A DNA stretch of 64,000 nt from Defluviitaleaceae bacterium (GTDB lineage: Bacteria > Bacillota > Clostridia > Lachnospirales > WQUN01). Positions 1 to 64,000 of the stretch are shown here, one piece after another; position 1 is the stretch's first letter; each line of letters opens with the position of its first letter. The notes below the pieces were generated by a model that saw only the letters and a program-made list of their open reading frames with translations, ran no database searches and was not told the DNA's origin. The stretch lies in assembly GCA_009780185.1 (NCBI GenBank), contig WRAN01000015.1:1-64000 (forward strand). The letters run 5' to 3'. Both the position numbers and the translations under genes were made by a program.

Positions 1-153
1 GAAGTAAGAGCAATTAATGGCTGGAAAGTAAATGATAACATCGGATTCTACAACTACGACGGCGTCATAATAATTGAACAAACGGGGCCGCCCAGGGAGC
101 CGAGAAAGATAGAAGAGGCTGTGCAACTTCATAATTCTCAAGTCCAAGAATAA
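1..153 (+). CDS. C-terminal end of an unknown protein (partial)
   Basis: The first frame is open from base 1 to a TAA at 151-153 and gives the last 50 residues of a protein whose start lies outside the window. The tail contains NGWKVNDNIGFYNYDG and VIIIEQTGPPREP, then an amphipathic charged end. No family is recognised. A strong stem-loop terminator follows 12 bases after the stop, which supports this being a real gene end. Whether it is enzymatic or structural cannot be said from the fragment. Confidence 0.55.
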   Translation, partial: EVRAINGWKVNDNIGFYNYDGVIIIEQTGPPREPRKIEEAVQLHNSQVQE

Positions 154-165
154 CATGCCAAACCC

Positions 166-231
166 GACAGACGAAAAACTCTCCTTGCCAATGAAAAAAT
201 ATTGGCGCGGGAGAGTATTTCGTCTGTCTTT
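166..231 (+). terminator. Long stem-loop terminator
   Basis: The arm starting GACAGACGAAA pairs with TTTCGTCTGTC over about 19 bases with one mismatch. An inner TTGCCAAT/ATTGGC stem extends it, and a TTT run follows. It lies directly after the partial gene that ends at 153. Confidence 0.8.
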
Positions 232-284
232 GTCATTGTGGTAGTTGTTGCTGGGGTTGTGGAGAGTGTCCTTTTCAAAGATTG

Positions 285-321
285 AAAGCGTTACTTTTCA
301 GGTTTTTACATTATCATCGGA
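285..321 (+). repeat. 37-bp dispersed repeat, copy 1
   Basis: Begins AAAGCGTTACTTTTC and ends ATTATCATCGGA. It matches copy 2 (399-435) in the same intergenic region over the full 37 bases, and copy 3 (26181-26215) over 35 bases without gaps. The strongest shared blocks are GTTACTTT, GGTTTT and ATTATCATCG. The role is unknown; it may be a regulator site or the remnant of a small repeat element. Confidence 0.55.
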
Positions 322-398
322 GCAGTGCGCATCTTATGCAAGCATCATTGTGACAGTTTCATTGACACGTTCTCACTTAAACTTTTCTTGACAATATC

Positions 399-435
399 AA
401 AGTGTTACTTTTCCGGTTTTGACCAAAGTATCGGA
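399..435 (+). repeat. 37-bp dispersed repeat, copy 2
   Basis: Begins AAAGTGTTACTTTTCCGG and ends AAAGTATCGGA. It aligns without gaps to copy 1, 114 bases upstream, with most differences in the spacer after GGTTTT. It lies about 120 bases before the alpha-2-macroglobulin start, so a regulatory role is possible. Confidence 0.5.
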
Positions 436-553
436 ATACAAAGAAAAAGATGAGACAGATTCTGAATTGATTCACATGTAAGGAACTTTTTCACGTCCAT
501 CATGTTTTAGTTGGCAAAAGGAACTAAAATTATTTAATGAAGGGCGTGTTACT

Positions 554-1531
554 ATGAAAAAAATTATCGCGTGTGTATTGGCACTTATCTTATTGGTAGG
601 TGCCATTATTTTTAATCTACCATCATCTACCCCAATAGCCGATCCTATCCGGGTAGTGGCGGCACCGGTGCCTCGTGAGGGGTATATCCTTGTACCCACT
701 CTCCAAGGCCCTGCGGGGGTAGATAGAGCCAGTGAATTTATTTTGACTTCACCCTATGACAATGCCGATTACCCAGAGGTTTCCATAGATGGACAGCCAG
801 ACCCAGTAATCCTCCGTACCGGGGATAATGAGTTTCTTATAACTCCGGCTTCAGTGCTTTCATCTAATAGCCTGTATTTGTTCCGGTTGAGCCGGAACGG
901 ACTTCGTGATCTTACATGGACTTTTCAGACAGCGATACGATTTCAAGTTTCATCTACTTTGCCCGGCCACCAATCCACCAATGTTCCTGTAGATACCGGA
1001 ATAGAAATCACATTCTCAAGCCGGGATTTTACAGATATCTCTGATTATTTTTCTATTGAACCCCATGTCGAGGGGCGGTTTATCACCCGTGGAGCTACAA
1101 CTGTTTTCATGCCTCAAAATCCTCTTAGCGCGGCGCAACTTTATACTGTTACTTTAAGGGCTGGAGTAGTATTAGAAGGCACCAATGAAGCTATAACTGA
1201 GGATTATATATTCGCTTTCGAAACTGCCCCAGATGGAAGAGGGCGTGATCAGCAGTTCCCGGATACGATTAACTTTTTTAATAGGTTTGTTGAATTTCCT
1301 TCCTTCGAGCCTCCACATTTTAATTTTGGTATGAATGGGACTTCTGATGAAACTATTAATGTGACAGTTTATCGCTTCGAGAGCCGTGCACATCTTTCCC
1401 AGTCTGTTCGTCAACTGGTAAATGCGCCATGGTGGGCACCGTTTGCAAGGCAGAACAGTCTTATCGATACCTCTCGTATGTATGCGGTTATGGACTTTGA
1501 TATAACAGAAAGGCCACGTACCGATGGCTGA
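554..1531 (+). CDS. Alpha-2-macroglobulin family protein, N-terminal part (ends at in-frame TGA)
   Basis: This is the first 325 residues of a secreted bacterial alpha-2-macroglobulin. A lysine-led signal segment (about residues 1-21) has a hydrophobic core but no lipobox cysteine. The rest looks like beta-rich macroglobulin domains, including a bacterial Ig-like segment with VDTGIEITFSS. The frame stops at TGA 1529-1531 but stays open beyond it in the same phase to 5524, so both parts are one gene of about 1656 codons with a nonsense codon at position 326. Such proteins trap foreign proteases in the envelope of bacteria. The stop is a point mutation, a readthrough site or a sequence error; a TGG-to-TGA change would restore the frame. 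The family call is strong because of the downstream part. Confidence 0.8.
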   Translation: MKKIIACVLALILLVGAIIFNLPSSTPIADPIRVVAAPVPREGYILVPTLQGPAGVDRASEFILTSPYDNADYPEVSIDGQPDPVILRTGDNEFLITPASVLSSNSLYLFRLSRNGLRDLTWTFQTAIRFQVSSTLPGHQSTNVPVDTGIEITFSSRDFTDISDYFSIEPHVEGRFITRGATTVFMPQNPLSAAQLYTVTLRAGVVLEGTNEAITEDYIFAFETAPDGRGRDQQFPDTINFFNRFVEFPSFEPPHFNFGMNGTSDETINVTVYRFESRAHLSQSVRQLVNAPWWAPFARQNSLIDTSRMYAVMDFDITERPRTDG

Positions 1532-1558
1532 TTTGAAACTCTGGTACTACCTGATACA

Positions 1559-4500
1559 TTGCCTATGGGGGCTTACCTGGTAAATGCCCAAATCGGTGAT
1601 TTCAATGACCAAGTAATAGTACAAATCACCGATCTGGCAATACAAGTAGTGGCAGATAATGACCGTGCCATAGTATGGGCAAATGATATGATTACAGGCC
1701 AGCCGGTGTCGGATTTGACAGTAGTAGTCGGCCAATCCAGATACACGACAGACAATAATGGTATTGCGGTTGTTGCAAGCAGGCTCAGCCAGGATGAAGA
1801 GTTGACTCTAATCCATAACAGCCTTGACATTCCTCTGTTTTTGTTAGGCGGCCAACATACGGGAGGCTGGTGGTGGGGGCCAACTATTGACCAAAACTAC
1901 TGGACTGTACTACAGCTAGACCGCACGCTATTCCAGCGTAGCGATACGCTATACTTCTGGGGCTTTGTGCAAAATCGTCAGGCCAATGAAGAAATCCGCA
2001 ACGTGACAGCCACTATTACCCATGGCTGGCGATGGGATGCGGATACACGAGATATTTTGCACCGCCAATCCGTTTCTGTTACTGGTGGGATTTATTCCGG
2101 AGCGGTGCAGCTGCCACATCTTGACCCAGGAGGATATGTCCTGGAAATACGCCATCAAGATGCATTGGTTGGTTCAATTTTCTTTCATATTCAAGATTAT
2201 GTAACCCCTTCATATGAAATATTAGTATCCTCTGACAGGCAGGCTATTTTCGCGGGAGAGGAAGTTACCTTTACTGCGCGGGCACAATTTTTTGATGGAA
2301 CCCCTGTGTCCGAGCTTCCTATTAATTATCGTTTCTGGGGTTGGGCATTGCGAGATATCCCCGGCGGTAGGATTACAACGGACATTGATGGTGAGCACTC
2401 TGTATCAGCCACGCCCACTGTAACCCAAGTGGATGCACAAGGACGGGTTCACCTGGAAATGTCTGTTGACGCAGTGCTGCCAGAGGTTGGTGACACCTTC
2501 CGCAGTGCCTTTGTAGAGGTTTTTGTTAATGATATAGATGTGCAAGTACAGGCCAGCCGTGAAGATGAAAATGCGTCTCTTTTAGTTAATGTTCACAATA
2601 TAACGCTGGACAGAATAAACGATGGTACGTCAGAACACTGGATGGATATACTATGTGACCCAGTACAAGGCCAAGTGCTTGATGTAGAAATATACCGAGT
2701 ATACTGGGAACCAGTACGAGATGGGGAATTCTACTGCTTTATAGAGCGGAGAGTAATACCCCGCTACCGCCACAACCGTATAGAGGAAGTTATAGACCGC
2801 TTTCAGCTAACCACAGACGCAAACGGTGAAGCTAATATTGATTTCACAGTACCGGATAGGGAATACGAAAGCTATCATGCCAGAATCACCACCAGATGCG
2901 GCTTTGGCCGTACTATTACCCATCAGGCATTTATTGGCCGGGATTTTTGGAATTTCTTCTGGCAGGCAGAGGAGAATCAGCCATTCCTTTATAACCCAAG
3001 AGACTGGAATGAAACCTATAATATCGGCGATGAAGTAGAACTTACAGTAAAACGCGGCACTGAGGCTGTAGCTATCGGAAATTTCCTCTTTGTGGTAATG
3101 CAAAATGGGATTATAGATTTCCAAGTAGGTGCCACAAATCCGTTTACATTCACATTCTCAGAAGAACATGTACCCAATACCATCGTGCATGCCTATCATT
3201 TTAATGGTCACACCTATCATTCCGGCTGGAATATGAACGCCCATTTACGCTTTAACAGCGATAACCGGGGCTTGCAGATTAATGTAGATTTTGATCAAGA
3301 AACCTACCGACCCGGGGACATGGCAGGCCTAAATATCACCGTAACTGACCCCGAAGGCAACCCAAAGGCCGCCAACATCAATATCAGCGTAGTGGATGAG
3401 GCATTGTTTGCTTTGCAAAACTACACTGTAGAAACATTAGCCAGCCTATATCAAAGCGTAGGCGACGGGCGGCTATTTAGCATCTCTACACACCGTACTT
3501 TTGTAAGCGACGGAGATACCTTATGGGGAAGCCCTGCGCCACAAAGCGACAGCATGTACATGGCAGATATGGCTGTATCAGAAGAGGCTGATGCTCAAAC
3601 TGGATATGGGGGCAGTGGGGGTGATACTCATCTTAGGCAAATCTTCAGAGATACATCTGTTTTTGCCTCCGAACGTACCAATGCCGGAGGAGTGGCGGAT
3701 TTTTCTTTCCAGCTTCCAGATAATATAACTTCCTGGCGGGTAACGGTTTCTGCCATCAGCAGTGATTTATACGCGGGTAACACAGTTGCTAATATCATTG
3801 TCACCAACCCCATGTTCTTGCACTATGCCCTTGGCAGTACATTCCTTGTGGGAGATGTACCTACCATTGGGGTAAATGCATATGGCACCAGCCTCACCGG
3901 AGACGAGACAATAATCTTTGAAGTATGGTGTGAAAATGACCCGGATAATATCTTCAAAGCCAGTGGCACGGCCTTCGAGCGGATTAATATTCCGTTATGG
4001 GAAATGACAGAGGAAGGACTTCACGCTCTTATTATCCACGCACGCGTGGAAGGCAATCCACAACTTAGTGATGCTATGCGCCATGAATTCCAGGTAATAC
4101 GCACTAATCGCCAAGTAGATATGGCTACCTTTTATGATGTAACAACTCAAACCCGATTTGAAGCTGGCTCACAAGGGCTTACTAATATCACATTTACAGA
4201 CCATGGACGCGGACAGTTTTTGCGGGATTTACTAGGTATGCGTCATATCCGTGGCGCACGGCTGGAAGGACTTACCGCAAGACAGGAAGCGGAGCGGCTA
4301 CTGGGCACCCACTTCCCTGATACAGAGTTATGGCACTTACGAGACGGGAGTTTTAATCCCCTGGATTATCAACGCCCAGATGGCGGTCTTAGCATCCTGC
4401 CACACGCAGAAAGTGACCTTGCCACAACGGTAATGTTACTGCCATTCTTATTAGAAGGTGTTAATGTGGGCGCCCTCCGCAATTACCTATATGGCATATT

Positions 4501-5524
4501 TGAAGGTGAAAACCCCGATAATAAAATGATGGCACTTTACGGACTTGCACTGCTACAAGCCCCAGTGCTTCTTGACCTTCATCAGTATGCATTAGTGGCA
4601 GACTTACCAGTGAGAGATGTAGCCTTTATAGCCCTGGGATTCGCCGCCCTTGGCGAGACAGCGATTGCATTAGACATATATCAGGAGCGGATTTTACCCC
4701 ATATTCAAAAAATCGAGCCTATGTACCGTGTATACTCAGGCCTTGGAAGCGATAGTATATTGGAAGCAACATCCACCGTATCCCTACTTGCTGCTAAGCT
4801 TAATATGCCGGAAAGACTGGGGCTTCACCAATACACAGCAAATCACCGCACCAGCCAACTATTGATTACAATAGAACGCCTGCATTTTATATCCCACGAA
4901 ATTGCTAACCACTCCCCTACCCCCGCGTCTATAACCTATACCCTTTTTGGCGAAACGTTTACCCGCGACCTGTCTCATGGATGGGGGTGGGGATACACGT
5001 TGCGGATTCCCACGCAAAATATGAACCAGTTCCGATTAACCAATGTAACTGGGGACGTAGGAGCAGTGTCCATTAATCGCGTTCCACTAGAAGAAATAGA
5101 AATCGTGGACAATGATATCGCCATCAACCGCAGATTTCTGCGAGAAGGCGGCGCAGCGGTAACAGGAGCCTTCCGCCAAGATGAAGTGGTACGGGTTGAA
5201 ATCTCTATAGACTACTCTGCCAAAGCCATTGACGGCTCGTATATGGTTACGGATTTCCTCCCCGCCGGGCTTGCCTTTGTACAAGGCTCTGCACGGTTTG
5301 TATCCCCTCGAACCGGAGAGAGTCACTGGAGCCACGCCATAGCAGAAGGCCAGCGAGTAATATTTTTTGATTATAATGGGAGATTTGACGGCGTTAGGGT
5401 ATACTACTATTATGCACGTGTAATAAATCCAGGAGTCTTTACAGCAGAGGGAACCTTGGTGCAAAACCTAGGAGTGCGGGCATACATGACTGTTGGAGAG
5501 GACACAACCGTAACCGTTGAATAA
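1559..5524 (+). CDS. Alpha-2-macroglobulin family protein, C-terminal part
   Basis: The 1321-residue continuation of the gene begun at 554, in the same reading phase. The TTG at 1559 is only the first possible start after the TGA. It has no ribosome-binding site, so independent initiation is doubtful. Family landmarks are the SVVDEALFAL segment, a Ser/Gly/Asp-rich bait-like loop, then FRDTSVFASE and LPDNITSWR, typical of the central A2M domain. An alpha-helical thioester-like domain follows but contains no CxEQ motif, so covalent trapping is unlikely, as in the thioester-less YfaS-type group. The last part (SIDYSAKAIDGSYMVTDFLP) resembles the C-terminal receptor-like domain. No pbpC-type penicillin-binding protein, often linked in Proteobacteria, lies nearby. 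hflX follows after 53 bases. Confidence 0.85.
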   Translation: MPMGAYLVNAQIGDFNDQVIVQITDLAIQVVADNDRAIVWANDMITGQPVSDLTVVVGQSRYTTDNNGIAVVASRLSQDEELTLIHNSLDIPLFLLGGQHTGGWWWGPTIDQNYWTVLQLDRTLFQRSDTLYFWGFVQNRQANEEIRNVTATITHGWRWDADTRDILHRQSVSVTGGIYSGAVQLPHLDPGGYVLEIRHQDALVGSIFFHIQDYVTPSYEILVSSDRQAIFAGEEVTFTARAQFFDGTPVSELPINYRFWGWALRDIPGGRITTDIDGEHSVSATPTVTQVDAQGRVHLEMSVDAVLPEVGDTFRSAFVEVFVNDIDVQVQASREDENASLLVNVHNITLDRINDGTSEHWMDILCDPVQGQVLDVEIYRVYWEPVRDGEFYCFIERRVIPRYRHNRIEEVIDRFQLTTDANGEANIDFTVPDREYESYHARITTRCGFGRTITHQAFIGRDFWNFFWQAEENQPFLYNPRDWNETYNIGDEVELTVKRGTEAVAIGNFLFVVMQNGIIDFQVGATNPFTFTFSEEHVPNTIVHAYHFNGHTYHSGWNMNAHLRFNSDNRGLQINVDFDQETYRPGDMAGLNITVTDPEGNPKAANINISVVDEALFALQNYTVETLASLYQSVGDGRLFSISTHRTFVSDGDTLWGSPAPQSDSMYMADMAVSEEADAQTGYGGSGGDTHLRQIFRDTSVFASERTNAGGVADFSFQLPDNITSWRVTVSAISSDLYAGNTVANIIVTNPMFLHYALGSTFLVGDVPTIGVNAYGTSLTGDETIIFEVWCENDPDNIFKASGTAFERINIPLWEMTEEGLHALIIHARVEGNPQLSDAMRHEFQVIRTNRQVDMATFYDVTTQTRFEAGSQGLTNITFTDHGRGQFLRDLLGMRHIRGARLEGLTARQEAERLLGTHFPDTELWHLRDGSFNPLDYQRPDGGLSILPHAESDLATTVMLLPFLLEGVNVGALRNYLYGIFEGENPDNKMMALYGLALLQAPVLLDLHQYALVADLPVRDVAFIALGFAALGETAIALDIYQERILPHIQKIEPMYRVYSGLGSDSILEATSTVSLLAAKLNMPERLGLHQYTANHRTSQLLITIERLHFISHEIANHSPTPASITYTLFGETFTRDLSHGWGWGYTLRIPTQNMNQFRLTNVTGDVGAVSINRVPLEEIEIVDNDIAINRRFLREGGAAVTGAFRQDEVVRVEISIDYSAKAIDGSYMVTDFLPAGLAFVQGSARFVSPRTGESHWSHAIAEGQRVIFFDYNGRFDGVRVYYYYARVINPGVFTAEGTLVQNLGVRAYMTVGEDTTVTVE

Positions 5525-5556
5525 GTCGTGCAAAACGCGACTTGGGGCGGAGCCCC
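5523..5556 (+). terminator. Two small hairpins between A2M and hflX
   Basis: AAGTCGTG pairs with CGCGACTT (5523-5543), then GGGGC with GCCCC (5544-5556), followed by ATTTAAAT. There is no strong T-run, so this is at best a weak terminator or a processing hairpin. Confidence 0.35.
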
Positions 5557-5577
5557 ATTTAAATCAAAGGAGAATGA

Positions 5578-7341
5578 ATGAGTAAAGTTACAGGAAGTAT
5601 AGATGGTATACGCCGCTCGTATATAGACGGGCTGGAAACTATCTTTGAAATGGAAATAGACCGTAAGGAGTTTTGTACGGTAGAAATGATTGAAGCCTTG
5701 TCGCGCTTTACAGGTTTCACCGGGCGTGAAGCCATGGTGTATATAGACCGGGCCGGGCGTATTGAGTCTGTAGTCGTAGGAGAACAGGACAGGGTAAGCC
5801 TTCCAGCCTTACGCAAGCGCCGCTCTGAAAGTCGGCTAAGCGGCCTTAGATGTATCCATACCCACCCAGGAGGCAATGGGATGCTTTCTAGCGTGGATGT
5901 GCAGTCCTTGAAGCATCTACGCCTGGATGCCATGGCTGCCATTGGCGTAGCCGAGGGAAAACCAACCTTCATGCAGGTAGGCATACTGGATACGCCGGAA
6001 ACAGCAAATCTATTCGGACCATATAAGGCTGATGCAATACCTGACAATACCCTATGGGCAGAAATTGAAGCCGCAGACACCAGAATCCGCCCTGAGGAAA
6101 CAAAACAAGCCGAAGCAGAAATAGCACGGGCTATTTTGGTAGGGATAGACGGCTCAGAAGCCGAGCCTCTGGGCGAGCTTAGGCAGCTGGCAGATACAGC
6201 AGGATTTATAACCATAGGCCACGTACTGCAAGCAAAATCTAAGCCTGATAAGGCCTTCTACCTAGGCTCTGGGAAGCTTCATGACCTGGTATTAGAAATC
6301 CAGCGCCTTCGTGCCGACACGGTTATCTTTGATGACGAGCTTTCACCGTCTCAAATAAGAAATATCCAAAAGGAACTGGGCAAAACAGAAATCATCGACA
6401 GAACCGCCTTAATCCTGGATATTTTCTCAGGTAGAGCCTCTACTCATGAAGGCCGCCTCCAGGTAGAACTAGCCAAGACCAAGTACCTACTGCCAAGGAT
6501 GGCCGGATACTGGGGGCATTTTACCCGTATGGCTGGCGGTGGTGGCGGTGGCGGTGGCGCACGTCGGGGTGAAGGCGAAACCCAGCTAGAAGTTGACCGC
6601 CGCTTATTACGTAGGCGCGTTACAGAGCTAGAACGAGAAATTGATAAAATTAAAGGCCGCAGAGAAGTACAGCGCAGCCAACGAGAGCGCTCAAATATCC
6701 CCGTTGTGGCTCTGGTAGGGTACACCAACGCTGGCAAATCTACTCTGATGAACAGCCTTTCCGGTAGTGACGTACTTGCAGAAAATAAGCTGTTCGCAAC
6801 CCTTGACCCCAAATCCCGCCGTGTGAACTTCGGCAGTGGTGAATTTCTGCTGGTGGATACTGTAGGGTTTATCAATAAGCTGCCTCATGACTTGGTAAAT
6901 GCCTTCCGCGCAACACTGGAAGAAGCCCGTTTTGCTGACCTCCTCCTTCATGTAGTAGACGCGTCATCAGAAACCCATGGCCAACAGATGCAGGTTGTGC
7001 AGGATGTACTTGGTCAACTGAAGGCCGATAAAAATCCGACTTTGATGGTGTACAATAAATGCGATGTTGCCGGAGAAGTTATTACAGGAACTGACGGAGT
7101 AGCAATTTCAGCCATAACCGGCGCAGGAATAGATGAATTAAAGGCCACAATTACAAAACATCTTGCCGAAAGGCGAATGGAAGTCACAGTGCTGCTTCCG
7201 CTGGACTCAGGGGCGCTGATATCACGGATTTATGAAAGCGGCAAAGTACAGGACTGTCAGTATCAAGATGATGGAATTTTGCTAAGAGCCATAGTCACGC
7301 AGGAGGACGCATCTCGGTTACAATCACTTGCACTTGGTTGA
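5578..7341 (+). CDS. hflX: GTPase HflX with a JAMM-like N-terminal extension
   Basis: A ribosome-associated GTPase of 587 residues, about 160 longer than E. coli HflX; HflX splits stalled or stressed ribosomes. The core starts near residue 190. It has the glycine-rich linker (about 320-330), G1 GYTNAGKS (381-388), switch DTVGF and G4 NKCD, and ends with a short C-terminal domain. The extra N-terminal 190 residues hold HTHPGGNGMLSSVD (94-107), which fits the JAMM/MPN metalloprotease pattern HxHPxG...SxxD (H94, H96, S104, D107). This suggests a fused JAB-like domain, active or structural. The ATG at 5578 has AAAGGAG six bases upstream. The HflX call is sure; the JAMM reading is inference from the motif. 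Confidence 0.93.
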   Translation: MSKVTGSIDGIRRSYIDGLETIFEMEIDRKEFCTVEMIEALSRFTGFTGREAMVYIDRAGRIESVVVGEQDRVSLPALRKRRSESRLSGLRCIHTHPGGNGMLSSVDVQSLKHLRLDAMAAIGVAEGKPTFMQVGILDTPETANLFGPYKADAIPDNTLWAEIEAADTRIRPEETKQAEAEIARAILVGIDGSEAEPLGELRQLADTAGFITIGHVLQAKSKPDKAFYLGSGKLHDLVLEIQRLRADTVIFDDELSPSQIRNIQKELGKTEIIDRTALILDIFSGRASTHEGRLQVELAKTKYLLPRMAGYWGHFTRMAGGGGGGGGARRGEGETQLEVDRRLLRRRVTELEREIDKIKGRREVQRSQRERSNIPVVALVGYTNAGKSTLMNSLSGSDVLAENKLFATLDPKSRRVNFGSGEFLLVDTVGFINKLPHDLVNAFRATLEEARFADLLLHVVDASSETHGQQMQVVQDVLGQLKADKNPTLMVYNKCDVAGEVITGTDGVAISAITGAGIDELKATITKHLAERRMEVTVLLPLDSGALISRIYESGKVQDCQYQDDGILLRAIVTQEDASRLQSLALG

Positions 7342-7384
7342 CCCAAAAGCCTTAACCTGCTATCATATTTTAAAGTTCACTTTA

Positions 7385-7417
7385 GGCTCGTGTACTAAAA
7401 ATGTGCACGGGCCTTTT
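7385..7417 (+). terminator. Terminator after hflX
   Basis: GGCTCGTGTAC pairs with GTGCACGGGCC (with G-U pairs) around a 7-base loop and is followed by TTTT. It overlaps an ATG at 7401, which therefore is unlikely to be the helicase start. Confidence 0.7.
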
Positions 7418-7448
7418 ATGTGCAAATCTAATAGAAAAGAGATACAAA

Positions 7449-9128
7449 ATGACAGAACGCACTAGTTTCAACGATTTACCCATTTCAAATGAAATAAAAA
7501 GAGCAGTAGCAGAAATGGGCTTTGAAGAGGCCACATTTATCCAATCCCAAAGCATACCACTTATATTAGAAGGCCACGATATCATAGGCCAATCTCAGAC
7601 AGGCACCGGAAAAACCGCAGCCTTTGGCATCCCTATAATAGAAAAGATAAACCCTGATCTGGCAGGGCATACTCAGGTTCTAATCCTTTGCCCCACTCGC
7701 GAACTAGCTATTCAAGGCTGTGAAGAGCTGCGAAAATTTGCAAAATATAAACACAGCATAGGAGTAGTACCTATCTATGGCGGACAACTAATAGATCGCC
7801 AAATCAACTCTCTAAAAAAAGGTGCGGAAATTGTAATTGGTACCCCAGGGCGTATTATGGATCATCTACGCCGCCGCACACTAAAACTCCCCCATTTATC
7901 CATGATAGTGCTGGACGAAGCTGACGAAATGCTTAATATGGGCTTCAGAGAAGATATAGAAACTATATTAAAAGATGTACCAGAGGGCACCCAAAATCTA
8001 CTGTTTTCTGCCACAATGCCCCCAGAAATTATGAAAATCACCCATCAATATCAAAACGACCCCAAAATAGTAAAGCTAACCCAAAAACAAGTCACCGTCC
8101 CCAACATCCGCCAATTCTATTACGAAGTCCCTAACGGAAAGAAAATCGAAACCCTAGCCCGTTTATTAGACTTTTATAACCCTAAACGTTCCATGGTGTT
8201 TTGCAATACAAAGCGTATGGTAGATGAGCTTGTAGGGGAACTACAATTCCGCGGTTACGCCCCTGACGGCCTGCATGGTGATATGAAGCAACAAGCCCGC
8301 ACCACAGTAATGAACTCCTTTAAATCTGGCAAGGTAGACATACTAATAGCCACAGACGTTGCTGCCCGTGGCATAGATGTAGACGATATAGACGTAGTAT
8401 TCAACTTCGACCTACCTCAAGACCCGGAATACTATATCCACCGCATAGGCAGAACAGGCCGAGCGGGAAAATCCGGCATATCCTGCACCCTAGTAGTAGG
8501 CCGCCACCAACTCCGCGACATACGAGACATAGAGCAACATATCAAAACCAAAATCGAACTCAAAAAAATCCCATCAATAGATGAGATTAATGAGGTAAGA
8601 AACGACAAGCTAATCGAAAGTCTACTGACCATACTAAAGGACGATGACTTCCGCAAATACGAACCCTTACTAGACCGTCTAATATCCCAAGAATACACAA
8701 CAGTAGAGATAGCCAGCGCCGCACTAGCCCTATTATCCGAGCATGTAGCGGATGATATCCAGCTAGATACCCTAATCCAGCAGCAAAAATCTGATAGAGA
8801 CACAAAATCTCGAAAACAAAATAGCCCTGATAAACATTTCAAAAAAGATAAATCTGATAAATCATCAGACACAGGTACCCAATACTATGTAATAAACGTA
8901 GGCACAGACGATAAAGTAAAACCCAAGCATATAGTCGACGCTATAACTGATGTCACCGGTCTTCCCGCTGGAATAGTAGGTAATATAATGATCCACGCCA
9001 GCCACGCAATAGTGGAGATACAAAAAAACTACTCAGACCTAGTGTATAGAGAAATGAAAGGCAGTACTATCAAAGGAAAAACTGTTGCTATCAAATCCAA
9101 GCGTAATAAAAGCAAGAAGAATAAATAA
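7449..9128 (+). CDS. DEAD-box RNA helicase with DbpA-type RNA-binding domain
   Basis: An ATP-dependent RNA helicase of 559 residues that remodels RNA in ribosome assembly or mRNA decay. Visible motifs: Q-motif region (IQSQS), motif I SQTGTGKT (49-56), PTRELA, DEAD (156-159), SAT, and HRIGRTGRAG (331-340). A charged linker follows, then a C-terminal RNA-binding domain of the DbpA/CsdA type (about 480-548), ending in a lysine tail. That architecture matches the DeaD/CshA/DbpA group; which member cannot be decided. I chose the ATG at 7449: it follows AGAAAAGAG and starts the family-typical N-terminus, whereas the upstream ATG at 7401 lies in a terminator. Confidence 0.93.
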   Translation: MTERTSFNDLPISNEIKRAVAEMGFEEATFIQSQSIPLILEGHDIIGQSQTGTGKTAAFGIPIIEKINPDLAGHTQVLILCPTRELAIQGCEELRKFAKYKHSIGVVPIYGGQLIDRQINSLKKGAEIVIGTPGRIMDHLRRRTLKLPHLSMIVLDEADEMLNMGFREDIETILKDVPEGTQNLLFSATMPPEIMKITHQYQNDPKIVKLTQKQVTVPNIRQFYYEVPNGKKIETLARLLDFYNPKRSMVFCNTKRMVDELVGELQFRGYAPDGLHGDMKQQARTTVMNSFKSGKVDILIATDVAARGIDVDDIDVVFNFDLPQDPEYYIHRIGRTGRAGKSGISCTLVVGRHQLRDIRDIEQHIKTKIELKKIPSIDEINEVRNDKLIESLLTILKDDDFRKYEPLLDRLISQEYTTVEIASAALALLSEHVADDIQLDTLIQQQKSDRDTKSRKQNSPDKHFKKDKSDKSSDTGTQYYVINVGTDDKVKPKHIVDAITDVTGLPAGIVGNIMIHASHAIVEIQKNYSDLVYREMKGSTIKGKTVAIKSKRNKSKKNK

Positions 9129-9179
9129 TACTAATCACTGAAAATCACGTCGACAATAATGTATCACAAGCCTAAACCC

Positions 9180-9228
9180 AAAATCCCTACTTCGTCTGAT
9201 TTGCCTTTTGACGATGTAGGGATTTTTA
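9180..9228. terminator. Bidirectional terminator between helicase and typA
   Basis: AAATCCCTAC pairs with GTAGGGATTT, extended by CGTC/GACG, with TTTTT on the plus side and TTTT on the minus side. It separates the convergent helicase and typA genes. Confidence 0.8.
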
Positions 9229-9284
9229 TACGTTTGATCGCTTTTTTCAAAAGCATCGGAACATATAGATGGATAAACTTACTA

Positions 9285-11099
9285 CTATCCTCTGTTAGCT
9301 CGTGAGCGCATAGTGGCATCCAGTATTTTTTTTCGTATGCGCAAATTAACCGGGGTTACCTCTAACAGTTCGTCTTTAGTTATAAATTCTAGGCACTGTT
9401 CTAGACTTAAAACCTCAGCAGGTACCAGACGCAGTGCTTCATCTGTCCCAGCGGCCCTTATATTTAACAGTTTTTTCTGCTTACATATATTAACTTCCAT
9501 ATCTCCGCTTCTGGCGTTTCGTCCAACCACCATCCCGGTATAAACTTGGGTACCAGGGGTTACAAACAAGCTACCGCGCTCCTGGGCATTGAACATCCCG
9601 TATGCTACTGCCTTTCCCGTTTCAAAGGAAATCAAAGAACCTTGTGGCCGCTCTGGTATATCTCCCTTATATGGTGCATATCCGTCGAATAAAGTATTCA
9701 TTATGCCATTACCTTTTGTGTCGGTTAGAAATTCGGACCTATATCCGATTAGTCCCCGGGCTGGAATGTTAAAATCCAAGCGTACATATCCGCCTTTATT
9801 GGTGGACATTTGCAATAGTTCACCTTTGCGGCTACCTAGTTTTTGTATTACAACTCCGGTGAAGTCATCAGGTACATCTATCGTAACAGCCTCCATAGGC
9901 TCGTGGCGCTGGCCGTCAACTTCCTTATATAGCACTGTGGGTTTAGAAACCTGAAACTCATACCCTTCCCTGCGCATGGTTTCAATAAGAATAGAAAGAT
10001 GCAGCTCCCCCCTACCAGAAACCTTGAATATATCTGTGCTTTCTGTGTCTTCTACCCGAAGGCTTACATCTGTGTTTAATTCCCTGTAAAGCCGTTCCCG
10101 TATCTGCCTGGATGTTAGGAATTTTCCTTCTTGGCCTGCAAAGGGGCTGTTGTTTACCATGAAGTTCATCGCCAGTGTTGGCTCTGATATTTTACTAAAT
10201 GGCAGTGGTGTCGGGTCATCTGTTCCGCACAGTGTGTCCCCAATCTTAATATCCGGGATGCCTGCAACAGCGACAATTGCACCTACAGAGGCCTCTTTTA
10301 CTTCTTCTTGGTCAAGGCCGCTAAACTCCGAAAGCTTTGATATTTTCACGGATTTACGCCGCTGGTCATCATGGATATTTACAATCATCAGTGGTGCAGT
10401 GGTACTAAGGGTTCCGTTAATAACCCTGCCAACCCCTATACGGCCAAGATAGCTTGAGTAGTCAATATTGTATATCAGTACCTGGGTTGGGGCATCAGGG
10501 TCGCCGACAGGTGCCGGTATATGCTCCAGCAGCGCATCAAACAGCGGCGCCATTCCAAGCCCTTCATCTGCCGCCCCATTAGCTGCCCAGCCTTTTTTTG
10601 CTGACGCGAAAATAAATGGAGAATCCAATTGCGCCTCTGACGCGTCCAGTTCCATAAACAACTCAAGAACCTCATCAACCACTTCGTCAGGGCGCGCTTC
10701 TGGTCGGTCAACCTTGTTTACACAACACACTACAGGCAAGTCTAAGTCCAGAGCATTTTTTAATACAAACTTAGTCTGGGGCATGGGGCCTTCAAAGGCA
10801 TCTACCACTAGTACTACCCCATCTACCATTTTGAGTACCCGCTCTACTTCCCCGCCAAAATCCGCGTGGCCAGGGGTATCAACGATATTTATTTTCGTAT
10901 CCTTATAAAAAACGGAGGTATTCTTCGCCAAGATGGTAATGCCCCGCTCCCGCTCTAAGTCTCCGGAGTCCATTACACGCTCTGCTACGGATTGGTTTTG
11001 CCTAAAAGCTCCGCTTTGCCATAGAAGTTGGTCTACTAAAGTAGTTTTTCCATGGTCAACATGGGCTATTATTGCTACATTGCGAATGTTTCGGTTCAT
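9285..11099 (-). CDS. typA: Ribosome-binding GTPase TypA/BipA
   Basis: A translational GTPase of 604 residues, the usual family length. TypA binds the ribosome near the EF-G site and helps 50S assembly, mostly under cold or other stress. The N-terminus starts with AHVDHGKTTL (G1), ERERGITI (switch I), DTPGHADFGGEVER (G3) and NKVD (G4). The EF-G-like domains follow, and the C-terminal TypA-specific domain contains SRKGELLQM and PARGLIGYRSEF. The start at 11099 has GCAGGAAAA upstream. It stands alone, between a terminator downstream of the giant surface gene and the convergent helicase gene. Confidence 0.97.
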   Translation of the reverse strand: MNRNIRNVAIIAHVDHGKTTLVDQLLWQSGAFRQNQSVAERVMDSGDLERERGITILAKNTSVFYKDTKINIVDTPGHADFGGEVERVLKMVDGVVLVVDAFEGPMPQTKFVLKNALDLDLPVVCCVNKVDRPEARPDEVVDEVLELFMELDASEAQLDSPFIFASAKKGWAANGAADEGLGMAPLFDALLEHIPAPVGDPDAPTQVLIYNIDYSSYLGRIGVGRVINGTLSTTAPLMIVNIHDDQRRKSVKISKLSEFSGLDQEEVKEASVGAIVAVAGIPDIKIGDTLCGTDDPTPLPFSKISEPTLAMNFMVNNSPFAGQEGKFLTSRQIRERLYRELNTDVSLRVEDTESTDIFKVSGRGELHLSILIETMRREGYEFQVSKPTVLYKEVDGQRHEPMEAVTIDVPDDFTGVVIQKLGSRKGELLQMSTNKGGYVRLDFNIPARGLIGYRSEFLTDTKGNGIMNTLFDGYAPYKGDIPERPQGSLISFETGKAVAYGMFNAQERGSLFVTPGTQVYTGMVVGRNARSGDMEVNICKQKKLLNIRAAGTDEALRLVPAEVLSLEQCLEFITKDELLEVTPVNLRIRKKILDATMRSRANRG

Positions 11100-11201
11100 T
11101 AATTTTCCTGCTTTCGGTTTAAGTTTATTGTGATTGGAATCTTTTTTCTCTGGCTATTCATTAGTCAGACCATCATTTTATAACAAATATCCTATTAACA
11201 C

Positions 11202-11250
11202 AAAAAAAGACCTGCTTACAGGAATTCTATTCCTGTAAGCAGGTCTTTTT
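11202..11250 (-). terminator. Terminator of the giant surface-protein gene
   Basis: A near-perfect stem (AAGACCTGCTTACAGGA with TCCTGTAAGCAGGTCTT) around a 7-base loop. It has A-runs on the plus strand that give a strong U-run for minus-strand transcripts. It sits 26 bases after the stop at 11276. Confidence 0.88.
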
Positions 11251-11275
11251 AGTCGATATCTTTTTTGTTACTAAG

Positions 11276-14200
11276 TTAATCTAACGTTCTTCTATTCATT
11301 ACAGGGGAAGCTTTACGGGCTTTCCTTTTGTGATTAAACACATAAACCATAACCCCCGCCCCTGCAATAAGAACAGCCCCAATACCAGCAAGAGCCATTG
11401 TACCGCTATGTGTATCCACAAATCCAGGGCCACCAGTCATAGGCAATATAAGTGGGAATATATAGTTAATGTCATAGTTATTAAGTGGATGAGACCCACC
11501 TGATATGGAACTCCAAGACCCAGGCAGTACAGCGGACGCATTGCTGGGTGACGGCTGCCAGCCAAATGCAGTATTGTGATTAAAGTAGGTGCCTGAGGCA
11601 ATGAGTGTAAGATTTCTATACGCCATATCCGGCCCAGAAGTGCGGGTTAATGGGTTGGTATATTCAAATATCTCTGTAAATATACCTCCACCCATATCCA
11701 AAGCTGAGTTATTTGTAATTGCCAAATTGTTGGTACCTGTTGCCATATACATATGCCCTGCTTCTGTTACGTATATACCGCCACCCAAAACTGCGTGGTT
11801 TCCGACAATGGATTTATCATCTGCACCTCTAAGATTGAAGTCAGCTATCATACCTACAAATACACCGCCACCAAGCTTAGCTTCATTGCCCTGATTAGTA
11901 CCGGTGCCACCAATTAGTCCACCGTACATATTTAATATGCTATTGACAACACTTACCCCACCGCCAGTGATAGCTTCGTTGCCCTGTATAGTGGCGTCTT
12001 CAATGGTGAGTTCGCTGTTCCAAAGATGTATGCCGCCGCCTTCGCCATTGCCTAAGTCATCGCTATCAAAGGCTTTGTTGCCGATAATATTACCGTCTTC
12101 TATTACAACAACACTTCCAGTTGCATCCCCGGCTATATGCAAACCACCTCCGTTGCCATCGAGGGCTTCGTTACCGGATATGGTTCCGCCAATCATAAGG
12201 AAGCTTGCATCTTGAATATTTATACCACCGCCGCTCCAATTAGCGGTATTGCCATGGATAACCCCTCCATGCATCGTAAAGGTACCGTCACCGTCTTGAA
12301 CTGTTCCATGTATGCTTACGCCGCCTCCTATGGCAAGGGGGCCACTGCCTATGGTTTGGTTGTGACTAATGTTTCCATTAAACATTTCAAATTCAGCGTT
12401 TAAGGTGAGGGAGACACCACCGCCGTTTCGTTCGTTAATGCTTTGATTGTGGCTGATTTCTCCAGCATGCATTTCAAATCTGGTTCCCTCATCTCGGATA
12501 AATACTCCGCCACCGCCGTGACCTTCTACGCTTCCTGTTGCTGTGTTACCTCTGATGGTGCCGTGAGTCAGGTTGGGATAGGTTCCGCCTTGTTCCATAT
12601 TAAGACGCGCACCTTCACCTACCCATATTCCTCCGCCATTAACAGCCCAGTTACCTTGTGGAATGTTATTATGGCCTATGGTACCGCCACGTAAGGTAAT
12701 GATACTAGTATTACTTACTGCTCTTATGGCGCCCCCTTGGGTTATTGGTTCATCATCGCTGTTATAACGATGGTTATAAATCTGACCGCCACCCATTATA
12801 AACTGAGTATTTTCTATCATAGATACAGCAGCACCACGATTACCTCGGTTGCTTAAAATTCTACCGCCATTCATCTCAAGTCGGGTATGCTGCGACATAA
12901 ACACACCACCGCCGTCGGTCATAGATGTATTACAGCAGATAGTAGTATTGTCAAAGATAAGGGTAGCGAGATTCATGCTGTTACCTCGCATAAATACGCC
13001 GCCGCCTCGATTAGCGGTATTTTCATCAATAACCCATGGGCCAATCAGATTAAGTGTACCATATGCAAGATAAATACCGCCGCCATCAGCTATAGCTGTA
13101 TTTTCCGCAATTGTTACAAGTTCACTACGTTGATCGGTTTCCCAACGCCCTACTGCCCAGTAAACACCGCCACCATCTCTGTCAGCTATATTTTCATTTA
13201 TATTGATAGGCGGAGTGCTAATTATAGTAGGGTCTGCCATTACAAATAAACCGCTTTCGGTAATAAAAACGCCGCCGCCATCACTATCAAAAGGCAGAAC
13301 TCCAGGGTTAGGAAAAGTAGGTATGTCAAAATAGCTTGGATCCAGATGAGTAACAGTAGAGTGATTATTAACAATACTACCGCCTCGCATCGTAAATGTT
13401 GCAGGAACTGTAGGGGTTGCAGAAGCTGCATGAGACATATGCACACCGCCTCCGGTGCGTGCAATATTGCCCTCAATAACACCGCCATGCATTGTAAAGT
13501 GACCGCTACAGCACACCATTACGCCACCGCCGCCGCCGTGGTGGTTACCTATTTCATTGGAGCCAACACCAACACCCGCGGTATTTCCGGTAATAAGGCC
13601 GCCATACATATTAAATATGCCTGACATAGTCCACATCCCGGCACCATGGGCTGCTCTGTTATTGATAATGGTTCCGCCAAACATATTTAGAGTAGCATTG
13701 GTTGCAAGGTGAGCTGTAGCTATACCACCGCCACCCCCGTTGGACCCATCTGCAATGTTTCCAGTGACGATAACACCATCAAACATATTTACAACGGATT
13801 GGCCGCCTATATGCACACCACCGCCAACACTGGCACGGTTATTGGTGATAATGGTACCAGAGTGCAAGTTAACGATTCCGGTACCGGTGGTATCAAAACC
13901 ACCGCGGGCTCCCGTTCCAGCGACATTGTTGGCATTACCATCTATGGTTATGGTACCGCTTCCTATGCCTCCGAGAGTTAGCTCGCCTCCGGTTCCTACA
14001 TTAAAATGTCTGGTTTGGGTTGCTTCTGTGGATATCCATGGCGGCATGTTTGGGGTATTTGGAGCCCCAGGGGCCGGCATACGTATCACAATATTCGCAT
14101 TATTAGCAACTTCAATTATAACCGACCTATTTATATTGATAGTCATAGATGTTGTGCCACCCAGTAGATGGGTGGTTGTTATTGTTCTACCCTGACCATA

Positions 14201-17200
14201 TGGGCAAGGATCGGTAATAATAAAATTATAAATCCCATTCTCAATACCAGGGGTTACACTACCAGCAGCACTTGATGGATGGATAACTATATGCCCAACC
14301 GTAGTGCTGTTAATCAAGCGGCTTAACCTAAACCAGTCGGCATCTGAGAAGAAGAAGTTAATATCTAAGTTGTTTAGAGGATGAGTAAAGCCACCAGAAC
14401 TTTGGGTAGCCGCAATATTTGTATTGGCAGCTGCATTGGAAGGAGGATGCGAACTACCGCCCCCGGCAGTATTACCACTAAAGACCGCGGCAGATGATAC
14501 TGTCAACTGAGGATAATGCATCCCTGCCGGCAATGGATTTTCATATATAAAAGCTGCAGTGAAAATACCACCGCCATTCCACGTAGCATGATTATCGGAT
14601 ATGGTGCCACTATGGAAATCCATACGACTTAACGCACCTGCAATCAAATGCACACCGCCACCATCAGAAGTTGCTATATTATTTCTGATACTGCCGCCAT
14701 TCATGGTTAGCAAAGCGCCATTGGCATTAAGATGAACACCTCCGCCATTTACCGCACGGCTATTATATATAGTACCTCCCTGAGCCAAGGTAAGAGATCC
14801 TGTAGCATTGCCAATAGTTATGCCGCCTCGGTTCCCATTGCGGGTTGCGGCATTACCGTCAAGGGTAAGATTGCCAGAGCCAGAACCGCCGCCTAGCGTA
14901 AGATTACCATTCGCACCTATGATAAAGTGTCGCCCGATATTTTCTGCTCCGTTGGGTGCGGCGGATGTGGTCATGGCAAACACAATATTGGCACCAGGAG
15001 CAGCTTCTATTATTACAGCTCTTTGTACATCAATTCTGTGTGGATCGGCAGCAGGTGCGCCCGTAATAGGAACGGTAGTGATTGTACTACCATCGCCAGG
15101 GTCTGAAATGATGAAATTATATGTTGTACCGTCTATACCAGACTGCGCCGAGGAGCCGGCAGGATGTATAACAATACGCTGCGGATTAGGTAGCACTGCT
15201 GTTCCAATCAAGGTATTAAGCCTTAACCAGTCACCGGGTAGGAAGTTAATATCCAAGTTGTTAAGTGGATGAGCAAACCCACCTGAACGCTGGGCAGTAA
15301 CGGCTATGACTGTATTTGATACAGCGTTTGTTGGGGGAGCGAATCCTCCGTTGCCTGCAGAGTTATTTGCAAAGATTGCCGCCTCTGCAATAATTAGCTG
15401 AGGATAGTGCATCCCTACAGGCAGTGGCGAACCATAGGTAAATGTTCCGGCAAAAACACCTCCACCGTCTCCGCCAGCCTGGTTATTGCTAATCGAGCCA
15501 CCATTGAAGGTGAAGTTACTGGTAGCGCCAGCAAGCAAGTGCACACCGCCACCATTGGCTGTAGCATTGTTGCCGGTAACGAAACCATTATTCATTGTAA
15601 ACCTAGCACCGTTTACTGTAAGGGAAACACCGCCACCATTGGTAGTAGCAAAGTTGTTTGTGATACTGCCACCAGTGACGATAAGCTGTGCTCCGTTTGC
15701 GCTTACTGCAACACCGCCGCCATTAGCGGCGCGGCTATTGGTTATAACACTACCTTGTACCAAGTTAAGAATACCGCTTGCGTTATTTATCGCTACACCA
15801 CCGCGGTTCCCAGTTAAGGTGCTGGCATTACCGTTAAGAGTGACAGTACCGGTACCTCCCCCAAGAGTGAGATCACCGCTTGCACCTACCGTGAAGTGCC
15901 GCCCTATATTGGCAGGTGTTGTTGCTGTCATTGCCAGTACAATATTGGTACCAGGTGCTGCCTCAATAATTACATCACGAAGTACTTCAATCCTATGAGG
16001 ATCGGCAGCAGGTGCACCCAAAATAGGAAGAGTGGTTATTGTGTTTCCATTTCCGGGAGAAATAATAAAATTGTAAATATTACCAGCTCCCAAACCAGGT
16101 GTCACAGCTGAACCGGCTGGGTGTATTACTATACGGTCAGGAGTTGGCAAGGGCTGACTCGCCACCAGATTGTTAAGCCTAATCCAGTCTCCCCCTCGGA
16201 AGTTAATATCTAAGTTATTAAGAGGATGCCAGAAATCACCAGAGCGCTGATTGGTTATAGCAATATCTGTACCGGTGACTGCATTGGCTGGCGGTTCAAA
16301 GCCTCCGCCTCCAGCGGTATTTCCTGTGAATATTGCAGCAGATTCAATACTTAACTGCTGATAATGTGTCCCCGGTGGCAAAGGATACCCATATGTGGGC
16401 ATTGAGGTAAATACTCCGCCACCGTCACCGGAAGCGTGGTTGTTGCTAATAATACCGCTTGTAAAGGTAAATTGACTAAGGTCACCAGTAGCTAAATGTA
16501 CCCCGCCTCCATTAGTGGTGGCAAAGTTGCGGTCGATGATACCGCCAGCTAAAGTTACATTAGCACCATTCCCTGCAAGAAGTACACCACCGCCGTTTGC
16601 GGCACGGTTATTCCATAATACAATCCCTGTTTGCAAAATAAGCTCTGCGTTAGCATTGACGGTTACGCCGCCGCGGGATTGGGTTAGAAGATGGGCATTG
16701 CCATCCAACGTTATTGTACCCGAACCAGAACCACCGCCTAAGGTCAACACCCCACCTGCATTTACAACAAAGTGCCTGCTTAGGGTTGTAGAAGTGGAAA
16801 GCCATGGGTTTATTCCCGGTGTATTAGCACCATGAGGCACAGGCATACGTATTACAATATCAGCGCCTGCAACCGCCTGAATAGTTACTGGGCGGCTAAC
16901 GATAATATTTTGATCCGTTGTGCCACCAGCGAGGTGAACAGTGGTAATTGTATGCCCATCACCAGGATCAGAAATAACTAAGTTATATGTTAGACCATCT
17001 AAACCGGGGGTTACAGAGGAACCTCTTGGATGCAAGACAATATTATCCGCGATAGTACCGGAAACTACACTGTGTAATAAGAACCAGTCGGCATCAATGC
17101 TGATAAAGTTAATATCTAAGTTGTTTAGCGGATGGGAAAATCCGCCGGAAACTTGGCTGGTAACTGCGATACTGGTAGCGTCCGCCGCATTGCCGGGCGG

Positions 17201-20200
17201 TGTATTGCCTCCGACACCTGCTGTGTTATTGATAAAAGCCGCTGCAGACGAAACTGTTAATTGAGGATACGCGCCAATCGGTAAGTAAACCGCGGATAAA
17301 AAGTTATTAGTAAAAATACCACCGCCGCTGTTTACGGCATGGTTGTTTTGGATAGTTCCTCCTTCAAAGGAGAAATGGCTGTCAACGCCTGTGGCCAAAT
17401 GTACTCCACCACCACCTGCCGCTGCACCTGTTCCGTTAGCGGTGTTTCCGGATATATTACCTCCGGTCATCGTGAAAATAGTACCATTCGCAGTAAGTGC
17501 TACACCACCGCCGCTGGTAGTTGCAATGTTGTTAGTAATGCTGCTGCCGGACAGCATGGTAAGTTCGGCTCCTGCTACTGTGAGAGATACACCCCCACCA
17601 GTGGCAATCCGGTTATTGGCTACAACGCTGTTGTTGGCCAAGATTAGAGAACCTGTTCCGGCATTTACAGTAATGCCTCCGCGGGTTCCTGCAATTGTAT
17701 CTGCAAAACCATCTATCGTGAGATTACCTGAAGTCGCTCCTCCCAATTGAAGCTCACCAGCTGCGCCTACGAAGAAATGCCGCCCAAGACTTGTGCTATT
17801 GTTTGGTGCTGTGGGTGCTGTCATAGCCAGCACGATGTTGGAACCTGGAGCCGCCTCAATGGTAACAGAGCGAATCACGTTGATTCTATGTGGATCCGCA
17901 GCCGGAGCGCCTACAATTGGTGTAGTTGTTATGCGATTAGGATTAGCTGTGTCTGTGATAACAAGGTTGTAGGTAATACCATCTGCAGCCATTCCAGGGG
18001 TTACGCCAGACGTAGCCGGATGTATAACGATACGATCTGGGTTTGGAAGTGGAGCATTACTTACTAAGGCATTAAGATAAGTCCAATCGCCGCCTCTAAA
18101 ATTTATATCAAGGTTGTTAAGAGGATGGCCAAATCCGCCTGAGCGGCTGGCAGTGACTGCAATTGCTGTATTAGTAACTGCATTGACAGGAGGAGAGAAC
18201 CCCCCAATATCAGAGATATTGCCAAAGAAGGAAGCACTGCTTGTAACTGTAAGGTTGGGGTAGTGCATCCCAGGTGGCAATGTGCTGCTTCCATAGGTAA
18301 ACTCAGCCGCAAAAACGCCGCCACCATCAACAGAAGCACGATTGTGTTCAATTGAACCACCATTGAAGGTAAAGTGAGTATTTACGCCAACTGCTACATG
18401 TACGCCACCGCCATTACCAACTGTGGTATTGCCAGTAATAACGCCGCCTGACATTGTAAATTGGGAGCCGTTGGTCACAAGAGCCACACCGCCTCCATTG
18501 GTACCAGCAATATTATTGGATATACGCCCGCCATTCATTGTAAACACGGCAGTAGCGTTATTAAGAGAAACGCCACCACCCGTTGCAATGCGGTTATTGG
18601 AAATAACACCACCTGCTTGCAATATCAGCTGCGCGCCGGCTCCTGCTACCCCTATACCGCCTCTGTTTTGAGTCAATAGATCTGCATTGCCATCAAGAAT
18701 AAGATTCCCGCTGCCAGCACCGCCGCCCAAGGTCAATATACCACCGGCATTGATTGTAAAGTGACGCTCCAGAGTTGTTCTTGTTGTAGCCCATGGAGCT
18801 TGTCCTGGTGTATTGGCTCCGTTTGGTATTGGCATACGTATAACTATATCAACACCTGAAACCGCCTCAATGGTAACCGGACGAGCCACAGCTATATTTT
18901 GTACTGTAGCACCACCGGTTAAGCCCATTGTGGCAATAGTATGACCATCACCTGGGTCAGTGATAATAAAGTGATATGTGTTACCATCCATCCCCGGTGT
19001 AACACCAGAACCTGTAGGATGTATAATAATCTGATCCGGATTGGGCTGAATAGTAGAAATAATCAAGCTGTTGAGTCGCGCCCAGTCACCTGGTATGAAG
19101 TTAATATCTAAATTATTAAGTGCATGGTCAAAATTGCCAGAGCGTTCAGCGGTTATTGCGATATTAGTATTGCCCACTGCATTAGTTGGCGGAGCAAATC
19201 CTCCATTACCCGCAGTGTTACCGCCAAAATTAGCAACACTTAAAACTGTAAGCTGAGGGAAATGTAAACCTGTGGGCAATATAGTCCCATAAGTAAAATC
19301 TGTAACAAAAATACCACCGGCATTGACATTGGCGTGGTTATTTTGAATAGAACCTGCATTGAAATAGAAACGGGTAAGGGCCCCAGTTGCTATATGCACA
19401 CCGCCACCGCTACCTGTCGTAGTATTGCCACTAATAATACCGCCATACATATTAAATCTGGAGCCATTGGTAACAAGAGCTACACCGCCACCATTGGTGG
19501 TTGCTAAGTTATTTGCAATACTACCTCCATGCATATTAAATACAGCGGTGGCACCATTAAGAGAAACTCCACCACCTGTTGCGATACGGTTATTGTATAC
19601 ATGACCTCCAGCTTGCAGTGCAAGTTCACCACCAGCATTTACCTGAACACCACCACGAGCTTGTGCCAGTAAGCCAGCGTTGCCGTCAAGAGTAATATTG
19701 CCGGAGCCTGAACCGCCGCCAATCGTCAAAAGCCCACCATTTGCAATAGTAAAATGTCTTTCTAGTGTTGTTCGTGTGGTTTCCCATGGGGCAATTGATG
19801 GAGTGTTGGGGCTTCCCGGGACAGGCATCCGCAATGAAATATTAGCACCAGGAGCTGCTTCAATGGTAACATGGCGAGATACAGTGATATTGTGTACCGT
19901 TGCCCCTCCAGCCAGTGGAAGTGTTGTGATTACACTTCCACTGCCTGGATCAGAAATTACAAAGTTATAAGTAATGCCGTCAGCAGCCATACCCGGCGTT
20001 ACACTGGCAGACGCCGGATGTATAACAATGCGCCCAGGATTCGGCTGGGTTGTGGTTAAAATCAAAGAATTAAGACGCAGCCAGTCTCCTGGCATAAAAT
20101 TTATATCCAAATTATTAAGAGCGTGAGCAAAACCGCCAGAACGCTGAGCCGTTATAGCGATATTGGTATTGGCTACCGCATTAGCAGGAGGGGTAAATCC

Positions 20201-22348
20201 ACCGTTTCCTGCAGTGTTACCATTAAAGTTTGCAGCGCCAGCAATATGCAACTGAGGGAAATGTGTTCCAGAAGGCAAGGCACCATAAGTAAAATCAGTT
20301 GTGAAAATACCTCCGCCGTTGCCGGCAGAGTGGTTATTAATAATAGAACCACCGTTAAAGTAGACACGGCTATTGGCACCGCTTGCAAGGAATACACCCC
20401 CACCGCCTTGCCCAGCACCAGCCCCGTTTGCTGTGTTACCGGAGATGATACCGCTATTTATTGTTAATTGACCACCATTAGCGTTGAGTGCGACACCACC
20501 GCCATTAGTGGCGGCTACGTTGTTAGTAATACTTGCACTACCTCCCATGGTAATGGAACGGGTACTTGCAACTTGTACACCACCGCCAGAGTTACCGGAG
20601 GAATTTCCTGTAATACTTGCGTTTCCACTCATGGTGAATGTTCCTGTTGTACCGTTTAAGAGTACACCACCACCACCATTAATACGGCTATTGCGGATTA
20701 CACTACCGGAAAGCATGTTCAAATGCCCACCGGCAGCTACAGTAATCCCACCGCGTAGATGGGATGTAGATGGGATAATCACATCCCCATCAAGAATTAC
20801 ATGGCTTAATGTCAAAGTAGTATTATTGGCAACAGTAAAATGGCGCCCACTGGTACCTGTATAGGTTACAGTAAAGACAGTTCCAGGCGCACTATGGTTA
20901 TCAACAGTACCATTCAGGTTAGTACCTTGGCTAACGATTATAACGTGACGGTTACCTGAAAGAGCCACAACGCTAAGAAACTCAACATCTTGTGGCACAA
21001 CAACAACTCGATTGACACCCGCGGAGTTTGCGCCTACGGCGTAAAGCCACGCTCCATTATCAAATGGATAGGCAAGGGTACGGATTTCGAACCCGGCAGG
21101 AGCGCCGGACGCAAAAGGTACAATACCTACGGATCTATCTAATCGACTTAGGATATCGTGGTTTACTGTGATTATTGTGTTTGTTCTTTGTGTGGCCTCC
21201 GCTCGCACAATTTCACCGTAAGCGTTATGTTCATAAAACGCTTCTATTTCTTCCACTTCATAATCGATGTAATAAGTCCAATTTAAAGGCAAAATAATAG
21301 CGATGTCTTCAATGTCAAAAGCCCTAGGAAGAGAGATGTGGATATAATCCCCATCAAGGATAACACTGTGTTCTACATTTGGATAAACTGAAACATTTCC
21401 TCGATTATCTAAATTGATGTTGATATCGGTAAGATCATCAATGTTGGGAATACCTGCCCATGTACCTCCATGGTTCCACATAAACCTAATGATGATAGTC
21501 TCATCTTCCGCATAGAAATTCTCGTAGATGTTGGTGTCAAGATGCTGAGGCTCATGGGTATATCCATATTCGTAATAGCTATAATCTTCATCATAATTAT
21601 ACTCATCATGATAATAACTGTGGGCATAATCATAGCTATCCTGATCATTATCATAACCATCATAGCTATAATCATAATCTTGATTGGTATGCTCATGTTC
21701 ACCAACTTCGTAGTCGTCTAATAATTCATGGGCATTAATAGCACTGTAGCCATCATAATAATAATGCTCACCATAATAACCATCGTGAGAATGTTCATCG
21801 TGATTATAATCATAGTCATATGCGTCCTGATAATAGCCGCGTGAATAGCCATAATCGTATTCATCGTGTTCATATCCGTGGGAATAATCATAGTCACTTT
21901 CTTCAAAGGAATAATCAGGGGCATAAGCATGACCCTGTTCTTCATCATCTTCACCATATAAAGAGTAAGGAGCCTCTCCTATGAAATCTTGATTTCTGTT
22001 GTCATATGTATTGTTGTCAGCAACCCATATTGCATAAAACGTAGTTTCCTCTATAAGCTGCTGCCGGAAATCAAAGGGGGCGCCATCTGGTTCCTGTGAC
22101 CAGTGAGAAAATCTATAGCCTGTTGTTTGAGGTGTATCTGGTAAAATATCTTGGATACTCTGTCCTCTTGTTATGGTTATTGAAGTGAGTAGATTTTCGT
22201 CGTAGTATTCGTCTTCAGTGTTACCTGAAATGGCAAATACTGCAGCGGCAGTAACAATAAGGGCAAAGATAAAAGCAGCTAGGAACTTTGTACGCTTTTG
22301 CACCGCCTTCCCAAACTTATTCCGTCTTTCCTTGTTTTTGTAATACAT
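11276..22348 (-). CDS. Giant LPMTG-anchored beta-helix surface protein
   Basis: A 3690-residue cell-wall protein. A basic start and hydrophobic segment (22-41) act as secretion signal. Residues about 52-110 look like a Listeria-Bacteroides (InlB B-type) repeat. Residues 128-280 are extremely rich in Tyr, Asp, Glu and His. From about 430 the chain is a right-handed parallel beta-helix built from short GGGV...FTMSGGSI.NN units. Residues 744 to about 2990 form seven long modules of 296-333 residues, each starting with HPLNNLDINF or a close variant. A non-modular helix follows to 3622, then LPMTG (3635-3639), a hydrophobic segment and a basic tail, a sortase substrate. No sortase gene is in the window. 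The ATG is preceded by AAAGGAGTGG. Likely an adhesin or surface-layer fibre; the ligand is unknown. Confidence 0.93.
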   Translation of the reverse strand: MYYKNKERRNKFGKAVQKRTKFLAAFIFALIVTAAAVFAISGNTEDEYYDENLLTSITITRGQSIQDILPDTPQTTGYRFSHWSQEPDGAPFDFRQQLIEETTFYAIWVADNNTYDNRNQDFIGEAPYSLYGEDDEEQGHAYAPDYSFEESDYDYSHGYEHDEYDYGYSRGYYQDAYDYDYNHDEHSHDGYYGEHYYYDGYSAINAHELLDDYEVGEHEHTNQDYDYSYDGYDNDQDSYDYAHSYYHDEYNYDEDYSYYEYGYTHEPQHLDTNIYENFYAEDETIIIRFMWNHGGTWAGIPNIDDLTDININLDNRGNVSVYPNVEHSVILDGDYIHISLPRAFDIEDIAIILPLNWTYYIDYEVEEIEAFYEHNAYGEIVRAEATQRTNTIITVNHDILSRLDRSVGIVPFASGAPAGFEIRTLAYPFDNGAWLYAVGANSAGVNRVVVVPQDVEFLSVVALSGNRHVIIVSQGTNLNGTVDNHSAPGTVFTVTYTGTSGRHFTVANNTTLTLSHVILDGDVIIPSTSHLRGGITVAAGGHLNMLSGSVIRNSRINGGGGVLLNGTTGTFTMSGNASITGNSSGNSGGGVQVASTRSITMGGSASITNNVAATNGGGVALNANGGQLTINSGIISGNTANGAGAGQGGGGVFLASGANSRVYFNGGSIINNHSAGNGGGIFTTDFTYGALPSGTHFPQLHIAGAANFNGNTAGNGGFTPPANAVANTNIAITAQRSGGFAHALNNLDINFMPGDWLRLNSLILTTTQPNPGRIVIHPASASVTPGMAADGITYNFVISDPGSGSVITTLPLAGGATVHNITVSRHVTIEAAPGANISLRMPVPGSPNTPSIAPWETTRTTLERHFTIANGGLLTIGGGSGSGNITLDGNAGLLAQARGGVQVNAGGELALQAGGHVYNNRIATGGGVSLNGATAVFNMHGGSIANNLATTNGGGVALVTNGSRFNMYGGIISGNTTTGSGGGVHIATGALTRFYFNAGSIQNNHANVNAGGIFVTDFTYGTILPTGLHFPQLTVLSVANFGGNTAGNGGFAPPTNAVGNTNIAITAERSGNFDHALNNLDINFIPGDWARLNSLIISTIQPNPDQIIIHPTGSGVTPGMDGNTYHFIITDPGDGHTIATMGLTGGATVQNIAVARPVTIEAVSGVDIVIRMPIPNGANTPGQAPWATTRTTLERHFTINAGGILTLGGGAGSGNLILDGNADLLTQNRGGIGVAGAGAQLILQAGGVISNNRIATGGGVSLNNATAVFTMNGGRISNNIAGTNGGGVALVTNGSQFTMSGGVITGNTTVGNGGGVHVAVGVNTHFTFNGGSIEHNRASVDGGGVFAAEFTYGSSTLPPGMHYPNLTVTSSASFFGNISDIGGFSPPVNAVTNTAIAVTASRSGGFGHPLNNLDINFRGGDWTYLNALVSNAPLPNPDRIVIHPATSGVTPGMAADGITYNLVITDTANPNRITTTPIVGAPAADPHRINVIRSVTIEAAPGSNIVLAMTAPTAPNNSTSLGRHFFVGAAGELQLGGATSGNLTIDGFADTIAGTRGGITVNAGTGSLILANNSVVANNRIATGGGVSLTVAGAELTMLSGSSITNNIATTSGGGVALTANGTIFTMTGGNISGNTANGTGAAAGGGGVHLATGVDSHFSFEGGTIQNNHAVNSGGGIFTNNFLSAVYLPIGAYPQLTVSSAAAFINNTAGVGGNTPPGNAADATSIAVTSQVSGGFSHPLNNLDINFISIDADWFLLHSVVSGTIADNIVLHPRGSSVTPGLDGLTYNLVISDPGDGHTITTVHLAGGTTDQNIIVSRPVTIQAVAGADIVIRMPVPHGANTPGINPWLSTSTTLSRHFVVNAGGVLTLGGGSGSGTITLDGNAHLLTQSRGGVTVNANAELILQTGIVLWNNRAANGGGVLLAGNGANVTLAGGIIDRNFATTNGGGVHLATGDLSQFTFTSGIISNNHASGDGGGVFTSMPTYGYPLPPGTHYQQLSIESAAIFTGNTAGGGGFEPPANAVTGTDIAITNQRSGDFWHPLNNLDINFRGGDWIRLNNLVASQPLPTPDRIVIHPAGSAVTPGLGAGNIYNFIISPGNGNTITTLPILGAPAADPHRIEVLRDVIIEAAPGTNIVLAMTATTPANIGRHFTVGASGDLTLGGGTGTVTLNGNASTLTGNRGGVAINNASGILNLVQGSVITNSRAANGGGVAVSANGAQLIVTGGSITNNFATTNGGGVSLTVNGARFTMNNGFVTGNNATANGGGVHLLAGATSNFTFNGGSISNNQAGGDGGGVFAGTFTYGSPLPVGMHYPQLIIAEAAIFANNSAGNGGFAPPTNAVSNTVIAVTAQRSGGFAHPLNNLDINFLPGDWLRLNTLIGTAVLPNPQRIVIHPAGSSAQSGIDGTTYNFIISDPGDGSTITTVPITGAPAADPHRIDVQRAVIIEAAPGANIVFAMTTSAAPNGAENIGRHFIIGANGNLTLGGGSGSGNLTLDGNAATRNGNRGGITIGNATGSLTLAQGGTIYNSRAVNGGGVHLNANGALLTMNGGSIRNNIATSDGGGVHLIAGALSRMDFHSGTISDNHATWNGGGIFTAAFIYENPLPAGMHYPQLTVSSAAVFSGNTAGGGSSHPPSNAAANTNIAATQSSGGFTHPLNNLDINFFFSDADWFRLSRLINSTTVGHIVIHPSSAAGSVTPGIENGIYNFIITDPCPYGQGRTITTTHLLGGTTSMTININRSVIIEVANNANIVIRMPAPGAPNTPNMPPWISTEATQTRHFNVGTGGELTLGGIGSGTITIDGNANNVAGTGARGGFDTTGTGIVNLHSGTIITNNRASVGGGVHIGGQSVVNMFDGVIVTGNIADGSNGGGGGIATAHLATNATLNMFGGTIINNRAAHGAGMWTMSGIFNMYGGLITGNTAGVGVGSNEIGNHHGGGGGVMVCCSGHFTMHGGVIEGNIARTGGGVHMSHAASATPTVPATFTMRGGSIVNNHSTVTHLDPSYFDIPTFPNPGVLPFDSDGGGVFITESGLFVMADPTIISTPPININENIADRDGGGVYWAVGRWETDQRSELVTIAENTAIADGGGIYLAYGTLNLIGPWVIDENTANRGGGVFMRGNSMNLATLIFDNTTICCNTSMTDGGGVFMSQHTRLEMNGGRILSNRGNRGAAVSMIENTQFIMGGGQIYNHRYNSDDEPITQGGAIRAVSNTSIITLRGGTIGHNNIPQGNWAVNGGGIWVGEGARLNMEQGGTYPNLTHGTIRGNTATGSVEGHGGGGVFIRDEGTRFEMHAGEISHNQSINERNGGGVSLTLNAEFEMFNGNISHNQTIGSGPLAIGGGVSIHGTVQDGDGTFTMHGGVIHGNTANWSGGGINIQDASFLMIGGTISGNEALDGNGGGLHIAGDATGSVVVIEDGNIIGNKAFDSDDLGNGEGGGIHLWNSELTIEDATIQGNEAITGGGVSVVNSILNMYGGLIGGTGTNQGNEAKLGGGVFVGMIADFNLRGADDKSIVGNHAVLGGGIYVTEAGHMYMATGTNNLAITNNSALDMGGGIFTEIFEYTNPLTRTSGPDMAYRNLTLIASGTYFNHNTAFGWQPSPSNASAVLPGSWSSISGGSHPLNNYDINYIFPLILPMTGGPGFVDTHSGTMALAGIGAVLIAGAGVMVYVFNHKRKARKASPVMNRRTLD
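14090..20119 (-). repeat. Seven tandem long modules inside the giant surface gene
   Basis: Module starts (codon for the first Leu of LNNLDINF) are at 20119, 19120, 18121, 17128, 16222, 15265 and 14377, so the period is 888-999 bases. Two subtypes alternate. Type A carries RMPxPxxxNTP (modules 1, 2, 4, 7). Type B carries GAPAADPHRI and LAMT or a close variant (3, 5, 6). The order A-A-B-A-B-B-A points to duplication and recombination between modules rather than one simple expansion. The left edge given is approximate. Confidence 0.85.
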
Positions 22349-22373
22349 AAAACCACTCCTTTATCTGCGCAAG

Positions 22374-22402
22374 TGTAACTTAGTCATAGAATAATGTAAC
22401 TT
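22374..22402 (-). promoter_or_regulatory. Possible direct-repeat operator upstream of the giant gene
   Basis: TGTAACTT occurs at 22374-22381 and again at 22395-22402, 21 bases apart (two helical turns), between the giant gene start and its upstream region. This spacing is typical of response-regulator sites. Weak evidence; the promoter itself is not clear. Confidence 0.3.
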
Positions 22403-22500
22403 GGATAGGATTCTATCACACAATTAACTGGTTTGGAATACTATAATGCGTTTTTCATTACATGAAAATGATTATTGCGTTAATTTCTTATAACAACAAC

Positions 22501-22538
22501 AAAAAATCCTCAGAAAATCAGGCTTCTGAGGATTTTTA
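22501..22538 (-). terminator. Terminator after the NlpC/P60 gene
   Basis: AAATCCTCAGAA pairs with TTCTGAGGATTT around an 8-base loop, with a U-run for minus-strand transcripts. It follows the stop at 22561. Confidence 0.85.
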
Positions 22539-22560
22539 TTATGTTATTTTTATGGAATCA

Positions 22561-23475
22561 CTACAACACTCTTCTCGCGGTTACAAAAGTCCGGGTGTAA
22601 TATGCGCTGTGGAGATTGCTAATAATAACGCCGCCGCTACGCGAAGAAGATGAATGGATAAATTGCCCGCCGCCTATATACATACCTACATGAGAAACAG
22701 TACGCCCACCCGCTGTGGCAAAGAATAACAAGTCACCAGGCATAACGTCACTGCGGGCAACATGCGCTCCGCTTGAAGCCATATCCCTAGACCGTCTAGG
22801 AAGATTCACCCCAAAGGGGCTAAGTACATAAATCACAAAACCGGAGCAGTCAAAACCGCTGGGCCCAGTACCACCCCAACGATAAGGCGTGCCAAGGTAG
22901 TTTATCGCCCTTGCAATTATTTCATCAATGACTGTATTATCAGAAGAGGTTGAAAAACGTGCCGGGGGTACTGCTATAACACTTGGGACATCCATATGAT
23001 GTCGTTCTATAAAGGCTAGTTCCCCTTCGTACATTATTCCGTACCAGTTACCGTAATATGAAACTACTGTAAAAATCTCTGACTCAGTGGCCATACTAAT
23101 AGGTGTGCCATAGTAGGTATCTGGAAGATCGTATATCCACACGGCTGGGGCTGTAACGGTACCTGCGGTTTGATAAAAACTTACCCATTCTCGAGCAACA
23201 TACGCATAGCCTATTTCTGGCACATATGCTCTAAGGAAGTCACCCGATACTTCCACAACTCTTAGGGTTATACCACGGGATACGGTTGTAATTCTATTAT
23301 TTTCATTAACCTCTGGGCTAGATCGTACATTTACCGTAGAACCGGTAACTGTTACATAAGTATTGGCCAATGCCATCTGTCCCATGAAAATAAACATTCC
23401 ACATGCGATAACTCCTGCGAATAGATAACGTAATCCTTTTTTCCTTAATAAATCTTTTGCAAACTGTTTAATCAT
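22561..23475 (-). CDS. Secreted NlpC/P60 peptidoglycan endopeptidase with SH3 domains
   Basis: A cell-wall hydrolase of 304 residues that should cut stem peptides of peptidoglycan. A signal segment (about 15-37) is followed by a bacterial SH3 domain (VTGSTVNVRSSP) and a second SH3-like domain. The C-terminal NlpC/P60 domain has the nucleophile in FDCSGF (Cys210) and the histidines of SHVGMYIGGG and FIHSSS. All catalytic positions are present. The start at 23475 is chosen over 23487 because GGAG sits six bases before it. A consensus sigma-A promoter lies at 23525-23552. It is divergent from the DUF368 gene. Confidence 0.93.
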   Translation of the reverse strand: MIKQFAKDLLRKKGLRYLFAGVIACGMFIFMGQMALANTYVTVTGSTVNVRSSPEVNENNRITTVSRGITLRVVEVSGDFLRAYVPEIGYAYVAREWVSFYQTAGTVTAPAVWIYDLPDTYYGTPISMATESEIFTVVSYYGNWYGIMYEGELAFIERHHMDVPSVIAVPPARFSTSSDNTVIDEIIARAINYLGTPYRWGGTGPSGFDCSGFVIYVLSPFGVNLPRRSRDMASSGAHVARSDVMPGDLLFFATAGGRTVSHVGMYIGGGQFIHSSSSRSGGVIISNLHSAYYTRTFVTARRVL

Positions 23476-23524
23476 ATGTAGCTCCATTCAATTATTAATA
23501 ATCTATTAACAAACTATTAAGATG

Positions 23525-23552
23525 ATTATATATTGGTGAGTGATTTTGTCAA
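23525..23552 (-). promoter_or_regulatory. Sigma-A promoter of the NlpC/P60 gene
   Basis: On the minus strand TTGACA (23552-23547), a 16-base spacer and TATAAT (23530-23525) give a full-consensus promoter about 50 bases before the start codon at 23475. Confidence 0.8.
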
Positions 23553-23683
23553 GAATTTTTATATTTATTTTATTTTTGTTATTCCAGGGCGGTAATTTGT
23601 CGTATAATGATAGACATTGACTTTGGAGCATATTTTTCGCCTGCAAGTATTAGACTAATATAAATATAAAGGAAGTGACTGAT

Positions 23684-24565
23684 TTGCAATTTTTATTTTT
23701 ATTACTTACCGGCCTTGCCCTTGGGGCTGCCAATATTGTACCCGGCATCAGCGGGGCTACCTTGGCAGTTATTTTTCGGGTATATGACAGACTTATAGAG
23801 TCTATTAACACTCTTTTTACCGAGACAAAGAAAGCGCTGCTGTTTTTGGTGCCTGTAGGCATTGGTATGGTTATTGGAATTTTGGTTATTGGGACTGTGT
23901 TGGATGGTTTTTTTGAGCGGTTTTCTTTTCAGACAAGTGCGCTTATAGCAGGGCTTGTGGCTGGGGGGATTCCATTTATTCATAACCAGGCTATTTCCAA
24001 GGATGGGAAGAAGCCCTTTTATTACATTGTTGCTGTTATTGCTGCCGCTGCAATTATTGTCCTGGCGGTGGTGGTGCCTACTCCTAATGTTGAGGCAGCT
24101 GGGGATTTTAGCTGGGGATTTGCTATTTTGCTTTTTGTTGGCGGGATGGCAGCGGCAGCGGCTCTTATTGTGCCTGGTGTTAGCGGAGCAATGGTATTGA
24201 TGCTGTTTGGGTTATTGTCAACGGTGATGCATACGATAGCACTTATAACGGATTATCTGCGTACACCTTTTGATTTTGTATTATTGATGCCTATATTGGA
24301 AATAGGGATTCCTTTGGGGCTTGGGATAGTTGCCGGGATACTACTTGCTTCTAAGCTGATTTCCATTTTACTAAAAAAACATTTTACTATTACCTATTTT
24401 GCAATTCTGGGGATGGTAATTGGTACTATTTTTGCCGTATTTGCCAACCCTGATACCTATTATAGTGTGGATAGAATGACCGCAGGGCTTGTGGTATTTG
24501 GTGTTATTGCCTTTTTTGCAGGAATGATAATTGCGTTAATGTTCGGAAAACGTCCAGCCCAGTAA
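23684..24565 (+). CDS. DUF368 family membrane protein (undecaprenyl-phosphate translocase type)
   Basis: A polytopic inner-membrane protein of about 293 residues. The family marks are two inverted copies of a PGxSGA motif, NIVPGISGATLAV near the start and VPGVSGAMVL in the middle, each in a hydrophobic hairpin. Members of DUF368 (PopT) have been shown to recycle undecaprenyl phosphate across the membrane for wall synthesis; that role here is by family. I prefer the TTG at 23684 because AAAGGAAG ends eight bases before it. A GTG at 23675 overlaps that site. It stands alone between a divergent wall hydrolase and a terminator. Confidence 0.88.
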   Translation: MQFLFLLLTGLALGAANIVPGISGATLAVIFRVYDRLIESINTLFTETKKALLFLVPVGIGMVIGILVIGTVLDGFFERFSFQTSALIAGLVAGGIPFIHNQAISKDGKKPFYYIVAVIAAAAIIVLAVVVPTPNVEAAGDFSWGFAILLFVGGMAAAAALIVPGVSGAMVLMLFGLLSTVMHTIALITDYLRTPFDFVLLMPILEIGIPLGLGIVAGILLASKLISILLKKHFTITYFAILGMVIGTIFAVFANPDTYYSVDRMTAGLVVFGVIAFFAGMIIALMFGKRPAQ

Positions 24566-24600
24566 TTACATGGCATATATGTAAATGTTAATCGCATAAT

Positions 24601-24627
24601 AAAAGCATACCAGCTGGTATGCTTTTT
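24601..24627 (+). terminator. Terminator after the DUF368 gene
   Basis: AAAAGCATACC and GGTATGCTTTT form a nearly continuous palindrome around AGCT with a T-run. It lies 36 bases after the stop and just before the vanW ribosome-binding site. Confidence 0.8.
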
Positions 24628-24645
24628 TATTGAGGAGGATGTAAT

Positions 24646-25533
24646 ATGAATATGAGAAAGCTTTCATTTTTTATTGCAGCTGCAATAATTTTATTATTTA
24701 CAGCATGTAGTAACACAACCACAAGATATACAGAAAGAAGAACCACTACACCTCAGCGGTCTGTGATACAGCGCAGATCCACCTATCAAAATACTCCTAG
24801 GGAAAATCTTAGACCATCGACAGTTCTGGCTCCTACCCCATCTCCGGCTATAGAAATACGGGAATATGTGGCAGCTACACCACAACCGACGGCAATACCA
24901 CAAACAACGACTATACCGCAGGCGATTACATCGCAAGTGATAACATCGCAAGCGATTACATCACAAGAGATTACATCGCAAGCGGCTACGCCGCAGTCGG
25001 CGCATACGCCACGCCCAACACCGTTTCCTTCATCTACAACTATTAGCCAAGCGCCTATAAAAGAAGTAGCGGCGACGATGACATCGAAGCAGGAACTTGC
25101 AACCCATAGCACAAACTTTAATGCCGATGACGAAAACCGCAAAACAAATATCACCCGTGCCAGTAATACCATCAACGGCCATGTTGTTCAGCCTGGAGAA
25201 ACCTTTTCTTATAACGAAACTGTAGGCCCTACAATTGAAAGGCGGGGATATAAAGAGAGCGTAGTATTTGTTGATGGTGAAAAAGAAAAGGGCTTTGGGG
25301 GTGGGGTTTGCCAAGTATCTACTACTCTATCCATAGCGGCAGATAACGCCGGAATGACAATAACCGAAAGACACGATCATTCTCGACCTGTAACTTATGC
25401 AAATGAAGGGGAAGAAGCCGCCACATCCTATGGTGGTATTGATTTTAAATTTAAAAATGAAAAGTCTTTCCCAATTGTGATTCAGTCTTCGGTGCAGGAT
25501 GGGACTATAACTGTATCAATCCGCGAAGCATGA
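24646..25533 (+). CDS. VanW-domain lipoprotein
   Basis: A membrane-anchored lipoprotein of 295 residues. The lipobox LFTAC ends at Cys21. A long Thr/Ser/Pro/Gln linker (about 25-150) contains five 5-residue units of the ITSQx type. The C-terminal half is a VanW domain: INGHVVQPGETFSYNETVG, then GGGVCQVSTTL and a final beta-rich part. VanW proteins occur in some vancomycin-resistance operons and in many Clostridia, but their biochemical role is not settled, and no van genes are nearby. GAGGAGG precedes the ATG. A shared terminator with the convergent DJ-1 gene follows. Confidence 0.9.
   Translation: MNMRKLSFFIAAAIILLFTACSNTTTRYTERRTTTPQRSVIQRRSTYQNTPRENLRPSTVLAPTPSPAIEIREYVAATPQPTAIPQTTTIPQAITSQVITSQAITSQEITSQAATPQSAHTPRPTPFPSSTTISQAPIKEVAATMTSKQELATHSTNFNADDENRKTNITRASNTINGHVVQPGETFSYNETVGPTIERRGYKESVVFVDGEKEKGFGGGVCQVSTTLSIAADNAGMTITERHDHSRPVTYANEGEEAATSYGGIDFKFKNEKSFPIVIQSSVQDGTITVSIREA
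24922..24996 (+). repeat. 15-bp tandem repeat in the vanW linker
   Basis: Five units of 15 bases (consensus GCGATTACATCGCAA) encode the repeating pentapeptide ITSQ plus one variable residue. The last unit has drifted. In-frame repeats like this can expand or shrink without breaking the gene. Confidence 0.8.
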
Positions 25534-25541
25534 TACCACGC

Positions 25542-25573
25542 AAAACCACCTACTAAATAAGCAGGTGGTTTTT
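25542..25573. terminator. Bidirectional terminator between vanW and the DJ-1 gene
   Basis: AAAACCACCTAC pairs with GCAGGTGGTTTTT around a 7-base loop, with runs suited to both strands. It sits between two convergent genes. Confidence 0.85.
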
Positions 25574-25577
25574 AATG

Positions 25578-26168
25578 TTATGATGAAAGACCGTGTTTAT
25601 GATTGTTGTACCACCAGTCGATTTCATCATCGTCTTCCGTTTTTAGTACTCGGAAGATTTCTCGGGCGAAATCTAGAGATGCGGTTTCATTGGCGGTTAT
25701 GAATCCGCCATCGTTTACGCATTGCGCTACTGAGAAATTGTCGTGGCCTTTATAGCCTGGCTCATCTTTAAGTTCTTCTTCAAAGTAATCTGATGTATCT
25801 CCTGTGTGTTTTATTTCATTTAAGAAGCCGTGTTTTGCCAGGAAAATAGTTGCGCCACATATTGCGGCTATTGGAACGTTGGCCTTACGGGCTTTTTTTA
25901 TGAAGTCCGCGATTTCGTTGTATGGGTTTTCTCCCCATGAGAAACTTCCTGTTAGGATTATCATTGCTGTGTTACTAAAGTCCTGATAATCCGATATAGA
26001 ATGGTCTATTTCGGCTCGCATTCCGCCTATGGATATCTTGGGCTTATTGTCTATGGCTATTGTTTTTACTGTGTATTCATCAGCCATATTTATGCCTACA
26101 ATTGCATGGCAGGCTTCCCAGTCTGCCCAGTAATCCGTTAGCAGTAGCAGTACTTCTTTTGTTTTCAT
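25578..26168 (-). CDS. DJ-1/PfpI family protein
   Basis: A cytoplasmic protein of 196 residues with the class I glutamine-amidotransferase-like fold of the DJ-1/PfpI/YdeA group. Landmarks are the early VLLLLTDYWADWEA strand and acidic residue, TGSFSW, and the nucleophile elbow AAICGAT with Cys104. Family members act as deglycases, proteases or chaperones, and the activity here cannot be told. The ATG at 26168 follows AAGGAGG at seven bases; a TTG one codon upstream is less likely. It is downstream of uvrA-strand genes on the same strand, 58 bases from the uvrA stop, without a terminator between. Confidence 0.88.
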   Translation of the reverse strand: MKTKEVLLLLTDYWADWEACHAIVGINMADEYTVKTIAIDNKPKISIGGMRAEIDHSISDYQDFSNTAMIILTGSFSWGENPYNEIADFIKKARKANVPIAAICGATIFLAKHGFLNEIKHTGDTSDYFEEELKDEPGYKGHDNFSVAQCVNDGGFITANETASLDFAREIFRVLKTEDDDEIDWWYNNHKHGLSS

Positions 26169-26180
26169 CAATTTTCCTCC

Positions 26181-26215
26181 TTAGTGTTACTTTCTTGGTT
26201 TTCTCATTATCATCG
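26181..26215 (+). repeat. Dispersed repeat, copy 3
   Basis: Aligns without gaps over 35 bases to the repeats at 285-321 and 399-435 (shared blocks GTGTTACTTT, GGTTTT, ATTATCATCG). It lies between uvrA and the DJ-1 gene, just upstream of the latter's ribosome-binding site. Confidence 0.45.
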
Positions 26216-26226
26216 TGACATTTTGC

Positions 26227-29085
26227 CTACAAAACATCTTTCAAAAACATGCCTGTAAAGGAGCCTTCGCATCTTGCTACTTCTTCAGGGGTGCCGCTTG
26301 CTACTATCGTACCGCCGCCTCTCCCCCCCTCTGGACCTAGGTCAATTATATGGTCGGCAGTTTTTATCATATCCAGATTGTGCTCAATTACTACTACTGT
26401 GTTGCCCCAGTCGGTAAGCTTTTGAAGAATCTCTATTAGCCTGTGGACATCGGCGGCGTGTAGTCCTGTGGTTGGCTCATCCAGTACGTATAGGGTTTTG
26501 CCAGTAGCGCGGCGGCTTAGTTCTGTTGCCAATTTTACCCGCTGGGCTTCGCCCCCGGATAGGGTGGTAGAGGACTGGCCTAGCTTTACATAGGTCAAGC
26601 CTACATCGTACAAGGTTTGGAGCTTGTCCCGCAGGCGGGGAAGACTTTCGAAGAATGTCAAGGCATCCTCTACAGTCATATCCAGCACATCTGATATGGA
26701 TTTTCCTTTGTATTTTACTTCTAGGGTCTCACGGTTATAACGCTTGCCGTGGCAGACTTCGCAGGGTACATATACATCTGGCAAGAAGTGCATCTCTATT
26801 TTTATTATTCCGTCACCGGAGCAAGCCTCGCATCTGCCTCCTTTTATATTGAAGCTGAAGCGGCCTTTTTGGTAGCCTCGCACTTTTGCCTCCGGCACTT
26901 GAGCAAATACATCGCGCACCAGGTCAAATAAGCCTGTGTAGGTGGCTGGGTTAGAACGGGGTGTGCGGCCTATGGGGCTTTGGTCAATGTTGATTATTTT
27001 GTCCAGATGCTCTAGGCCCGTAATATCGTTGTGTCGGCCCGGTTTGGTTTTGGCACGGTTTAAGTCTCTTGCTAGACGTTTATATAGTATTTCGTTTACT
27101 AGAGAGCTTTTTCCTGAGCCGCTTACACCAGTTACGCATGTGAATATCCCTAGTGGGATTTCAGCGTCAATATTTTGCAGGTTGTTTTCCGAAGCTCCGG
27201 TTACGCATAAACGACGATCTCCTGCCGCACGGCGTGTGGATGGGGTTTCTATTTTCAGCTTTCCGCTAAGATACTGGCCGGTTATTGAGCGCTTGCAAGA
27301 AAGGAGGCCTTTTATCTTCCCTGCATAAACCACTTCACCTCCATGTACGCCAGCACCCGGACCAATGTCAACGATATAGTCTGAAGCTTCCATTGTATCT
27401 GTGTCGTGCTCTACTACAATTAGGGTGTTGCCGATATCTGTAAGATGGCGGAGGGTTTTTAGTAAGCGGCCATTGTCTCGCTGGTGCAGGCCGATGCTAG
27501 GCTCGTCTAAGATGTAGACCACCCCAACCAGTCCGGATCCTATTTGGGTAGCGAGGCGAATCCGTTGGGCTTCACCACCGGAAAGAGAGCCGGCAGCACG
27601 GCCAAGAGTAAGATAATCCAGACCGACATCCATAAGAAAACCTGTGCGGGCGTGGATTTCTTTTAAAATAGGCCCGGCTATTATTAACTGAGTTGCTGTA
27701 AGGGTAAGAGATATAAAGAACTCCTGCACATCCCCAATAGTCATATCCGTAACCTGTGAGATATTCAAATCTCCGACAGTGATTGCAAGTACTTCTGGCT
27801 TAAGCCGCCGCCCTGTACAGGCAGGGCAGCTGATACTGGTCATAAAAGCCTCGTATTCTTGTTTCATGTAATTAGACGAAGTCTCCTTATACCGCCTCCA
27901 CTGGCTGTTAATAATACCTTCGTGGGTATATGAGTATGACCTCTGGGTTCCATCTTGACTTTGGTATGTGATGTTTAGCTTCTTATCTGTGCCGTTCATG
28001 ATTATGTCTTGGATGGAAGAAGGCAAATCTTCGTAAGGAGTTGCTAAGTCAAAATTATATGTCTCACTTAATGCCCGCATTATCCCACGTGCGCCACTGT
28101 TCTCGTCTTTGATAGCGTTCCAGCCCGGCGCTGCAATAGCACCTTGTGCTATTGAGAGCGCCGGATTAGGAACGATAAGTTCTGGGTCGAAAATCAGCTT
28201 CACCCCAAGGCCGGCGCAATCACCACAGGCTCCGGCTGGATTATTAAAAGAGAACATCCTAGGCTCTATTTCCGAAAGACTTACCCCGCAGTCTGTGCAG
28301 GCGAAATTTTGGCTGAAGGTAATATCCTGGGCAGCATCAGAGTCTTTTTCCTGGACATTCATAATCAGCAAGCCCCCAGTAAGAACCATAGCCGCTTCAA
28401 TGGATTCTGATAGGCGTTTTTGTATTCCTTCTCGTATGACAATCCTGTCGATTACTATATCTATCGTGTGCTTCTTATTTTTTTCTAATTGTATGGTTTC
28501 GCCAAGGTCGTAAATAATCCCGTCTATACGGGCGCGTACATATCCGGAACGACGGGCGTCTTCCAGCAGCTTTGTATGCTCGCCCTTGCGGGCACGAACT
28601 ACAGGTGCTAGAACTTGAAGTCGAGTATTTTCCGCAAAAGTTAAAATCCTATCTACGATTTGGTCAACGGTTTGCCGCTCCACGACTTTGCCGCAGATAT
28701 GACAATGAGGGATGCCTACACGAGCAAATAGCAGGCGCAGGTAGTCATATATCTCTGTGACAGTACCTACGGTGGAGCGGGGATTTTGGCTGGTGGTTTT
28801 TTGGTCGATAGAAATGGCGGGGCTAAGGCCTTCGATGAAATCAACGTCAGGCTTTTCCATCTGCCCAAGGAACTGGCGGGCGTATGCGGAAAGCGATTCT
28901 ACATATCTACGTTGGCCTTCGGCGTATATGGTGTCAAAGGCTAGAGAAGTCTTGCCTGAGCCACTAAGGCCAGTAAATACTACCATTTGGTTCCGTGGGA
29001 TGGTTAAGTCTACATTTTTAAGATTATTGCCTCTGGCACCTTTGATTATTATTTCATCTTTGCTTTTATTGGTATTTTGACTCAT
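26227..29085 (-). CDS. uvrA: Excinuclease ABC subunit UvrA
   Basis: The damage-recognition ATPase of nucleotide excision repair, 952 residues, full family length. Two ABC modules are visible: Walker A GLSGSGKT (39-46) and GVSGSGKSS in the second half, and signatures [13 protein letters not shown] and [13 protein letters not shown]. Zinc-binding cysteine pairs include CHICGK (128-131), CPACTG, and the pair CEACSG and CEVCHG. The start at 29085 has AAAGGGG upstream. A longer frame to 29157 adds 24 residues unlike any UvrA that come from a repeated non-coding segment. uvrB is not in the window. Confidence 0.97.
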
Positions 29086-29132
29086 GCAATTGATTTCCCC
29101 TTTGTATGTTCTTCGAACATATTTTACCCTAG

Positions 29133-29218
29133 GTGAAAATCTTATGTAACGGAACATTCGTTCTGTGGTATGTATATCTTTTTACTACTCGCATTAAAAA
29201 AGGCGGCTTCAAGATTTT
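29133..29218. repeat. 86-bp duplicated segment, copy 1 (uvrA leader)
   Basis: Starts GTGAAAATCTTATGTAACGG and matches 30792-30877 with only one or a few mismatches. It contains half of the terminator of the membrane-protein pair and the sequence just upstream of uvrA. Confidence 0.85.
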
Positions 29219-29232
29219 CTCAAAGTCACCTT
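29196..29232 (-). terminator. Terminator of the membrane-protein pair
   Basis: On the minus strand AGGTGACTTT pairs imperfectly with GAAGCCGCCTTTTTT. It lies about 75 bases after the stop at 29305. Confidence 0.6.
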
Positions 29233-29304
29233 TATATATTTCAACTTCATCTCAATATTTCTTGATAATTGATAATACTTACAGACATTCAATATAGGAG
29301 AGTT

Positions 29305-29757
29305 TCATCCATGCATCCAAAGGGTTCTGGCATTGTCAATTATGACCCCTACAATTAATACCCGCCAAAGATTCACTCCTGCCCTCGCCCAATTATCCAG
29401 CTCGAATAACCAACCGCCATTACTCATTAAAATCGAAATGGAAAACGGCAAACAGATAATTGCTACGTATCGAGCATAATATATAGGCGAATAAGGAAGT
29501 AAATCTAGACCCATGGTCTTTGGGCATTTATCAAAAAGATGTGGCAATATTCCACGCCGACCTAAAGATATCAATCCAAAAACATAAAGTAAAAGCGTTG
29601 CGAGGATAGATACAAGCCATCTAACTCTAAATACTACCTCATCAGATAAAAAACCAGATATAGAGTAATACAAAAAGGCAAGTATCACAGGAAAAGTTAA
29701 GATATATAGCACAAACATAAATATGTCTAAAGTATTATATTTCTTAGTTTGCGTCAT
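29305..29757 (-). CDS. Small four-helix membrane protein B, unknown function
   Basis: A 150-residue hydrophobic protein with about four predicted membrane segments (near 12-32, 42-62, 92-112, 128-145). I do not recognise a family. Its ATG overlaps the TGA of the upstream partner by four bases (ATGA), so the two are translationally coupled and probably form one complex. A terminator follows. Tryptophan- and tyrosine-rich loops and a C-terminal arginine-tryptophan end are seen, without catalytic motifs. Confidence 0.75.
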   Translation of the reverse strand: MTQTKKYNTLDIFMFVLYILTFPVILAFLYYSISGFLSDEVVFRVRWLVSILATLLLYVFGLISLGRRGILPHLFDKCPKTMGLDLLPYSPIYYARYVAIICLPFSISILMSNGGWLFELDNWARAGVNLWRVLIVGVIIDNARTLWMHG

Positions 29758-30248
29758 TGTACCTGCTCCTCTTCATACGTTTTAATCCGTCGATCATCTT
29801 TCTTAAACTGACTAACAAATTTATCCACCGCAATCAAGAGAATAAGTCCATACCCTACTGTAGTGAAATAGTTCCGTATCCCTTCCGACACCTCCAGATG
29901 TGGATTTATCATAAGCATATGGGATGAAACCAGGGCAAAAATGTAAAACAGGTACAAAGAAGACTTTACAGATACAAGGTTATATTTCTCCAAAATAAAA
30001 TAGTCAAAGTAAAAGGCAAGGATTCTATTCTTAAAAGGCTTTTTCTTACGCCTAGGGAAAAGATATAGCCTTACTTTATCTTCGATTATCACAGATATAA
30101 TGGTCGCCCCATTTAATATATAGGCAAAAAGCATATCCCCTTCGGCAAAATGCCATATAACCCAGTATGTTATCACCCCAAATGCAGCCGCACCCACTAA
30201 TGTCCATAGTCCCATAAGGAAATATGACCAGGCTTTTTTTATTGTCAT
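29754..30248 (-). CDS. Small four-helix membrane protein A, unknown function
   Basis: A 164-residue membrane protein. Helices lie near 8-30, 38-55, 96-113 and 128-146, with a basic loop FPRRKKKPFKNR after the second helix, so that loop is likely cytoplasmic. The C-terminus is charged. RBS AAAGGAG precedes the ATG. A TTGACA-16-TATGCT promoter and an 18-bp palindrome lie upstream. The 3' half of this gene is duplicated at about 30540-30788. No known family is recognised. With its coupled partner it may be a small transporter, immunity or sensing unit; that is a guess from size only. Confidence 0.75.
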   Translation of the reverse strand: MTIKKAWSYFLMGLWTLVGAAAFGVITYWVIWHFAEGDMLFAYILNGATIISVIIEDKVRLYLFPRRKKKPFKNRILAFYFDYFILEKYNLVSVKSSLYLFYIFALVSSHMLMINPHLEVSEGIRNYFTTVGYGLILLIAVDKFVSQFKKDDRRIKTYEEEQVQ

Positions 30249-30295
30249 TGTGCTCTCCTTTAATCTATTGCATACTTTTGCTTAGCTTGTTGATG

Positions 30296-30313
30296 TAGCG
30301 AATTAATTCGCTA
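30296..30313. promoter_or_regulatory. Perfect 18-bp palindrome, probable operator
   Basis: TAGCGAATT and AATTCGCTA form a perfect palindrome that would cover about +3 to +20 of the transcript from the promoter at 30323-30350. That is a typical repressor position. No adjacent gene encodes an obvious cognate repressor. Confidence 0.55.
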
Positions 30314-30322
30314 TATATGCAC

Positions 30323-30350
30323 AGCATAAGACGTGATATATTTTTGTCAA
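30323..30350 (-). promoter_or_regulatory. Sigma-A promoter of the membrane-protein pair
   Basis: Minus strand TTGACA (30350-30345), 16-base spacer, TATGCT (30328-30323), about 75 bases before the start at 30248. Confidence 0.65.
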
Positions 30351-30370
30351 TACTTTTTACAATGCATTTA

Positions 30371-30408
30371 AAAACACCCACATAAGCTGTTTTTAACTTA
30401 TGTAGGTG
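30371..30408 (-). terminator. Terminator after the glgD remnant
   Basis: CACCTACATAAG pairs with CTTATGTGGGTG on the minus strand around a 10-base loop, followed by a U-rich run. Confidence 0.75.
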
Positions 30409-30430
30409 CTGTATTGGTTTAAAGACTTAA

Positions 30431-30517
30431 CTACAGCCTCTTCTTAGGCACAATTACTGGGGCATCTACTGTCCCAATAACCCGTTCACCTTCAGGAATA
30501 ATAACATCCTTAATCAT
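30431..30517 (-). pseudogene. Duplicated 3' end of glgD (remnant)
   Basis: An 87-base ORF that reads [16 protein letters not shown] and ends in VIVPKKRL. It is nearly identical to the last 28 residues of the intact GlgD (32855-33964), which ends VIVPKVRL. The match covers about 69 bases, 30444-30512 against 32869-32937, in the same orientation. It is too short to fold as an enzyme and is a displaced gene end. Confidence 0.8.
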
Positions 30518-30522
30518 AAACT

Positions 30523-30816
30523 TCACTTTATATCACCCTTCTCCTGTTCTTCCTCATATGCCTTAATCCTACTATCATCTTTCTTAAACTGACTAACAAA
30601 TTTATCCATCGCAATCAAGAGAATAAGCCTATATCCTACTATAGTGAAATAATTCCATATCCCTTCCGACACCTCCAGATGCGGATTTATCATAAGCATA
30701 TGGGATGAAACCAGGGCAAAAATGTAAAACAGGTACAGAGAAGACTTTACAGATACAAGGTTATATTTCTCCAAAATAAAATAGTCAAAAAGTGAAAATC
30801 TTATGTAACGGAACAT
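30523..30816 (-). pseudogene. Truncated, chimeric copy of membrane protein A
   Basis: The frame encodes eight residues from the duplicated uvrA leader (MFRYIRFS) joined to the last three fifths of membrane protein A, starting at FDYFILEKYN. About 250 bases (30540-30788) match 29761-30008 at roughly 90% by eye, with changes such as R to W and T to I. The first two helices are lost and no good ribosome-binding site precedes the ATG. Probably a non-functional remnant, although the frame remains open. Confidence 0.75.
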
Positions 30817-30877
30817 TCGCTCTGTGGTATGTATATCTTTTTACTACTCGCATTAAAAAAGGCGGCTTCAAGATTTA
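30792..30877. repeat. 86-bp duplicated segment, copy 2
   Basis: Copy of 29133-29218, here joined directly to the interior of a truncated membrane-protein gene. It carries half of the terminator of the coiled-coil gene. Confidence 0.85.
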
Positions 30878-30890
30878 CCAAAGCCACCTT
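30855..30890 (-). terminator. Terminator of the coiled-coil/NPCBM gene
   Basis: Minus strand GGTGGCTTT pairs with GAAGCCGCC and is followed by TTTTTT. The stem is better paired here than in the copy at 29196-29232. Confidence 0.75.
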
Positions 30891-30956
30891 CAAAAATATG
30901 CAACACATCGAAACAACATAGTGCTAATTTATCTATTTTCTTACTCTCTTATGCTT

Positions 30957-31832
30957 CTATTCAATCCACGCATCGAAAATAACAACACTTGATTCCCATC
31001 GCGAATGAATATGTTGTTCAATCATTAATTGTACAACGCCTTCTACATTAAGAGTAAATGAGCGCGGCATATCATTTACTCCAACTATAATTCTATATAT
31101 TTCACGTCCATCGCCAAAGAATATGAATGTACTTTGTTCTCGACGCGTGCCATCCAATCGACCAATATATGCATTTAAAATCCTGTACTGATTGTTAAGA
31201 TTATGCCGTGTCCATGCACTAGCACCGCCTCTAAATTCGAGCGCGTTTTCAACTCTATTACCTGCAACTAATACATTCACATTTGGTTCACGCACGTGGT
31301 TAGATTCAAAAGGAGGGACTTCTTCCCAAAAAATAGCCCTATTGCCTATAGCGGGCACATTATTGCCACTAGTGTTCGCACTTATTCTTATTCTCAGCTC
31401 TGCATTTTCTGCCTCAAGAGCAGCAATATGATCTTCATATTCACGAATCTGCTCAGTATTTTGCTCAACTAATAGACGAATTTCTTCCTTTAGTGCATCG
31501 TTTTCACTAATTAAACCATCAATCTGGTTTTGAAACTCAGCTATTTGTTCAAGCTCTTGTTCTGCAATTAATAGTTGCTCTTGCAATCTAGTCAAATCGG
31601 CTTGATGCTCTGTAATTTCTTGCGATATTACTTCTACAGACTGCATTGTCGGGTCAACTGACCCGAGAATAATGGATATCTCATTCACAACACTGGCTGC
31701 ACCTTGATTTATGCCCTCATCAAAGCCACGACTGTTTCCGGCACTATACGAAAAATAACCAGCAATACCAGTGATTAAAGCAGCGGTAATTGTTGCTCCA
31801 GCTATTATCAAGTGCTTAATGTATTTTTTCAT
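30957..31832 (-). CDS. Membrane-anchored coiled-coil protein with NPCBM-like C-terminal domain
   Basis: A 291-residue surface protein. A basic start and one membrane segment (about 6-28) anchor it. Residues about 65-155 are a Gln/Glu-rich coiled coil with heptad-like leucines. The last 110 residues (NNQYRILNAYIGRLDG ... TFIFFGDGREIYR ... GVVQLMIE) resemble the NPCBM/galactose-binding-like domain found in glycosidases, so it may bind sugars outside the cell. Two ATGs lie side by side; I prefer 31832, seven bases from GGGAGGG, over 31835. Two possible promoters precede it. The gene lies in the AT-rich accessory patch. Function beyond binding is unknown. Confidence 0.8.
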   Translation of the reverse strand: MKKYIKHLIIAGATITAALITGIAGYFSYSAGNSRGFDEGINQGAASVVNEISIILGSVDPTMQSVEVISQEITEHQADLTRLQEQLLIAEQELEQIAEFQNQIDGLISENDALKEEIRLLVEQNTEQIREYEDHIAALEAENAELRIRISANTSGNNVPAIGNRAIFWEEVPPFESNHVREPNVNVLVAGNRVENALEFRGGASAWTRHNLNNQYRILNAYIGRLDGTRREQSTFIFFGDGREIYRIIVGVNDMPRSFTLNVEGVVQLMIEQHIHSRWESSVVIFDAWIE

Positions 31833-31863
31833 CATATACCCTCCCTTTTCTAGCTATTAGCAT

Positions 31864-31920
31864 CGTATAATCACCCCTCGTTGTTATGACAATTCTATAC
31901 CATTAACATTGATAAATCAA
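31864..31920 (-). promoter_or_regulatory. Two candidate sigma-A promoters of the coiled-coil gene
   Basis: TTGTCA-17-TATACG (31892-31864) and TTGATT-17-TAGAAT (31920-31892) both read toward the gene on the minus strand. Which is used cannot be decided. Confidence 0.45.
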
Positions 31921-32000
31921 CAATATAATGCTTTACAGTACATAAATCAACACAGACTATATTTTTTTAAATTAAACACAATTTCAAATAATACTATAAT

Positions 32001-32048
32001 AAAAAGCACCTGAGTAAGCCATTTTTGACTTATGCAGGCGCTTTTTTT
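32001..32048 (-). terminator. Terminator after vapC
   Basis: AAAAAGCaCCTG-type arm pairs with CAGGcGCTTTTT around an inner TAAG/CTTA stem. U-run for minus-strand transcripts; 15 bases after the stop at 32063. Confidence 0.75.
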
Positions 32049-32062
32049 AGAAACTAGTATTA

Positions 32063-32467
32063 TTACGACAGTGACCAATCAACTAAACTAATTCCGTCCA
32101 TATTAATAAAATCGTCAGTATTATTTGTTACAAGGGTATACCCATTCAATATACAGAAGGCTCCAATAAGTATATCTATCTCTCCTACGGTAAAACCTTT
32201 TCGATATAAGGTTTCGTAAACCAGAGCAGCATATTTCCAAGCATGCACATTCATTTTGGCAACTTCACATTCTTGCAAAAGAATTTGATAATTAGCCTCT
32301 TTCCTTGGCGCTGATGCGATGCGAAATCCACGACTTATTTCATAATCTACAACTTGGGGGATGATTATATCGTGGTTTTGCGTGATAACTTTCCTTAAAT
32401 TAGTTCGCACATTAGAGTCATTTCGCAGATAGCGTATGACAATGTTTGTATCCAACACATAAATCAT
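32063..32467 (-). CDS. VapC-type PIN-domain toxin
   Basis: A ribonuclease toxin of 134 residues with all four PIN acidic positions: Asp6 in VLDTN, Glu43 in DYEISRG, Asp98 in GEIDILIG and Asp118/119 in TNNTDDF. PIN toxins cleave tRNA or rRNA. Its ATG follows AGGAGGGTGCT and starts nine bases after the stop of the upstream antitoxin gene, the usual antitoxin-toxin order. The family call is firm; the RNA target is unknown. Confidence 0.92.
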   Translation of the reverse strand: MIYVLDTNIVIRYLRNDSNVRTNLRKVITQNHDIIIPQVVDYEISRGFRIASAPRKEANYQILLQECEVAKMNVHAWKYAALVYETLYRKGFTVGEIDILIGAFCILNGYTLVTNNTDDFINMDGISLVDWSLS

Positions 32468-32476
32468 AGCACCCTC

Positions 32477-32746
32477 CTAATCCTTTAAGTCAAGAGGAGG
32501 ATTCATACTTTTGGAACGCTGAAAATAGATATCTGGCAGTTCTTCGTTCATTGACAGTTCAATGGCAGATTCTAATTGATTTAGCCACTGGATGCGGGAA
32601 TCATTGGATCTAGTTTTATAACTATCTTCTGACTTATTTTCAGGAAAATCCAATATTGTGACAATTGCCTGACTACCTTTGGGTATTGTAATTGGTTTTA
32701 GCGGAACAAACTTCCCATCATCATAGTATGCTTTTACTGCTTGCAT
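32477..32746 (-). CDS. AF2212/DUF104-like antitoxin of the vapBC pair
   Basis: An 89-residue protein whose start, AVKAYYDDGKFVPLKPI then GSQAIVTILDF, is the small beta-rich domain of the AF2212-like (DUF104) antitoxins that pair with PIN toxins. The C-terminal half is charged and probably wraps the toxin. A consensus-like promoter at 32778-32806 serves both genes, and the antitoxin probably represses it, as in related systems. Confidence 0.85.
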   Translation of the reverse strand: MQAVKAYYDDGKFVPLKPITIPKGSQAIVTILDFPENKSEDSYKTRSNDSRIQWLNQLESAIELSMNEELPDIYFQRSKSMNPPLDLKD

Positions 32747-32777
32747 AAAATTCGACCCCTTCCTTTGCTACATGGAT

Positions 32778-32806
32778 ACTATATCATTCTCACATTGATG
32801 TTGCAA
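32778..32806 (-). promoter_or_regulatory. Promoter of the vapBC-like operon
   Basis: Minus strand TTGCAA (32806-32801), 17-base spacer, TATAGT (32783-32778), about 30 bases before the antitoxin ATG. Confidence 0.65.
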
Positions 32807-32813
32807 AAGAGAT

Positions 32814-32842
32814 AAAAAGCCGACTCCATTGTGGAATCGGCA
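32814..32842 (-). terminator. Terminator of glgC-glgD
   Basis: GCCGATTCCA pairs with TGGAGTCGGC around a 3-base loop, followed by TTTTT on the minus strand, just after the glgD stop. Confidence 0.85.
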
Positions 32843-32854
32843 TTAGAATACCCT

Positions 32855-33964
32855 CTACAATCGTACTTTAGGCACAATTACCGGGGCATCCACTGTCCCA
32901 ATAACCCGTTCGCCTTCAGGAATAATAACATCCTTATCAATAATTGCGTGTTCTACAACACAGCCTCTACCAATTTCACTGCCTTCCATAATGATTGCAT
33001 TACTGATATGAGAGCCTTCCCCAGCGAATACCTTGCGGAATATTATGCTTCTGTTGGCATAACCGTTTAGTATAGCGCCACTACCTGCTAGACAGTTGAT
33101 AACTGTGGCTCCGGCGTTGTATTTTGCAGGGGGTTCATCTTTGGGCTTGGTTTTGATATATGGAAAAGTAGTCATAAACAGATTGCGTATATCTCGGTGC
33201 AGAAAGTCCATATTGCAATCGAAGTAGCTATGAATACTGTTTAGGTTGCGCCAATAGCCGTCAAAACGGTAGCCGTAGATTTTAAGGCGCTTACGATATC
33301 TGGCGAATAGGTCACGCACCAGCTCGTATCGGCCTTCAGGCACTATGGTTTGTATTAGATCTATAAGAAGCTGGCGTTTCATTATATATACCCCAATACT
33401 AGCTAGGTCAGATTGAGGCTCGAGGGGCTTTTCTTCTAGGTCTTGCATACGCTCGTGCTCATCTAATTCCATTACGCCATACATACGGATATCATCATCG
33501 TCGGGTACGCGGCGGTACGCAATAGTGATGTCAGCACCTTTACGTAGGTGGTATGCCAGCATTTCGTTATAATCCATTTTGTATACGCAATCTCCAGAAG
33601 AAATTACAACGTATTCTTCTTGGCTGCGCTTTAAGAAGGTCAAGTTCTGGTGAATAGAGTCTGCTGTTCCTCTAAACCATGCGGAGTTATCGCTTGAGAG
33701 GAAGGGTGAGAGGATGAACAATCCACCTTGCTTACTACCTAAGTCCCACCATTTTGGAGAGGATAAATGGTCGTGTAGGGAGCGGGAATTATACTGGGTT
33801 ATTACCGCTACCTTTTTTATACCTGAATTGGTCATATTACTAAGAGGAAAGTCAATGGCTCTATAGCAGCTACCTACAGGAATGGCTGAAGTGGCTCTGA
33901 TGGTAGTTAGCTCTTGGAGGCGTTCGTTTTTGCCTCCGGCTAGAATTATACCTACGGCTTTCAT
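32855..33964 (-). CDS. glgD: Glycogen biosynthesis protein GlgD
   Basis: The partner subunit of ADP-glucose pyrophosphorylase in Firmicutes, 369 residues. An N-terminal nucleotidyltransferase fold starts [11 protein letters not shown] and keeps the [15 protein letters not shown] region, but the glycine-rich substrate loop is altered compared with GlgC, as is normal for GlgD. A left-handed helix of hexapeptide repeats forms the end ([16 protein letters not shown]). Its ATG overlaps the glgC stop by four bases (ATGA), so the two subunits are made together. The 3' end has a duplicate at 30431-30517. Confidence 0.95.
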
Positions 33965-35250
33965 TCTTCCACTCCTTCCATATGGGGGTCGCGCAGTATG
34001 CTTTGGCCGCTTTCCAGCCTGCCGTCTGGGTAGTCGTAAGGTACAGTTGGGCCATATACTACGCAGTTTTTGCCTATGCTTACTTTGTCGGGTATTTCTG
34101 TATGTTCCCCTAGTACTGTAATACCTGTATTGTAAAGCTTGGGCTTTTCGGCGTTTATGGTGTTTTCTCCTTCGCCTATTACAACATCTTCACCTATAGA
34201 GCAATCAGCATCGGCTATTACCCTGGTTAGGCGAGTGTTTCGTCCGACATAGCAGTTTTCCATTAGAATAGAATCCCGCACCACCGCCCCGGCTTCAACT
34301 ATTACCATAGGACCCAAGACTGAGTTATAAACCTCGCCGTACACCTCGCAACCCTCTGATAAAAGGGTAGCCTGGACTTTAGCATCGGGGCCGGTGTACA
34401 TTGGGGGTTGATGATCTGCGTCTGTGTAGATTTTGTCGAAGTCTTCGTAAAGATTAAACTCCGGTACGGTTTTTACTAAGTCCATGTTTGCTGACCAATA
34501 GGATTCTATTGTGCCTACGTCCATCCAATATTCTCCAAATGGATAGGCGCACATCTTGGCGCCATCGCTTAAAAGCATCGGAAGCACATGCATACCAAAA
34601 TCTGAGTTATTGTGAATATGACTATCTCGCTCAAGTGCATCCCGCAAAACAGGCCAGTTGAATATATATATTCCCATATTGGCTAGGTTGCTTTTGGGGT
34701 TTTGAGGTTTTTCTTCAAACTCAAAGATACGACTGTCATCGTGTACGTTCATTAGACCAAAGCGGCTTGCCTCTTCCCATGGCACTTCCAGAGCCGCTAT
34801 GGTTACATCAGATTTTTTTTCCTTGTGGAAATCCAGCATTTTTGCATAGTTCATCTTATAGATATGATCACCAGAAAGTATTAACACATAGTCTGGGTTA
34901 TAGCTTTCGATGAATTCTACATTTTGATAGATGGCATTGGCTGTACCTGTGTACCAATCCCCTTGGTCAGATTTTAGATGTGGTGCTAGAATGGTTACAC
35001 CGCCTAGCCGCCTATCTAAATCCCAGGGGATGCCGATACCTATGTGCTGATTTAGCTGTAGTGGTTGATACTGGGTTAAAACCCCAACTGTATCCACACC
35101 AGAGTTGATGCAGTTGGACATGGGAAAATCGATTACTCTGTATTTGCCGCCAAAAGATACCGCCGGTTTGGCTTTAGTTGCGGTAAGCACACCAAGGCGG
35201 CTACCCTGCCCGCCGGCAAGGAGCATTGCGATCATTTCTTTCTTTCGCAT
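33961..35250 (-). CDS. glgC: Glucose-1-phosphate adenylyltransferase GlgC
   Basis: Makes ADP-glucose from glucose-1-phosphate and ATP, the committed step of glycogen synthesis; 429 residues. Motifs: [14 protein letters not shown] for nucleotide binding, [25 protein letters not shown] and [10 protein letters not shown] in the active site, then the hexapeptide-repeat C-terminal domain. The ATG at 35250 follows GAGGTGGGTGG. A GTG four codons upstream lies inside that site and is less likely. The branching enzyme and synthase are not in the window. Confidence 0.97.
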
Positions 35251-35296
35251 AAAACCACCCACCTCTGACTAAATTAATTAATTTAGGACTATCATA

Positions 35297-35416
35297 CCAT
35301 AAGAAGGTAACTTTTCACACATGTGTATGTATATTTCGCAGAAATATTTGCGGAAGAAGTTGGAATATCATATATTTATATGTAGGAATATATAAAAAAA
35401 TCTTGCCTTCTTATGG
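35297..35416. repeat. 11-bp inverted repeat in the glgC/murC divergent region
   Basis: CCATAAGAAGG (35297-35307) and CCTTCTTATGG (35406-35416) are perfect inverse copies separated by 98 bases. They flank the AT-rich region that must hold both divergent promoters. They may be a looped operator or chance. Confidence 0.4.
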
Positions 35417-35466
35417 GATTGCAATCACAAAATAAGAAAGGTAAGAAACTTAAAAGGAGGCGAATT

Positions 35467-36822
35467 ATGAGGAAACATGTTCATTTAGGAGATGTTAAGT
35501 GTATTTATTTTATCGGAATTGGCGGCATTAGCATGAGTGGCCTTGCCGAAATATTGGCAAAGGATGGATTTGAAGTAAGAGGCTCTGATTGGAAAACCTC
35601 TGTTGCTACTGACCGCTTAACATCTGTAGGCATAGATGTAAGAATCGGTTGTGATGAAAAAAATATTACACCAGATATTGATTTGGTGGTTTACACTGCT
35701 GCCATAAAGCCTGAAAATCTGGAACGGGTAGCTGCAGCAAGATTAGGGATACGCACCATCGTGCGGGCAGAACTTTTGGGGTTAATGCTAAAAGATTATG
35801 AATACGCCGTATGTATCGCAGGCTCTCATGGTAAAACAAGTACAACCGCTTTGGTAACCGCAATAACTCAAACTGCCGGCTTAGACCCTACAGTTAATAT
35901 AGGAGGGTATATCAATGGCAGCATTAATTATTATGTAGGAAACTCTCCATATTTTATTTTAGAGGCCTGCGAGTACAGCAACAGTTTCCATCATTTCCAC
36001 CCACAAATTGGAGCAATACTAAATATGGATCCGGACCATATGGACTTCTATGGTTCAATGGATGCCATAATAGAAGCTTTTGCAAAGTTTGCCAGAAATA
36101 TCCGACCTAGTGGGGTACTGATTATTAACGAAGATATACAAGGCTTTGATAAAATTACTGCCGACCTTAAATGCAGAGTAGTAACCTTTAACACCTCCCG
36201 ATTATCTAAGCAGTATTGGGTAGGAAACATACATCCACCAGCCTTTAATGTAATGAAAGGCTCGGATTTGCAAGCCAGAGTGAGCCTGCCACTTCCAGGG
36301 AAATACAATATGCATAATGCCTTGGCTGCTTTTGCTATAGCTCAGGAACTTAAGATACGAGCTGATGTTATAGCTACAGCACTGTCACAAATCGTGGGTG
36401 TAAAACGCCGCTATGAGTATAAAGGTGAATTTGGCGGCGCGATAATAATAGATGATTACGCCCACCATCCCACAGAAATAAAGGCCTGCCTGGCCGCCGC
36501 AAGGGACGCATATCCAAACCGCCGGATTATATGCCTGTTCCAACCCCATACCTATACACGCACGAGAGATCTCTTTGATGAGTTTACTCAGGCTTTTATT
36601 GATGCGGATGAAACCATGTTTGTACCTATTTATGCGGCTCGTGAGCCCTTTGACCCTAGTATTTCATCTGCAATGCTAGCCGATAAAGTTGGAGGAGAAA
36701 GCTACGATAGCTTAGAAGATGCAGAAGCAAAATTACGTGGAAAACTTATGTCCCAGGACCTGTTGATTACTATGGGGGCTGGAGATGTGAATTTTGTTGG
36801 GGAATGGTTACTAAAAAGATAG
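35467..36822 (+). CDS. murC: UDP-N-acetylmuramate--L-alanine ligase MurC
   Basis: Adds the first amino acid to UDP-MurNAc in peptidoglycan synthesis; 451 residues. The Rossmann motif GIGGISMSG (17-25) binds the UDP substrate. The ATP-binding loop is GSHGKTSTT (from 119). DDYAHHPTEI and QPHTYTRT are the typical Mur-ligase C-terminal marks. The ATG at 35467 has AAAGGAGG; a longer frame from 35413 adds only basic residues and ignores that site. It is monocistronic and followed by a long terminator. Confidence 0.97.
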   Translation: MRKHVHLGDVKCIYFIGIGGISMSGLAEILAKDGFEVRGSDWKTSVATDRLTSVGIDVRIGCDEKNITPDIDLVVYTAAIKPENLERVAAARLGIRTIVRAELLGLMLKDYEYAVCIAGSHGKTSTTALVTAITQTAGLDPTVNIGGYINGSINYYVGNSPYFILEACEYSNSFHHFHPQIGAILNMDPDHMDFYGSMDAIIEAFAKFARNIRPSGVLIINEDIQGFDKITADLKCRVVTFNTSRLSKQYWVGNIHPPAFNVMKGSDLQARVSLPLPGKYNMHNALAAFAIAQELKIRADVIATALSQIVGVKRRYEYKGEFGGAIIIDDYAHHPTEIKACLAAARDAYPNRRIICLFQPHTYTRTRDLFDEFTQAFIDADETMFVPIYAAREPFDPSISSAMLADKVGGESYDSLEDAEAKLRGKLMSQDLLITMGAGDVNFVGEWLLKR

Positions 36823-37107
36823 TTATCCACGTTTTCCACAGGATAACGTGGATATTTCCCAACGGTTTTTCCACCAAAATCGAAAAAAAAAAAGCCCGCA
36901 ATTGCTGGATTTCCCAATTTCGACATGGGGAAAACCTAGTAATTACGGGCTTTTCTATATTGTGGATAAAGTTATTACGGGAAATTGTGTATAAGTTTTA
37001 CTTGACAAACCAACAAAATTCGGCATGAGAGGCGAATATGCTAGTCAAGTGGAAATTATAGGTTTTCCACAGATTTAAGCTGGATAAATGGGGAGACTGT
37101 GGAAAAC
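36823..37107. other. Cluster of DnaA-box-like sites, non-coding
   Basis: A 285-base gene-free stretch with at least seven sequences that equal or nearly equal the DnaA box. Perfect TTATCCACA on the minus strand at 36961-36969; TTATACACA on the minus strand at 36986-36994; TTATCCACG at 36823-36831; TTTTCCACA at 36832-36840 and 37063-37071 (plus) and 37099-37107 (minus); and TTTTCCACC at 36867-36875. Clusters of this kind outside oriC bind DnaA in Bacillus. No dnaA, dnaN or obvious unwinding element is present. Between them lies an ACTTGAC...GTCAAGT inverted repeat (about 37001-37050). Confidence 0.6.
36889..36954 (+). terminator. Terminator of murC
   Basis: AAAAGCCCGCAATT pairs with AATTACGGGCTTTT across a 37-base interior that itself can pair (TTTCCC with GGGAAA). 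A T-run follows. Confidence 0.75.
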
Positions 37108-37113
37108 CCAATG

Positions 37114-37146
37114 AAAAAGCCGCCTAGCTATGAGTGCTAGGCGGCT
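37114..37146 (-). terminator. Terminator after tRNA-Glu
   Basis: AGCCGCCTAGC pairs with GCTAGGCGGCT around a 7-base loop, followed by TTTTT on the minus strand. Confidence 0.85.
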
Positions 37147-37158
37147 GATGAATTATCT

Positions 37159-37230
37159 TGACCCGTAGGGGAATCGAACCCCTGTTTCAGCCGTGAAAGG
37201 GCCGTGTCTTAACCGCTTGACCAACGGGCC
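37159..37230 (-). tRNA. tRNA-Glu (anticodon TTC)
   Basis: Reads GGCCCGTTGGTCAAGCGG at the 5' end. The acceptor stem GGCCCGT/ACGGGTC pairs fully with discriminator A. The anticodon loop is CCTTTCA with anticodon TTC, and the T-arm carries GGTTCGATTCC. CCA is not encoded. A consensus promoter and a strong terminator frame it, so it is transcribed alone. Confidence 0.96.
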
Positions 37231-37291
37231 ATTAGTAATCCTACCTGAACGATGTTCATGTTGATTATCTAAATCTTGTGACGCGACGGTG

Positions 37292-37320
37292 ATTATATAA
37301 TGGGTTTTGAATTATGTCAA
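37292..37320 (-). promoter_or_regulatory. Consensus promoter of tRNA-Glu
   Basis: Minus strand TTGACA (37320-37315), 17-base spacer, TATAAT (37297-37292). Full consensus, as expected for a stable RNA gene, about 60 bases upstream. Confidence 0.85.
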
Positions 37321-37329
37321 GGGCAGGTT

Positions 37330-37782
37330 TTACATGTTATTTTTTGCCACTAATTTTTCTATTGCTGCCCTAGCCAGGACGTCGCAGCGTTCGTTTTCTG
37401 GGTTACCTGCGTGGCCCTTTACCCAGTGGAAGTTTACTTGATGTTTTGATAATAAGTTTAACAACCTTTCCCAGAGATCTGGGTTAAGTGCCGGGTCTTT
37501 TTTATTACGCATCCAGTTATTCTGTTTCCAGCGGATTGCCCAGCCTTTTTGTATGGCTTCCACTAGGTATTTAGAGTCTGAATAAATATCTACTTTACAG
37601 GATTGATTTAGAGCTTCCAGGCCTATTATCGCTGCCAGCATTTCCATGCGGTTGTTAGTGGTTTGAGGGTCGGCTCCCGATAGTTCTTTTCTGTGATTGT
37701 TATGTAGCAGCACTACGCCGTAGCCGCCGGGGCCTGGGTTTCCACTGCAGGCTCCATCTGTATACATGATTATATGCTTCAT
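37330..37782 (-). CDS. rnhA: Ribonuclease HI
   Basis: Cuts RNA in RNA-DNA hybrids; 150 residues, normal length. The four metal-binding acids are Asp9 ([14 protein letters not shown]), Glu47 (NRMEMLA), Asp69 (YSDSKY) and Asp134 (ERCDVLAR). The basic handle region [10 protein letters not shown] and HWVKGHAG are present, so it is the E. coli-like type. It begins two bases after the ispD stop (GGAGACTTAATT precedes the ATG) and is probably co-transcribed with it. Confidence 0.97.
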
Positions 37783-37784
37783 AA

Positions 37785-38468
37785 TTAAGTCTCCCTTTGT
37801 CCCGATGATTTGGATAAAAGCGATCCTAGTAGCAAGTCTTCTTGAGTGGTGATTTTTATGTTGCTTGGGTGGCCATTTACCATGTGAACCGGAGTACCCA
37901 GGCGCTCTACCAAAGTGCTGTCGTCGGTTACATAGGGAAGAACGCCATCGCTTTCTCCTTGGGCATAGGCTTCCATTATTAGGGGATACTCAAAGCCTTG
38001 GGGGGTTTGGATGCGCCAGATTAGTTCCCGATTTGGGGTAGCTGTTACTCTGCCTGCTTTATCTACTTCCTTAATCGTGTCGGTTAGAGGTATGCCAGCT
38101 ATCGCAGCTTTGTGGGTTTTAGCCTTTTTGGTTACGGCTTTTATTACCTCAGGGGTTACAAAAGGGCGTACTCCGTCATGGATTAGTACAATTTCCGTCG
38201 TGGCAGGTAGCTGCTTTAGCGCTTTTAATACGCTTGTGGCTCGGTTTTCGCCTCCGGCTACTACTGTGCAGCCTGGGGCGATTTCTTGGGTATATTGTAC
38301 GTAGTCTTCTGGGGCGGCAATTATTATTTCATTTACATAAGTCTGCTTAAATGCGGATATGGTGTGGGCTAATATGGGCTTTGTGCCTAGCATCTGAAAT
38401 TGCTTTGGGATATCGCCACCTAGGCGTAAGCCGCTTCCACTGGCGGCTATTATCACTGCAACTGACAT
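37785..38468 (-). CDS. ispD: 2-C-methyl-D-erythritol 4-phosphate cytidylyltransferase IspD
   Basis: Third enzyme of the MEP isoprenoid pathway; it couples CTP to methylerythritol phosphate. 227 residues. Signature [20 protein letters not shown] at the start, IHDGVRPFV, and IQTPQGF. The start at 38468 overlaps the end of the upstream gene by 16 bases; a longer frame to 38531 adds non-homologous residues. It lies in a tight row with rnhA downstream. Confidence 0.96.
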
Positions 38469-39043
38469 ATTCTCACTACCTTTTCTGGGTAAACTTGTGC
38501 CGGGCTTGAGGCTGTTAGTATATCCACCCAAATAAAAAACATCTGGCCCGGTTCTATTTCTTCTGGAGTTAAGAACCCTTGGGTTGGGTCATATATTGTT
38601 GTGTCATGGGTTAGGGTAATGCGGAAGCGGCCGTCTGCTGATAGAAACACGCAATAATCGGGAGTATAGTGGATGTTGTCGCTTACTGTGGTTGTGAAAA
38701 CTGCAGCTTCTTCATGGTTTGGGTATAGCCAGATGGTTACGGCCTGGGGTATTTCTTCAGGTACATAGAAATAGGCTATTCGAACTTCTGCTCCTAGCTC
38801 TATCTTCTCGGCGTGTACTGGCAAACCTGTTAGCAAGTCATAAATTGGGGCGTCGCCTAACTGGATTGTACCCTCGTTTAAACCCATCGGGGTTAGAGCG
38901 TCTCCAGATATATATAGGAAATCATTGGTGAAGTCTAAGATTATTCCAATGGTTTCATCTATTTCCAAAGTAACATTAGTGGCTTTTACTGTCAAACATG
39001 GGAATATTATCAGAATGAAAGTTACCAGCATCCATTTTCTCAT
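38453..39043 (-). CDS. Secreted protein of unknown function
   Basis: A 196-residue protein with a signal peptide (about 1-21, ending near VKA). The mature part looks all-beta and acidic, with TVSDNIHYTPDYCVFLS and a repeated pattern of short strands; no known domain is recognised. The upstream leader (39047-39076) carries GAAGGAGG followed by a GTG AAT TAA mini-ORF and is shared with the PfkB-family kinase gene. Its stop overlaps ispD. The role is unknown. Confidence 0.75.
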   Translation of the reverse strand: MRKWMLVTFILIIFPCLTVKATNVTLEIDETIGIILDFTNDFLYISGDALTPMGLNEGTIQLGDAPIYDLLTGLPVHAEKIELGAEVRIAYFYVPEEIPQAVTIWLYPNHEEAAVFTTTVSDNIHYTPDYCVFLSADGRFRITLTHDTTIYDPTQGFLTPEEIEPGQMFFIWVDILTASSPAQVYPEKVVRICQLQ

Positions 39044-39046
39044 GCT

Positions 39047-39076
39047 ATTAATTCACGCCTCCTTCGTCAGCGGGAA
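39047..39076 (-). promoter_or_regulatory. Shared leader with a two-codon start-stop ORF, copy A
   Basis: 27 of 30 bases match 43156-43185. On the minus strand a strong GAAGGAGG precedes GTG AAT TAA, and the real start follows after TAGC. In the other copy the mini-ORF is ATG AAT TAA. Conservation of a start codon (GTG or ATG) suggests translation of the mini-ORF or a shared 5' leader. Confidence 0.5.
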
Positions 39077-39188
39077 AAATATTTCTTTCACGTTTCTCAA
39101 TGTCGTTCGCTATAGGTTCCCCCGTGTTCGAAGAATTATGCATATTTTTCAATTCGAGGCATATCTTTGAAAAAATGGAGGTGAGTTT

Positions 39189-39656
39189 TTGGACAGGGTA
39201 CCTTATAGGCGTGTGACACCGCCCCGTCATGAACGTGAAAACGAATATTCAACTTATCAGCAAGAAGAGGCAACCGAGGCTATATCTCGTGGCGAGACTT
39301 TGATTATGCAGTGTATCCTTAGCGGGATTGCTTTCGTGTTTGTGCTGGTGGCCGGGATGACCAATATCCCTCCGGCGGTGGTTCTGAGGGGAGGCATACA
39401 GCAGGTGCTTTCCGGATCTGAGACTCTGGACGAGCTGGTAGCGGATGTAAGGCGCTTTGGATCAGAATGGCTTGGATGGGAAGACGGTGTAGAGCCAGTG
39501 ACGGAAGAAGTTTTTGAAGAAGTAGTTACCGATGAAGATGTTTTTGAAAATGTTTTAGATGAAGATTTTTTTGAATATGAAGAAGAGCCGGTGGTGGATG
39601 AGGCATCAAACCCTACAGTCCCGGAGCCACCGGATACTCCGGGACTGTGGGATTAG
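39189..39656 (+). CDS. SpoIVFA-like protein, N-terminal part (membrane anchor and acidic linker)
   Basis: 155 residues from a TTG start preceded by GGAGGTGA at six bases. A basic N-terminus, one membrane helix (about 38-59) and a very acidic stretch (about 98-140) are seen. The next frame, overlapping at 39647-39656, holds a LytM/M23 domain, and then comes an M50 protease. That order (anchor, M23, M50) matches spoIVFA-spoIVFB, where SpoIVFA holds and controls the SpoIVFB protease in the outer forespore membrane. In Bacillus SpoIVFA is one 264-residue chain, so this gene appears split by a -1 shift, possibly programmed. Confidence 0.7.
   Translation: MDRVPYRRVTPPRHERENEYSTYQQEEATEAISRGETLIMQCILSGIAFVFVLVAGMTNIPPAVVLRGGIQQVLSGSETLDELVADVRRFGSEWLGWEDGVEPVTEEVFEEVVTDEDVFENVLDEDFFEYEEEPVVDEASNPTVPEPPDTPGLWD
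39608..39648 (+). promoter_or_regulatory. Candidate programmed -1 frameshift signal
   Basis: The heptamer A AAC CCT (39608-39614) lies in the correct phase (X XXY YYZ) of the upstream frame. It is followed at once by a perfect 12-bp GC-rich stem (39615-39626 with 39637-39648, 10-base loop). The -1 frame, open from 39602, leads straight into the M23 domain. The hairpin has no T-run, so it is not a terminator. The zero spacer is shorter than the usual 5-9 bases. Confidence 0.5.
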
Positions 39657-40129
39657 AGATATTTGAAGAAATACGTGGGGAAATATATGATGAGATACCG
39701 GAAGCACCTTTATGGATTAACCCCATAGAGGGGATAATAACCTCCCCTGGAGGACTTAGGTACAGCCCTGTAACAGGACGACGGGAGTTTCATGATGGGA
39801 TTGATATTGCGGCACCTGTAGGTACTCCTATTGTAGCACCAAGGGAAGGAACGGTGATGGCCGTTGGCACATCTCCTACTTTTGGTAAATTCCTTAGAAT
39901 GGCACATCCTGATGGGTATATTAGTTTTATGGCACATCTTCATCGCGTTATTGTAACCGTGGGGGACGAGGTGTATCAAGGGCAGAGAGTAGCTTATTCC
40001 GGCAATACCGGGCGGTCTACCGGGCCTCATTTGCATTATGGGTTGTTTCGATATGGGCAGTATGTTGATCCTGCCGGATATGTGGATTTGCCTGAGCGGG
40101 ATAATATTCTTGCGCCTTTGTCATGGTAG
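39647..40129 (+). CDS. M23 (LytM-like) domain, C-terminal part of the SpoIVFA-like protein
   Basis: 160 residues if read from the GTG at 39647. That GTG has no ribosome-binding site and lies in the 3' arm of a stable hairpin, so the part is more likely made by frameshifting from the upstream frame (about 313 residues in all). The M23 domain keeps zinc ligands: His49 and Asp53 in FHDGIDIA, and HLH (128-130) near the end. In Bacillus SpoIVFA this domain serves as a regulatory fold rather than an enzyme; here it might be active. It overlaps spoIVFB by seven bases. Confidence 0.8.
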   Translation: MGLEIFEEIRGEIYDEIPEAPLWINPIEGIITSPGGLRYSPVTGRREFHDGIDIAAPVGTPIVAPREGTVMAVGTSPTFGKFLRMAHPDGYISFMAHLHRVIVTVGDEVYQGQRVAYSGNTGRSTGPHLHYGLFRYGQYVDPAGYVDLPERDNILAPLSW

Positions 40130-40806
40130 CGTTTATTGTAGCGGCCGCTTCCATTTTAATTCATGAGTTGGCTCATATTGGGATGGTGAAGATAACCGGA
40201 GGCAAAGTGAATAAAGTCAAGCTAAGCTTGGTTGGCTTTAGTGCCTGGGTTCATAAAATCGACAAACATCGATATATGATATATCTGGCTGGGCCGCTGA
40301 TTAATGCTGCTATTGCTTTTGGCGCATTGACTTTAGGCCAGTCAGATATTTTTATTATTAATATTGTGCTTTGTGGGTTTAATCTTTTGCCTGTGTTTCC
40401 CCTTGATGGAGGACGGATAGCGCAGCTGTTTCTCGGAAATCGTATAGGGATTATTAGGGCTAACCGAGTTTTGATTAAAGTTGGGATAGTAGTTGGGGGC
40501 ATACTTATGGGGTTTGGGTTGGTGCAGGTGGTGCTTTACCCTTGGAATATGACCCTTTTATGTGCCGGGTTTTATATTCGGAAAAAGAATAAGGAGCTGC
40601 CTACTTACTTATACTGGGAATGTATACAAGCTCTCAAATCTAAGAAGGATTCATTGCCAAGAAAAAAAATAATCCTACCTCAGAATACTACCATTAATCA
40701 GGCAGTAGAATATCTGAGGTGGGATTATTTACTGGAAATATACATTGATAATAATCAATATATCTCTGAGAGGGAACTTTTAACAGATTCTAAGCTAAAA
40801 TTATGA
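40123..40806 (+). CDS. spoIVFB: M50 site-2 protease, SpoIVFB type
   Basis: An intramembrane zinc metalloprotease of 227 residues. HELAH (14-18) in the first helix and NLLPVFPLDGGR with Asp95 form the active site. Four to six membrane segments fill the first 150 residues, and a short CBS-like tail follows. In Bacillus SpoIVFB cuts pro-sigma-K in the mother cell at engulfment. The neighbouring anchor-M23 gene supports that name, but a general M50 role is possible since no sigK is in the window. The ATG overlaps the upstream stop. A terminator for the opposite strand is embedded in its 3' coding end. Confidence 0.85.
   Translation: MVAFIVAAASILIHELAHIGMVKITGGKVNKVKLSLVGFSAWVHKIDKHRYMIYLAGPLINAAIAFGALTLGQSDIFIINIVLCGFNLLPVFPLDGGRIAQLFLGNRIGIIRANRVLIKVGIVVGGILMGFGLVQVVLYPWNMTLLCAGFYIRKKNKELPTYLYWECIQALKSKKDSLPRKKIILPQNTTINQAVEYLRWDYLLEIYIDNNQYISERELLTDSKLKL
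40658..40731 (-). terminator. Terminator of the DUF3006 operon inside the spoIVFB coding end
   Basis: AATAATCCTACCTCAGA (from 40668) pairs with TCTGAGGTGGGATTATT (to 40730). The A-run just before it gives eight U for minus-strand transcripts. It is about 90 bases past the DUF3006 stop, within the last 150 coding bases of spoIVFB. Confidence 0.7.
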
Positions 40807-40818
40807 ATTTAATCAGTT

Positions 40819-41037
40819 TTACTTATTCAAAATTTTATTTAAGCGTTCTCTCATTTCATCTCGGCGCCTTTTGGTTGCTTCTTTGTCTACTACAAATCCA
40901 TCTTCAGTGGTTTGTAGGATTTGCCCTTCTCTTGCGTTTTTGGGCAGGTCTGCCTTTGGGATTTCTATTATTTCTCCTGTGGCTTTACATTCCATTACGG
41001 CTATTCCGTCTTCTATTCTATCGATTATATAGGTCAT
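40819..41037 (-). CDS. DUF3006 family protein
   Basis: A 72-residue protein starting YIIDRIEDGIAVMECK, with the short beta-barrel pattern of DUF3006 and a basic helical tail (KRRRDEMRERLNK). DUF3006 genes are commonly next to ComEC-like metallo-beta-lactamase genes, as here, where its start overlaps the stop of the hydrolase by one base. Function is unknown; the coupling suggests a small partner of the hydrolase. Confidence 0.82.
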   Translation of the reverse strand: MTYIIDRIEDGIAVMECKATGEIIEIPKADLPKNAREGQILQTTEDGFVVDKEATKRRRDEMRERLNKILNK

Positions 41038-42035
41038 TAGCTGGCCCTTTCTGTTGTTATATTAATTTCTGTTCCATCTGTGGTTAGTATTATATCTCCG
41101 TGTAGGTCGTTTCTGTAGATGCGGAGATTGGCGGCGTATAATCTTTCCATTACCTCAGGGTGTGGATGGCCGTATCTGTTGCCTTCTCCTACTTGGATTA
41201 TTGCAATGGAGGGAGACACCGCGTCTAGGAACTCCTGTGTGGTACTGGTACGGCTTCCATGGTGGCCCAGGCGCAGTATATCCGCGCGAAGATAGTGACC
41301 GGCGTCAATTATTTCCCTTTCGGCCAGGGCTTCTGCGTCTCCCGTTGTTACCATACTTACATTGCCAAAGGCCATGCGTAGGGATAATGACCAGTCGTTG
41401 AGGTTACGATAGTTGTCGGCATTGGGATGGATTACCGTGAAGATTGCGCCGCCCATATTAAAGGTATGGCCTGCCACTGGGGCAGATGTGGATATCTGAT
41501 GGTTCTCTATTGCTTCAATCATGCGCTCGTATGTGCGGGTGGTGTGAGAGACATCAGGAAGAAGTACCTGGCCTATCTGGAAACCATTGAGTACTAAGTC
41601 CATCCCACCGATATGGTCTTCGTGTGGGTGTGTGGCTACAACATAAGTAAGCTTAGTTATACCTAGATTTTGCAGGTATTCCACTACACGGGGGCCGGAA
41701 TTACGGCTACCTGCGTCTATCAGCATTGTATATCCATCTGAAATAATAAGGGTTGCATCGGCTTGGCCTACATCTATGAAATGTATCTCTAGCTGCCCAT
41801 CAACAGCTACTATGGCGGGAGCCGACTCTCCTACAAAGCTATCGATAATATCGTCTAAGAAACCGAAATACCACAGTGCGCCAACAGCACCTACGACTAA
41901 CACCAGAAGCAGTATTAATATTGCTGGGGATTTTCTTCTTCCCCTACTGTTGCCACTAATCTTGCGTTTTGCGGTTTTCACTACTTTATCTTTGGCCTTA
42001 CGCTTTGCGGTTGCCTTTATGTCTCCTATTGGCAT
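41037..42035 (-). CDS. Membrane-anchored ComEC-like metallo-beta-lactamase hydrolase 1
   Basis: 332 residues. A basic cytoplasmic tail (1-36) and one membrane helix (about 37-60) precede an extracellular MBL-fold domain with THPHEDHIGG, DAG, GDAEA and LGHHGSRTSTT, like the C-terminal domain of ComEC/Rec2. ComEC itself is the DNA-uptake channel; free-standing forms may act as nucleases or phosphodiesterases outside the cell. The ATG overlaps the TAA of the kinase gene (TAATG). A paralogue lies at 51019-51924. Confidence 0.88.
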   Translation of the reverse strand: MPIGDIKATAKRKAKDKVVKTAKRKISGNSRGRRKSPAILILLLVLVVGAVGALWYFGFLDDIIDSFVGESAPAIVAVDGQLEIHFIDVGQADATLIISDGYTMLIDAGSRNSGPRVVEYLQNLGITKLTYVVATHPHEDHIGGMDLVLNGFQIGQVLLPDVSHTTRTYERMIEAIENHQISTSAPVAGHTFNMGGAIFTVIHPNADNYRNLNDWSLSLRMAFGNVSMVTTGDAEALAEREIIDAGHYLRADILRLGHHGSRTSTTQEFLDAVSPSIAIIQVGEGNRYGHPHPEVMERLYAANLRIYRNDLHGDIILTTDGTEINITTERAS

Positions 42036-43153
42036 TACACATCTCCTCTATCCCAAGATTTTATGAACTCAATAACTTCATCAAAAGTTGGGCTTTTGGC
42101 GTTACGGACATAGAAGCCTGATGTGGCTACTCCCAAGGTTAGAGACTCTAGTGGGTTAAGGTCTAGTGCTTGACCTAGGCAGAAACCGGAGTTTAAGTTG
42201 TCCCCTGCCCCGGTGGTTAGCTTTGGTTTTTGGCAATATGGGCCATCTATTGTGAAGTACTCGTCACCGATTGCACAGCAGGCAGAGCGTACCGGATGTA
42301 CCATCAAGCAGTAGATACCTAGGCGTTTATGGGTTTCAATTACTGTGTTTTTCAGTTTTTCTGCGTCTGGAGCGTCTTTTACTTCAACCCCCAAAACTTG
42401 GGCTACTTGGTAGATTTCTTTTTCATTAAGGCCTAAGATTGCGCGGAATTTGCCTTCGAACTTTCCTATAAGCCTTACGGCTTTTAGCAAATCGTCGGCG
42501 GTGCGTTTTTCCGGGTCGGCTAAATCAAAGAAAGCCAGTGGCTTTGTTTCACGGTTTTCCAGTAGTGGAAGCACCTCATTTATTAGCCCTTCCCATATTT
42601 CGCTCATATGGGCCATCATAGTCCAATTTTCCATACCGAAAAGATGGCTTTCATTGATTAGCTTTGCTATGCTCTCCGGGCCGCCTAATCCGCTTTTGAA
42701 TACTTCCCAGGTTAGGTCGTTTAAGGATGAGTGTTTTCCCATCATTATTTTGCCATCTTCAAATTCTAATGCATCGGTTCCGGCTGCGTTTATTAGGCTG
42801 TAAATAGCTTTGGCTTTGGCTGCCATAGGCTTGAATACCGGATGGATGTCCGGTTTACCCAATGCACCTACGTATATAAGGTCAACTCCATATTCTATAA
42901 GCGCATTGGAAAGAATAGGGCCGTTGCCTCCCAGCTTTGTTTGTACGGATACCATTTCGATGTTGGTGGAAAGCCCCGCTGCGCGGCTTATACGCTGACC
43001 ATATTCGGCTATCGTGGGGATACGGGTATAGTTAGCGTGATCTTGGCGTTTGTCTACTAAGTGGATGATTTCATCTACGAAACCATCACAGCCGATTATC
43101 ATATTGAGATTAAAGCCTTTTTTGTTTTCTAGCTTTGAAATAAGGTTTTGCAT
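42035..43153 (-). CDS. PfkB-family (ribokinase-like) carbohydrate kinase
   Basis: A 372-residue kinase of the ribokinase fold. The anion-hole motif TTGAGDNLNSGF near the C-terminus and LGGNGPILSNAL near the N-terminus define the family. The substrate cannot be told; the chain is longer than ribokinase or fructokinase (about 310) and has an insertion around 140-200. The start has GAAGGAGG 14 bases upstream with a mini-ORF ATG AAT TAA in between. Coupled to the MBL hydrolase gene downstream. Confidence 0.85.
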   Translation of the reverse strand: MQNLISKLENKKGFNLNMIIGCDGFVDEIIHLVDKRQDHANYTRIPTIAEYGQRISRAAGLSTNIEMVSVQTKLGGNGPILSNALIEYGVDLIYVGALGKPDIHPVFKPMAAKAKAIYSLINAAGTDALEFEDGKIMMGKHSSLNDLTWEVFKSGLGGPESIAKLINESHLFGMENWTMMAHMSEIWEGLINEVLPLLENRETKPLAFFDLADPEKRTADDLLKAVRLIGKFEGKFRAILGLNEKEIYQVAQVLGVEVKDAPDAEKLKNTVIETHKRLGIYCLMVHPVRSACCAIGDEYFTIDGPYCQKPKLTTGAGDNLNSGFCLGQALDLNPLESLTLGVATSGFYVRNAKSPTFDEVIEFIKSWDRGDV

Positions 43154-43155
43154 AA

Positions 43156-43185
43156 ATTAATTCATGCCTCCTTCGTCGGCGGAAC
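43156..43185 (-). promoter_or_regulatory. Shared leader with a two-codon start-stop ORF, copy B
   Basis: Minus strand GAAGGAGGC, then ATG AAT TAA, then the kinase ATG after TTT. See the related copy at 39047-39076. The ribosome-binding site is ideally placed for neither real start (13-14 bases), but close to the mini-ORF. Confidence 0.5.
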
Positions 43186-43199
43186 AAATTGGTTGGTAT

Positions 43200-43218
43200 G
43201 AAAATCCGCTATGCGGAT
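43200..43218 (-). terminator. Short terminator after pncB
   Basis: ATCCGC pairs with GCGGAT around a 3-base loop, followed by TTTTC on the minus strand. Short stem, so only moderate confidence. Confidence 0.5.
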
Positions 43219-43236
43219 GTTTCACACTTACCCTCC

Positions 43237-44688
43237 CTACCTTACGCTTATTATCAAACTCTGTTTTAGATCATACAATTTCTGCGACAAGTCTACAGGC
43301 ATAGTCTGAGGCCGCACCAACCTTTTATGCTCTTCCCAAAGAGTATTCCGCTCTTCTTCGGCATATTTTTGGATTTCTGATACGCTTAGCTCCGGATAGA
43401 CACATTTTCCATTCTCAAATACAGGCATCAAGAGCTCCCGCACGGTAAATGTTTTTGCCTTCAATGTCATACGTTTCCATGTTGCCAATTGGTCAAATAT
43501 AGTTAGATCTTTTTCGTTATCTATAGTTTCATCTGCTAGGGTAATCAAATCAGCCTTCATTTTTCCGGTTTTGGCATCATACAGACGGAAAATTTTCTTT
43601 ACGCCGGGATTTGTCACTTTTATCGGGTCTTCGCTGATTTTAATCTTAGGCTGCCATGGCTCGCCTTTGGAAGACAACGCTACCAGCTTATACACCCCGC
43701 CAAAAGCCGGATTTTCTTTGGAGGTTATAAGATGAGTGCCAACGCCCCACACAGTAATCTGAGCACCTTGTGCTTTTAGCTCAGCAATAAGATACTCATC
43801 TAAATCATTAGAGGCACTGATAAACGCATCGTGGAATCCGGCCTCATCCAGCATTTGGCGTGCCATTTTTGAAAGATAGGCTAAGTCTCCGCTATCCAGG
43901 CGTATGCCGTACTGGTTGAGTGGTATCCCGGCATCACGCATCTCTGTAAATACCTTAATAGCATTGGGCACCCCGGAGCGCAAAGTATCATAGGTATCCA
44001 CCAGCAAAATACAGGCCTGGGGATATAGATTAGCGTAGTATCTAAAGGCTTCCAACTCCGTTTCAAAGCTCATAATCCAGCTATGGGCATGGGTTCCTCG
44101 CACGGGCACATCAAAAAGCTGCCCTGCAAGTACATTGCTGGTGCCATGACAGCCTCCGATTATTGCCGCCCGCGCGCCATAAAGCCCAGCATCCGGCCCT
44201 TGGGCGCGCCTAAGGCCAAATTCCAATACCCTATCCCCACCCGCGGCCCAGCATACGCGGGCAGCTTTGGTTGCGATTAGACTTTGGTGGTTGATGATGT
44301 TCAGCATTGCGGTTTCTATTAGCTGGCCTTCGATTAAAGTGCCTGTTACGCGAATAAGAGGCTCACCTGGGAAAACTACGGTTCCCTCAGGCACAGCGTA
44401 GATGTCCCCTGTAAAACGAAACGTCTTTAGAAAATCTAAAAAAGCCTCACCAAAGGCTCCGGTAGAGCGAAGGTAGGCTATGTCATCATCATTGAAATGA
44501 AGATTGTTGATATACTCGATTAGTTGGGCGAGGCCTGCGGCTACAGCATATCCATTTCCGCATGGATTTTCTCTGTAGAACATATCAAACGCAGCGGTTT
44601 GTCTGCGACCTGTGTTGACCTCAGCGTGATAATACGCCTGCATCATGGTTAATTCATAAAAATCTGTAAGAAGGGTCAAATTGCGCAA
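43237..44688 (-). CDS. pncB: Nicotinate phosphoribosyltransferase
   Basis: Makes nicotinate mononucleotide for NAD salvage; 483 residues. Typical segments are LLTDFYELTMMQAY at the start, EFGLRRAQGPDAG, GGCHGTSNVLAG, GTHAHSWI and GIRLDSGDLAYLS, the phosphoribosyl and phosphate-binding sites. The start is a TTG at 44688 with AAAGGAGC eight bases upstream. It is divergent from the amidohydrolase gene; the gap contains TCCTAT...ATAGGA inverted pieces that might be operators. Confidence 0.95.
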   Translation of the reverse strand: MRNLTLLTDFYELTMMQAYYHAEVNTGRRQTAAFDMFYRENPCGNGYAVAAGLAQLIEYINNLHFNDDDIAYLRSTGAFGEAFLDFLKTFRFTGDIYAVPEGTVVFPGEPLIRVTGTLIEGQLIETAMLNIINHQSLIATKAARVCWAAGGDRVLEFGLRRAQGPDAGLYGARAAIIGGCHGTSNVLAGQLFDVPVRGTHAHSWIMSFETELEAFRYYANLYPQACILLVDTYDTLRSGVPNAIKVFTEMRDAGIPLNQYGIRLDSGDLAYLSKMARQMLDEAGFHDAFISASNDLDEYLIAELKAQGAQITVWGVGTHLITSKENPAFGGVYKLVALSSKGEPWQPKIKISEDPIKVTNPGVKKIFRLYDAKTGKMKADLITLADETIDNEKDLTIFDQLATWKRMTLKAKTFTVRELLMPVFENGKCVYPELSVSEIQKYAEEERNTLWEEHKRLVRPQTMPVDLSQKLYDLKQSLIISVR

Positions 44689-44848
44689 ATGATTTGCTCC
44701 TTTTTATTAGGCAGATTACCTGTTTTTTCATAGCCTCGCAAGGATATCTTCATTTTGAATAATAATTATCCCCGTGTTCCACAACCCTTCCTATTAACAG
44801 CGTGATAGGATAAACTATCCAAAACGCTTTTTACAAAGGATGAGAATC

Positions 44849-46153
44849 ATGGACTTGCTTTTCAAAAATATCACCGCCGTAACTATGAACCCAGTAGTAC
44901 CCATATTACGCAATGTAAATATCGGCATCAATGGTCGGAAAATCACATATATCCAGCCCACGATTGAACCTGCGCCAATAGCTTCCCGTACCATTGACGG
45001 CACAAATAAGGTTCTTATGCCCGGTTTATACAACTGTCATACCCACGCCGCAATGACCTTACTTAGAGGCTATGCCAATGACCGAGCCCTAGAGGATTGG
45101 CTTTTTAATTACATCTTTCCGGCAGAACGTAAACTCACCCCGAAGCTCACTCATACTGGTACAATGCTGGCCATAGCCGAGATGATTGCCTCTGGCACCA
45201 TAGCTTTTTCTGATATGTACTTCTTTATGGATGAAGTGGCCAATGCCGCATATGAAGCCGGGGTACTTGCTAATGTCTGCAATGCCGTAATCGGACTGGA
45301 CAAGGATACTTATGACTTCCATAAAGACAATGTATACTCTCAGTCTCTGGACGCCATAAACCGATTCCACAATAAAAGCGACGGACGCATTAAAATAGAG
45401 GCATCAATACATGGTGTTTATACATCTTTTGCCCCTGCATGGCAGCAAGTCACAGACTTTGCCGCGAAACATGATCTAGGGCTTCATATTCATCTATCAG
45501 AAACCAAAACAGAACAGGATAATTGCATTGCTACTTATGGCCAGACACCTACTCAGGTGTTTAGTAATCATGGGGTTTTGGATTTCCCATGTGTTGCCGC
45601 ACACGGTGTATGGGTAACCGAAGAGGATATGAAAATCCTGGCGGAAAAAGGCACACATATTGCCCATAATCCCTTATCCAACCTAAAGCTGGCAAGTGGC
45701 CTTGCCCCAATATGCAAAATGAAAAATGCCGGAGTCAACGTAAGTCTTGGTACCGATGGCATGGCATCAAACAACTCCCATGACCTATTCGAAGAAATAA
45801 AAATGGCATCCCTGCTGCAAAAATATGCCCAAAATGACCCAACCGCGGCACCGGCACATACGGTACTGGAAATGGCTACTACAGGAGGCGCAAAGGCTCA
45901 AGGCCGTGCCCATGAAAGCGGAATGATAGCTACTGGCTATGATGCGGATATCATATTGATAGACTTCGATACGCCTCGTCAATCAGCCTGTTATGATCCC
46001 ATATTAAACCTAGCCTACTCAACCACAGGCCGAGATGTGGAAATGACCATCTGCCGAGGCCAGGTACTATACGAAAAAGGTGAATACAAAACCATAGATA
46101 TAGAGAAACTACTACACGAGGCACGCACTGCCATGAAAGTATTTACAAACTAG
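44849..46153 (+). CDS. mtaD: Amidohydrolase, 5'-methylthioadenosine/S-adenosylhomocysteine deaminase type
   Basis: A 434-residue metal-dependent deaminase. Metal ligands: CHTHAAM, HIHLSE, AAHGVW and LGTDGMASNN. Family members deaminate methylthioadenosine, S-adenosylhomocysteine or related adenosines, but guanine and other targets occur, so the substrate is tentative. The ATG at 44849 is eight bases from AAAGGA; an ATG at 44840 overlaps that site. The FHA gene follows nine bases downstream. Confidence 0.88.
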   Translation: MDLLFKNITAVTMNPVVPILRNVNIGINGRKITYIQPTIEPAPIASRTIDGTNKVLMPGLYNCHTHAAMTLLRGYANDRALEDWLFNYIFPAERKLTPKLTHTGTMLAIAEMIASGTIAFSDMYFFMDEVANAAYEAGVLANVCNAVIGLDKDTYDFHKDNVYSQSLDAINRFHNKSDGRIKIEASIHGVYTSFAPAWQQVTDFAAKHDLGLHIHLSETKTEQDNCIATYGQTPTQVFSNHGVLDFPCVAAHGVWVTEEDMKILAEKGTHIAHNPLSNLKLASGLAPICKMKNAGVNVSLGTDGMASNNSHDLFEEIKMASLLQKYAQNDPTAAPAHTVLEMATTGGAKAQGRAHESGMIATGYDADIILIDFDTPRQSACYDPILNLAYSTTGRDVEMTICRGQVLYEKGEYKTIDIEKLLHEARTAMKVFTN

Positions 46154-46162
46154 GGGGAAGCA

Positions 46163-47248
46163 ATGAGCGCCCGACCAATCCAAAAACCCCAAAAAAGGCG
46201 GAGTACTTTATACCGGGCTTTCTTCCAAGACCCGGATAAAAGAAAGCGCCGCCAAACCGAAGAAATGCAGTCGGATGAGGACTTCTTAGAGGTAGATATC
46301 CCAATACCCCTACCTTATATCGCCCCAGAAGAGCCTTTTATTTCCCCATTGCCTTCAAATGAATGGATAAATCTGTCAATATTATCAGATGAGAATGTAA
46401 CAACACTAGAACTGAGAAGCTTCCCAGTAGAAATAGGCAGCGTACAAAGCAGCTTCAAACTTAACGATAAAAGCATAAGCCCTCGCCATGCCATACTGGA
46501 GCTTGTAAACGGCAAGCTCACAATCACCGATACCAATTCTCAAAATGGTGTAAGCATAGGTGATACATGGCTTAAACCTGGAGTGCCATACCCGATAACC
46601 GTTGGTGACGACATCCTGGTAGGCCGCACAATTATCACAGTGCTGGACTTTGCGGGACATACAGAAATATTAGATCGCCCACAGCCAGAAATTATAACCC
46701 CAGACGATATACTGGAAGCCTTAGAAGCAGAACTGGCCATTATTGTGCCCGTCTTAGAACCGGTAGATTCGGAACCAGAAGTCAAAACGGTTAAAACCTT
46801 GAAAAAATTATTGGAAGAGCCAGACGCAACTCTATTTAGGGCAGTACTTAATATGCCAGAACCAGAGCCAGAAGATGAACCGGAAGAAGAGCCTGAAGAG
46901 GAAATAGAGATAAGAGTTCTTACATCGGAAGACTTAGGAGATATTTTAGCAACACCAGAAGCTGAAGAAGAAATAGACGCAGATGAATCTGTTGTAGAGC
47001 TAACCGCAGAGGATTTCGTTCAAGCCCTAATAGACACAGACCCCCCTCCTGAGCAGGAAGTAGAACTTGAACCGGAACCAGAACAGCCAGAGGAACCCGA
47101 TATTCCTCTAACGGCAGAAGAGTTTATTGAAGCCTTAATAGAAAAATCATCCATTCAGTCTAGCACAGGCAAAATATGTACCGGGTGCCAAGCCCCGGGT
47201 AAGTCTACAGATAAATTCTGTGGAAAATGCGGCAATAAGCTTGCGTGA
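46163..47248 (+). CDS. FHA-domain protein with acidic linker and C-terminal zinc ribbon
   Basis: 361 residues. A basic start is followed by an FHA phosphopeptide-binding domain (about 82-155) with the core SISPRHAILEL and DTNSQNGVSIGD. A highly acidic Glu/Pro stretch (about 180-330) leads to a zinc ribbon (CTGCQ...CGKCGN; cysteines 339, 342, 353, 356). FHA domains read phospho-threonine marks made by Ser/Thr kinases; none is in the window. It may recruit partners to a phosphorylated target. RBS GGGGGAAG; no membrane segment seen. Sits between the deaminase and an ABC exporter. Confidence 0.88.
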   Translation: MSARPIQKPQKRRSTLYRAFFQDPDKRKRRQTEEMQSDEDFLEVDIPIPLPYIAPEEPFISPLPSNEWINLSILSDENVTTLELRSFPVEIGSVQSSFKLNDKSISPRHAILELVNGKLTITDTNSQNGVSIGDTWLKPGVPYPITVGDDILVGRTIITVLDFAGHTEILDRPQPEIITPDDILEALEAELAIIVPVLEPVDSEPEVKTVKTLKKLLEEPDATLFRAVLNMPEPEPEDEPEEEPEEEIEIRVLTSEDLGDILATPEAEEEIDADESVVELTAEDFVQALIDTDPPPEQEVELEPEPEQPEEPDIPLTAEEFIEALIEKSSIQSSTGKICTGCQAPGKSTDKFCGKCGNKLA

Positions 47249-47297
47249 AAATCTTTAAACAAACCACGCAAATTGAAAATAGGAGGCAAAGCACAAC

Positions 47298-48140
47298 ATG
47301 GCAATTCAAGTAAACAATCTAAGCAAGAGTTTTGGCACTAAAAAGGTCATAAACGACCTATGTATCTCCATAGAAGAAGGAGAAATCATAGGTTTCCTAG
47401 GGCCAAGCGGTGCAGGCAAAACCACCACCATCAAACTGCTAACCGGCCAATTACGCCAAGACAGCGGTACAGCCACAATACTAGGCCGGGACACCACCAC
47501 ACTAAACCACGAAAGCTACCAGCAAATCGGCATAGTATCCGACAACTCGGGCCTGTATGAAAACATTAACGCCTATGACAACCTATTAGTATTCGCTAAA
47601 ATCTTAGACGTAGACGTGAAGAAAATCCCCAGCTTACTAGAAAAAGTAGGCCTAAAAGACGACATGAAAAAGCAAGTAAAGAAATTTTCAAGAGGTATGA
47701 AGCAGCGCCTGGTGCTGGCTCGTGCGCTGTTGCATAACCCTAAAGTTCTTTTCCTAGACGAGCCAACCAGCGGCCTAGACCCAAGCACCACAATAGAAAT
47801 CCATAAACTTATGATGGAAATGAAGGAAGGAGGCACCACATTCTTCCTAACCACTCACGATATGACAGAAGCCTCAAAACTATGCGATCGCATCTGCCTT
47901 TTCAATGAAGGTGTAATCATGGACATGGGTACCCTGGAAGAACTAAGCCTAAAATACAACAAGGAAAAACGGGTAAAAATTCTACTTAAAAATAACGAAA
48001 CCCTAGACCTGGAGCTAACCCCAGAAAGCAGCGAAAAGATAGCAAAGCTTATATCAGAAGACCAAATCGAAACCATGCATACCCAGGAACCAACCCTGGA
48101 AACCATATTCCTAAAGTTGACAGGGAGGGGACTACAATGA
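47298..48140 (+). CDS. ABC transporter ATP-binding protein (exporter, drug/antibiotic type)
   Basis: 280 residues. Walker A GPSGAGKTT, signature FSRGMKQRLVLARALL, Walker B VLFLDEPTSGLD, and a short C-terminal extension common in ABC-2 exporters. It energises the permease encoded next, whose ATG overlaps its TGA by four bases (ATGA). Substrate unknown; homologues export antibiotics, lipids or peptides. AGGAGG precedes the ATG. Confidence 0.93.
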   Translation: MAIQVNNLSKSFGTKKVINDLCISIEEGEIIGFLGPSGAGKTTTIKLLTGQLRQDSGTATILGRDTTTLNHESYQQIGIVSDNSGLYENINAYDNLLVFAKILDVDVKKIPSLLEKVGLKDDMKKQVKKFSRGMKQRLVLARALLHNPKVLFLDEPTSGLDPSTTIEIHKLMMEMKEGGTTFFLTTHDMTEASKLCDRICLFNEGVIMDMGTLEELSLKYNKEKRVKILLKNNETLDLELTPESSEKIAKLISEDQIETMHTQEPTLETIFLKLTGRGLQ

Positions 48141-48838
48141 TTTCTTTTAGAAAAATTCATGCAATAATGCACAAAGACGCCAAAAGTCTGCTGCACAATG
48201 TATTCGTATTGTCTGGCCTGCTAATCGTTCCCATAGTAGCCTTTGTAATGAATCTAACCGCAGAAGGTTTTATAATGGAATTGGTAGCAATGTTTGTACA
48301 GATGAACATTCTAATGAACGGTGCCAATATAATCTGTGTAATGATAGCTGAGGAAAAGGAAAAACAGACCCTGGGCGTATTAAAGGCCTCTACAGTGTCA
48401 GGTCTAGACTTTCTTATTAGTAAACTACTAATAAACCTGATACTTACGGCTATAGTGACACTAGGGCTGTTCTTTATGCTTGATGCATCACAGGCCATTG
48501 CCCTAGGTCCATTTATGATAATAACCACTGTGGCCATATTGCCAGTAGCCGCCATAGGCGCAATTGTGGGCATAGCCACTAGAACTCAATCAGCGGCTTC
48601 AACTGTAGTGGCACCCTTCGCCCTTATTTTCATCTTCTTACCTATTGCGATACCAGCAACGTCACCTGCCTGGAATGTGCTTCAATATTTGTTCTCAGAG
48701 CAAACTATGAGGGGCCTGTTAGCCATATATAACGGCGAGTCTTATATGAGTTATATTGGGATAATCCTGGCCAATTTTGCTGTATTGTTCGTGTTATTCC
48801 TTCTATATTATAAGAAGAAAGGCCTTGCCACAGACTAA
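48137..48838 (+). CDS. ABC-2 type transporter permease
   Basis: 233 residues with six membrane segments and the EEKEKQTLGVLKAS loop after the second, a typical ABC-2 coupling helix. It should form a homodimeric export channel with the ATPase before it. A terminator follows directly. Confidence 0.9.
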   Translation: MISFRKIHAIMHKDAKSLLHNVFVLSGLLIVPIVAFVMNLTAEGFIMELVAMFVQMNILMNGANIICVMIAEEKEKQTLGVLKASTVSGLDFLISKLLINLILTAIVTLGLFFMLDASQAIALGPFMIITTVAILPVAAIGAIVGIATRTQSAASTVVAPFALIFIFLPIAIPATSPAWNVLQYLFSEQTMRGLLAIYNGESYMSYIGIILANFAVLFVLFLLYYKKKGLATD

Positions 48839-48848
48839 ACAATAAGTC

Positions 48849-48885
48849 AAAAAGACCCTTGTTGCAAATGCAGCAAGGGTCTTTT
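48849..48885 (+). terminator. Terminator of the ABC operon
   Basis: AAAAGACCCTTGTTGC pairs with GCAGCAAGGGTCTTTT around AAAT. A strong stem with T-run just after the stop at 48838. Confidence 0.9.
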
Positions 48886-48911
48886 ATCTATACGGTATTA
48901 GAGGTATGATA

Positions 48912-48929
48912 GATATATCCATATATATC
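48912..48929 (+). promoter_or_regulatory. Inverted repeat before arsR-type gene, possible operator
   Basis: GATATAT and ATATATC (4-base spacer) lie 15-32 bases before the regulator's ATG, where autoregulatory ArsR operators usually sit. AT-rich, so chance cannot be excluded. Confidence 0.45.
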
Positions 48930-48943
48930 AATGTGAGGTAAGC

Positions 48944-49288
48944 ATGAAAACAAACTACCAACAATGCGCAAGGATTTTCAAGGCTTTTAGCGATGAAACA
49001 CGACTACTTATAGTATCTCTACTGCAAGATGGAGAGCAATGCGCCTGCGATTTATTAGAGCAAGTCAGCATAAGCCAATCAACACTATCTCATCATATGA
49101 AGATTCTGATAAAAAACGGAGTTATATCTGCCCGTAAGGAAGGTAAATGGATGTACTATTCCATAAGTCAAGAAGGCTGCGAAAAAGCCACGGCTTTCTT
49201 AAACGATCTAATCCGGAACAAAAAGGAGAGTAGTGAAAGAATAAAAAATGTTGTTCCCAAGAAAACAGTAGCAATGCAATTAATGTAG
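48944..49288 (+). CDS. ArsR/SmtB-family metal-sensing repressor
   Basis: A 114-residue winged-helix regulator. CACDLLE in helix 3 (Cys33, Cys35) is the thiol pair of arsenite- or antimonite-sensing ArsR proteins, and SQSTLSHHMKIL is the recognition helix. The tail is basic. No arsenic pump or reductase follows: bases 49289-49415 hold only an open stretch without a start and nothing I can identify. So its target is unclear, perhaps elsewhere in the genome. Confidence 0.9.
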   Translation: MKTNYQQCARIFKAFSDETRLLIVSLLQDGEQCACDLLEQVSISQSTLSHHMKILIKNGVISARKEGKWMYYSISQEGCEKATAFLNDLIRNKKESSERIKNVVPKKTVAMQLM

Positions 49289-49415
49289 AAGTGCTTCTAT
49301 AGCTATGGAGATGTTAAAGGCGTAACTTATATACCACCTTGGGCAGCCGGAAACAAAAGAATGTGGGTAGTGGCTATGATGCAGAAGATATCGCAAGCTA
49401 TGGCTAAGATAATTG

Positions 49416-49988
49416 TTATTTTTTTGCGGATTCTAATAATTCAATCCGTTCCTTAAGCGATTCAATTTCATTCCGCAGCGAAGCCTCAGTCTGTACATTC
49501 CGCCCCGGCTCTCCAACTACTGTTGTGCCATCAGGCACATCTTTCACGACCATGGCACCGGCACCTATTTTCGCTCCAGTGCCTATTTTTATGCTTCCAA
49601 GTATAGTCGCCCCGGCTCCGATTATTACATTATCTCCAACAGTCGGATGGCGCTTGCCTCCAATTTTTCCTGTACCTCCCAAAGTTACCCCATGATATAT
49701 AAGCACATTATCCCCTATAACACAGGTTTCACCTATGACCACCCCTGAACCGTGGTCTATAAACAGGCCTTGGCCTATGGTTGCCCCCGGATGTATCTCG
49801 ATCCCCGTACGGCGTCGCGCTCTTTGAGATACAAGCCTTGCAAGGAAGAACCATTTTCCTCTGTATAGTCTACTTGCCAACTTATGGTATATTATCGCCC
49901 ATAACCCTGGATATAACCAGGTTTCAAAGTTAGTTCGAATGGCTGGGTCGTTTTGTCTTATTGCTTGTATGGTTGATTTTACTGTCAT
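49416..49988 (-). CDS. cysE: Serine O-acetyltransferase
   Basis: Makes O-acetylserine for cysteine synthesis. 190 residues, the short Gram-positive/EpsC type without the long N-terminal domain. The hexapeptide helix is clear: [42 protein letters not shown], and a final helix (residues about 168-188). Start at 49988 with AAGGATG. Eighteen bases downstream of cysK on the same strand, so the two are one operon and probably form a cysteine synthase complex. Confidence 0.95.
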
Positions 49989-50006
49989 AATGTCATCCTT
50001 TTTTTA

Positions 50007-50924
50007 CTACGAAAACAATTCTGTAGAAAGATACCTCTCCCCTGTATCAGGCAAAATCAGTACAATATTCTTCCCTGGGAACCTAGCAGCTGCAACAGAC
50101 GCAGCCCACGCAGCGGCTCCAGAGGATATGCCTACTAGCAGCCCTTCTGTTTTAGCCAGCTCTCTACTGATGGTTAAAGCATTATCATTTTCTACGGTTA
50201 TAATTTCGTCATATATTTTTGTGTTAAGAATTTCAGGGATAAATCCGGCTCCTATGCCTTGTATTTTATGCGGTCCCGGCCTTCCACCCGATAATACAGG
50301 AGAACTGGCTGGCTCAACTGCTATGATATGAAGCTCAGGGTTCTTCTCTCTTAAAAAGCTTCCAGCCCCGGTTATAGTCCCCCCAGTGCCTACCCCTGCA
50401 ACAAAAACATCAAGTTTCCCCCCTGTTGCCTCCCATATTTCAGGCCCAGTGGTCTTATAATGCATAGCTGGATTAGACGGGTTAGCAAACTGCCTAGTCA
50501 AAAAAGAATTAGGAGTAGAATCTGCCAACTCTTCTGCTTTTGCTACAGCCCCAGCCATACCCTTTGCGCCGTCAGTCAGCACAAGCTGGGCACCATATGC
50601 CCTTAGTAAGTTACGGCGCTCCAAACTCATGGTTTCCGGCATAGTAAGAATAAGCTTATACCCACGCGCTGCCGCAATAGCCGCAAGGCCAATTCCTGTG
50701 TTGCCGCTGGTAGCTTCAATTATCACAGACGCAGGGGATAGAATCCCCCTAGCCTCGGCATCATTTATCATAGACAATGCAAGTCTGTCTTTAACACTCC
50801 CAGCAGGATTTGCACTCTCCAGCTTACCATACAACATAGCATCCAAATTACGATGCTCACAAAAACGAGCAAGCTCAATCATAGGTGTATTGCCTATCAA
50901 ATCAGTAAAATTTTTACGTATCAC
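50007..50924 (-). CDS. cysK: Cysteine synthase A
   Basis: O-acetylserine sulfhydrylase, PLP enzyme, 305 residues. PLP lysine Lys45 in NPAGSVKDR, the substrate loop [10 protein letters not shown], and the phosphate-binding [10 protein letters not shown]. The GTG at 50924 follows GGAGAGG and starts at the usual place; the longer frame from 50975 adds residues unlike the family. No T-box or S-box is evident upstream, where the terminator of the preceding gene lies. Confidence 0.96.
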
Positions 50925-50954
50925 GATGTCCTCTCCTTTAAGATAATATATGCG

Positions 50955-50983
50955 TATAAAAATAGGCGGGAACAACCCCGCCT
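50955..50983 (-). terminator. Terminator of the zapA-pepP-MBL operon
   Basis: GGCGGGG pairs with CCCGCC around a 5-base loop and ends in TATTTTTAT on the minus strand. Confidence 0.8.
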
Positions 50984-51018
50984 AATAATACCACATAATA
51001 ATATTCATTATCAATAAT

Positions 51019-51924
51019 TTATTCCATCGACTGTACTAGTACAATCTTCTCTCCATTAGTAGCCATCATTATCGTTCCCATATCATCAGTACGATACACC
51101 ACAATTCCTCGCTCGTAAAGCCGTGTCATTACATCAGCATGTGGATGTCCAAATTGATTATTAGCTCCCACAGAAATAACCGCTGCCCTAGGAGAAACAG
51201 CATCCAAAAAAGCCGCAGTAGTAGAAGTCCGGCTGCCATGATGCCCAACCTTCAATACATCAGAGTTCAAATCTAGCCCTGATACCACCATTGCCCTCTC
51301 GCTGGCAGCCTCAGCGTCTCCTGTAAAAATAAAGCTCGTCTCCCCATGCTGCATCCGCACAACCAAGGATGCATCATTCAAGTTTCCAGCCACAGGCTGA
51401 GGTGCCAGCACAATAAATTCAATAATCCCAGCCTGAAACCTCTCTCCCACCTCAGGAGATGCCACAGATATCTGATTATTCTCAATAATACTAATAAAAT
51501 TCTCGAAAGTAGCCGTAGTATGTACAACATCAGGCATCAGCACTTGCCCTACTTCCACTTGCCCAAGCACCCCAACAAGCCCACCAATATGGTCACTATG
51601 AGGATGCGTAGCAATTACATAATCCAGCCTAGAAATCCCAGCCCGCCTTATATACCCCATCACAACATCCCGCTGGCGAAATTCCCCACCATCAATAAGC
51701 ACTGCGTTATCCCTAGACCATATAAGTATACTGTCACCTTGACCAACATCTAAAAAGGCGACAATTATTTCATTGTCGCCAGGAGCAAAACCTGATGTAT
51801 TAGGAAAAACAAAAGTATAAACCAACGCAAATAAGAGCACAAACACCATCGTAAACCCAAAAGGCCTACCCAAATTACGCTGCTGCTTCTTGTCTGATTT
51901 ACGATTTCTTATACTGCCCGCCAT
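51019..51924 (-). CDS. Membrane-anchored ComEC-like metallo-beta-lactamase hydrolase 2
   Basis: 301 residues; paralogue of 41037-42035. Basic tail, one membrane helix (about 23-42), then an extracellular MBL fold: FLDVGQGDSILI, THPHSDHIGGL, TGDAEA, VGHHGSRTSTT. No DUF3006 partner here. The ATG overlaps the pepP stop by one base (TGATG), so it is the last gene of a zapA-pepP operon. Possibly a secreted nuclease or phosphodiesterase. Confidence 0.88.
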   Translation of the reverse strand: MAGSIRNRKSDKKQQRNLGRPFGFTMVFVLLFALVYTFVFPNTSGFAPGDNEIIVAFLDVGQGDSILIWSRDNAVLIDGGEFRQRDVVMGYIRRAGISRLDYVIATHPHSDHIGGLVGVLGQVEVGQVLMPDVVHTTATFENFISIIENNQISVASPEVGERFQAGIIEFIVLAPQPVAGNLNDASLVVRMQHGETSFIFTGDAEAASERAMVVSGLDLNSDVLKVGHHGSRTSTTAAFLDAVSPRAAVISVGANNQFGHPHADVMTRLYERGIVVYRTDDMGTIMMATNGEKIVLVQSME

Positions 51925-53699
51925 CAGCCTATAGGTTTTGTTTCATTTAAAAGCCAAGTCCGATCTTCGTCCCCAAGAAGAGGAGCCAGCACCTCATATG
52001 TCTTCTTATGATAATCATTAAGATAGGTCACTTCGTCAGGGCTCATAAGAGAAATATCAATAGCACTTACATCAATCGGACAAAAAGTCAGAGTCTCAAA
52101 GGCATAAAAATTCCCATACTCTGTTTTTTCTCTTTCTACTACCGCAAGAATATTCTCAGTACGGATTCCATATTGCCCATCCTGGTAAAACGCAGGCTCA
52201 TTGCTTAAAAGCATCCCAGGCTCCAATTCAGTTTCAGACTTCTTAGAAATCCCCTGAGGCCCCTCATGAACCCCAAGACAATAACCAATACCATGTCCCG
52301 TTCCATGCCTATAATTTAAACCATGTTCCCATAGAGGCATCCGCGCAAAAGAATCCAATTGTATCCCATTAGTCCCCTCAGGGAATACTGCCCTTGCAAG
52401 CCCAATATTCCCTTTTAACACCAAAGTAAAATTCCGCTTCATTTCATCTGTAATCGGGCCGATAGGAATTGTGCGGGTCGTGTCAGTGGTACCGTCAAGA
52501 TATTGTCCGCCTGTATCCACCAATAAGAACCCCTCAGCCTTAAGACTATCCCCCACAGGCCCAGGGCTATAATGAGCCTGAGCCGCATTGGCACCATAAG
52601 CAGCAATAGTAACAAAACCATCCTCTAAGAAATCAGCCTGCTCTTGACGCAGACTCGTAATTTTTCTTGCAATATCCCCCTCGGTCAAGGAGCTTATATT
52701 TGTGTGCTCTTTAATCCACTTAACCAAACCAACAAGGGCAACGCTTTCTTTAATATAGGCATTGCGAATATTTCTAAGTTCTACATCACTCTTTGCAGCC
52801 TTTAATGCTGTAATAATATCCGTCTTCATATCCTTTTTTACATCCATGCCACAAGGTAAGGCTTCCGCCAATTGCACGCTAGTTTTGCCAGGGTCATACA
52901 GCAATGTTCCATCGGTAGGCAACTTTTCTAAGAAAGAAGTAAAATCATCGTATCCGTGAAGAGTGAACCCTTGAGCATCCAGTTTAGATGCAAAACCAGA
53001 AACTTTAGCCTTATCAATAAAAACATGAGCCTCTTTGTCAGTGATTAGTGCATAGGCATACACAACCGGTGTAAAAGAAATATCATGCCCACGGATATTC
53101 ATAAGCCACGCAATACTATCCAAAGCCGTGACCAAGTAAGCGCACACTTCATTTTCGGCCATTTTAGCCCGTACAGCTACCAGCTTATCAGCCGCAGAAG
53201 TCCCTGCAAAACGTATTTCATGCTCAAAGGCTTGCCCCACAGGCAAGGAAGGACGATCTTCCCACAACTGCCCCACTAAATCCTCACTGTAGGCATAAGT
53301 CACACCCTTTGATTCAAGAGCTTCACATATCTCTTCATATTCCTTAACATCTATAACCCGGCCATCAAACCCCAGCTTGCCACCTTCAGGTAACTTATCC
53401 GCCAGGAACTCTTTAAAGTCAGGAACACCAGGACAATCCACTTTAAACAGATTAATGCCTGAACCTTCAAGCTGACTTTCAGCCTGCAAAAAGTATCGTC
53501 CATCTGTCCAGAGCCCAGCCTCATCCTTGGTAATAACAACCAATCCATTGCTTCCGGTAAAACCAGAAAACCATGCTCTAGTCTGCCAAAACTCAGCCAC
53601 ATACTCACTGGAGTGAGCATCACCGCTAGGGATGATATACGCATCAATACCACGATCTTTCATCAGAGCCCTAAGAGCAGAAATCTTATCTATTTTCAT
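51924..53699 (-). CDS. Xaa-Pro aminopeptidase (M24B)
   Basis: A 591-residue three-domain aminopeptidase P-like enzyme; it removes N-terminal residues before proline. Two creatinase-like N-terminal domains are followed by a pita-bread domain with metal ligands in LLVDTGGQYLDGTTDTTRT, GTGHGIGYCLG, LSNEPAFY and IRTEN. Length fits the eukaryote-like APP group found in many Clostridia rather than the 440-residue E. coli PepP. Its start overlaps the zapA stop (TAATG). Confidence 0.94.
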   Translation of the reverse strand: MKIDKISALRALMKDRGIDAYIIPSGDAHSSEYVAEFWQTRAWFSGFTGSNGLVVITKDEAGLWTDGRYFLQAESQLEGSGINLFKVDCPGVPDFKEFLADKLPEGGKLGFDGRVIDVKEYEEICEALESKGVTYAYSEDLVGQLWEDRPSLPVGQAFEHEIRFAGTSAADKLVAVRAKMAENEVCAYLVTALDSIAWLMNIRGHDISFTPVVYAYALITDKEAHVFIDKAKVSGFASKLDAQGFTLHGYDDFTSFLEKLPTDGTLLYDPGKTSVQLAEALPCGMDVKKDMKTDIITALKAAKSDVELRNIRNAYIKESVALVGLVKWIKEHTNISSLTEGDIARKITSLRQEQADFLEDGFVTIAAYGANAAQAHYSPGPVGDSLKAEGFLLVDTGGQYLDGTTDTTRTIPIGPITDEMKRNFTLVLKGNIGLARAVFPEGTNGIQLDSFARMPLWEHGLNYRHGTGHGIGYCLGVHEGPQGISKKSETELEPGMLLSNEPAFYQDGQYGIRTENILAVVEREKTEYGNFYAFETLTFCPIDVSAIDISLMSPDEVTYLNDYHKKTYEVLAPLLGDEDRTWLLNETKPIG

Positions 53700-54175
53700 T
53701 ATCTATGTCCTACCTTTCGCTGATCATTACGATTCATAGATAGCGCCCTATCTATTTTGTTGTCGCTAGTATAGGCCTCCATTAACTCCTGATGATCCGC
53801 CTCCAGACGGGCATACTTTTCTAGAAGATGAGCATTTTCTGCTTGGAGCCTGGCATATTCTGCCTGTTGGGCGTGATATCTGTCCTTTAATAGCATATCT
53901 TCTTGCTGCATACGTCCAATTTCGCTGATATATTTTTCCTGCTCAGCCTCAACCCGAGCCAGTCTGTCTGCAGCTTTATAGTAATCATTGGAAATATTCA
54001 GGGCAAGCAACATAGTACGAAGCCGTTCATCTATTGCCGCGCTAGTGTTTACATCGGTTAACTCCGCCATTTTCTGGTCTATGTAGCGGGCTATACGCTG
54101 CAGATGAGCTTCGTCTTCGTTGGATATCAATGTAATATCCCTGCCACAAATCTTAACTTCTACCTTTCTTTCCAC
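53699..54175 (-). CDS. zapA: Cell division protein ZapA
   Basis: 158 residues, longer than the classic 85-110. The N-terminal ZapA domain (VEVKICGRDITLISNEDEAHL) bundles FtsZ filaments. A helix with ERLRTMLLALNISNDY follows, and then a long coiled coil extends the chain. GTG at 54175 has GGAGGG at seven bases; TTG one codon upstream is too close. Starts a three-gene operon with pepP and an MBL hydrolase. Confidence 0.9.
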   Translation of the reverse strand: MERKVEVKICGRDITLISNEDEAHLQRIARYIDQKMAELTDVNTSAAIDERLRTMLLALNISNDYYKAADRLARVEAEQEKYISEIGRMQQEDMLLKDRYHAQQAEYARLQAENAHLLEKYARLEADHQELMEAYTSDNKIDRALSMNRNDQRKVGHR

Positions 54176-54315
54176 CAAAAACCCTCCTAATTATTTTGCA
54201 AGCCTTTGACCAAAAAAATCCTAAGTATATTCAGTTAAAAGCATCAAAATAATCTTTTTCATATGCAAATATTTATAGAAAATGGGCATACTACAACCAC
54301 GAAAGGATGTTGAGT

Positions 54316-54768
54316 ATGAAAAGGATTGCTTTACTACTGCCCATTTTGCTTATATTTATTTTTATCACAGCCATGTCTTATGAATATCATGGCCCTGAAG
54401 TAGAGCTTATTACATTCATTAATAAGGAAAGGCAGGCAAATGGTATCCCACCGCTTTCGTTTAATTGGGAAGTTACTAGGCTAGCCCGATATAAATCAGA
54501 GGAGATGGTAAATCACGGATTATTTGACCATGAGAGCCTTGTCTATGGTAATCCCGCTCAATTGCTGGATAGTTTTCATATAGAATATTCTCACGCAGGA
54601 GCCAATATCGCAATGGGACACGAAACACCACAAGATGTATTATCCGCCTGGAGCAGTTCTCCAGGACACAAAGCCAATATATTTAATCCAAACTTTTCAA
54701 GTGCTGGAGTTGGCCTCAGCTATGACAATGATGATATTCCTTACTGGACTATTATTCTTGTGGATTAA
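54316..54768 (+). CDS. Secreted CAP/SCP-domain protein
   Basis: 150 residues with a signal segment (about 1-20) and a CAP domain: FINKERQANGIPPL, the His/Glu sites ARYKSEEMVNHGLFDHES and GANIAMG, and WSSSPGHKANIFNPNF. In bacteria such proteins (YkwD, YlbC-like) occur in the envelope or spore with unknown biochemistry. The ATG at 54316 is better spaced from GAAAGG than the one at 54307. Its end overlaps the convergent JetD-like gene by 17 bases. Confidence 0.9.
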   Translation: MKRIALLLPILLIFIFITAMSYEYHGPEVELITFINKERQANGIPPLSFNWEVTRLARYKSEEMVNHGLFDHESLVYGNPAQLLDSFHIEYSHAGANIAMGHETPQDVLSAWSSSPGHKANIFNPNFSSAGVGLSYDNDDIPYWTIILVD

Positions 54769-56092
54769 ACTCGCTAGGTCCAAGAATTGCCATGATATCT
54801 TCAGCATATACCCCAACAAGAGGAAATGAAGACGCTGATTTCCCTTTTTTTCTAAGGAGTGAAAGCAAAGATGCCAACTCCTCATTATGCATCGCTAAAT
54901 CTTTGCGGTCATCAGGAAGCAAGAAGTCACTACCAGTAAAAAGCAGTTCATAATCAGTCCGGCCATAGCGCCAAGGGATAAATGATTTCCCATATCGAAG
55001 ATATATCTTGTCTGCCAATGTTAACCCTTTATAATCAATGTTTCCGGCATAATACAAAACCGCCCCAGAGAGAATCATCTGATCAAGCAAGTACTCTAGT
55101 GCTGGATTTAAGCCGTCCATTGCACACACCAATGTACAATTAAAGCCACTTAGTCTTTCACATAAAGCTGAAAAGACATGGGGATTCTCCACAATAAACA
55201 CTTTTTCGCCATAGGCCTTAACTTCACCTAGTCTGCATATATTTTCCAAAGTAAGCACATGGGCTTCGCCTAACTGGTCATAGAAGATACAAGCTTCATC
55301 ATCAGCCTTTAAGCCGCGAAGAGTCACTTGGCTAAGCACTCCATCAGACAAAAGACCTGCTTGCAAATACAATCTTATGCTATCCTCTAATACTGCCGGG
55401 ATGACTGCGTCATATTTATGCGCCAATGCTCTAAGAAATAATGGCCCATAGGGAGAATGATAATCCAGCGCCCTTGGGTCACCAAAATATTTTGTTGTAA
55501 AATCCGAAAGGCGTACAAGCTGTCCTTCTGGCAGTACGTTAAGGGCTTCACACACAGCAGTAACCATTGCCAGCACATTATCCGGCTCGTGTGGAAACTG
55601 ATCAGCCCATAAACGGTAAGTGCGGCGCATATGTGCCAGCATCTCCCTAAGCCAAACAGCGGCATAAGTATCTTCGAACCTAGGCAACAAATCATCTCTT
55701 ATAGCCCTGGTAAATGCATCCTTATAGCGATGAGAATCACTTAAAACATGGTCATTTTGGCTAGATATCTGGCGACCGAAATACTCTACAAGAACCGTAT
55801 CAAGGCCTACTTCACAAGAAAAAACCTTTTGGATTTGCCGCTCAAATTCTGCCAGGCCTATGCGTATCAGAGCCTGATCATAATAGTCCCTCTTAAAAAA
55901 GACCGATAAGGCTCTTTCCTCCTCCAAGCTTGGCCTGGGAAGCCTAACAGCACTAAAACAGCGGCCGTATCGATTATATAAATCGAACATGCCACTCATA
56001 AGCCGCTCGAAGCCGCTATCGTTTTTAAGATATTGATTTATTTCGGATATGGCAGTATTGGCTTGAATGATATTATCACCTGAGGTAGTCAT
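54752..56092 (-). CDS. TIGR02679-type protein (DUF3323/DUF2399), JetD-like
   Basis: 446 residues. The C-terminal third carries the DUF2399 signs: VFIVENPHVFSALCERL, then LVCAMDGLNPALEYLL, then YYAGNIDYKGLTLADKI. These resemble a Toprim-like fold with a glutamate and a DxxG site. The N-terminal part (about 30-250) fits DUF3323. In type III Wadjet systems this architecture is JetD, the nuclease subunit that cuts plasmid DNA held by the JetABC SMC complex. Here no jetA, jetB or jetC is near: neighbours are a secreted CAP gene and tRNAs. RBS GAGGAAG. Family call good; the activity without partners is unknown. Confidence 0.78.
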   Translation of the reverse strand: MTTSGDNIIQANTAISEINQYLKNDSGFERLMSGMFDLYNRYGRCFSAVRLPRPSLEEERALSVFFKRDYYDQALIRIGLAEFERQIQKVFSCEVGLDTVLVEYFGRQISSQNDHVLSDSHRYKDAFTRAIRDDLLPRFEDTYAAVWLREMLAHMRRTYRLWADQFPHEPDNVLAMVTAVCEALNVLPEGQLVRLSDFTTKYFGDPRALDYHSPYGPLFLRALAHKYDAVIPAVLEDSIRLYLQAGLLSDGVLSQVTLRGLKADDEACIFYDQLGEAHVLTLENICRLGEVKAYGEKVFIVENPHVFSALCERLSGFNCTLVCAMDGLNPALEYLLDQMILSGAVLYYAGNIDYKGLTLADKIYLRYGKSFIPWRYGRTDYELLFTGSDFLLPDDRKDLAMHNEELASLLSLLRKKGKSASSFPLVGVYAEDIMAILGPSEFNPQE

Positions 56093-56243
56093 AGTTTCTT
56101 CCTCATACTCTCTTTACATTTCTATTTTATTTTGCTCTTGATTTTTACTAAATTTTATGCATAATTTATAAGTCCGTTGAAGTTGCAAGTTGCCCATTTG
56201 CTTTTCTAGGGAGAGTTTACCTTTTTTAATGTAAAACTGTCAA

Positions 56244-56272
56244 TTGACATCTTAAAAAATCTTTGCTATATT
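56244..56272 (+). promoter_or_regulatory. Consensus promoter of the tRNA-Thr/tRNA-Gln pair
   Basis: TTGACA (56244-56249), 17-base spacer, TATATT (56267-56272), about 28 bases before the first tRNA. Confidence 0.82.
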
Positions 56273-56299
56273 TCTTTGCGCGTTACATTGTCTTTTTTC

Positions 56300-56372
56300 G
56301 CTAATGTAGCTCAGATGATAGAGCAGCTGATTCGTAATCAGCAGGCCGGGGGTTTGAGTCCCCCCATTAGCT
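56300..56372 (+). tRNA. tRNA-Thr (anticodon CGT)
   Basis: Acceptor GCTAATG/CATTAGC, D-arm GCTCAGATGATAGAGC, anticodon stem CTGA/TCAG with loop TTCGTAA (anticodon CGT), T-arm GGGGGTTTGAGTCCCCC. CCA not encoded. Confidence 0.95.
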
Positions 56373-56416
56373 CTTGGCCTGACATCTCTTTCGCGGATAA
56401 AGGCAAAATTAAATAT

Positions 56417-56488
56417 TGGGCTGTCGCCAAGCGGTAAGGCACAGGACTTTGACTCCTGCATTCGAAGGTTCAAATCCTTCCAGCTCAG
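56417..56488 (+). tRNA. tRNA-Gln (anticodon TTG)
   Basis: Acceptor TGGGCTG/CAGCTCA, anticodon stem CAGGA/TCCTG with loop CTTTGAC (anticodon TTG), T-arm GAAGGTTCAAATCCTTC. Discriminator G, CCA not encoded. Follows tRNA-Thr by 44 bases. Confidence 0.95.
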
Positions 56489-56492
56489 CTTA

Positions 56493-56529
56493 CAAAAACC
56501 CTGTAATCATTATGATTGTGGGGTTTTTT
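56493..56529. terminator. Terminator after the tRNA pair, bidirectional
   Basis: AACCCTGTAATCA pairs with TGATTGTGGGGTT around 3 bases, with T-runs on both sides. It ends both the tRNA transcript and the convergent DUF6544 gene. Confidence 0.8.
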
Positions 56530-56571
56530 GTTGTTAACACTTCCATTATCATGTTGAATATGATCCGTCTG

Positions 56572-57408
56572 TTAGTCGTATACAACATCAAAACCACTTG
56601 ACGCAAAATATACCAAGTCACCACCGCTTTCATGCCACACAGCCCGTACCGAATAGGGAGCGCATGTGCCGTTCTCATCTTGTTGCCACTCGTCATACAT
56701 TGCAGACCATCCTATATATTCGACACTTCCATTAGTGTCTATTTTTGCTCTACCTTTGGTGTGAAAAGATTGGAAGAATCCATTCTCGTCAAATGTATAA
56801 ACCCCGCTTCCAGTCACCCCTTTATAGTTTAAGGTAGCTCTGACGCTTGTGGCATCTATTGTTTCCCATATTATATATTCGCTTAGGAATATTGAAGGGA
56901 GCAAAGGGGCTTCGCCCAGCCATGTTAAAATCTGTCCGCTATCCATATTTGGGCCTGCTACATTGAACAGCGTGAACACTTTTCCTATCACGCCTTTCAT
57001 AAATCCAATGCCTTCTTGAGAGCTGTCGTAGCCTTCGAAGGGTATGCCGAACATGGAGGTTTGGATATGTGCTAGGCGTACAGGGCTTGCGAACAAATAC
57101 AATGTATAGTCGATATTAAGCGGCGGTTTATCGTTGGTTTCATATAAAGGCACCGATGACATAAAGGCTCTTACGCTATTTGGTATCGGCTTTCCAATCA
57201 ATCCTGCCATCCTAAAATGATTCTGTACAGGTTCGGGAAGGGATGCTGTATCCTCTTTAGTGAAAATCCCAGTATACATAGCTGATGATAGCTCTAAATG
57301 ACTTTGCACGTCTCGCTGAAATTTACTTCTGATTGGTGAATATGGAATTAGCAAAAAAATAATTACGGCCAAGACCATAATCGCAATAGAACATAAAACC
57401 CATATCAT
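56572..57408 (-). CDS. DUF6544-like membrane protein
   Basis: 278 residues with one N-terminal membrane segment (about 3-22). The core shows SLPEPVQNHFRMAGLIG and SMFGIPFEGYDSSQEG, and a beta-rich second half with GVYTFDENGFFQSF, as in DUF6544 proteins. Function is not known. It starts 12 bases after the MarR stop, so the repressor and this protein share the promoter at 57941-57969. Confidence 0.8.
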   Translation of the reverse strand: MIWVLCSIAIMVLAVIIFLLIPYSPIRSKFQRDVQSHLELSSAMYTGIFTKEDTASLPEPVQNHFRMAGLIGKPIPNSVRAFMSSVPLYETNDKPPLNIDYTLYLFASPVRLAHIQTSMFGIPFEGYDSSQEGIGFMKGVIGKVFTLFNVAGPNMDSGQILTWLGEAPLLPSIFLSEYIIWETIDATSVRATLNYKGVTGSGVYTFDENGFFQSFHTKGRAKIDTNGSVEYIGWSAMYDEWQQDENGTCAPYSVRAVWHESGGDLVYFASSGFDVVYD

Positions 57409-57420
57409 TTTCTTTTTACG

Positions 57421-57894
57421 CTACCTTTCCGCATTTACGCCACTTTCTAATAATGCATCTATATTTTCTACTAACTTACTTATGCCCATACAAAGGTTAT
57501 CAAGCATTTCGGCATCTATGCCATGAAAAATTCTTTCGATATATTCACTTTCTTTCTGCTCACGGCCTTTGAAATACTCTATACATTTTCCAGTTAAAAA
57601 AAGTTGAATGTTTCTTAAGTCGTTCTCGTCTTTTTTCATTTTCAAAAAACCGCGCTGCTCTAAAATATTTGCTATTTTTTTGATATTTTGCCTTGATGTT
57701 CCAAGGCTGTTGGCGATGTCACCTATGTTTGGTGGTGTGTCAGCATATTTTGATACTGCTGCCAATACAAACCACTGCTTTTCGGATATAGTTGGGTCAA
57801 GTTTATTGCCTACAGTCTGTAGGCGATTGGATAATAAGTGAATGGCAGCATAAATAAAGGCTTGCCTTGGCATATCAATATCTGTGATTTTCAT
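57421..57894 (-). CDS. MarR-family transcription regulator
   Basis: 157 residues with the winged-helix core: TISEKQWFVLAAVS, NIGDIANSLGTSRQNIKKIANILEQRGFL with wing residues KKDENDLRN, and a long C-terminal dimer helix. AAAGGAGG precedes the ATG. Two matching TAAC-NN-GTTA sites cover its own promoter, a textbook autoregulation layout. Its inducer is unknown. Confidence 0.92.
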   Translation of the reverse strand: MKITDIDMPRQAFIYAAIHLLSNRLQTVGNKLDPTISEKQWFVLAAVSKYADTPPNIGDIANSLGTSRQNIKKIANILEQRGFLKMKKDENDLRNIQLFLTGKCIEYFKGREQKESEYIERIFHGIDAEMLDNLCMGISKLVENIDALLESGVNAER

Positions 57895-57915
57895 TTTAAT
57901 CCTCCTTTACAAAAT

Positions 57916-57966
57916 AAAAGGGTAACTGGTTATGTATAATACAATAACATAACCCGTTACCCTTTT
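57916..57966. promoter_or_regulatory. Double MarR operator (inverted 19-bp arms)
   Basis: AAAAGGGTAACTGGTTATG (57916-57934) and its inverse at 57948-57966 match 18 of 19 bases. Each arm also contains an internal palindrome TAAC-NN-GTTA (57923-57932 and 57950-57959), whose centres are 27 bases apart. One site lies between -35 and -10, the other just after -10. Confidence 0.75.
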
Positions 57967-57969
57967 CAA
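57941..57969 (-). promoter_or_regulatory. Promoter of the marR-DUF6544 operon
   Basis: Minus strand TTGAAA (57969-57964), 17-base spacer, TATTGT (57946-57941), within the double operator. Confidence 0.65.
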
Positions 57970-58019
57970 TGATTATTTTGTTTAAAGTAAAAAAATTACT
58001 GTTATTTGTTGTAAGAAGG

Positions 58020-58766
58020 CTATAATTCATCAACGCGTGTTCGCAATAAAATCCATGTTTGAATTCCTACGACCCCGTCAGGCTTGAGATTTTCATCGAT
58101 TTGGAATTGAATTACCGCATTGAATGTGCTCATACCAAACTTTCCATCTGGAATATCGGAAATATAGCCAAGCTGCATAAGTATAACTTGCAGCACGAGT
58201 ATATCACTGCCTATTTCACCTTTTGCAAGTATACGAAAAGGGATATTATCATATTTGACATGTACTAATATACCTATAGAGATTATTTCTTTTAGTTCTG
58301 CAACGTCTGCATTTCTCATTCGAATGCATCCGTGAGAAACATTGGAACATCCAACCGCCCATGGTTGTGTAGTCCCATGTATTCCGTATTGACCCCATGG
58401 CACATTTAAACCAATCCAGCTTCCACCAAAACCTGAACCCCAGTTCTCTATGTCAGTAACTATCCATGAGCCAATGGGTGACGGATTGTCTATTGTACCA
58501 CCCGATATAGGCCATTGCCTTTCTTCATTGCCATCTTTATAAAGCGTCAATGTTAATATATCTAAATCAACTAAAATTGAATATCCTCTTCTAGTCGGCT
58601 TGAAAGGAGTGAGAATGTCTCTGTAATCCCATACTTCATTGGCGTATTCATTATCAGATGTTTTATCATGAAGTGATTTAATTATGATTGCTGAAATAGC
58701 AAGCAAAGCTACTAGAAGACATATTTGAATAATCTGCTTGCAATCAAAAATTCGTTCATTCTTCAT
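58020..58766 (-). CDS. L,D-transpeptidase (YkuD) with peptidoglycan-binding domain
   Basis: A 248-residue wall-crosslinking enzyme. One membrane segment (about 11-29) anchors it outside. The YkuD domain (about 62-175) has His130, His145 and the nucleophile Cys147 in SHGCIRMRN. A PG_binding_1 domain (about 185-245) with LKPDGVVGIQTW ends it. It makes 3-3 crosslinks or attaches proteins. CGGGGAATAG precedes the ATG. It stands alone between the marR operon and a gene remnant. Confidence 0.93.
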   Translation of the reverse strand: MKNERIFDCKQIIQICLLVALLAISAIIIKSLHDKTSDNEYANEVWDYRDILTPFKPTRRGYSILVDLDILTLTLYKDGNEERQWPISGGTIDNPSPIGSWIVTDIENWGSGFGGSWIGLNVPWGQYGIHGTTQPWAVGCSNVSHGCIRMRNADVAELKEIISIGILVHVKYDNIPFRILAKGEIGSDILVLQVILMQLGYISDIPDGKFGMSTFNAVIQFQIDENLKPDGVVGIQTWILLRTRVDEL

Positions 58767-58809
58767 GCTATTCCCCGGAGATCATTATTAAACAATGTAT
58801 GCAAGAAGA

Positions 58810-58989
58810 TTAGAACTTATCCCATAATAGCATAGACGATTTACTGCTCGTGGTAAAAGTAGAAATAGTGATGCCTTCAATATTTTCAAAGTAGGCTTTT
58901 GCTTTGGACCTGTCGACCGAGGCAATCAGTTTATCAAAGCGGCCAAATTCATTAAGATTTGTAACGGCGGATGTAATGCTAACTCCCGC
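58810..58989 (-). pseudogene. C-terminal remnant of an unknown gene
   Basis: A 60-codon open stretch ends at TAA 58810-58812 and reads like a protein end: VTNLNEFGRFDKLIASVDR, then AKAYFENIEGI. A TGA precedes it at 58990-58992, and there is no start codon or ribosome-binding site. I do not recognise the family. It is the most gene-like content of the 309-base gap between the transpeptidase and the EFR1 gene; nothing else is seen there. Confidence 0.4.
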
Positions 58990-59075
58990 TCAAAATGTTG
59001 TTTATTTATATATCCTCCGACGCTTTTTATTAATGGTATACTGAAACCATTCTATAATCAATAAGGAGCATGTTT

Positions 59076-59831
59076 ATGATAATGTTCTATTTTTCAGGCA
59101 CTGGTAACTCGAAATACATTGCCGAGTTATTTTGCCAGAACAAAGATATCCCCTGTCATTCTATTGAAGAAGGCATTGACTTCGATGAAAGGATAGTGAG
59201 CCATGATGTGATTGGGTTTTGCTATCCGGTGTATATGTCATGTGTGCCCCGGATTATGCGGGAATTTGTGGCGCGGCATATGGAGGCATTGAAAGGTAAG
59301 AAGATAATTATTTTTTGTACCCAGCTTATACTTTCCGGTGATGGGACTCGTAAACTGGCTAGACTTTTCCCCAAAGGCCATGTTGACGTGATTTATACAG
59401 AGCATTTTTTTATGCCCAATAATATGAATGATATTTTCTTTTTGCCTTTGGCAAGTAAAAAGAGTCTGAAGAAGGCCCTTGCAAGGGAAAGAAAGAGAGT
59501 GGAATCGGTTTGCCAGGATATTGACAACGGGAAAATCAAAAGGCGTGGATTTACCTTTGTTGGGTGGCTGCTTGGGGTGCCGCAAACTTTGTTTATGGGG
59601 GCCACAGAAAAAAGGGCAAACCGCTCGGTCAGCATAGATGATGATTGCACTAAGTGCGGGCTATGCCTTAGGGTTTGCCCAATGGATAATTTTATTGTTA
59701 GGGATGAAAAGATCGTGCATAACCACAATTGTACTATGTGTTATCGCTGCATTAATATTTGCCCCGAAAAGGCTATTTCTGTGCTTTTGGATGGGAAGGT
59801 TAAGAGGCAGTATAAAGATATGATTACTTAG
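59076..59831 (+). CDS. EFR1-type flavodoxin/ferredoxin protein
   Basis: 251 residues. A flavodoxin-like half begins FYFSGTGNSKYIAELF, and a ferredoxin half has two 4Fe-4S motifs, CTKCGLCLRVCP (from 191) and CTMCYRCINICP (from 219). It should pass electrons between an FMN and Fe-S clusters in an unknown redox path of anaerobes. The ATG at 59076 is seven bases from AAGGAGC; the ATG at 59070 is too close. Convergent with the flavoprotein cluster, five bases from its end. Confidence 0.9.
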   Translation: MIMFYFSGTGNSKYIAELFCQNKDIPCHSIEEGIDFDERIVSHDVIGFCYPVYMSCVPRIMREFVARHMEALKGKKIIIFCTQLILSGDGTRKLARLFPKGHVDVIYTEHFFMPNNMNDIFFLPLASKKSLKKALARERKRVESVCQDIDNGKIKRRGFTFVGWLLGVPQTLFMGATEKRANRSVSIDDDCTKCGLCLRVCPMDNFIVRDEKIVHNHNCTMCYRCINICPEKAISVLLDGKVKRQYKDMIT

Positions 59832-59836
59832 TTTAC

Positions 59837-61603
59837 TTACTTGGAATAAATATTTTCGAACCAGTCGTCGCAGGGTGGCAGTGGGCGTACTGGTTGTACA
59901 TATGATTTGTCGTTTTCGGTTATGACTACTTGGTTATTGTGGATATCTGAGGGCTGGGGCTGGTCTTTTACTAAGGCACTGCCTCGGCTGCCTATTTCAT
60001 TTGCTGCGTATATCATGGCGGATAGGGCTGCTATTTGTGTGGTTAGAGTGTCGTGGAAGGTGAATAGATTAAGGAGTTCGTTTTCGGATGCTATGGTTAT
60101 TTCTTTGAAGAAGTTTTCTTTTAGCTGGATTAGTTCCTCGAAAAGGGATGCCATTTCTTTTGGGTCTCTTATATAAGCGGCGTGTCGGCTCATACGGGCT
60201 TGGATTTCTTGGCGTTTGGTGCTTAGGTTGGATTGATTGCTGTATGTGATTGTTGGGGTGTCGAAGTCTGGGGTGGGTTTTGCTGCTTCGGGCTTTTTTT
60301 GTGCTATATGCTCGGCGGCCCGCATTGCTCCTACCTGGGTGTCGTTTAGGGCGCTGCCGCCTGGGCGGTATACACCGAAGGTTCCGGCGGCTTCGCCTAT
60401 TACGTATAGGCCTTTTATATTGCTTTCCCAGTTTATATCTACTGCAATGCCACCATTGCAGTGTTGGGCGCATACGGCAACTTTTAGAGGCTCGTTGTAT
60501 AGGTCTATGCCGTTGGCTTTGTATAGAGCTATAGCTTTTGGGTTCATTTTTTCTAGGCGCTGTATTGGGGTGCCGAATAGGGCGTTGGATTTTTCTAGGT
60601 AAATGTAGGTTTCTGGGGATAGGCGGTTGTAGTCTAGGCCTGTGGGGTTTTGCCTAAAGTCCATGTATACTGTGCGGCCCTGTTCGTTTTCTTTGGCTAC
60701 TATTAGGTCTATCTGGGATGAGCCGTCTATCTTTTTTATGTCGAAGGGCCATTGATAGCCTTTTAGGAACACATTGTCTAGGGCCTTTGTGGGGTCGGTA
60801 TAGTAGTGGGGTAGAAACTCGCGCTCGTTTCCTTGGGAGTCTATGGAGATGTATTTGGGTAGGACTTGTTGGTAGGTGCCTGATACATTCCAGGGGAAGT
60901 CTATGCTGGCTAAGCCGTATTGCCATTCTTGTAGGTTACAGGCTTGGGCTCCGGCGTTTAGGGCTAGGCCTGTGGCGCCGGTTTGGCTTTTGGGGAAGAC
61001 AGTGTTGGCGTAGATGCCGGCTGGGCCTCCTGTGGCCATTATTATGTTTTGGGCTTGGAGGGTTTTGTAGCCGGCTGGGCCTAATGCTACTAAGCCCGTG
61101 ATTCTGCCTTTATGGGTTAGCAGCTTTATTACACGGTATCCGTCTAGGATTTCTATGCCCTTTCTTATTACTTCTTTTTCTAGGGCTTGAGTCATGAATT
61201 TTGAGGTTAGTGGGCCGCAGGATGTTGCCCTTTGTTTTGGGTCGTGGTCGGTTTTGTATCCTACATATGCTCCGTATTGGTTGGTTGGGAATGGAAGGCC
61301 TAGACGTACCAGTTTCATGAAGGCTTTTGTGGAGCAGGCAGCCTGAACCATGGCTGTATCCCCATGCATACTACCCCCTTGGAATAGAGTGCTTGCCATG
61401 TCGCAGACAGAGTCTGGCTCGTCTCCGGCTAGGGTTAGCTTATAGTAGGTTTGCTTGTCGCTGCCTGTGTTGCGGGAAGTACCCATGTTTATGCCTTCTG
61501 TGATTAGGGCTATGTCTTGTACACCTAGGTCGTATAGCCAGTCGGCTGCATTGAAGCCTGCTGCGCCGCTGCCTATTACTAGGGTGTGGTATTGGCTTTT
61601 CAT
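59837..61603 (-). CDS. FAD-dependent fumarate-reductase-like flavoprotein
   Basis: 588 residues. The FAD-binding Rossmann motif IGSGAAGFNAADW at 10-22, RATSCGPLTSKFM, ATGGPAG, a substrate loop with CAQHCNGGIAVDINW, and EAAGTFGVYRPGGSALNDTQ, as in succinate dehydrogenase/fumarate reductase flavoproteins and relatives that reduce other C=C bonds. The true substrate is unknown. I chose the ATG at 61603; the longer frame to 61693 adds residues unrelated to the fold. It overlaps the OYE-type gene by four bases (ATGA), so both are coupled. Confidence 0.88.
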   Translation of the reverse strand: MKSQYHTLVIGSGAAGFNAADWLYDLGVQDIALITEGINMGTSRNTGSDKQTYYKLTLAGDEPDSVCDMASTLFQGGSMHGDTAMVQAACSTKAFMKLVRLGLPFPTNQYGAYVGYKTDHDPKQRATSCGPLTSKFMTQALEKEVIRKGIEILDGYRVIKLLTHKGRITGLVALGPAGYKTLQAQNIIMATGGPAGIYANTVFPKSQTGATGLALNAGAQACNLQEWQYGLASIDFPWNVSGTYQQVLPKYISIDSQGNEREFLPHYYTDPTKALDNVFLKGYQWPFDIKKIDGSSQIDLIVAKENEQGRTVYMDFRQNPTGLDYNRLSPETYIYLEKSNALFGTPIQRLEKMNPKAIALYKANGIDLYNEPLKVAVCAQHCNGGIAVDINWESNIKGLYVIGEAAGTFGVYRPGGSALNDTQVGAMRAAEHIAQKKPEAAKPTPDFDTPTITYSNQSNLSTKRQEIQARMSRHAAYIRDPKEMASLFEELIQLKENFFKEITIASENELLNLFTFHDTLTTQIAALSAMIYAANEIGSRGSALVKDQPQPSDIHNNQVVITENDKSYVQPVRPLPPCDDWFENIYSK

Positions 61604-62916
61604 TGGTATGTCTCCTTGTATAGCTGTAGGTACGCTTCTTGGTCGCGTACTACACAGCCGCAGGTGCCTGCGTCCCGTTTTAGCATACTGCACTTGCTAC
61701 AGGAGATGCAGACTTTTTGGCGGTCTAGTTCGCCATTTTTTATTATGTCATTTGCGTATTCTGGGTAGGCTATGAATTGACGGCCATAACCTATCATGGC
61801 GGCTCCGCCTGTTTTTAATATCCATGCGGCTACTTGGGGGGAGAATTGGCGTAGCCAGCTATAGCCTACTCCTACAAATTTCCCTTCTGGTACGGCTTTT
61901 TGCATTTCTCTGGTGTAGTGGATTAGCCTGTATACACCTTCTAGTGGGGCTTCGTCTGGGTAGTAGGCACCTAGGTCATAGGGGCGGTTTATATGGGGGA
62001 TATAGTATGGGTTGCCCATGGTTATATTGATTAGGGTTACGTTTCGCTTTACTAATTCTTTGGCTAGTTTTATCGGCTCGGTTAGGTCTACTTTTTTGTA
62101 GTCTTCGGAGTCTTGGCCCCAGCCCTTGGATATGGGCATCGCATCGTATAGGTTTAGACGGGAGGCTATTATGAAGCTTGGGTCTGGGATGGCTTCTCTT
62201 ACTTTATCTATGATTGTCAGCATTAGGGCGCTGCGGTTTTCGAAGATGCCGCCGTATTTTCCTTCACGGTCGAAGCAAGATAGTAGTTCGTGTAGTAGAT
62301 AGCCGTGGCAGGCTTTTATATCTACGCCGTGGAATCCCGCTTCTTTTACTAATAGAGCGGCTTTTACAAAGTCGTCTATTAGGCTATCCAGATAATTGTC
62401 GGTAATTAATTCGTGATCTGGTGCGATTTTAAGCCGTTCATCTAGTTCTGGTTTGTGGCTGGCTATCATTGGGGCAGATGGGCCGTCTGGCTTGCTATAT
62501 CTTCCGCTATGGTTTAGTTGAACTATGGTTATGGGGTTGCCGTGTTTGTAGATGCGGTTGGCTAGATATTTAAAGCCCGGTAGGGATTTTTCATTGATAA
62601 ACAGTTGGCGTTTGTTGGAGCGGCCTTCATGGTTTACGCTTACGGATTCTAACCAGATAAGACCTGAGCCTCCTGCGGCAGCGCGTTCGTATTTTCTGAA
62701 GGTTAGGTAGCTTGGGCCGCCTAGGTCGTCTGAGTCGCCTCCTTCCATAGGGTGGGCTACTAGGGCATTGGGGGCGGTGTGGATGCCTAGGCGTACTGGA
62801 TTCGATAAGATACTTAAATCTTCATCGCAGCCTAAGTCTAGGCCTAGGGCATCAATGTCTGTTTGAAGTTCTTTCAATGACTTGTAATTGAATTTGCTGT
62901 GCTTTCCTTTTTCCAT
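61600..62916 (-). CDS. NADH:flavin oxidoreductase, OYE/2,4-dienoyl-CoA-reductase-like with Fe-S site
   Basis: 438 residues. FMN-binding TIM-barrel marks: ILSNPVRLGIHTAPNALVAHPMEG in outline, IVQLNHSGRYS, KACHGYLLHELLSCF, and IASRLNLYDAM. A C-terminal cysteine set, CISCSKCSML with CGC about ten residues on (about 402-421), fits a 4Fe-4S cluster. The final FAD/NAD domain of dienoyl-CoA reductases is missing; the coupled flavoprotein may take its role. ATG 62916 follows GGAGGG. Confidence 0.88.
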   Translation of the reverse strand: MEKGKHSKFNYKSLKELQTDIDALGLDLGCDEDLSILSNPVRLGIHTAPNALVAHPMEGGDSDDLGGPSYLTFRKYERAAAGGSGLIWLESVSVNHEGRSNKRQLFINEKSLPGFKYLANRIYKHGNPITIVQLNHSGRYSKPDGPSAPMIASHKPELDERLKIAPDHELITDNYLDSLIDDFVKAALLVKEAGFHGVDIKACHGYLLHELLSCFDREGKYGGIFENRSALMLTIIDKVREAIPDPSFIIASRLNLYDAMPISKGWGQDSEDYKKVDLTEPIKLAKELVKRNVTLINITMGNPYYIPHINRPYDLGAYYPDEAPLEGVYRLIHYTREMQKAVPEGKFVGVGYSWLRQFSPQVAAWILKTGGAAMIGYGRQFIAYPEYANDIIKNGELDRQKVCISCSKCSMLKRDAGTCGCVVRDQEAYLQLYKETYQ

Positions 62917-62993
62917 GCAGCATATCCCTCCTTTGTTTTCATGACTATAACATACAAATGAGATATAATGCACATTGATTGGAGGGATTTGGA

Positions 62994-64000
62994 ATGAGAA
63001 AACCACTACGGACATTATTGGTTGGAGCCGGGGGATATGGGGTCAATTATGTAGAATACTTCCTCGGTGGAGAGTTTGATGGGGAGCTTGAATTGGTGGG
63101 CATTGCAGACCCTTATGCATCGGCCTCCCCTTGTTATGATAGGTTTAATGGCATTGTGCCTGTTTTTGATAGCATGGAGGATTTTTTTGCGGCCCACTCC
63201 GCGGATTTTACCATTGTATGTACGCCTATTCATTTGCATTATGGGCATTGTAAAACCGCATTAGAGAATAATTCTCATGTGATATGCGAAAAGCCTTTTG
63301 TACCATCAATGGATGCAATGGAGAGCCTAGAGGCTTTGCGGGAGGATAAAGTACTTGCGGTAGGATTTCAGTGGTGCTATTCCGAGGTGATGCAGGATTT
63401 GAAAAAGCGAATTATTGCCGGGGAATTTGGCACGGCTTTGAGTATGAGAAGCTATATAAGCTGGCCTAGAGGATGGAAGTATTATAATAGGGGGACTAGC
63501 TGGGCCGGGAAGATTAAATCGGCTCAGGGTGATCTTATTTATGATTCCATTTTATCAAATGCTACAGCCCATTATATCCAGAACATGCTTTTCCTTTTGG
63601 GAGACAGTGTGGAAGAATGTGCTGATATAAATCATATCAAGGCGGAATGTTACCGTGCCAATGATATCGAATCCTTTGATACTATTGTCTTAAAGGGTAA
63701 AGTAAAGGACGCGGATGTTTACTTTAGCGCGTCCCACGCAACCAATTACCTAGTTCAGCCTGTTACAGAGTATGTATTTGAAAACGCTCGGATTTGGATT
63801 AACGTAACAGCTCAGGATCATGTATGCACCGTACATCATAAAAACGGCTCAATAGAAAATCTCGGCTCTGCTCTCGGAAATGGGCTAAAGAACCGTATAC
63901 GAGATGTGGCAAAACGTATTTGCGGTGAAGACAAAGTCATATGTACCGCCCCCATGACAGGGGCTTTTACCGCTTTAGTTGATTGGGTGTTTATCAATGT
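62994..64000 (+). CDS. Gfo/Idh/MocA-family oxidoreductase (partial, runs off the window)
   Basis: At least 335 residues. The NAD(P)-binding start is LLVGAGGYGVNY (8-19), then IADPYASAS, CTPIHLHYGHC and VICEKPF, the family signature EKP with a usable active-site lysine. The domain after 120 is the usual beta-sheet half. GGAGGG precedes the ATG. Divergent from the OYE gene across 77 bases, so a shared regulatory region and a joint sugar or cyclitol pathway are likely. The C-terminus lies outside. Confidence 0.93.
   Translation, partial: MRKPLRTLLVGAGGYGVNYVEYFLGGEFDGELELVGIADPYASASPCYDRFNGIVPVFDSMEDFFAAHSADFTIVCTPIHLHYGHCKTALENNSHVICEKPFVPSMDAMESLEALREDKVLAVGFQWCYSEVMQDLKKRIIAGEFGTALSMRSYISWPRGWKYYNRGTSWAGKIKSAQGDLIYDSILSNATAHYIQNMLFLLGDSVEECADINHIKAECYRANDIESFDTIVLKGKVKDADVYFSASHATNYLVQPVTEYVFENARIWINVTAQDHVCTVHHKNGSIENLGSALGNGLKNRIRDVAKRICGEDKVICTAPMTGAFTALVDWVFIN

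Follow-up and report, generated by a model that had tools for sequence, protein, structure and literature searches.

How are a membrane anchor and a peptidase domain produced when they are encoded in two overlapping reading frames? The question is raised by a stretch of 64,000 nucleotides (hereafter the window; contig WRAN01000015.1, positions 1 to 64,000) from the genome of a Defluviitaleaceae bacterium. An initial annotation, made from sequence alone, proposed that a programmed -1 frameshift joins the two frames, and named an indel or assembly error as the main alternative. We find that programmed -1 frameshifting is by far the best explanation and very likely the correct one (probability about 0.87). 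It is favoured because the frame offset, the slip site and the RNA structure are conserved and both halves of the gene are under selection. The proposal is thus supported on the basis of conservation and selection; the slippage itself is inferred, without measurement of frameshifting or of protein.

Results

The split gene and its neighbours

The zero frame (39189-39656, forward strand, as are all features below) encodes a 155-residue membrane anchor with an acidic linker and a short tail, as indicated by the reading frames and by purifying selection. It opens with TTG, preceded by GGAGGTGA, and ends at a TAG at 39654-39656. The second frame (39602-40129) is -1 relative to the anchor frame and ends at a stop at 40127-40129. 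It encodes an M23 (LytM-type) domain in which the HxxxD, H and HxH motifs are all intact. Frames, motifs, selection and a scan for Shine-Dalgarno (SD)-like sequences define this half as an M23 domain lacking an SD-like start; the GTG at 39647, a possible start for the frame, has no such sequence. Fusion across both frames gives 313 residues. Directly downstream lies the gene for a SpoIVFB-like M50 protease (40123-40806), whose start overlaps the M23 stop, likewise without an SD-like sequence; the overlap reads ATGGTAG at 40123-40129. The host genome carries spo0A and spoIVB, and so belongs to a spore-forming lineage.

On recheck, everything that the initial annotation had placed here held: the frames, heptamer, 12-bp stem, TAG, GTG and 313-residue fusion, together with the absence of a ribosome-binding site at the GTG. 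It had missed an upstream pairing arm (39588-39595) and the overlap of the spoIVFB start with the M23 stop.

Conservation within the family

Thirteen genomes of the family share the -1 offset, the slip region and the hairpin, each in a matching position. All three genomes of the genus are among them, and the other ten are L017, L018, L020, L022 and L024-L029. Recurrence at one place in related genomes puts the arrangement far beyond chance. In the other two genomes of the genus the end of the zero frame (...SNPTVPEPPxTPGLWD and the stop) is kept, and the linker before it has diverged. Three members of the same family (L019, L021 and L023) carry the gene as one continuous frame, showing the fused anchor-M23 layout directly. 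When these genomes are scanned with a covariance model of the element, strong sites appear in every one of the 13 split genomes and in none of the three continuous ones. Comparison with close relatives, which had been suggested as a check on the frameshift, thus gave the outcome that the model predicts: split and signal are kept together, and relatives with a continuous frame have lost the whole element. All of these family genomes are drafts in many contigs.

Each split genome has one true covariance-model site, always in the split gene, which rules out a mobile repeat or REP-like palindrome. Weaker matches are the palindrome read on the opposite strand or chance; one genome with such a match (G019) has no M23 gene. 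No Rfam family matched the element near threshold.

Both halves of the gene are under purifying selection. Within the family, the M23 frame has a pN/pS of 0.16-0.26 and the anchor one of 0.38-0.54, with synonymous sites near saturation.

Two more distant M23 genes of the family are also split, one with the signal A_AAA_AAA TAA (-1; L030, genome G013) and one with TTT TAG (+1; L031, genome G003).

The proposed slip site and the surrounding RNA structure

The slippery heptamer A_AAC_CCT (39608-39614) is in phase with the zero frame. Overlaps between the frames in different species bound it closely: in the window (L014) and in L022 the second frame opens just 5-6 nt upstream of the heptamer, and in L018 the zero frame stops right behind it (AAC CCA TAG). 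If the mechanism is shared, these limits leave the heptamer as the only place for the slip. Of the 13 split family members, 8 carry A_AAC_CCN, and L028 carries C_CCA_AAG, which outperformed all other heptamers measured in E. coli (PMC4066793). Two observations on the heptamer count against the frameshift reading. The heptamer is imperfect in four members (A_AAT_CCA in L017, A_AAA_TCC in L026, and also L027 and L029), and A_AAC_CCT itself lies outside the group of most efficient bacterial heptamers (PMC4066793), a caveat that the initial annotation had also raised.

Sequence, covariation and fold prediction support a hairpin, S2, with its 5' arm at 39615-39626 and its 3' arm at 39637-39648. In the window it is a perfect 12-bp stem that closes a loop of 10 nt, and fold prediction lengthens it to 15 pairs; the region 39568-39690 is predicted to fold at -39.2 kcal/mol (z -3.3), and none of 200 shuffled sequences was equally stable. 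The 13 split elements align without gaps from the CCN codon to the 3' arm, and the S2 core is paired in 95.6% of cells of this alignment. The absence of a spacer between heptamer and stem had been noted as a weakness. This objection loses force, since in most relatives the lower stem of S2 is interrupted and the invariant upper stem starts about 5 nt past the heptamer.

Covariation also reveals a second helix, S1. Its 5' arm (CCGGTGGT, 39588-39595) lies 12 nt 5' of the heptamer and pairs with GCCACCGG (39626-39633) inside the S2 loop. Across the family the upstream arm sits 10-15 nt 5' of the heptamer (19 in L029), and the helix is 7-10 bp long in 11 of 13 elements, 6 bp in L029 and not clearly present in L028. 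Both sides have changed in 6 of 8 pairs, as in the relatives with CTGACGGC/GCCGTCAG, CCAACGGC/GCCGTTGG and ATGACGTCC/GGACGTCAT. Pairing of each arm with its own partner exceeded all 20000 permutations of partners (0/20000 as high), and the number of cells with changes on both sides was matched in 0 of 500 shuffles, though several alignment rows are out of register. By this covariation, S1 and S2 together make up an H-type pseudoknot whose loop 1 contains the slippery site.

In seven members (L017, L018, L020, L022, L024, L025 and L026) an extra small hairpin, seen by eye, follows right after the region of the zero-frame stop (for example AGCCGA-ATAC-TCGGCT); it may be a third component of the signal.

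Split genes across the Lachnospirales

Regions from many families of the order Lachnospirales show the split gene. After removal of duplicates there were 76 split loci, 52 of the -1 type and 24 of the +1 type. Because loci were taken from hit lists (within the order, mostly those with short open frames; in the outgroup, those with frames of 145-354 aa), the counts should not be read as unbiased frequencies. Hits in the large family f5 were mainly longer M23 proteins and stand outside the counts, with one looked at (L202). L198, L199, L202 and L204 turned out to encode other M23 proteins and do not form part of the set. The gene is a continuous frame in 19 outgroup loci from other Clostridia.

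The signals fit the direction of their shift. In the -1 class an in-phase X_XXY_YYZ lies near the end of the overlap in 32 of 50 loci, against 10.1 expected, and strong slippery motifs number 17 against 3.6, with expectations taken from equal windows of the same genes. Downstream structure in this class has a mean z of -1.19, compared with -0.29 for control stretches; it was looked for in the +1 class and is absent there. The +1 class, chiefly family f17 (Anaerotignaceae), has CCC TAG in 23 of 24 loci, the exception being the TTT TAG of L031; in 17 of the 24 the motif is closely preceded by an SD-like sequence (often GGAG, as in prfB).

On a tree of the M23 domains the three states (-1, +1 and single frame) require at least ten changes; +1 arose several times, and the single frame returned inside split groups. 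The tree was built on few columns and its details are uncertain.

Among the +1 relatives in f17 (L144-L153 and L049-L051) the stop after CCC is always TAG. Levels of release factor 1 might therefore control this +1 shift, in contrast to prfB, which uses TGA and release factor 2. Six loci of family f24 (L156, L161, L167, L168, L203 and L207) share a conserved TTGGGGGAG at the overlap, which fits either role, that of an SD-like sequence or that of a G-rich slip site.

Discussion

We propose one gene in two frames. Ribosomes would begin with the membrane anchor; on reaching A_AAC_CCT some of them would slip back by one base, as the downstream hairpin or pseudoknot resists unwinding, and go on into the M23 frame. 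Two products are predicted: the 155-residue anchor, ending in a short tail, and a protein of 313 residues in which anchor and linker are followed by the M23 peptidase domain, which would lie outside the membrane. The purpose is likely to be setting the ratio of bare anchor to M23-bearing anchor, an inference, as are the slippage and its efficiency.

The best surviving alternative is that two proteins are made: translation stops at the TAG and restarts at the GTG at 39647, and stop-restart coupling yields the M23 domain alone. Room for this exists in the family, where 10 of 13 members have a GTG, or in L028 an ATG, that overlaps the stop, and coupling and frameshifting can reportedly co-occur in the same gene clusters (PMC3711429). 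However, the overlapping start is missing in L026, L027 and L029, an SD-like sequence precedes any candidate start in only 7 of 76 split loci, a free M23 product would have no membrane anchor, and continuous orthologs exist. Moreover, 27 of the 76 loci have no ATG, GTG or TTG before the conserved M23 core, which rules out restart as the general route. We consider this alternative unlikely for the window.

Less probable still is that the frames are joined by transcriptional slippage rather than by the ribosome. Runs of 7-9 A do occur at the site in L170, L194, L195, L196 and L200. The window site, however, is AAACCC, with no run above three; its structure shows covariation of the kind expected for a ribosomal stimulator; and the +1 class, with CCC TAG and an SD-like sequence, has the layout of prfB. 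We regard this explanation as very unlikely.

An indel, assembly error or decaying gene is all but excluded by relatives and by selection: although the window belongs to a draft genome (84.5% completeness, 31 contigs), the identical offset recurs in independent genomes of many families, some of them single-contig, the complete genome of Chakrabartyella piscis carries the +1 type, both frames are under purifying selection and the active-site motifs are intact.

What, then, would the frameshift regulate? The initial annotation suggested a SpoIVFA-like regulator of SpoIVFB. Provided the frames are joined, the hydrophobic segment and the M23 domain do give an anchor plus extracytoplasmic LytM layout, so that the suggested arrangement of anchor, acidic linker and LytM domain holds. 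Like B. subtilis SpoIVFA, which joins BofA and SpoIVFB in an inhibitory complex (PMC9042235), the gene lies directly before spoIVFB and encodes one membrane anchor and a C-terminal LytM/M23 domain. In contrast to SpoIVFA, it occupies two frames, and its N-terminal part is matched by no profile. SpoIVFA also has a degenerate peptidase site (PMC3533761), whereas no such inactive site is found here; HxxxD, H and HxH are invariant in the M23 domains compared, and among solved structures the nearest relatives are M23 peptidases, ShyA for example. Clostridial proteins at the SpoIVFA position have been treated as non-orthologous replacements (PMC3533761).

The spoIVFB start also overlaps the M23 stop (ATGA) in seven other split family members, six of which, like the window, lack an SD-like sequence there. 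With such a start, coupling would reach spoIVFB only from shifted ribosomes, and it is possible that SpoIVFB synthesis in the window's family is tied to the frameshift in this way, although this is inferred. No spoIVFB was found directly downstream of the split gene and element in L016, of the same genus, nor of the split gene in part of f17 and in f24. Because these lineages keep the split without an adjacent spoIVFB, the anchor/M23 ratio is more likely the conserved purpose. The proposed role as regulator of SpoIVFB is therefore only partly upheld, as an option and not as a general function.

The signal resembles those of dnaX and the IS3/IS911 type, with an X_XXY_YYZ heptamer, a downstream hairpin or pseudoknot and two products with a common N-terminus. 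It differs in belonging to a gene family new for such signals and in changing type between relatives. In canonical -1 signals the slippery site precedes the whole structure, whereas here it lies in the first loop of the pseudoknot, with an S1 arm upstream. The +1 relatives share with prfB a P-site codon followed by a stop and, usually, an SD-like sequence a few bases upstream; unlike in prfB, the stop is TAG, read by release factor 1, the gene is unrelated, and the window itself is of the -1 type.

Known upstream duplexes, which attenuate -1 and stimulate +1 shifting (PMC3639245, PMC6321510), likewise place an RNA duplex arm just 5' of the slip site, near the mRNA exit, but here the arm forms no hairpin of its own and pairs instead with the loop of the downstream stimulator. 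By analogy, S1 may be a brake and not a stimulator. In most relatives 29-33 nt separate its two arms (36 nt in L029), roughly the footprint of one ribosome, a suggestive coincidence for which there are no experimental data. A bolder and tentative reading is that the pseudoknot is a ribosome-sized clasp. With the heptamer in the P and A sites, the S1 arms would perhaps lie just outside the mRNA exit and entry; S1 would open ahead of an arriving ribosome and may close again behind it or around it, which might let ribosome traffic or a sporulation factor tune the shift. Such a clasp, if real, would act in a gene that switches among -1, +1 and unsplit versions. A covarying helix with one arm on either side of the slip site is in any case of interest for ribosome biophysics.

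We found no report of this gene with frameshifting in the open-licence literature searched. The main text of a survey of reading-frame transitions (PMC3711429) mentions neither M23 peptidases nor sporulation, and an earlier listing in its supplements is not excluded. With slippage inferred, the gene thus probably represents apparently unreported programmed control of a cell-wall or sporulation protein. Few conserved bacterial frameshift genes are known outside mobile elements. Annotation pipelines are likely to call two genes or a pseudogene, so that a candidate regulator of sporulation or the cell wall is overlooked. Many families of one order have retained this gene even as its signal switched between -1, +1 and none, which makes it possible to test what selection keeps: the ratio of the two products, or merely their fusion.
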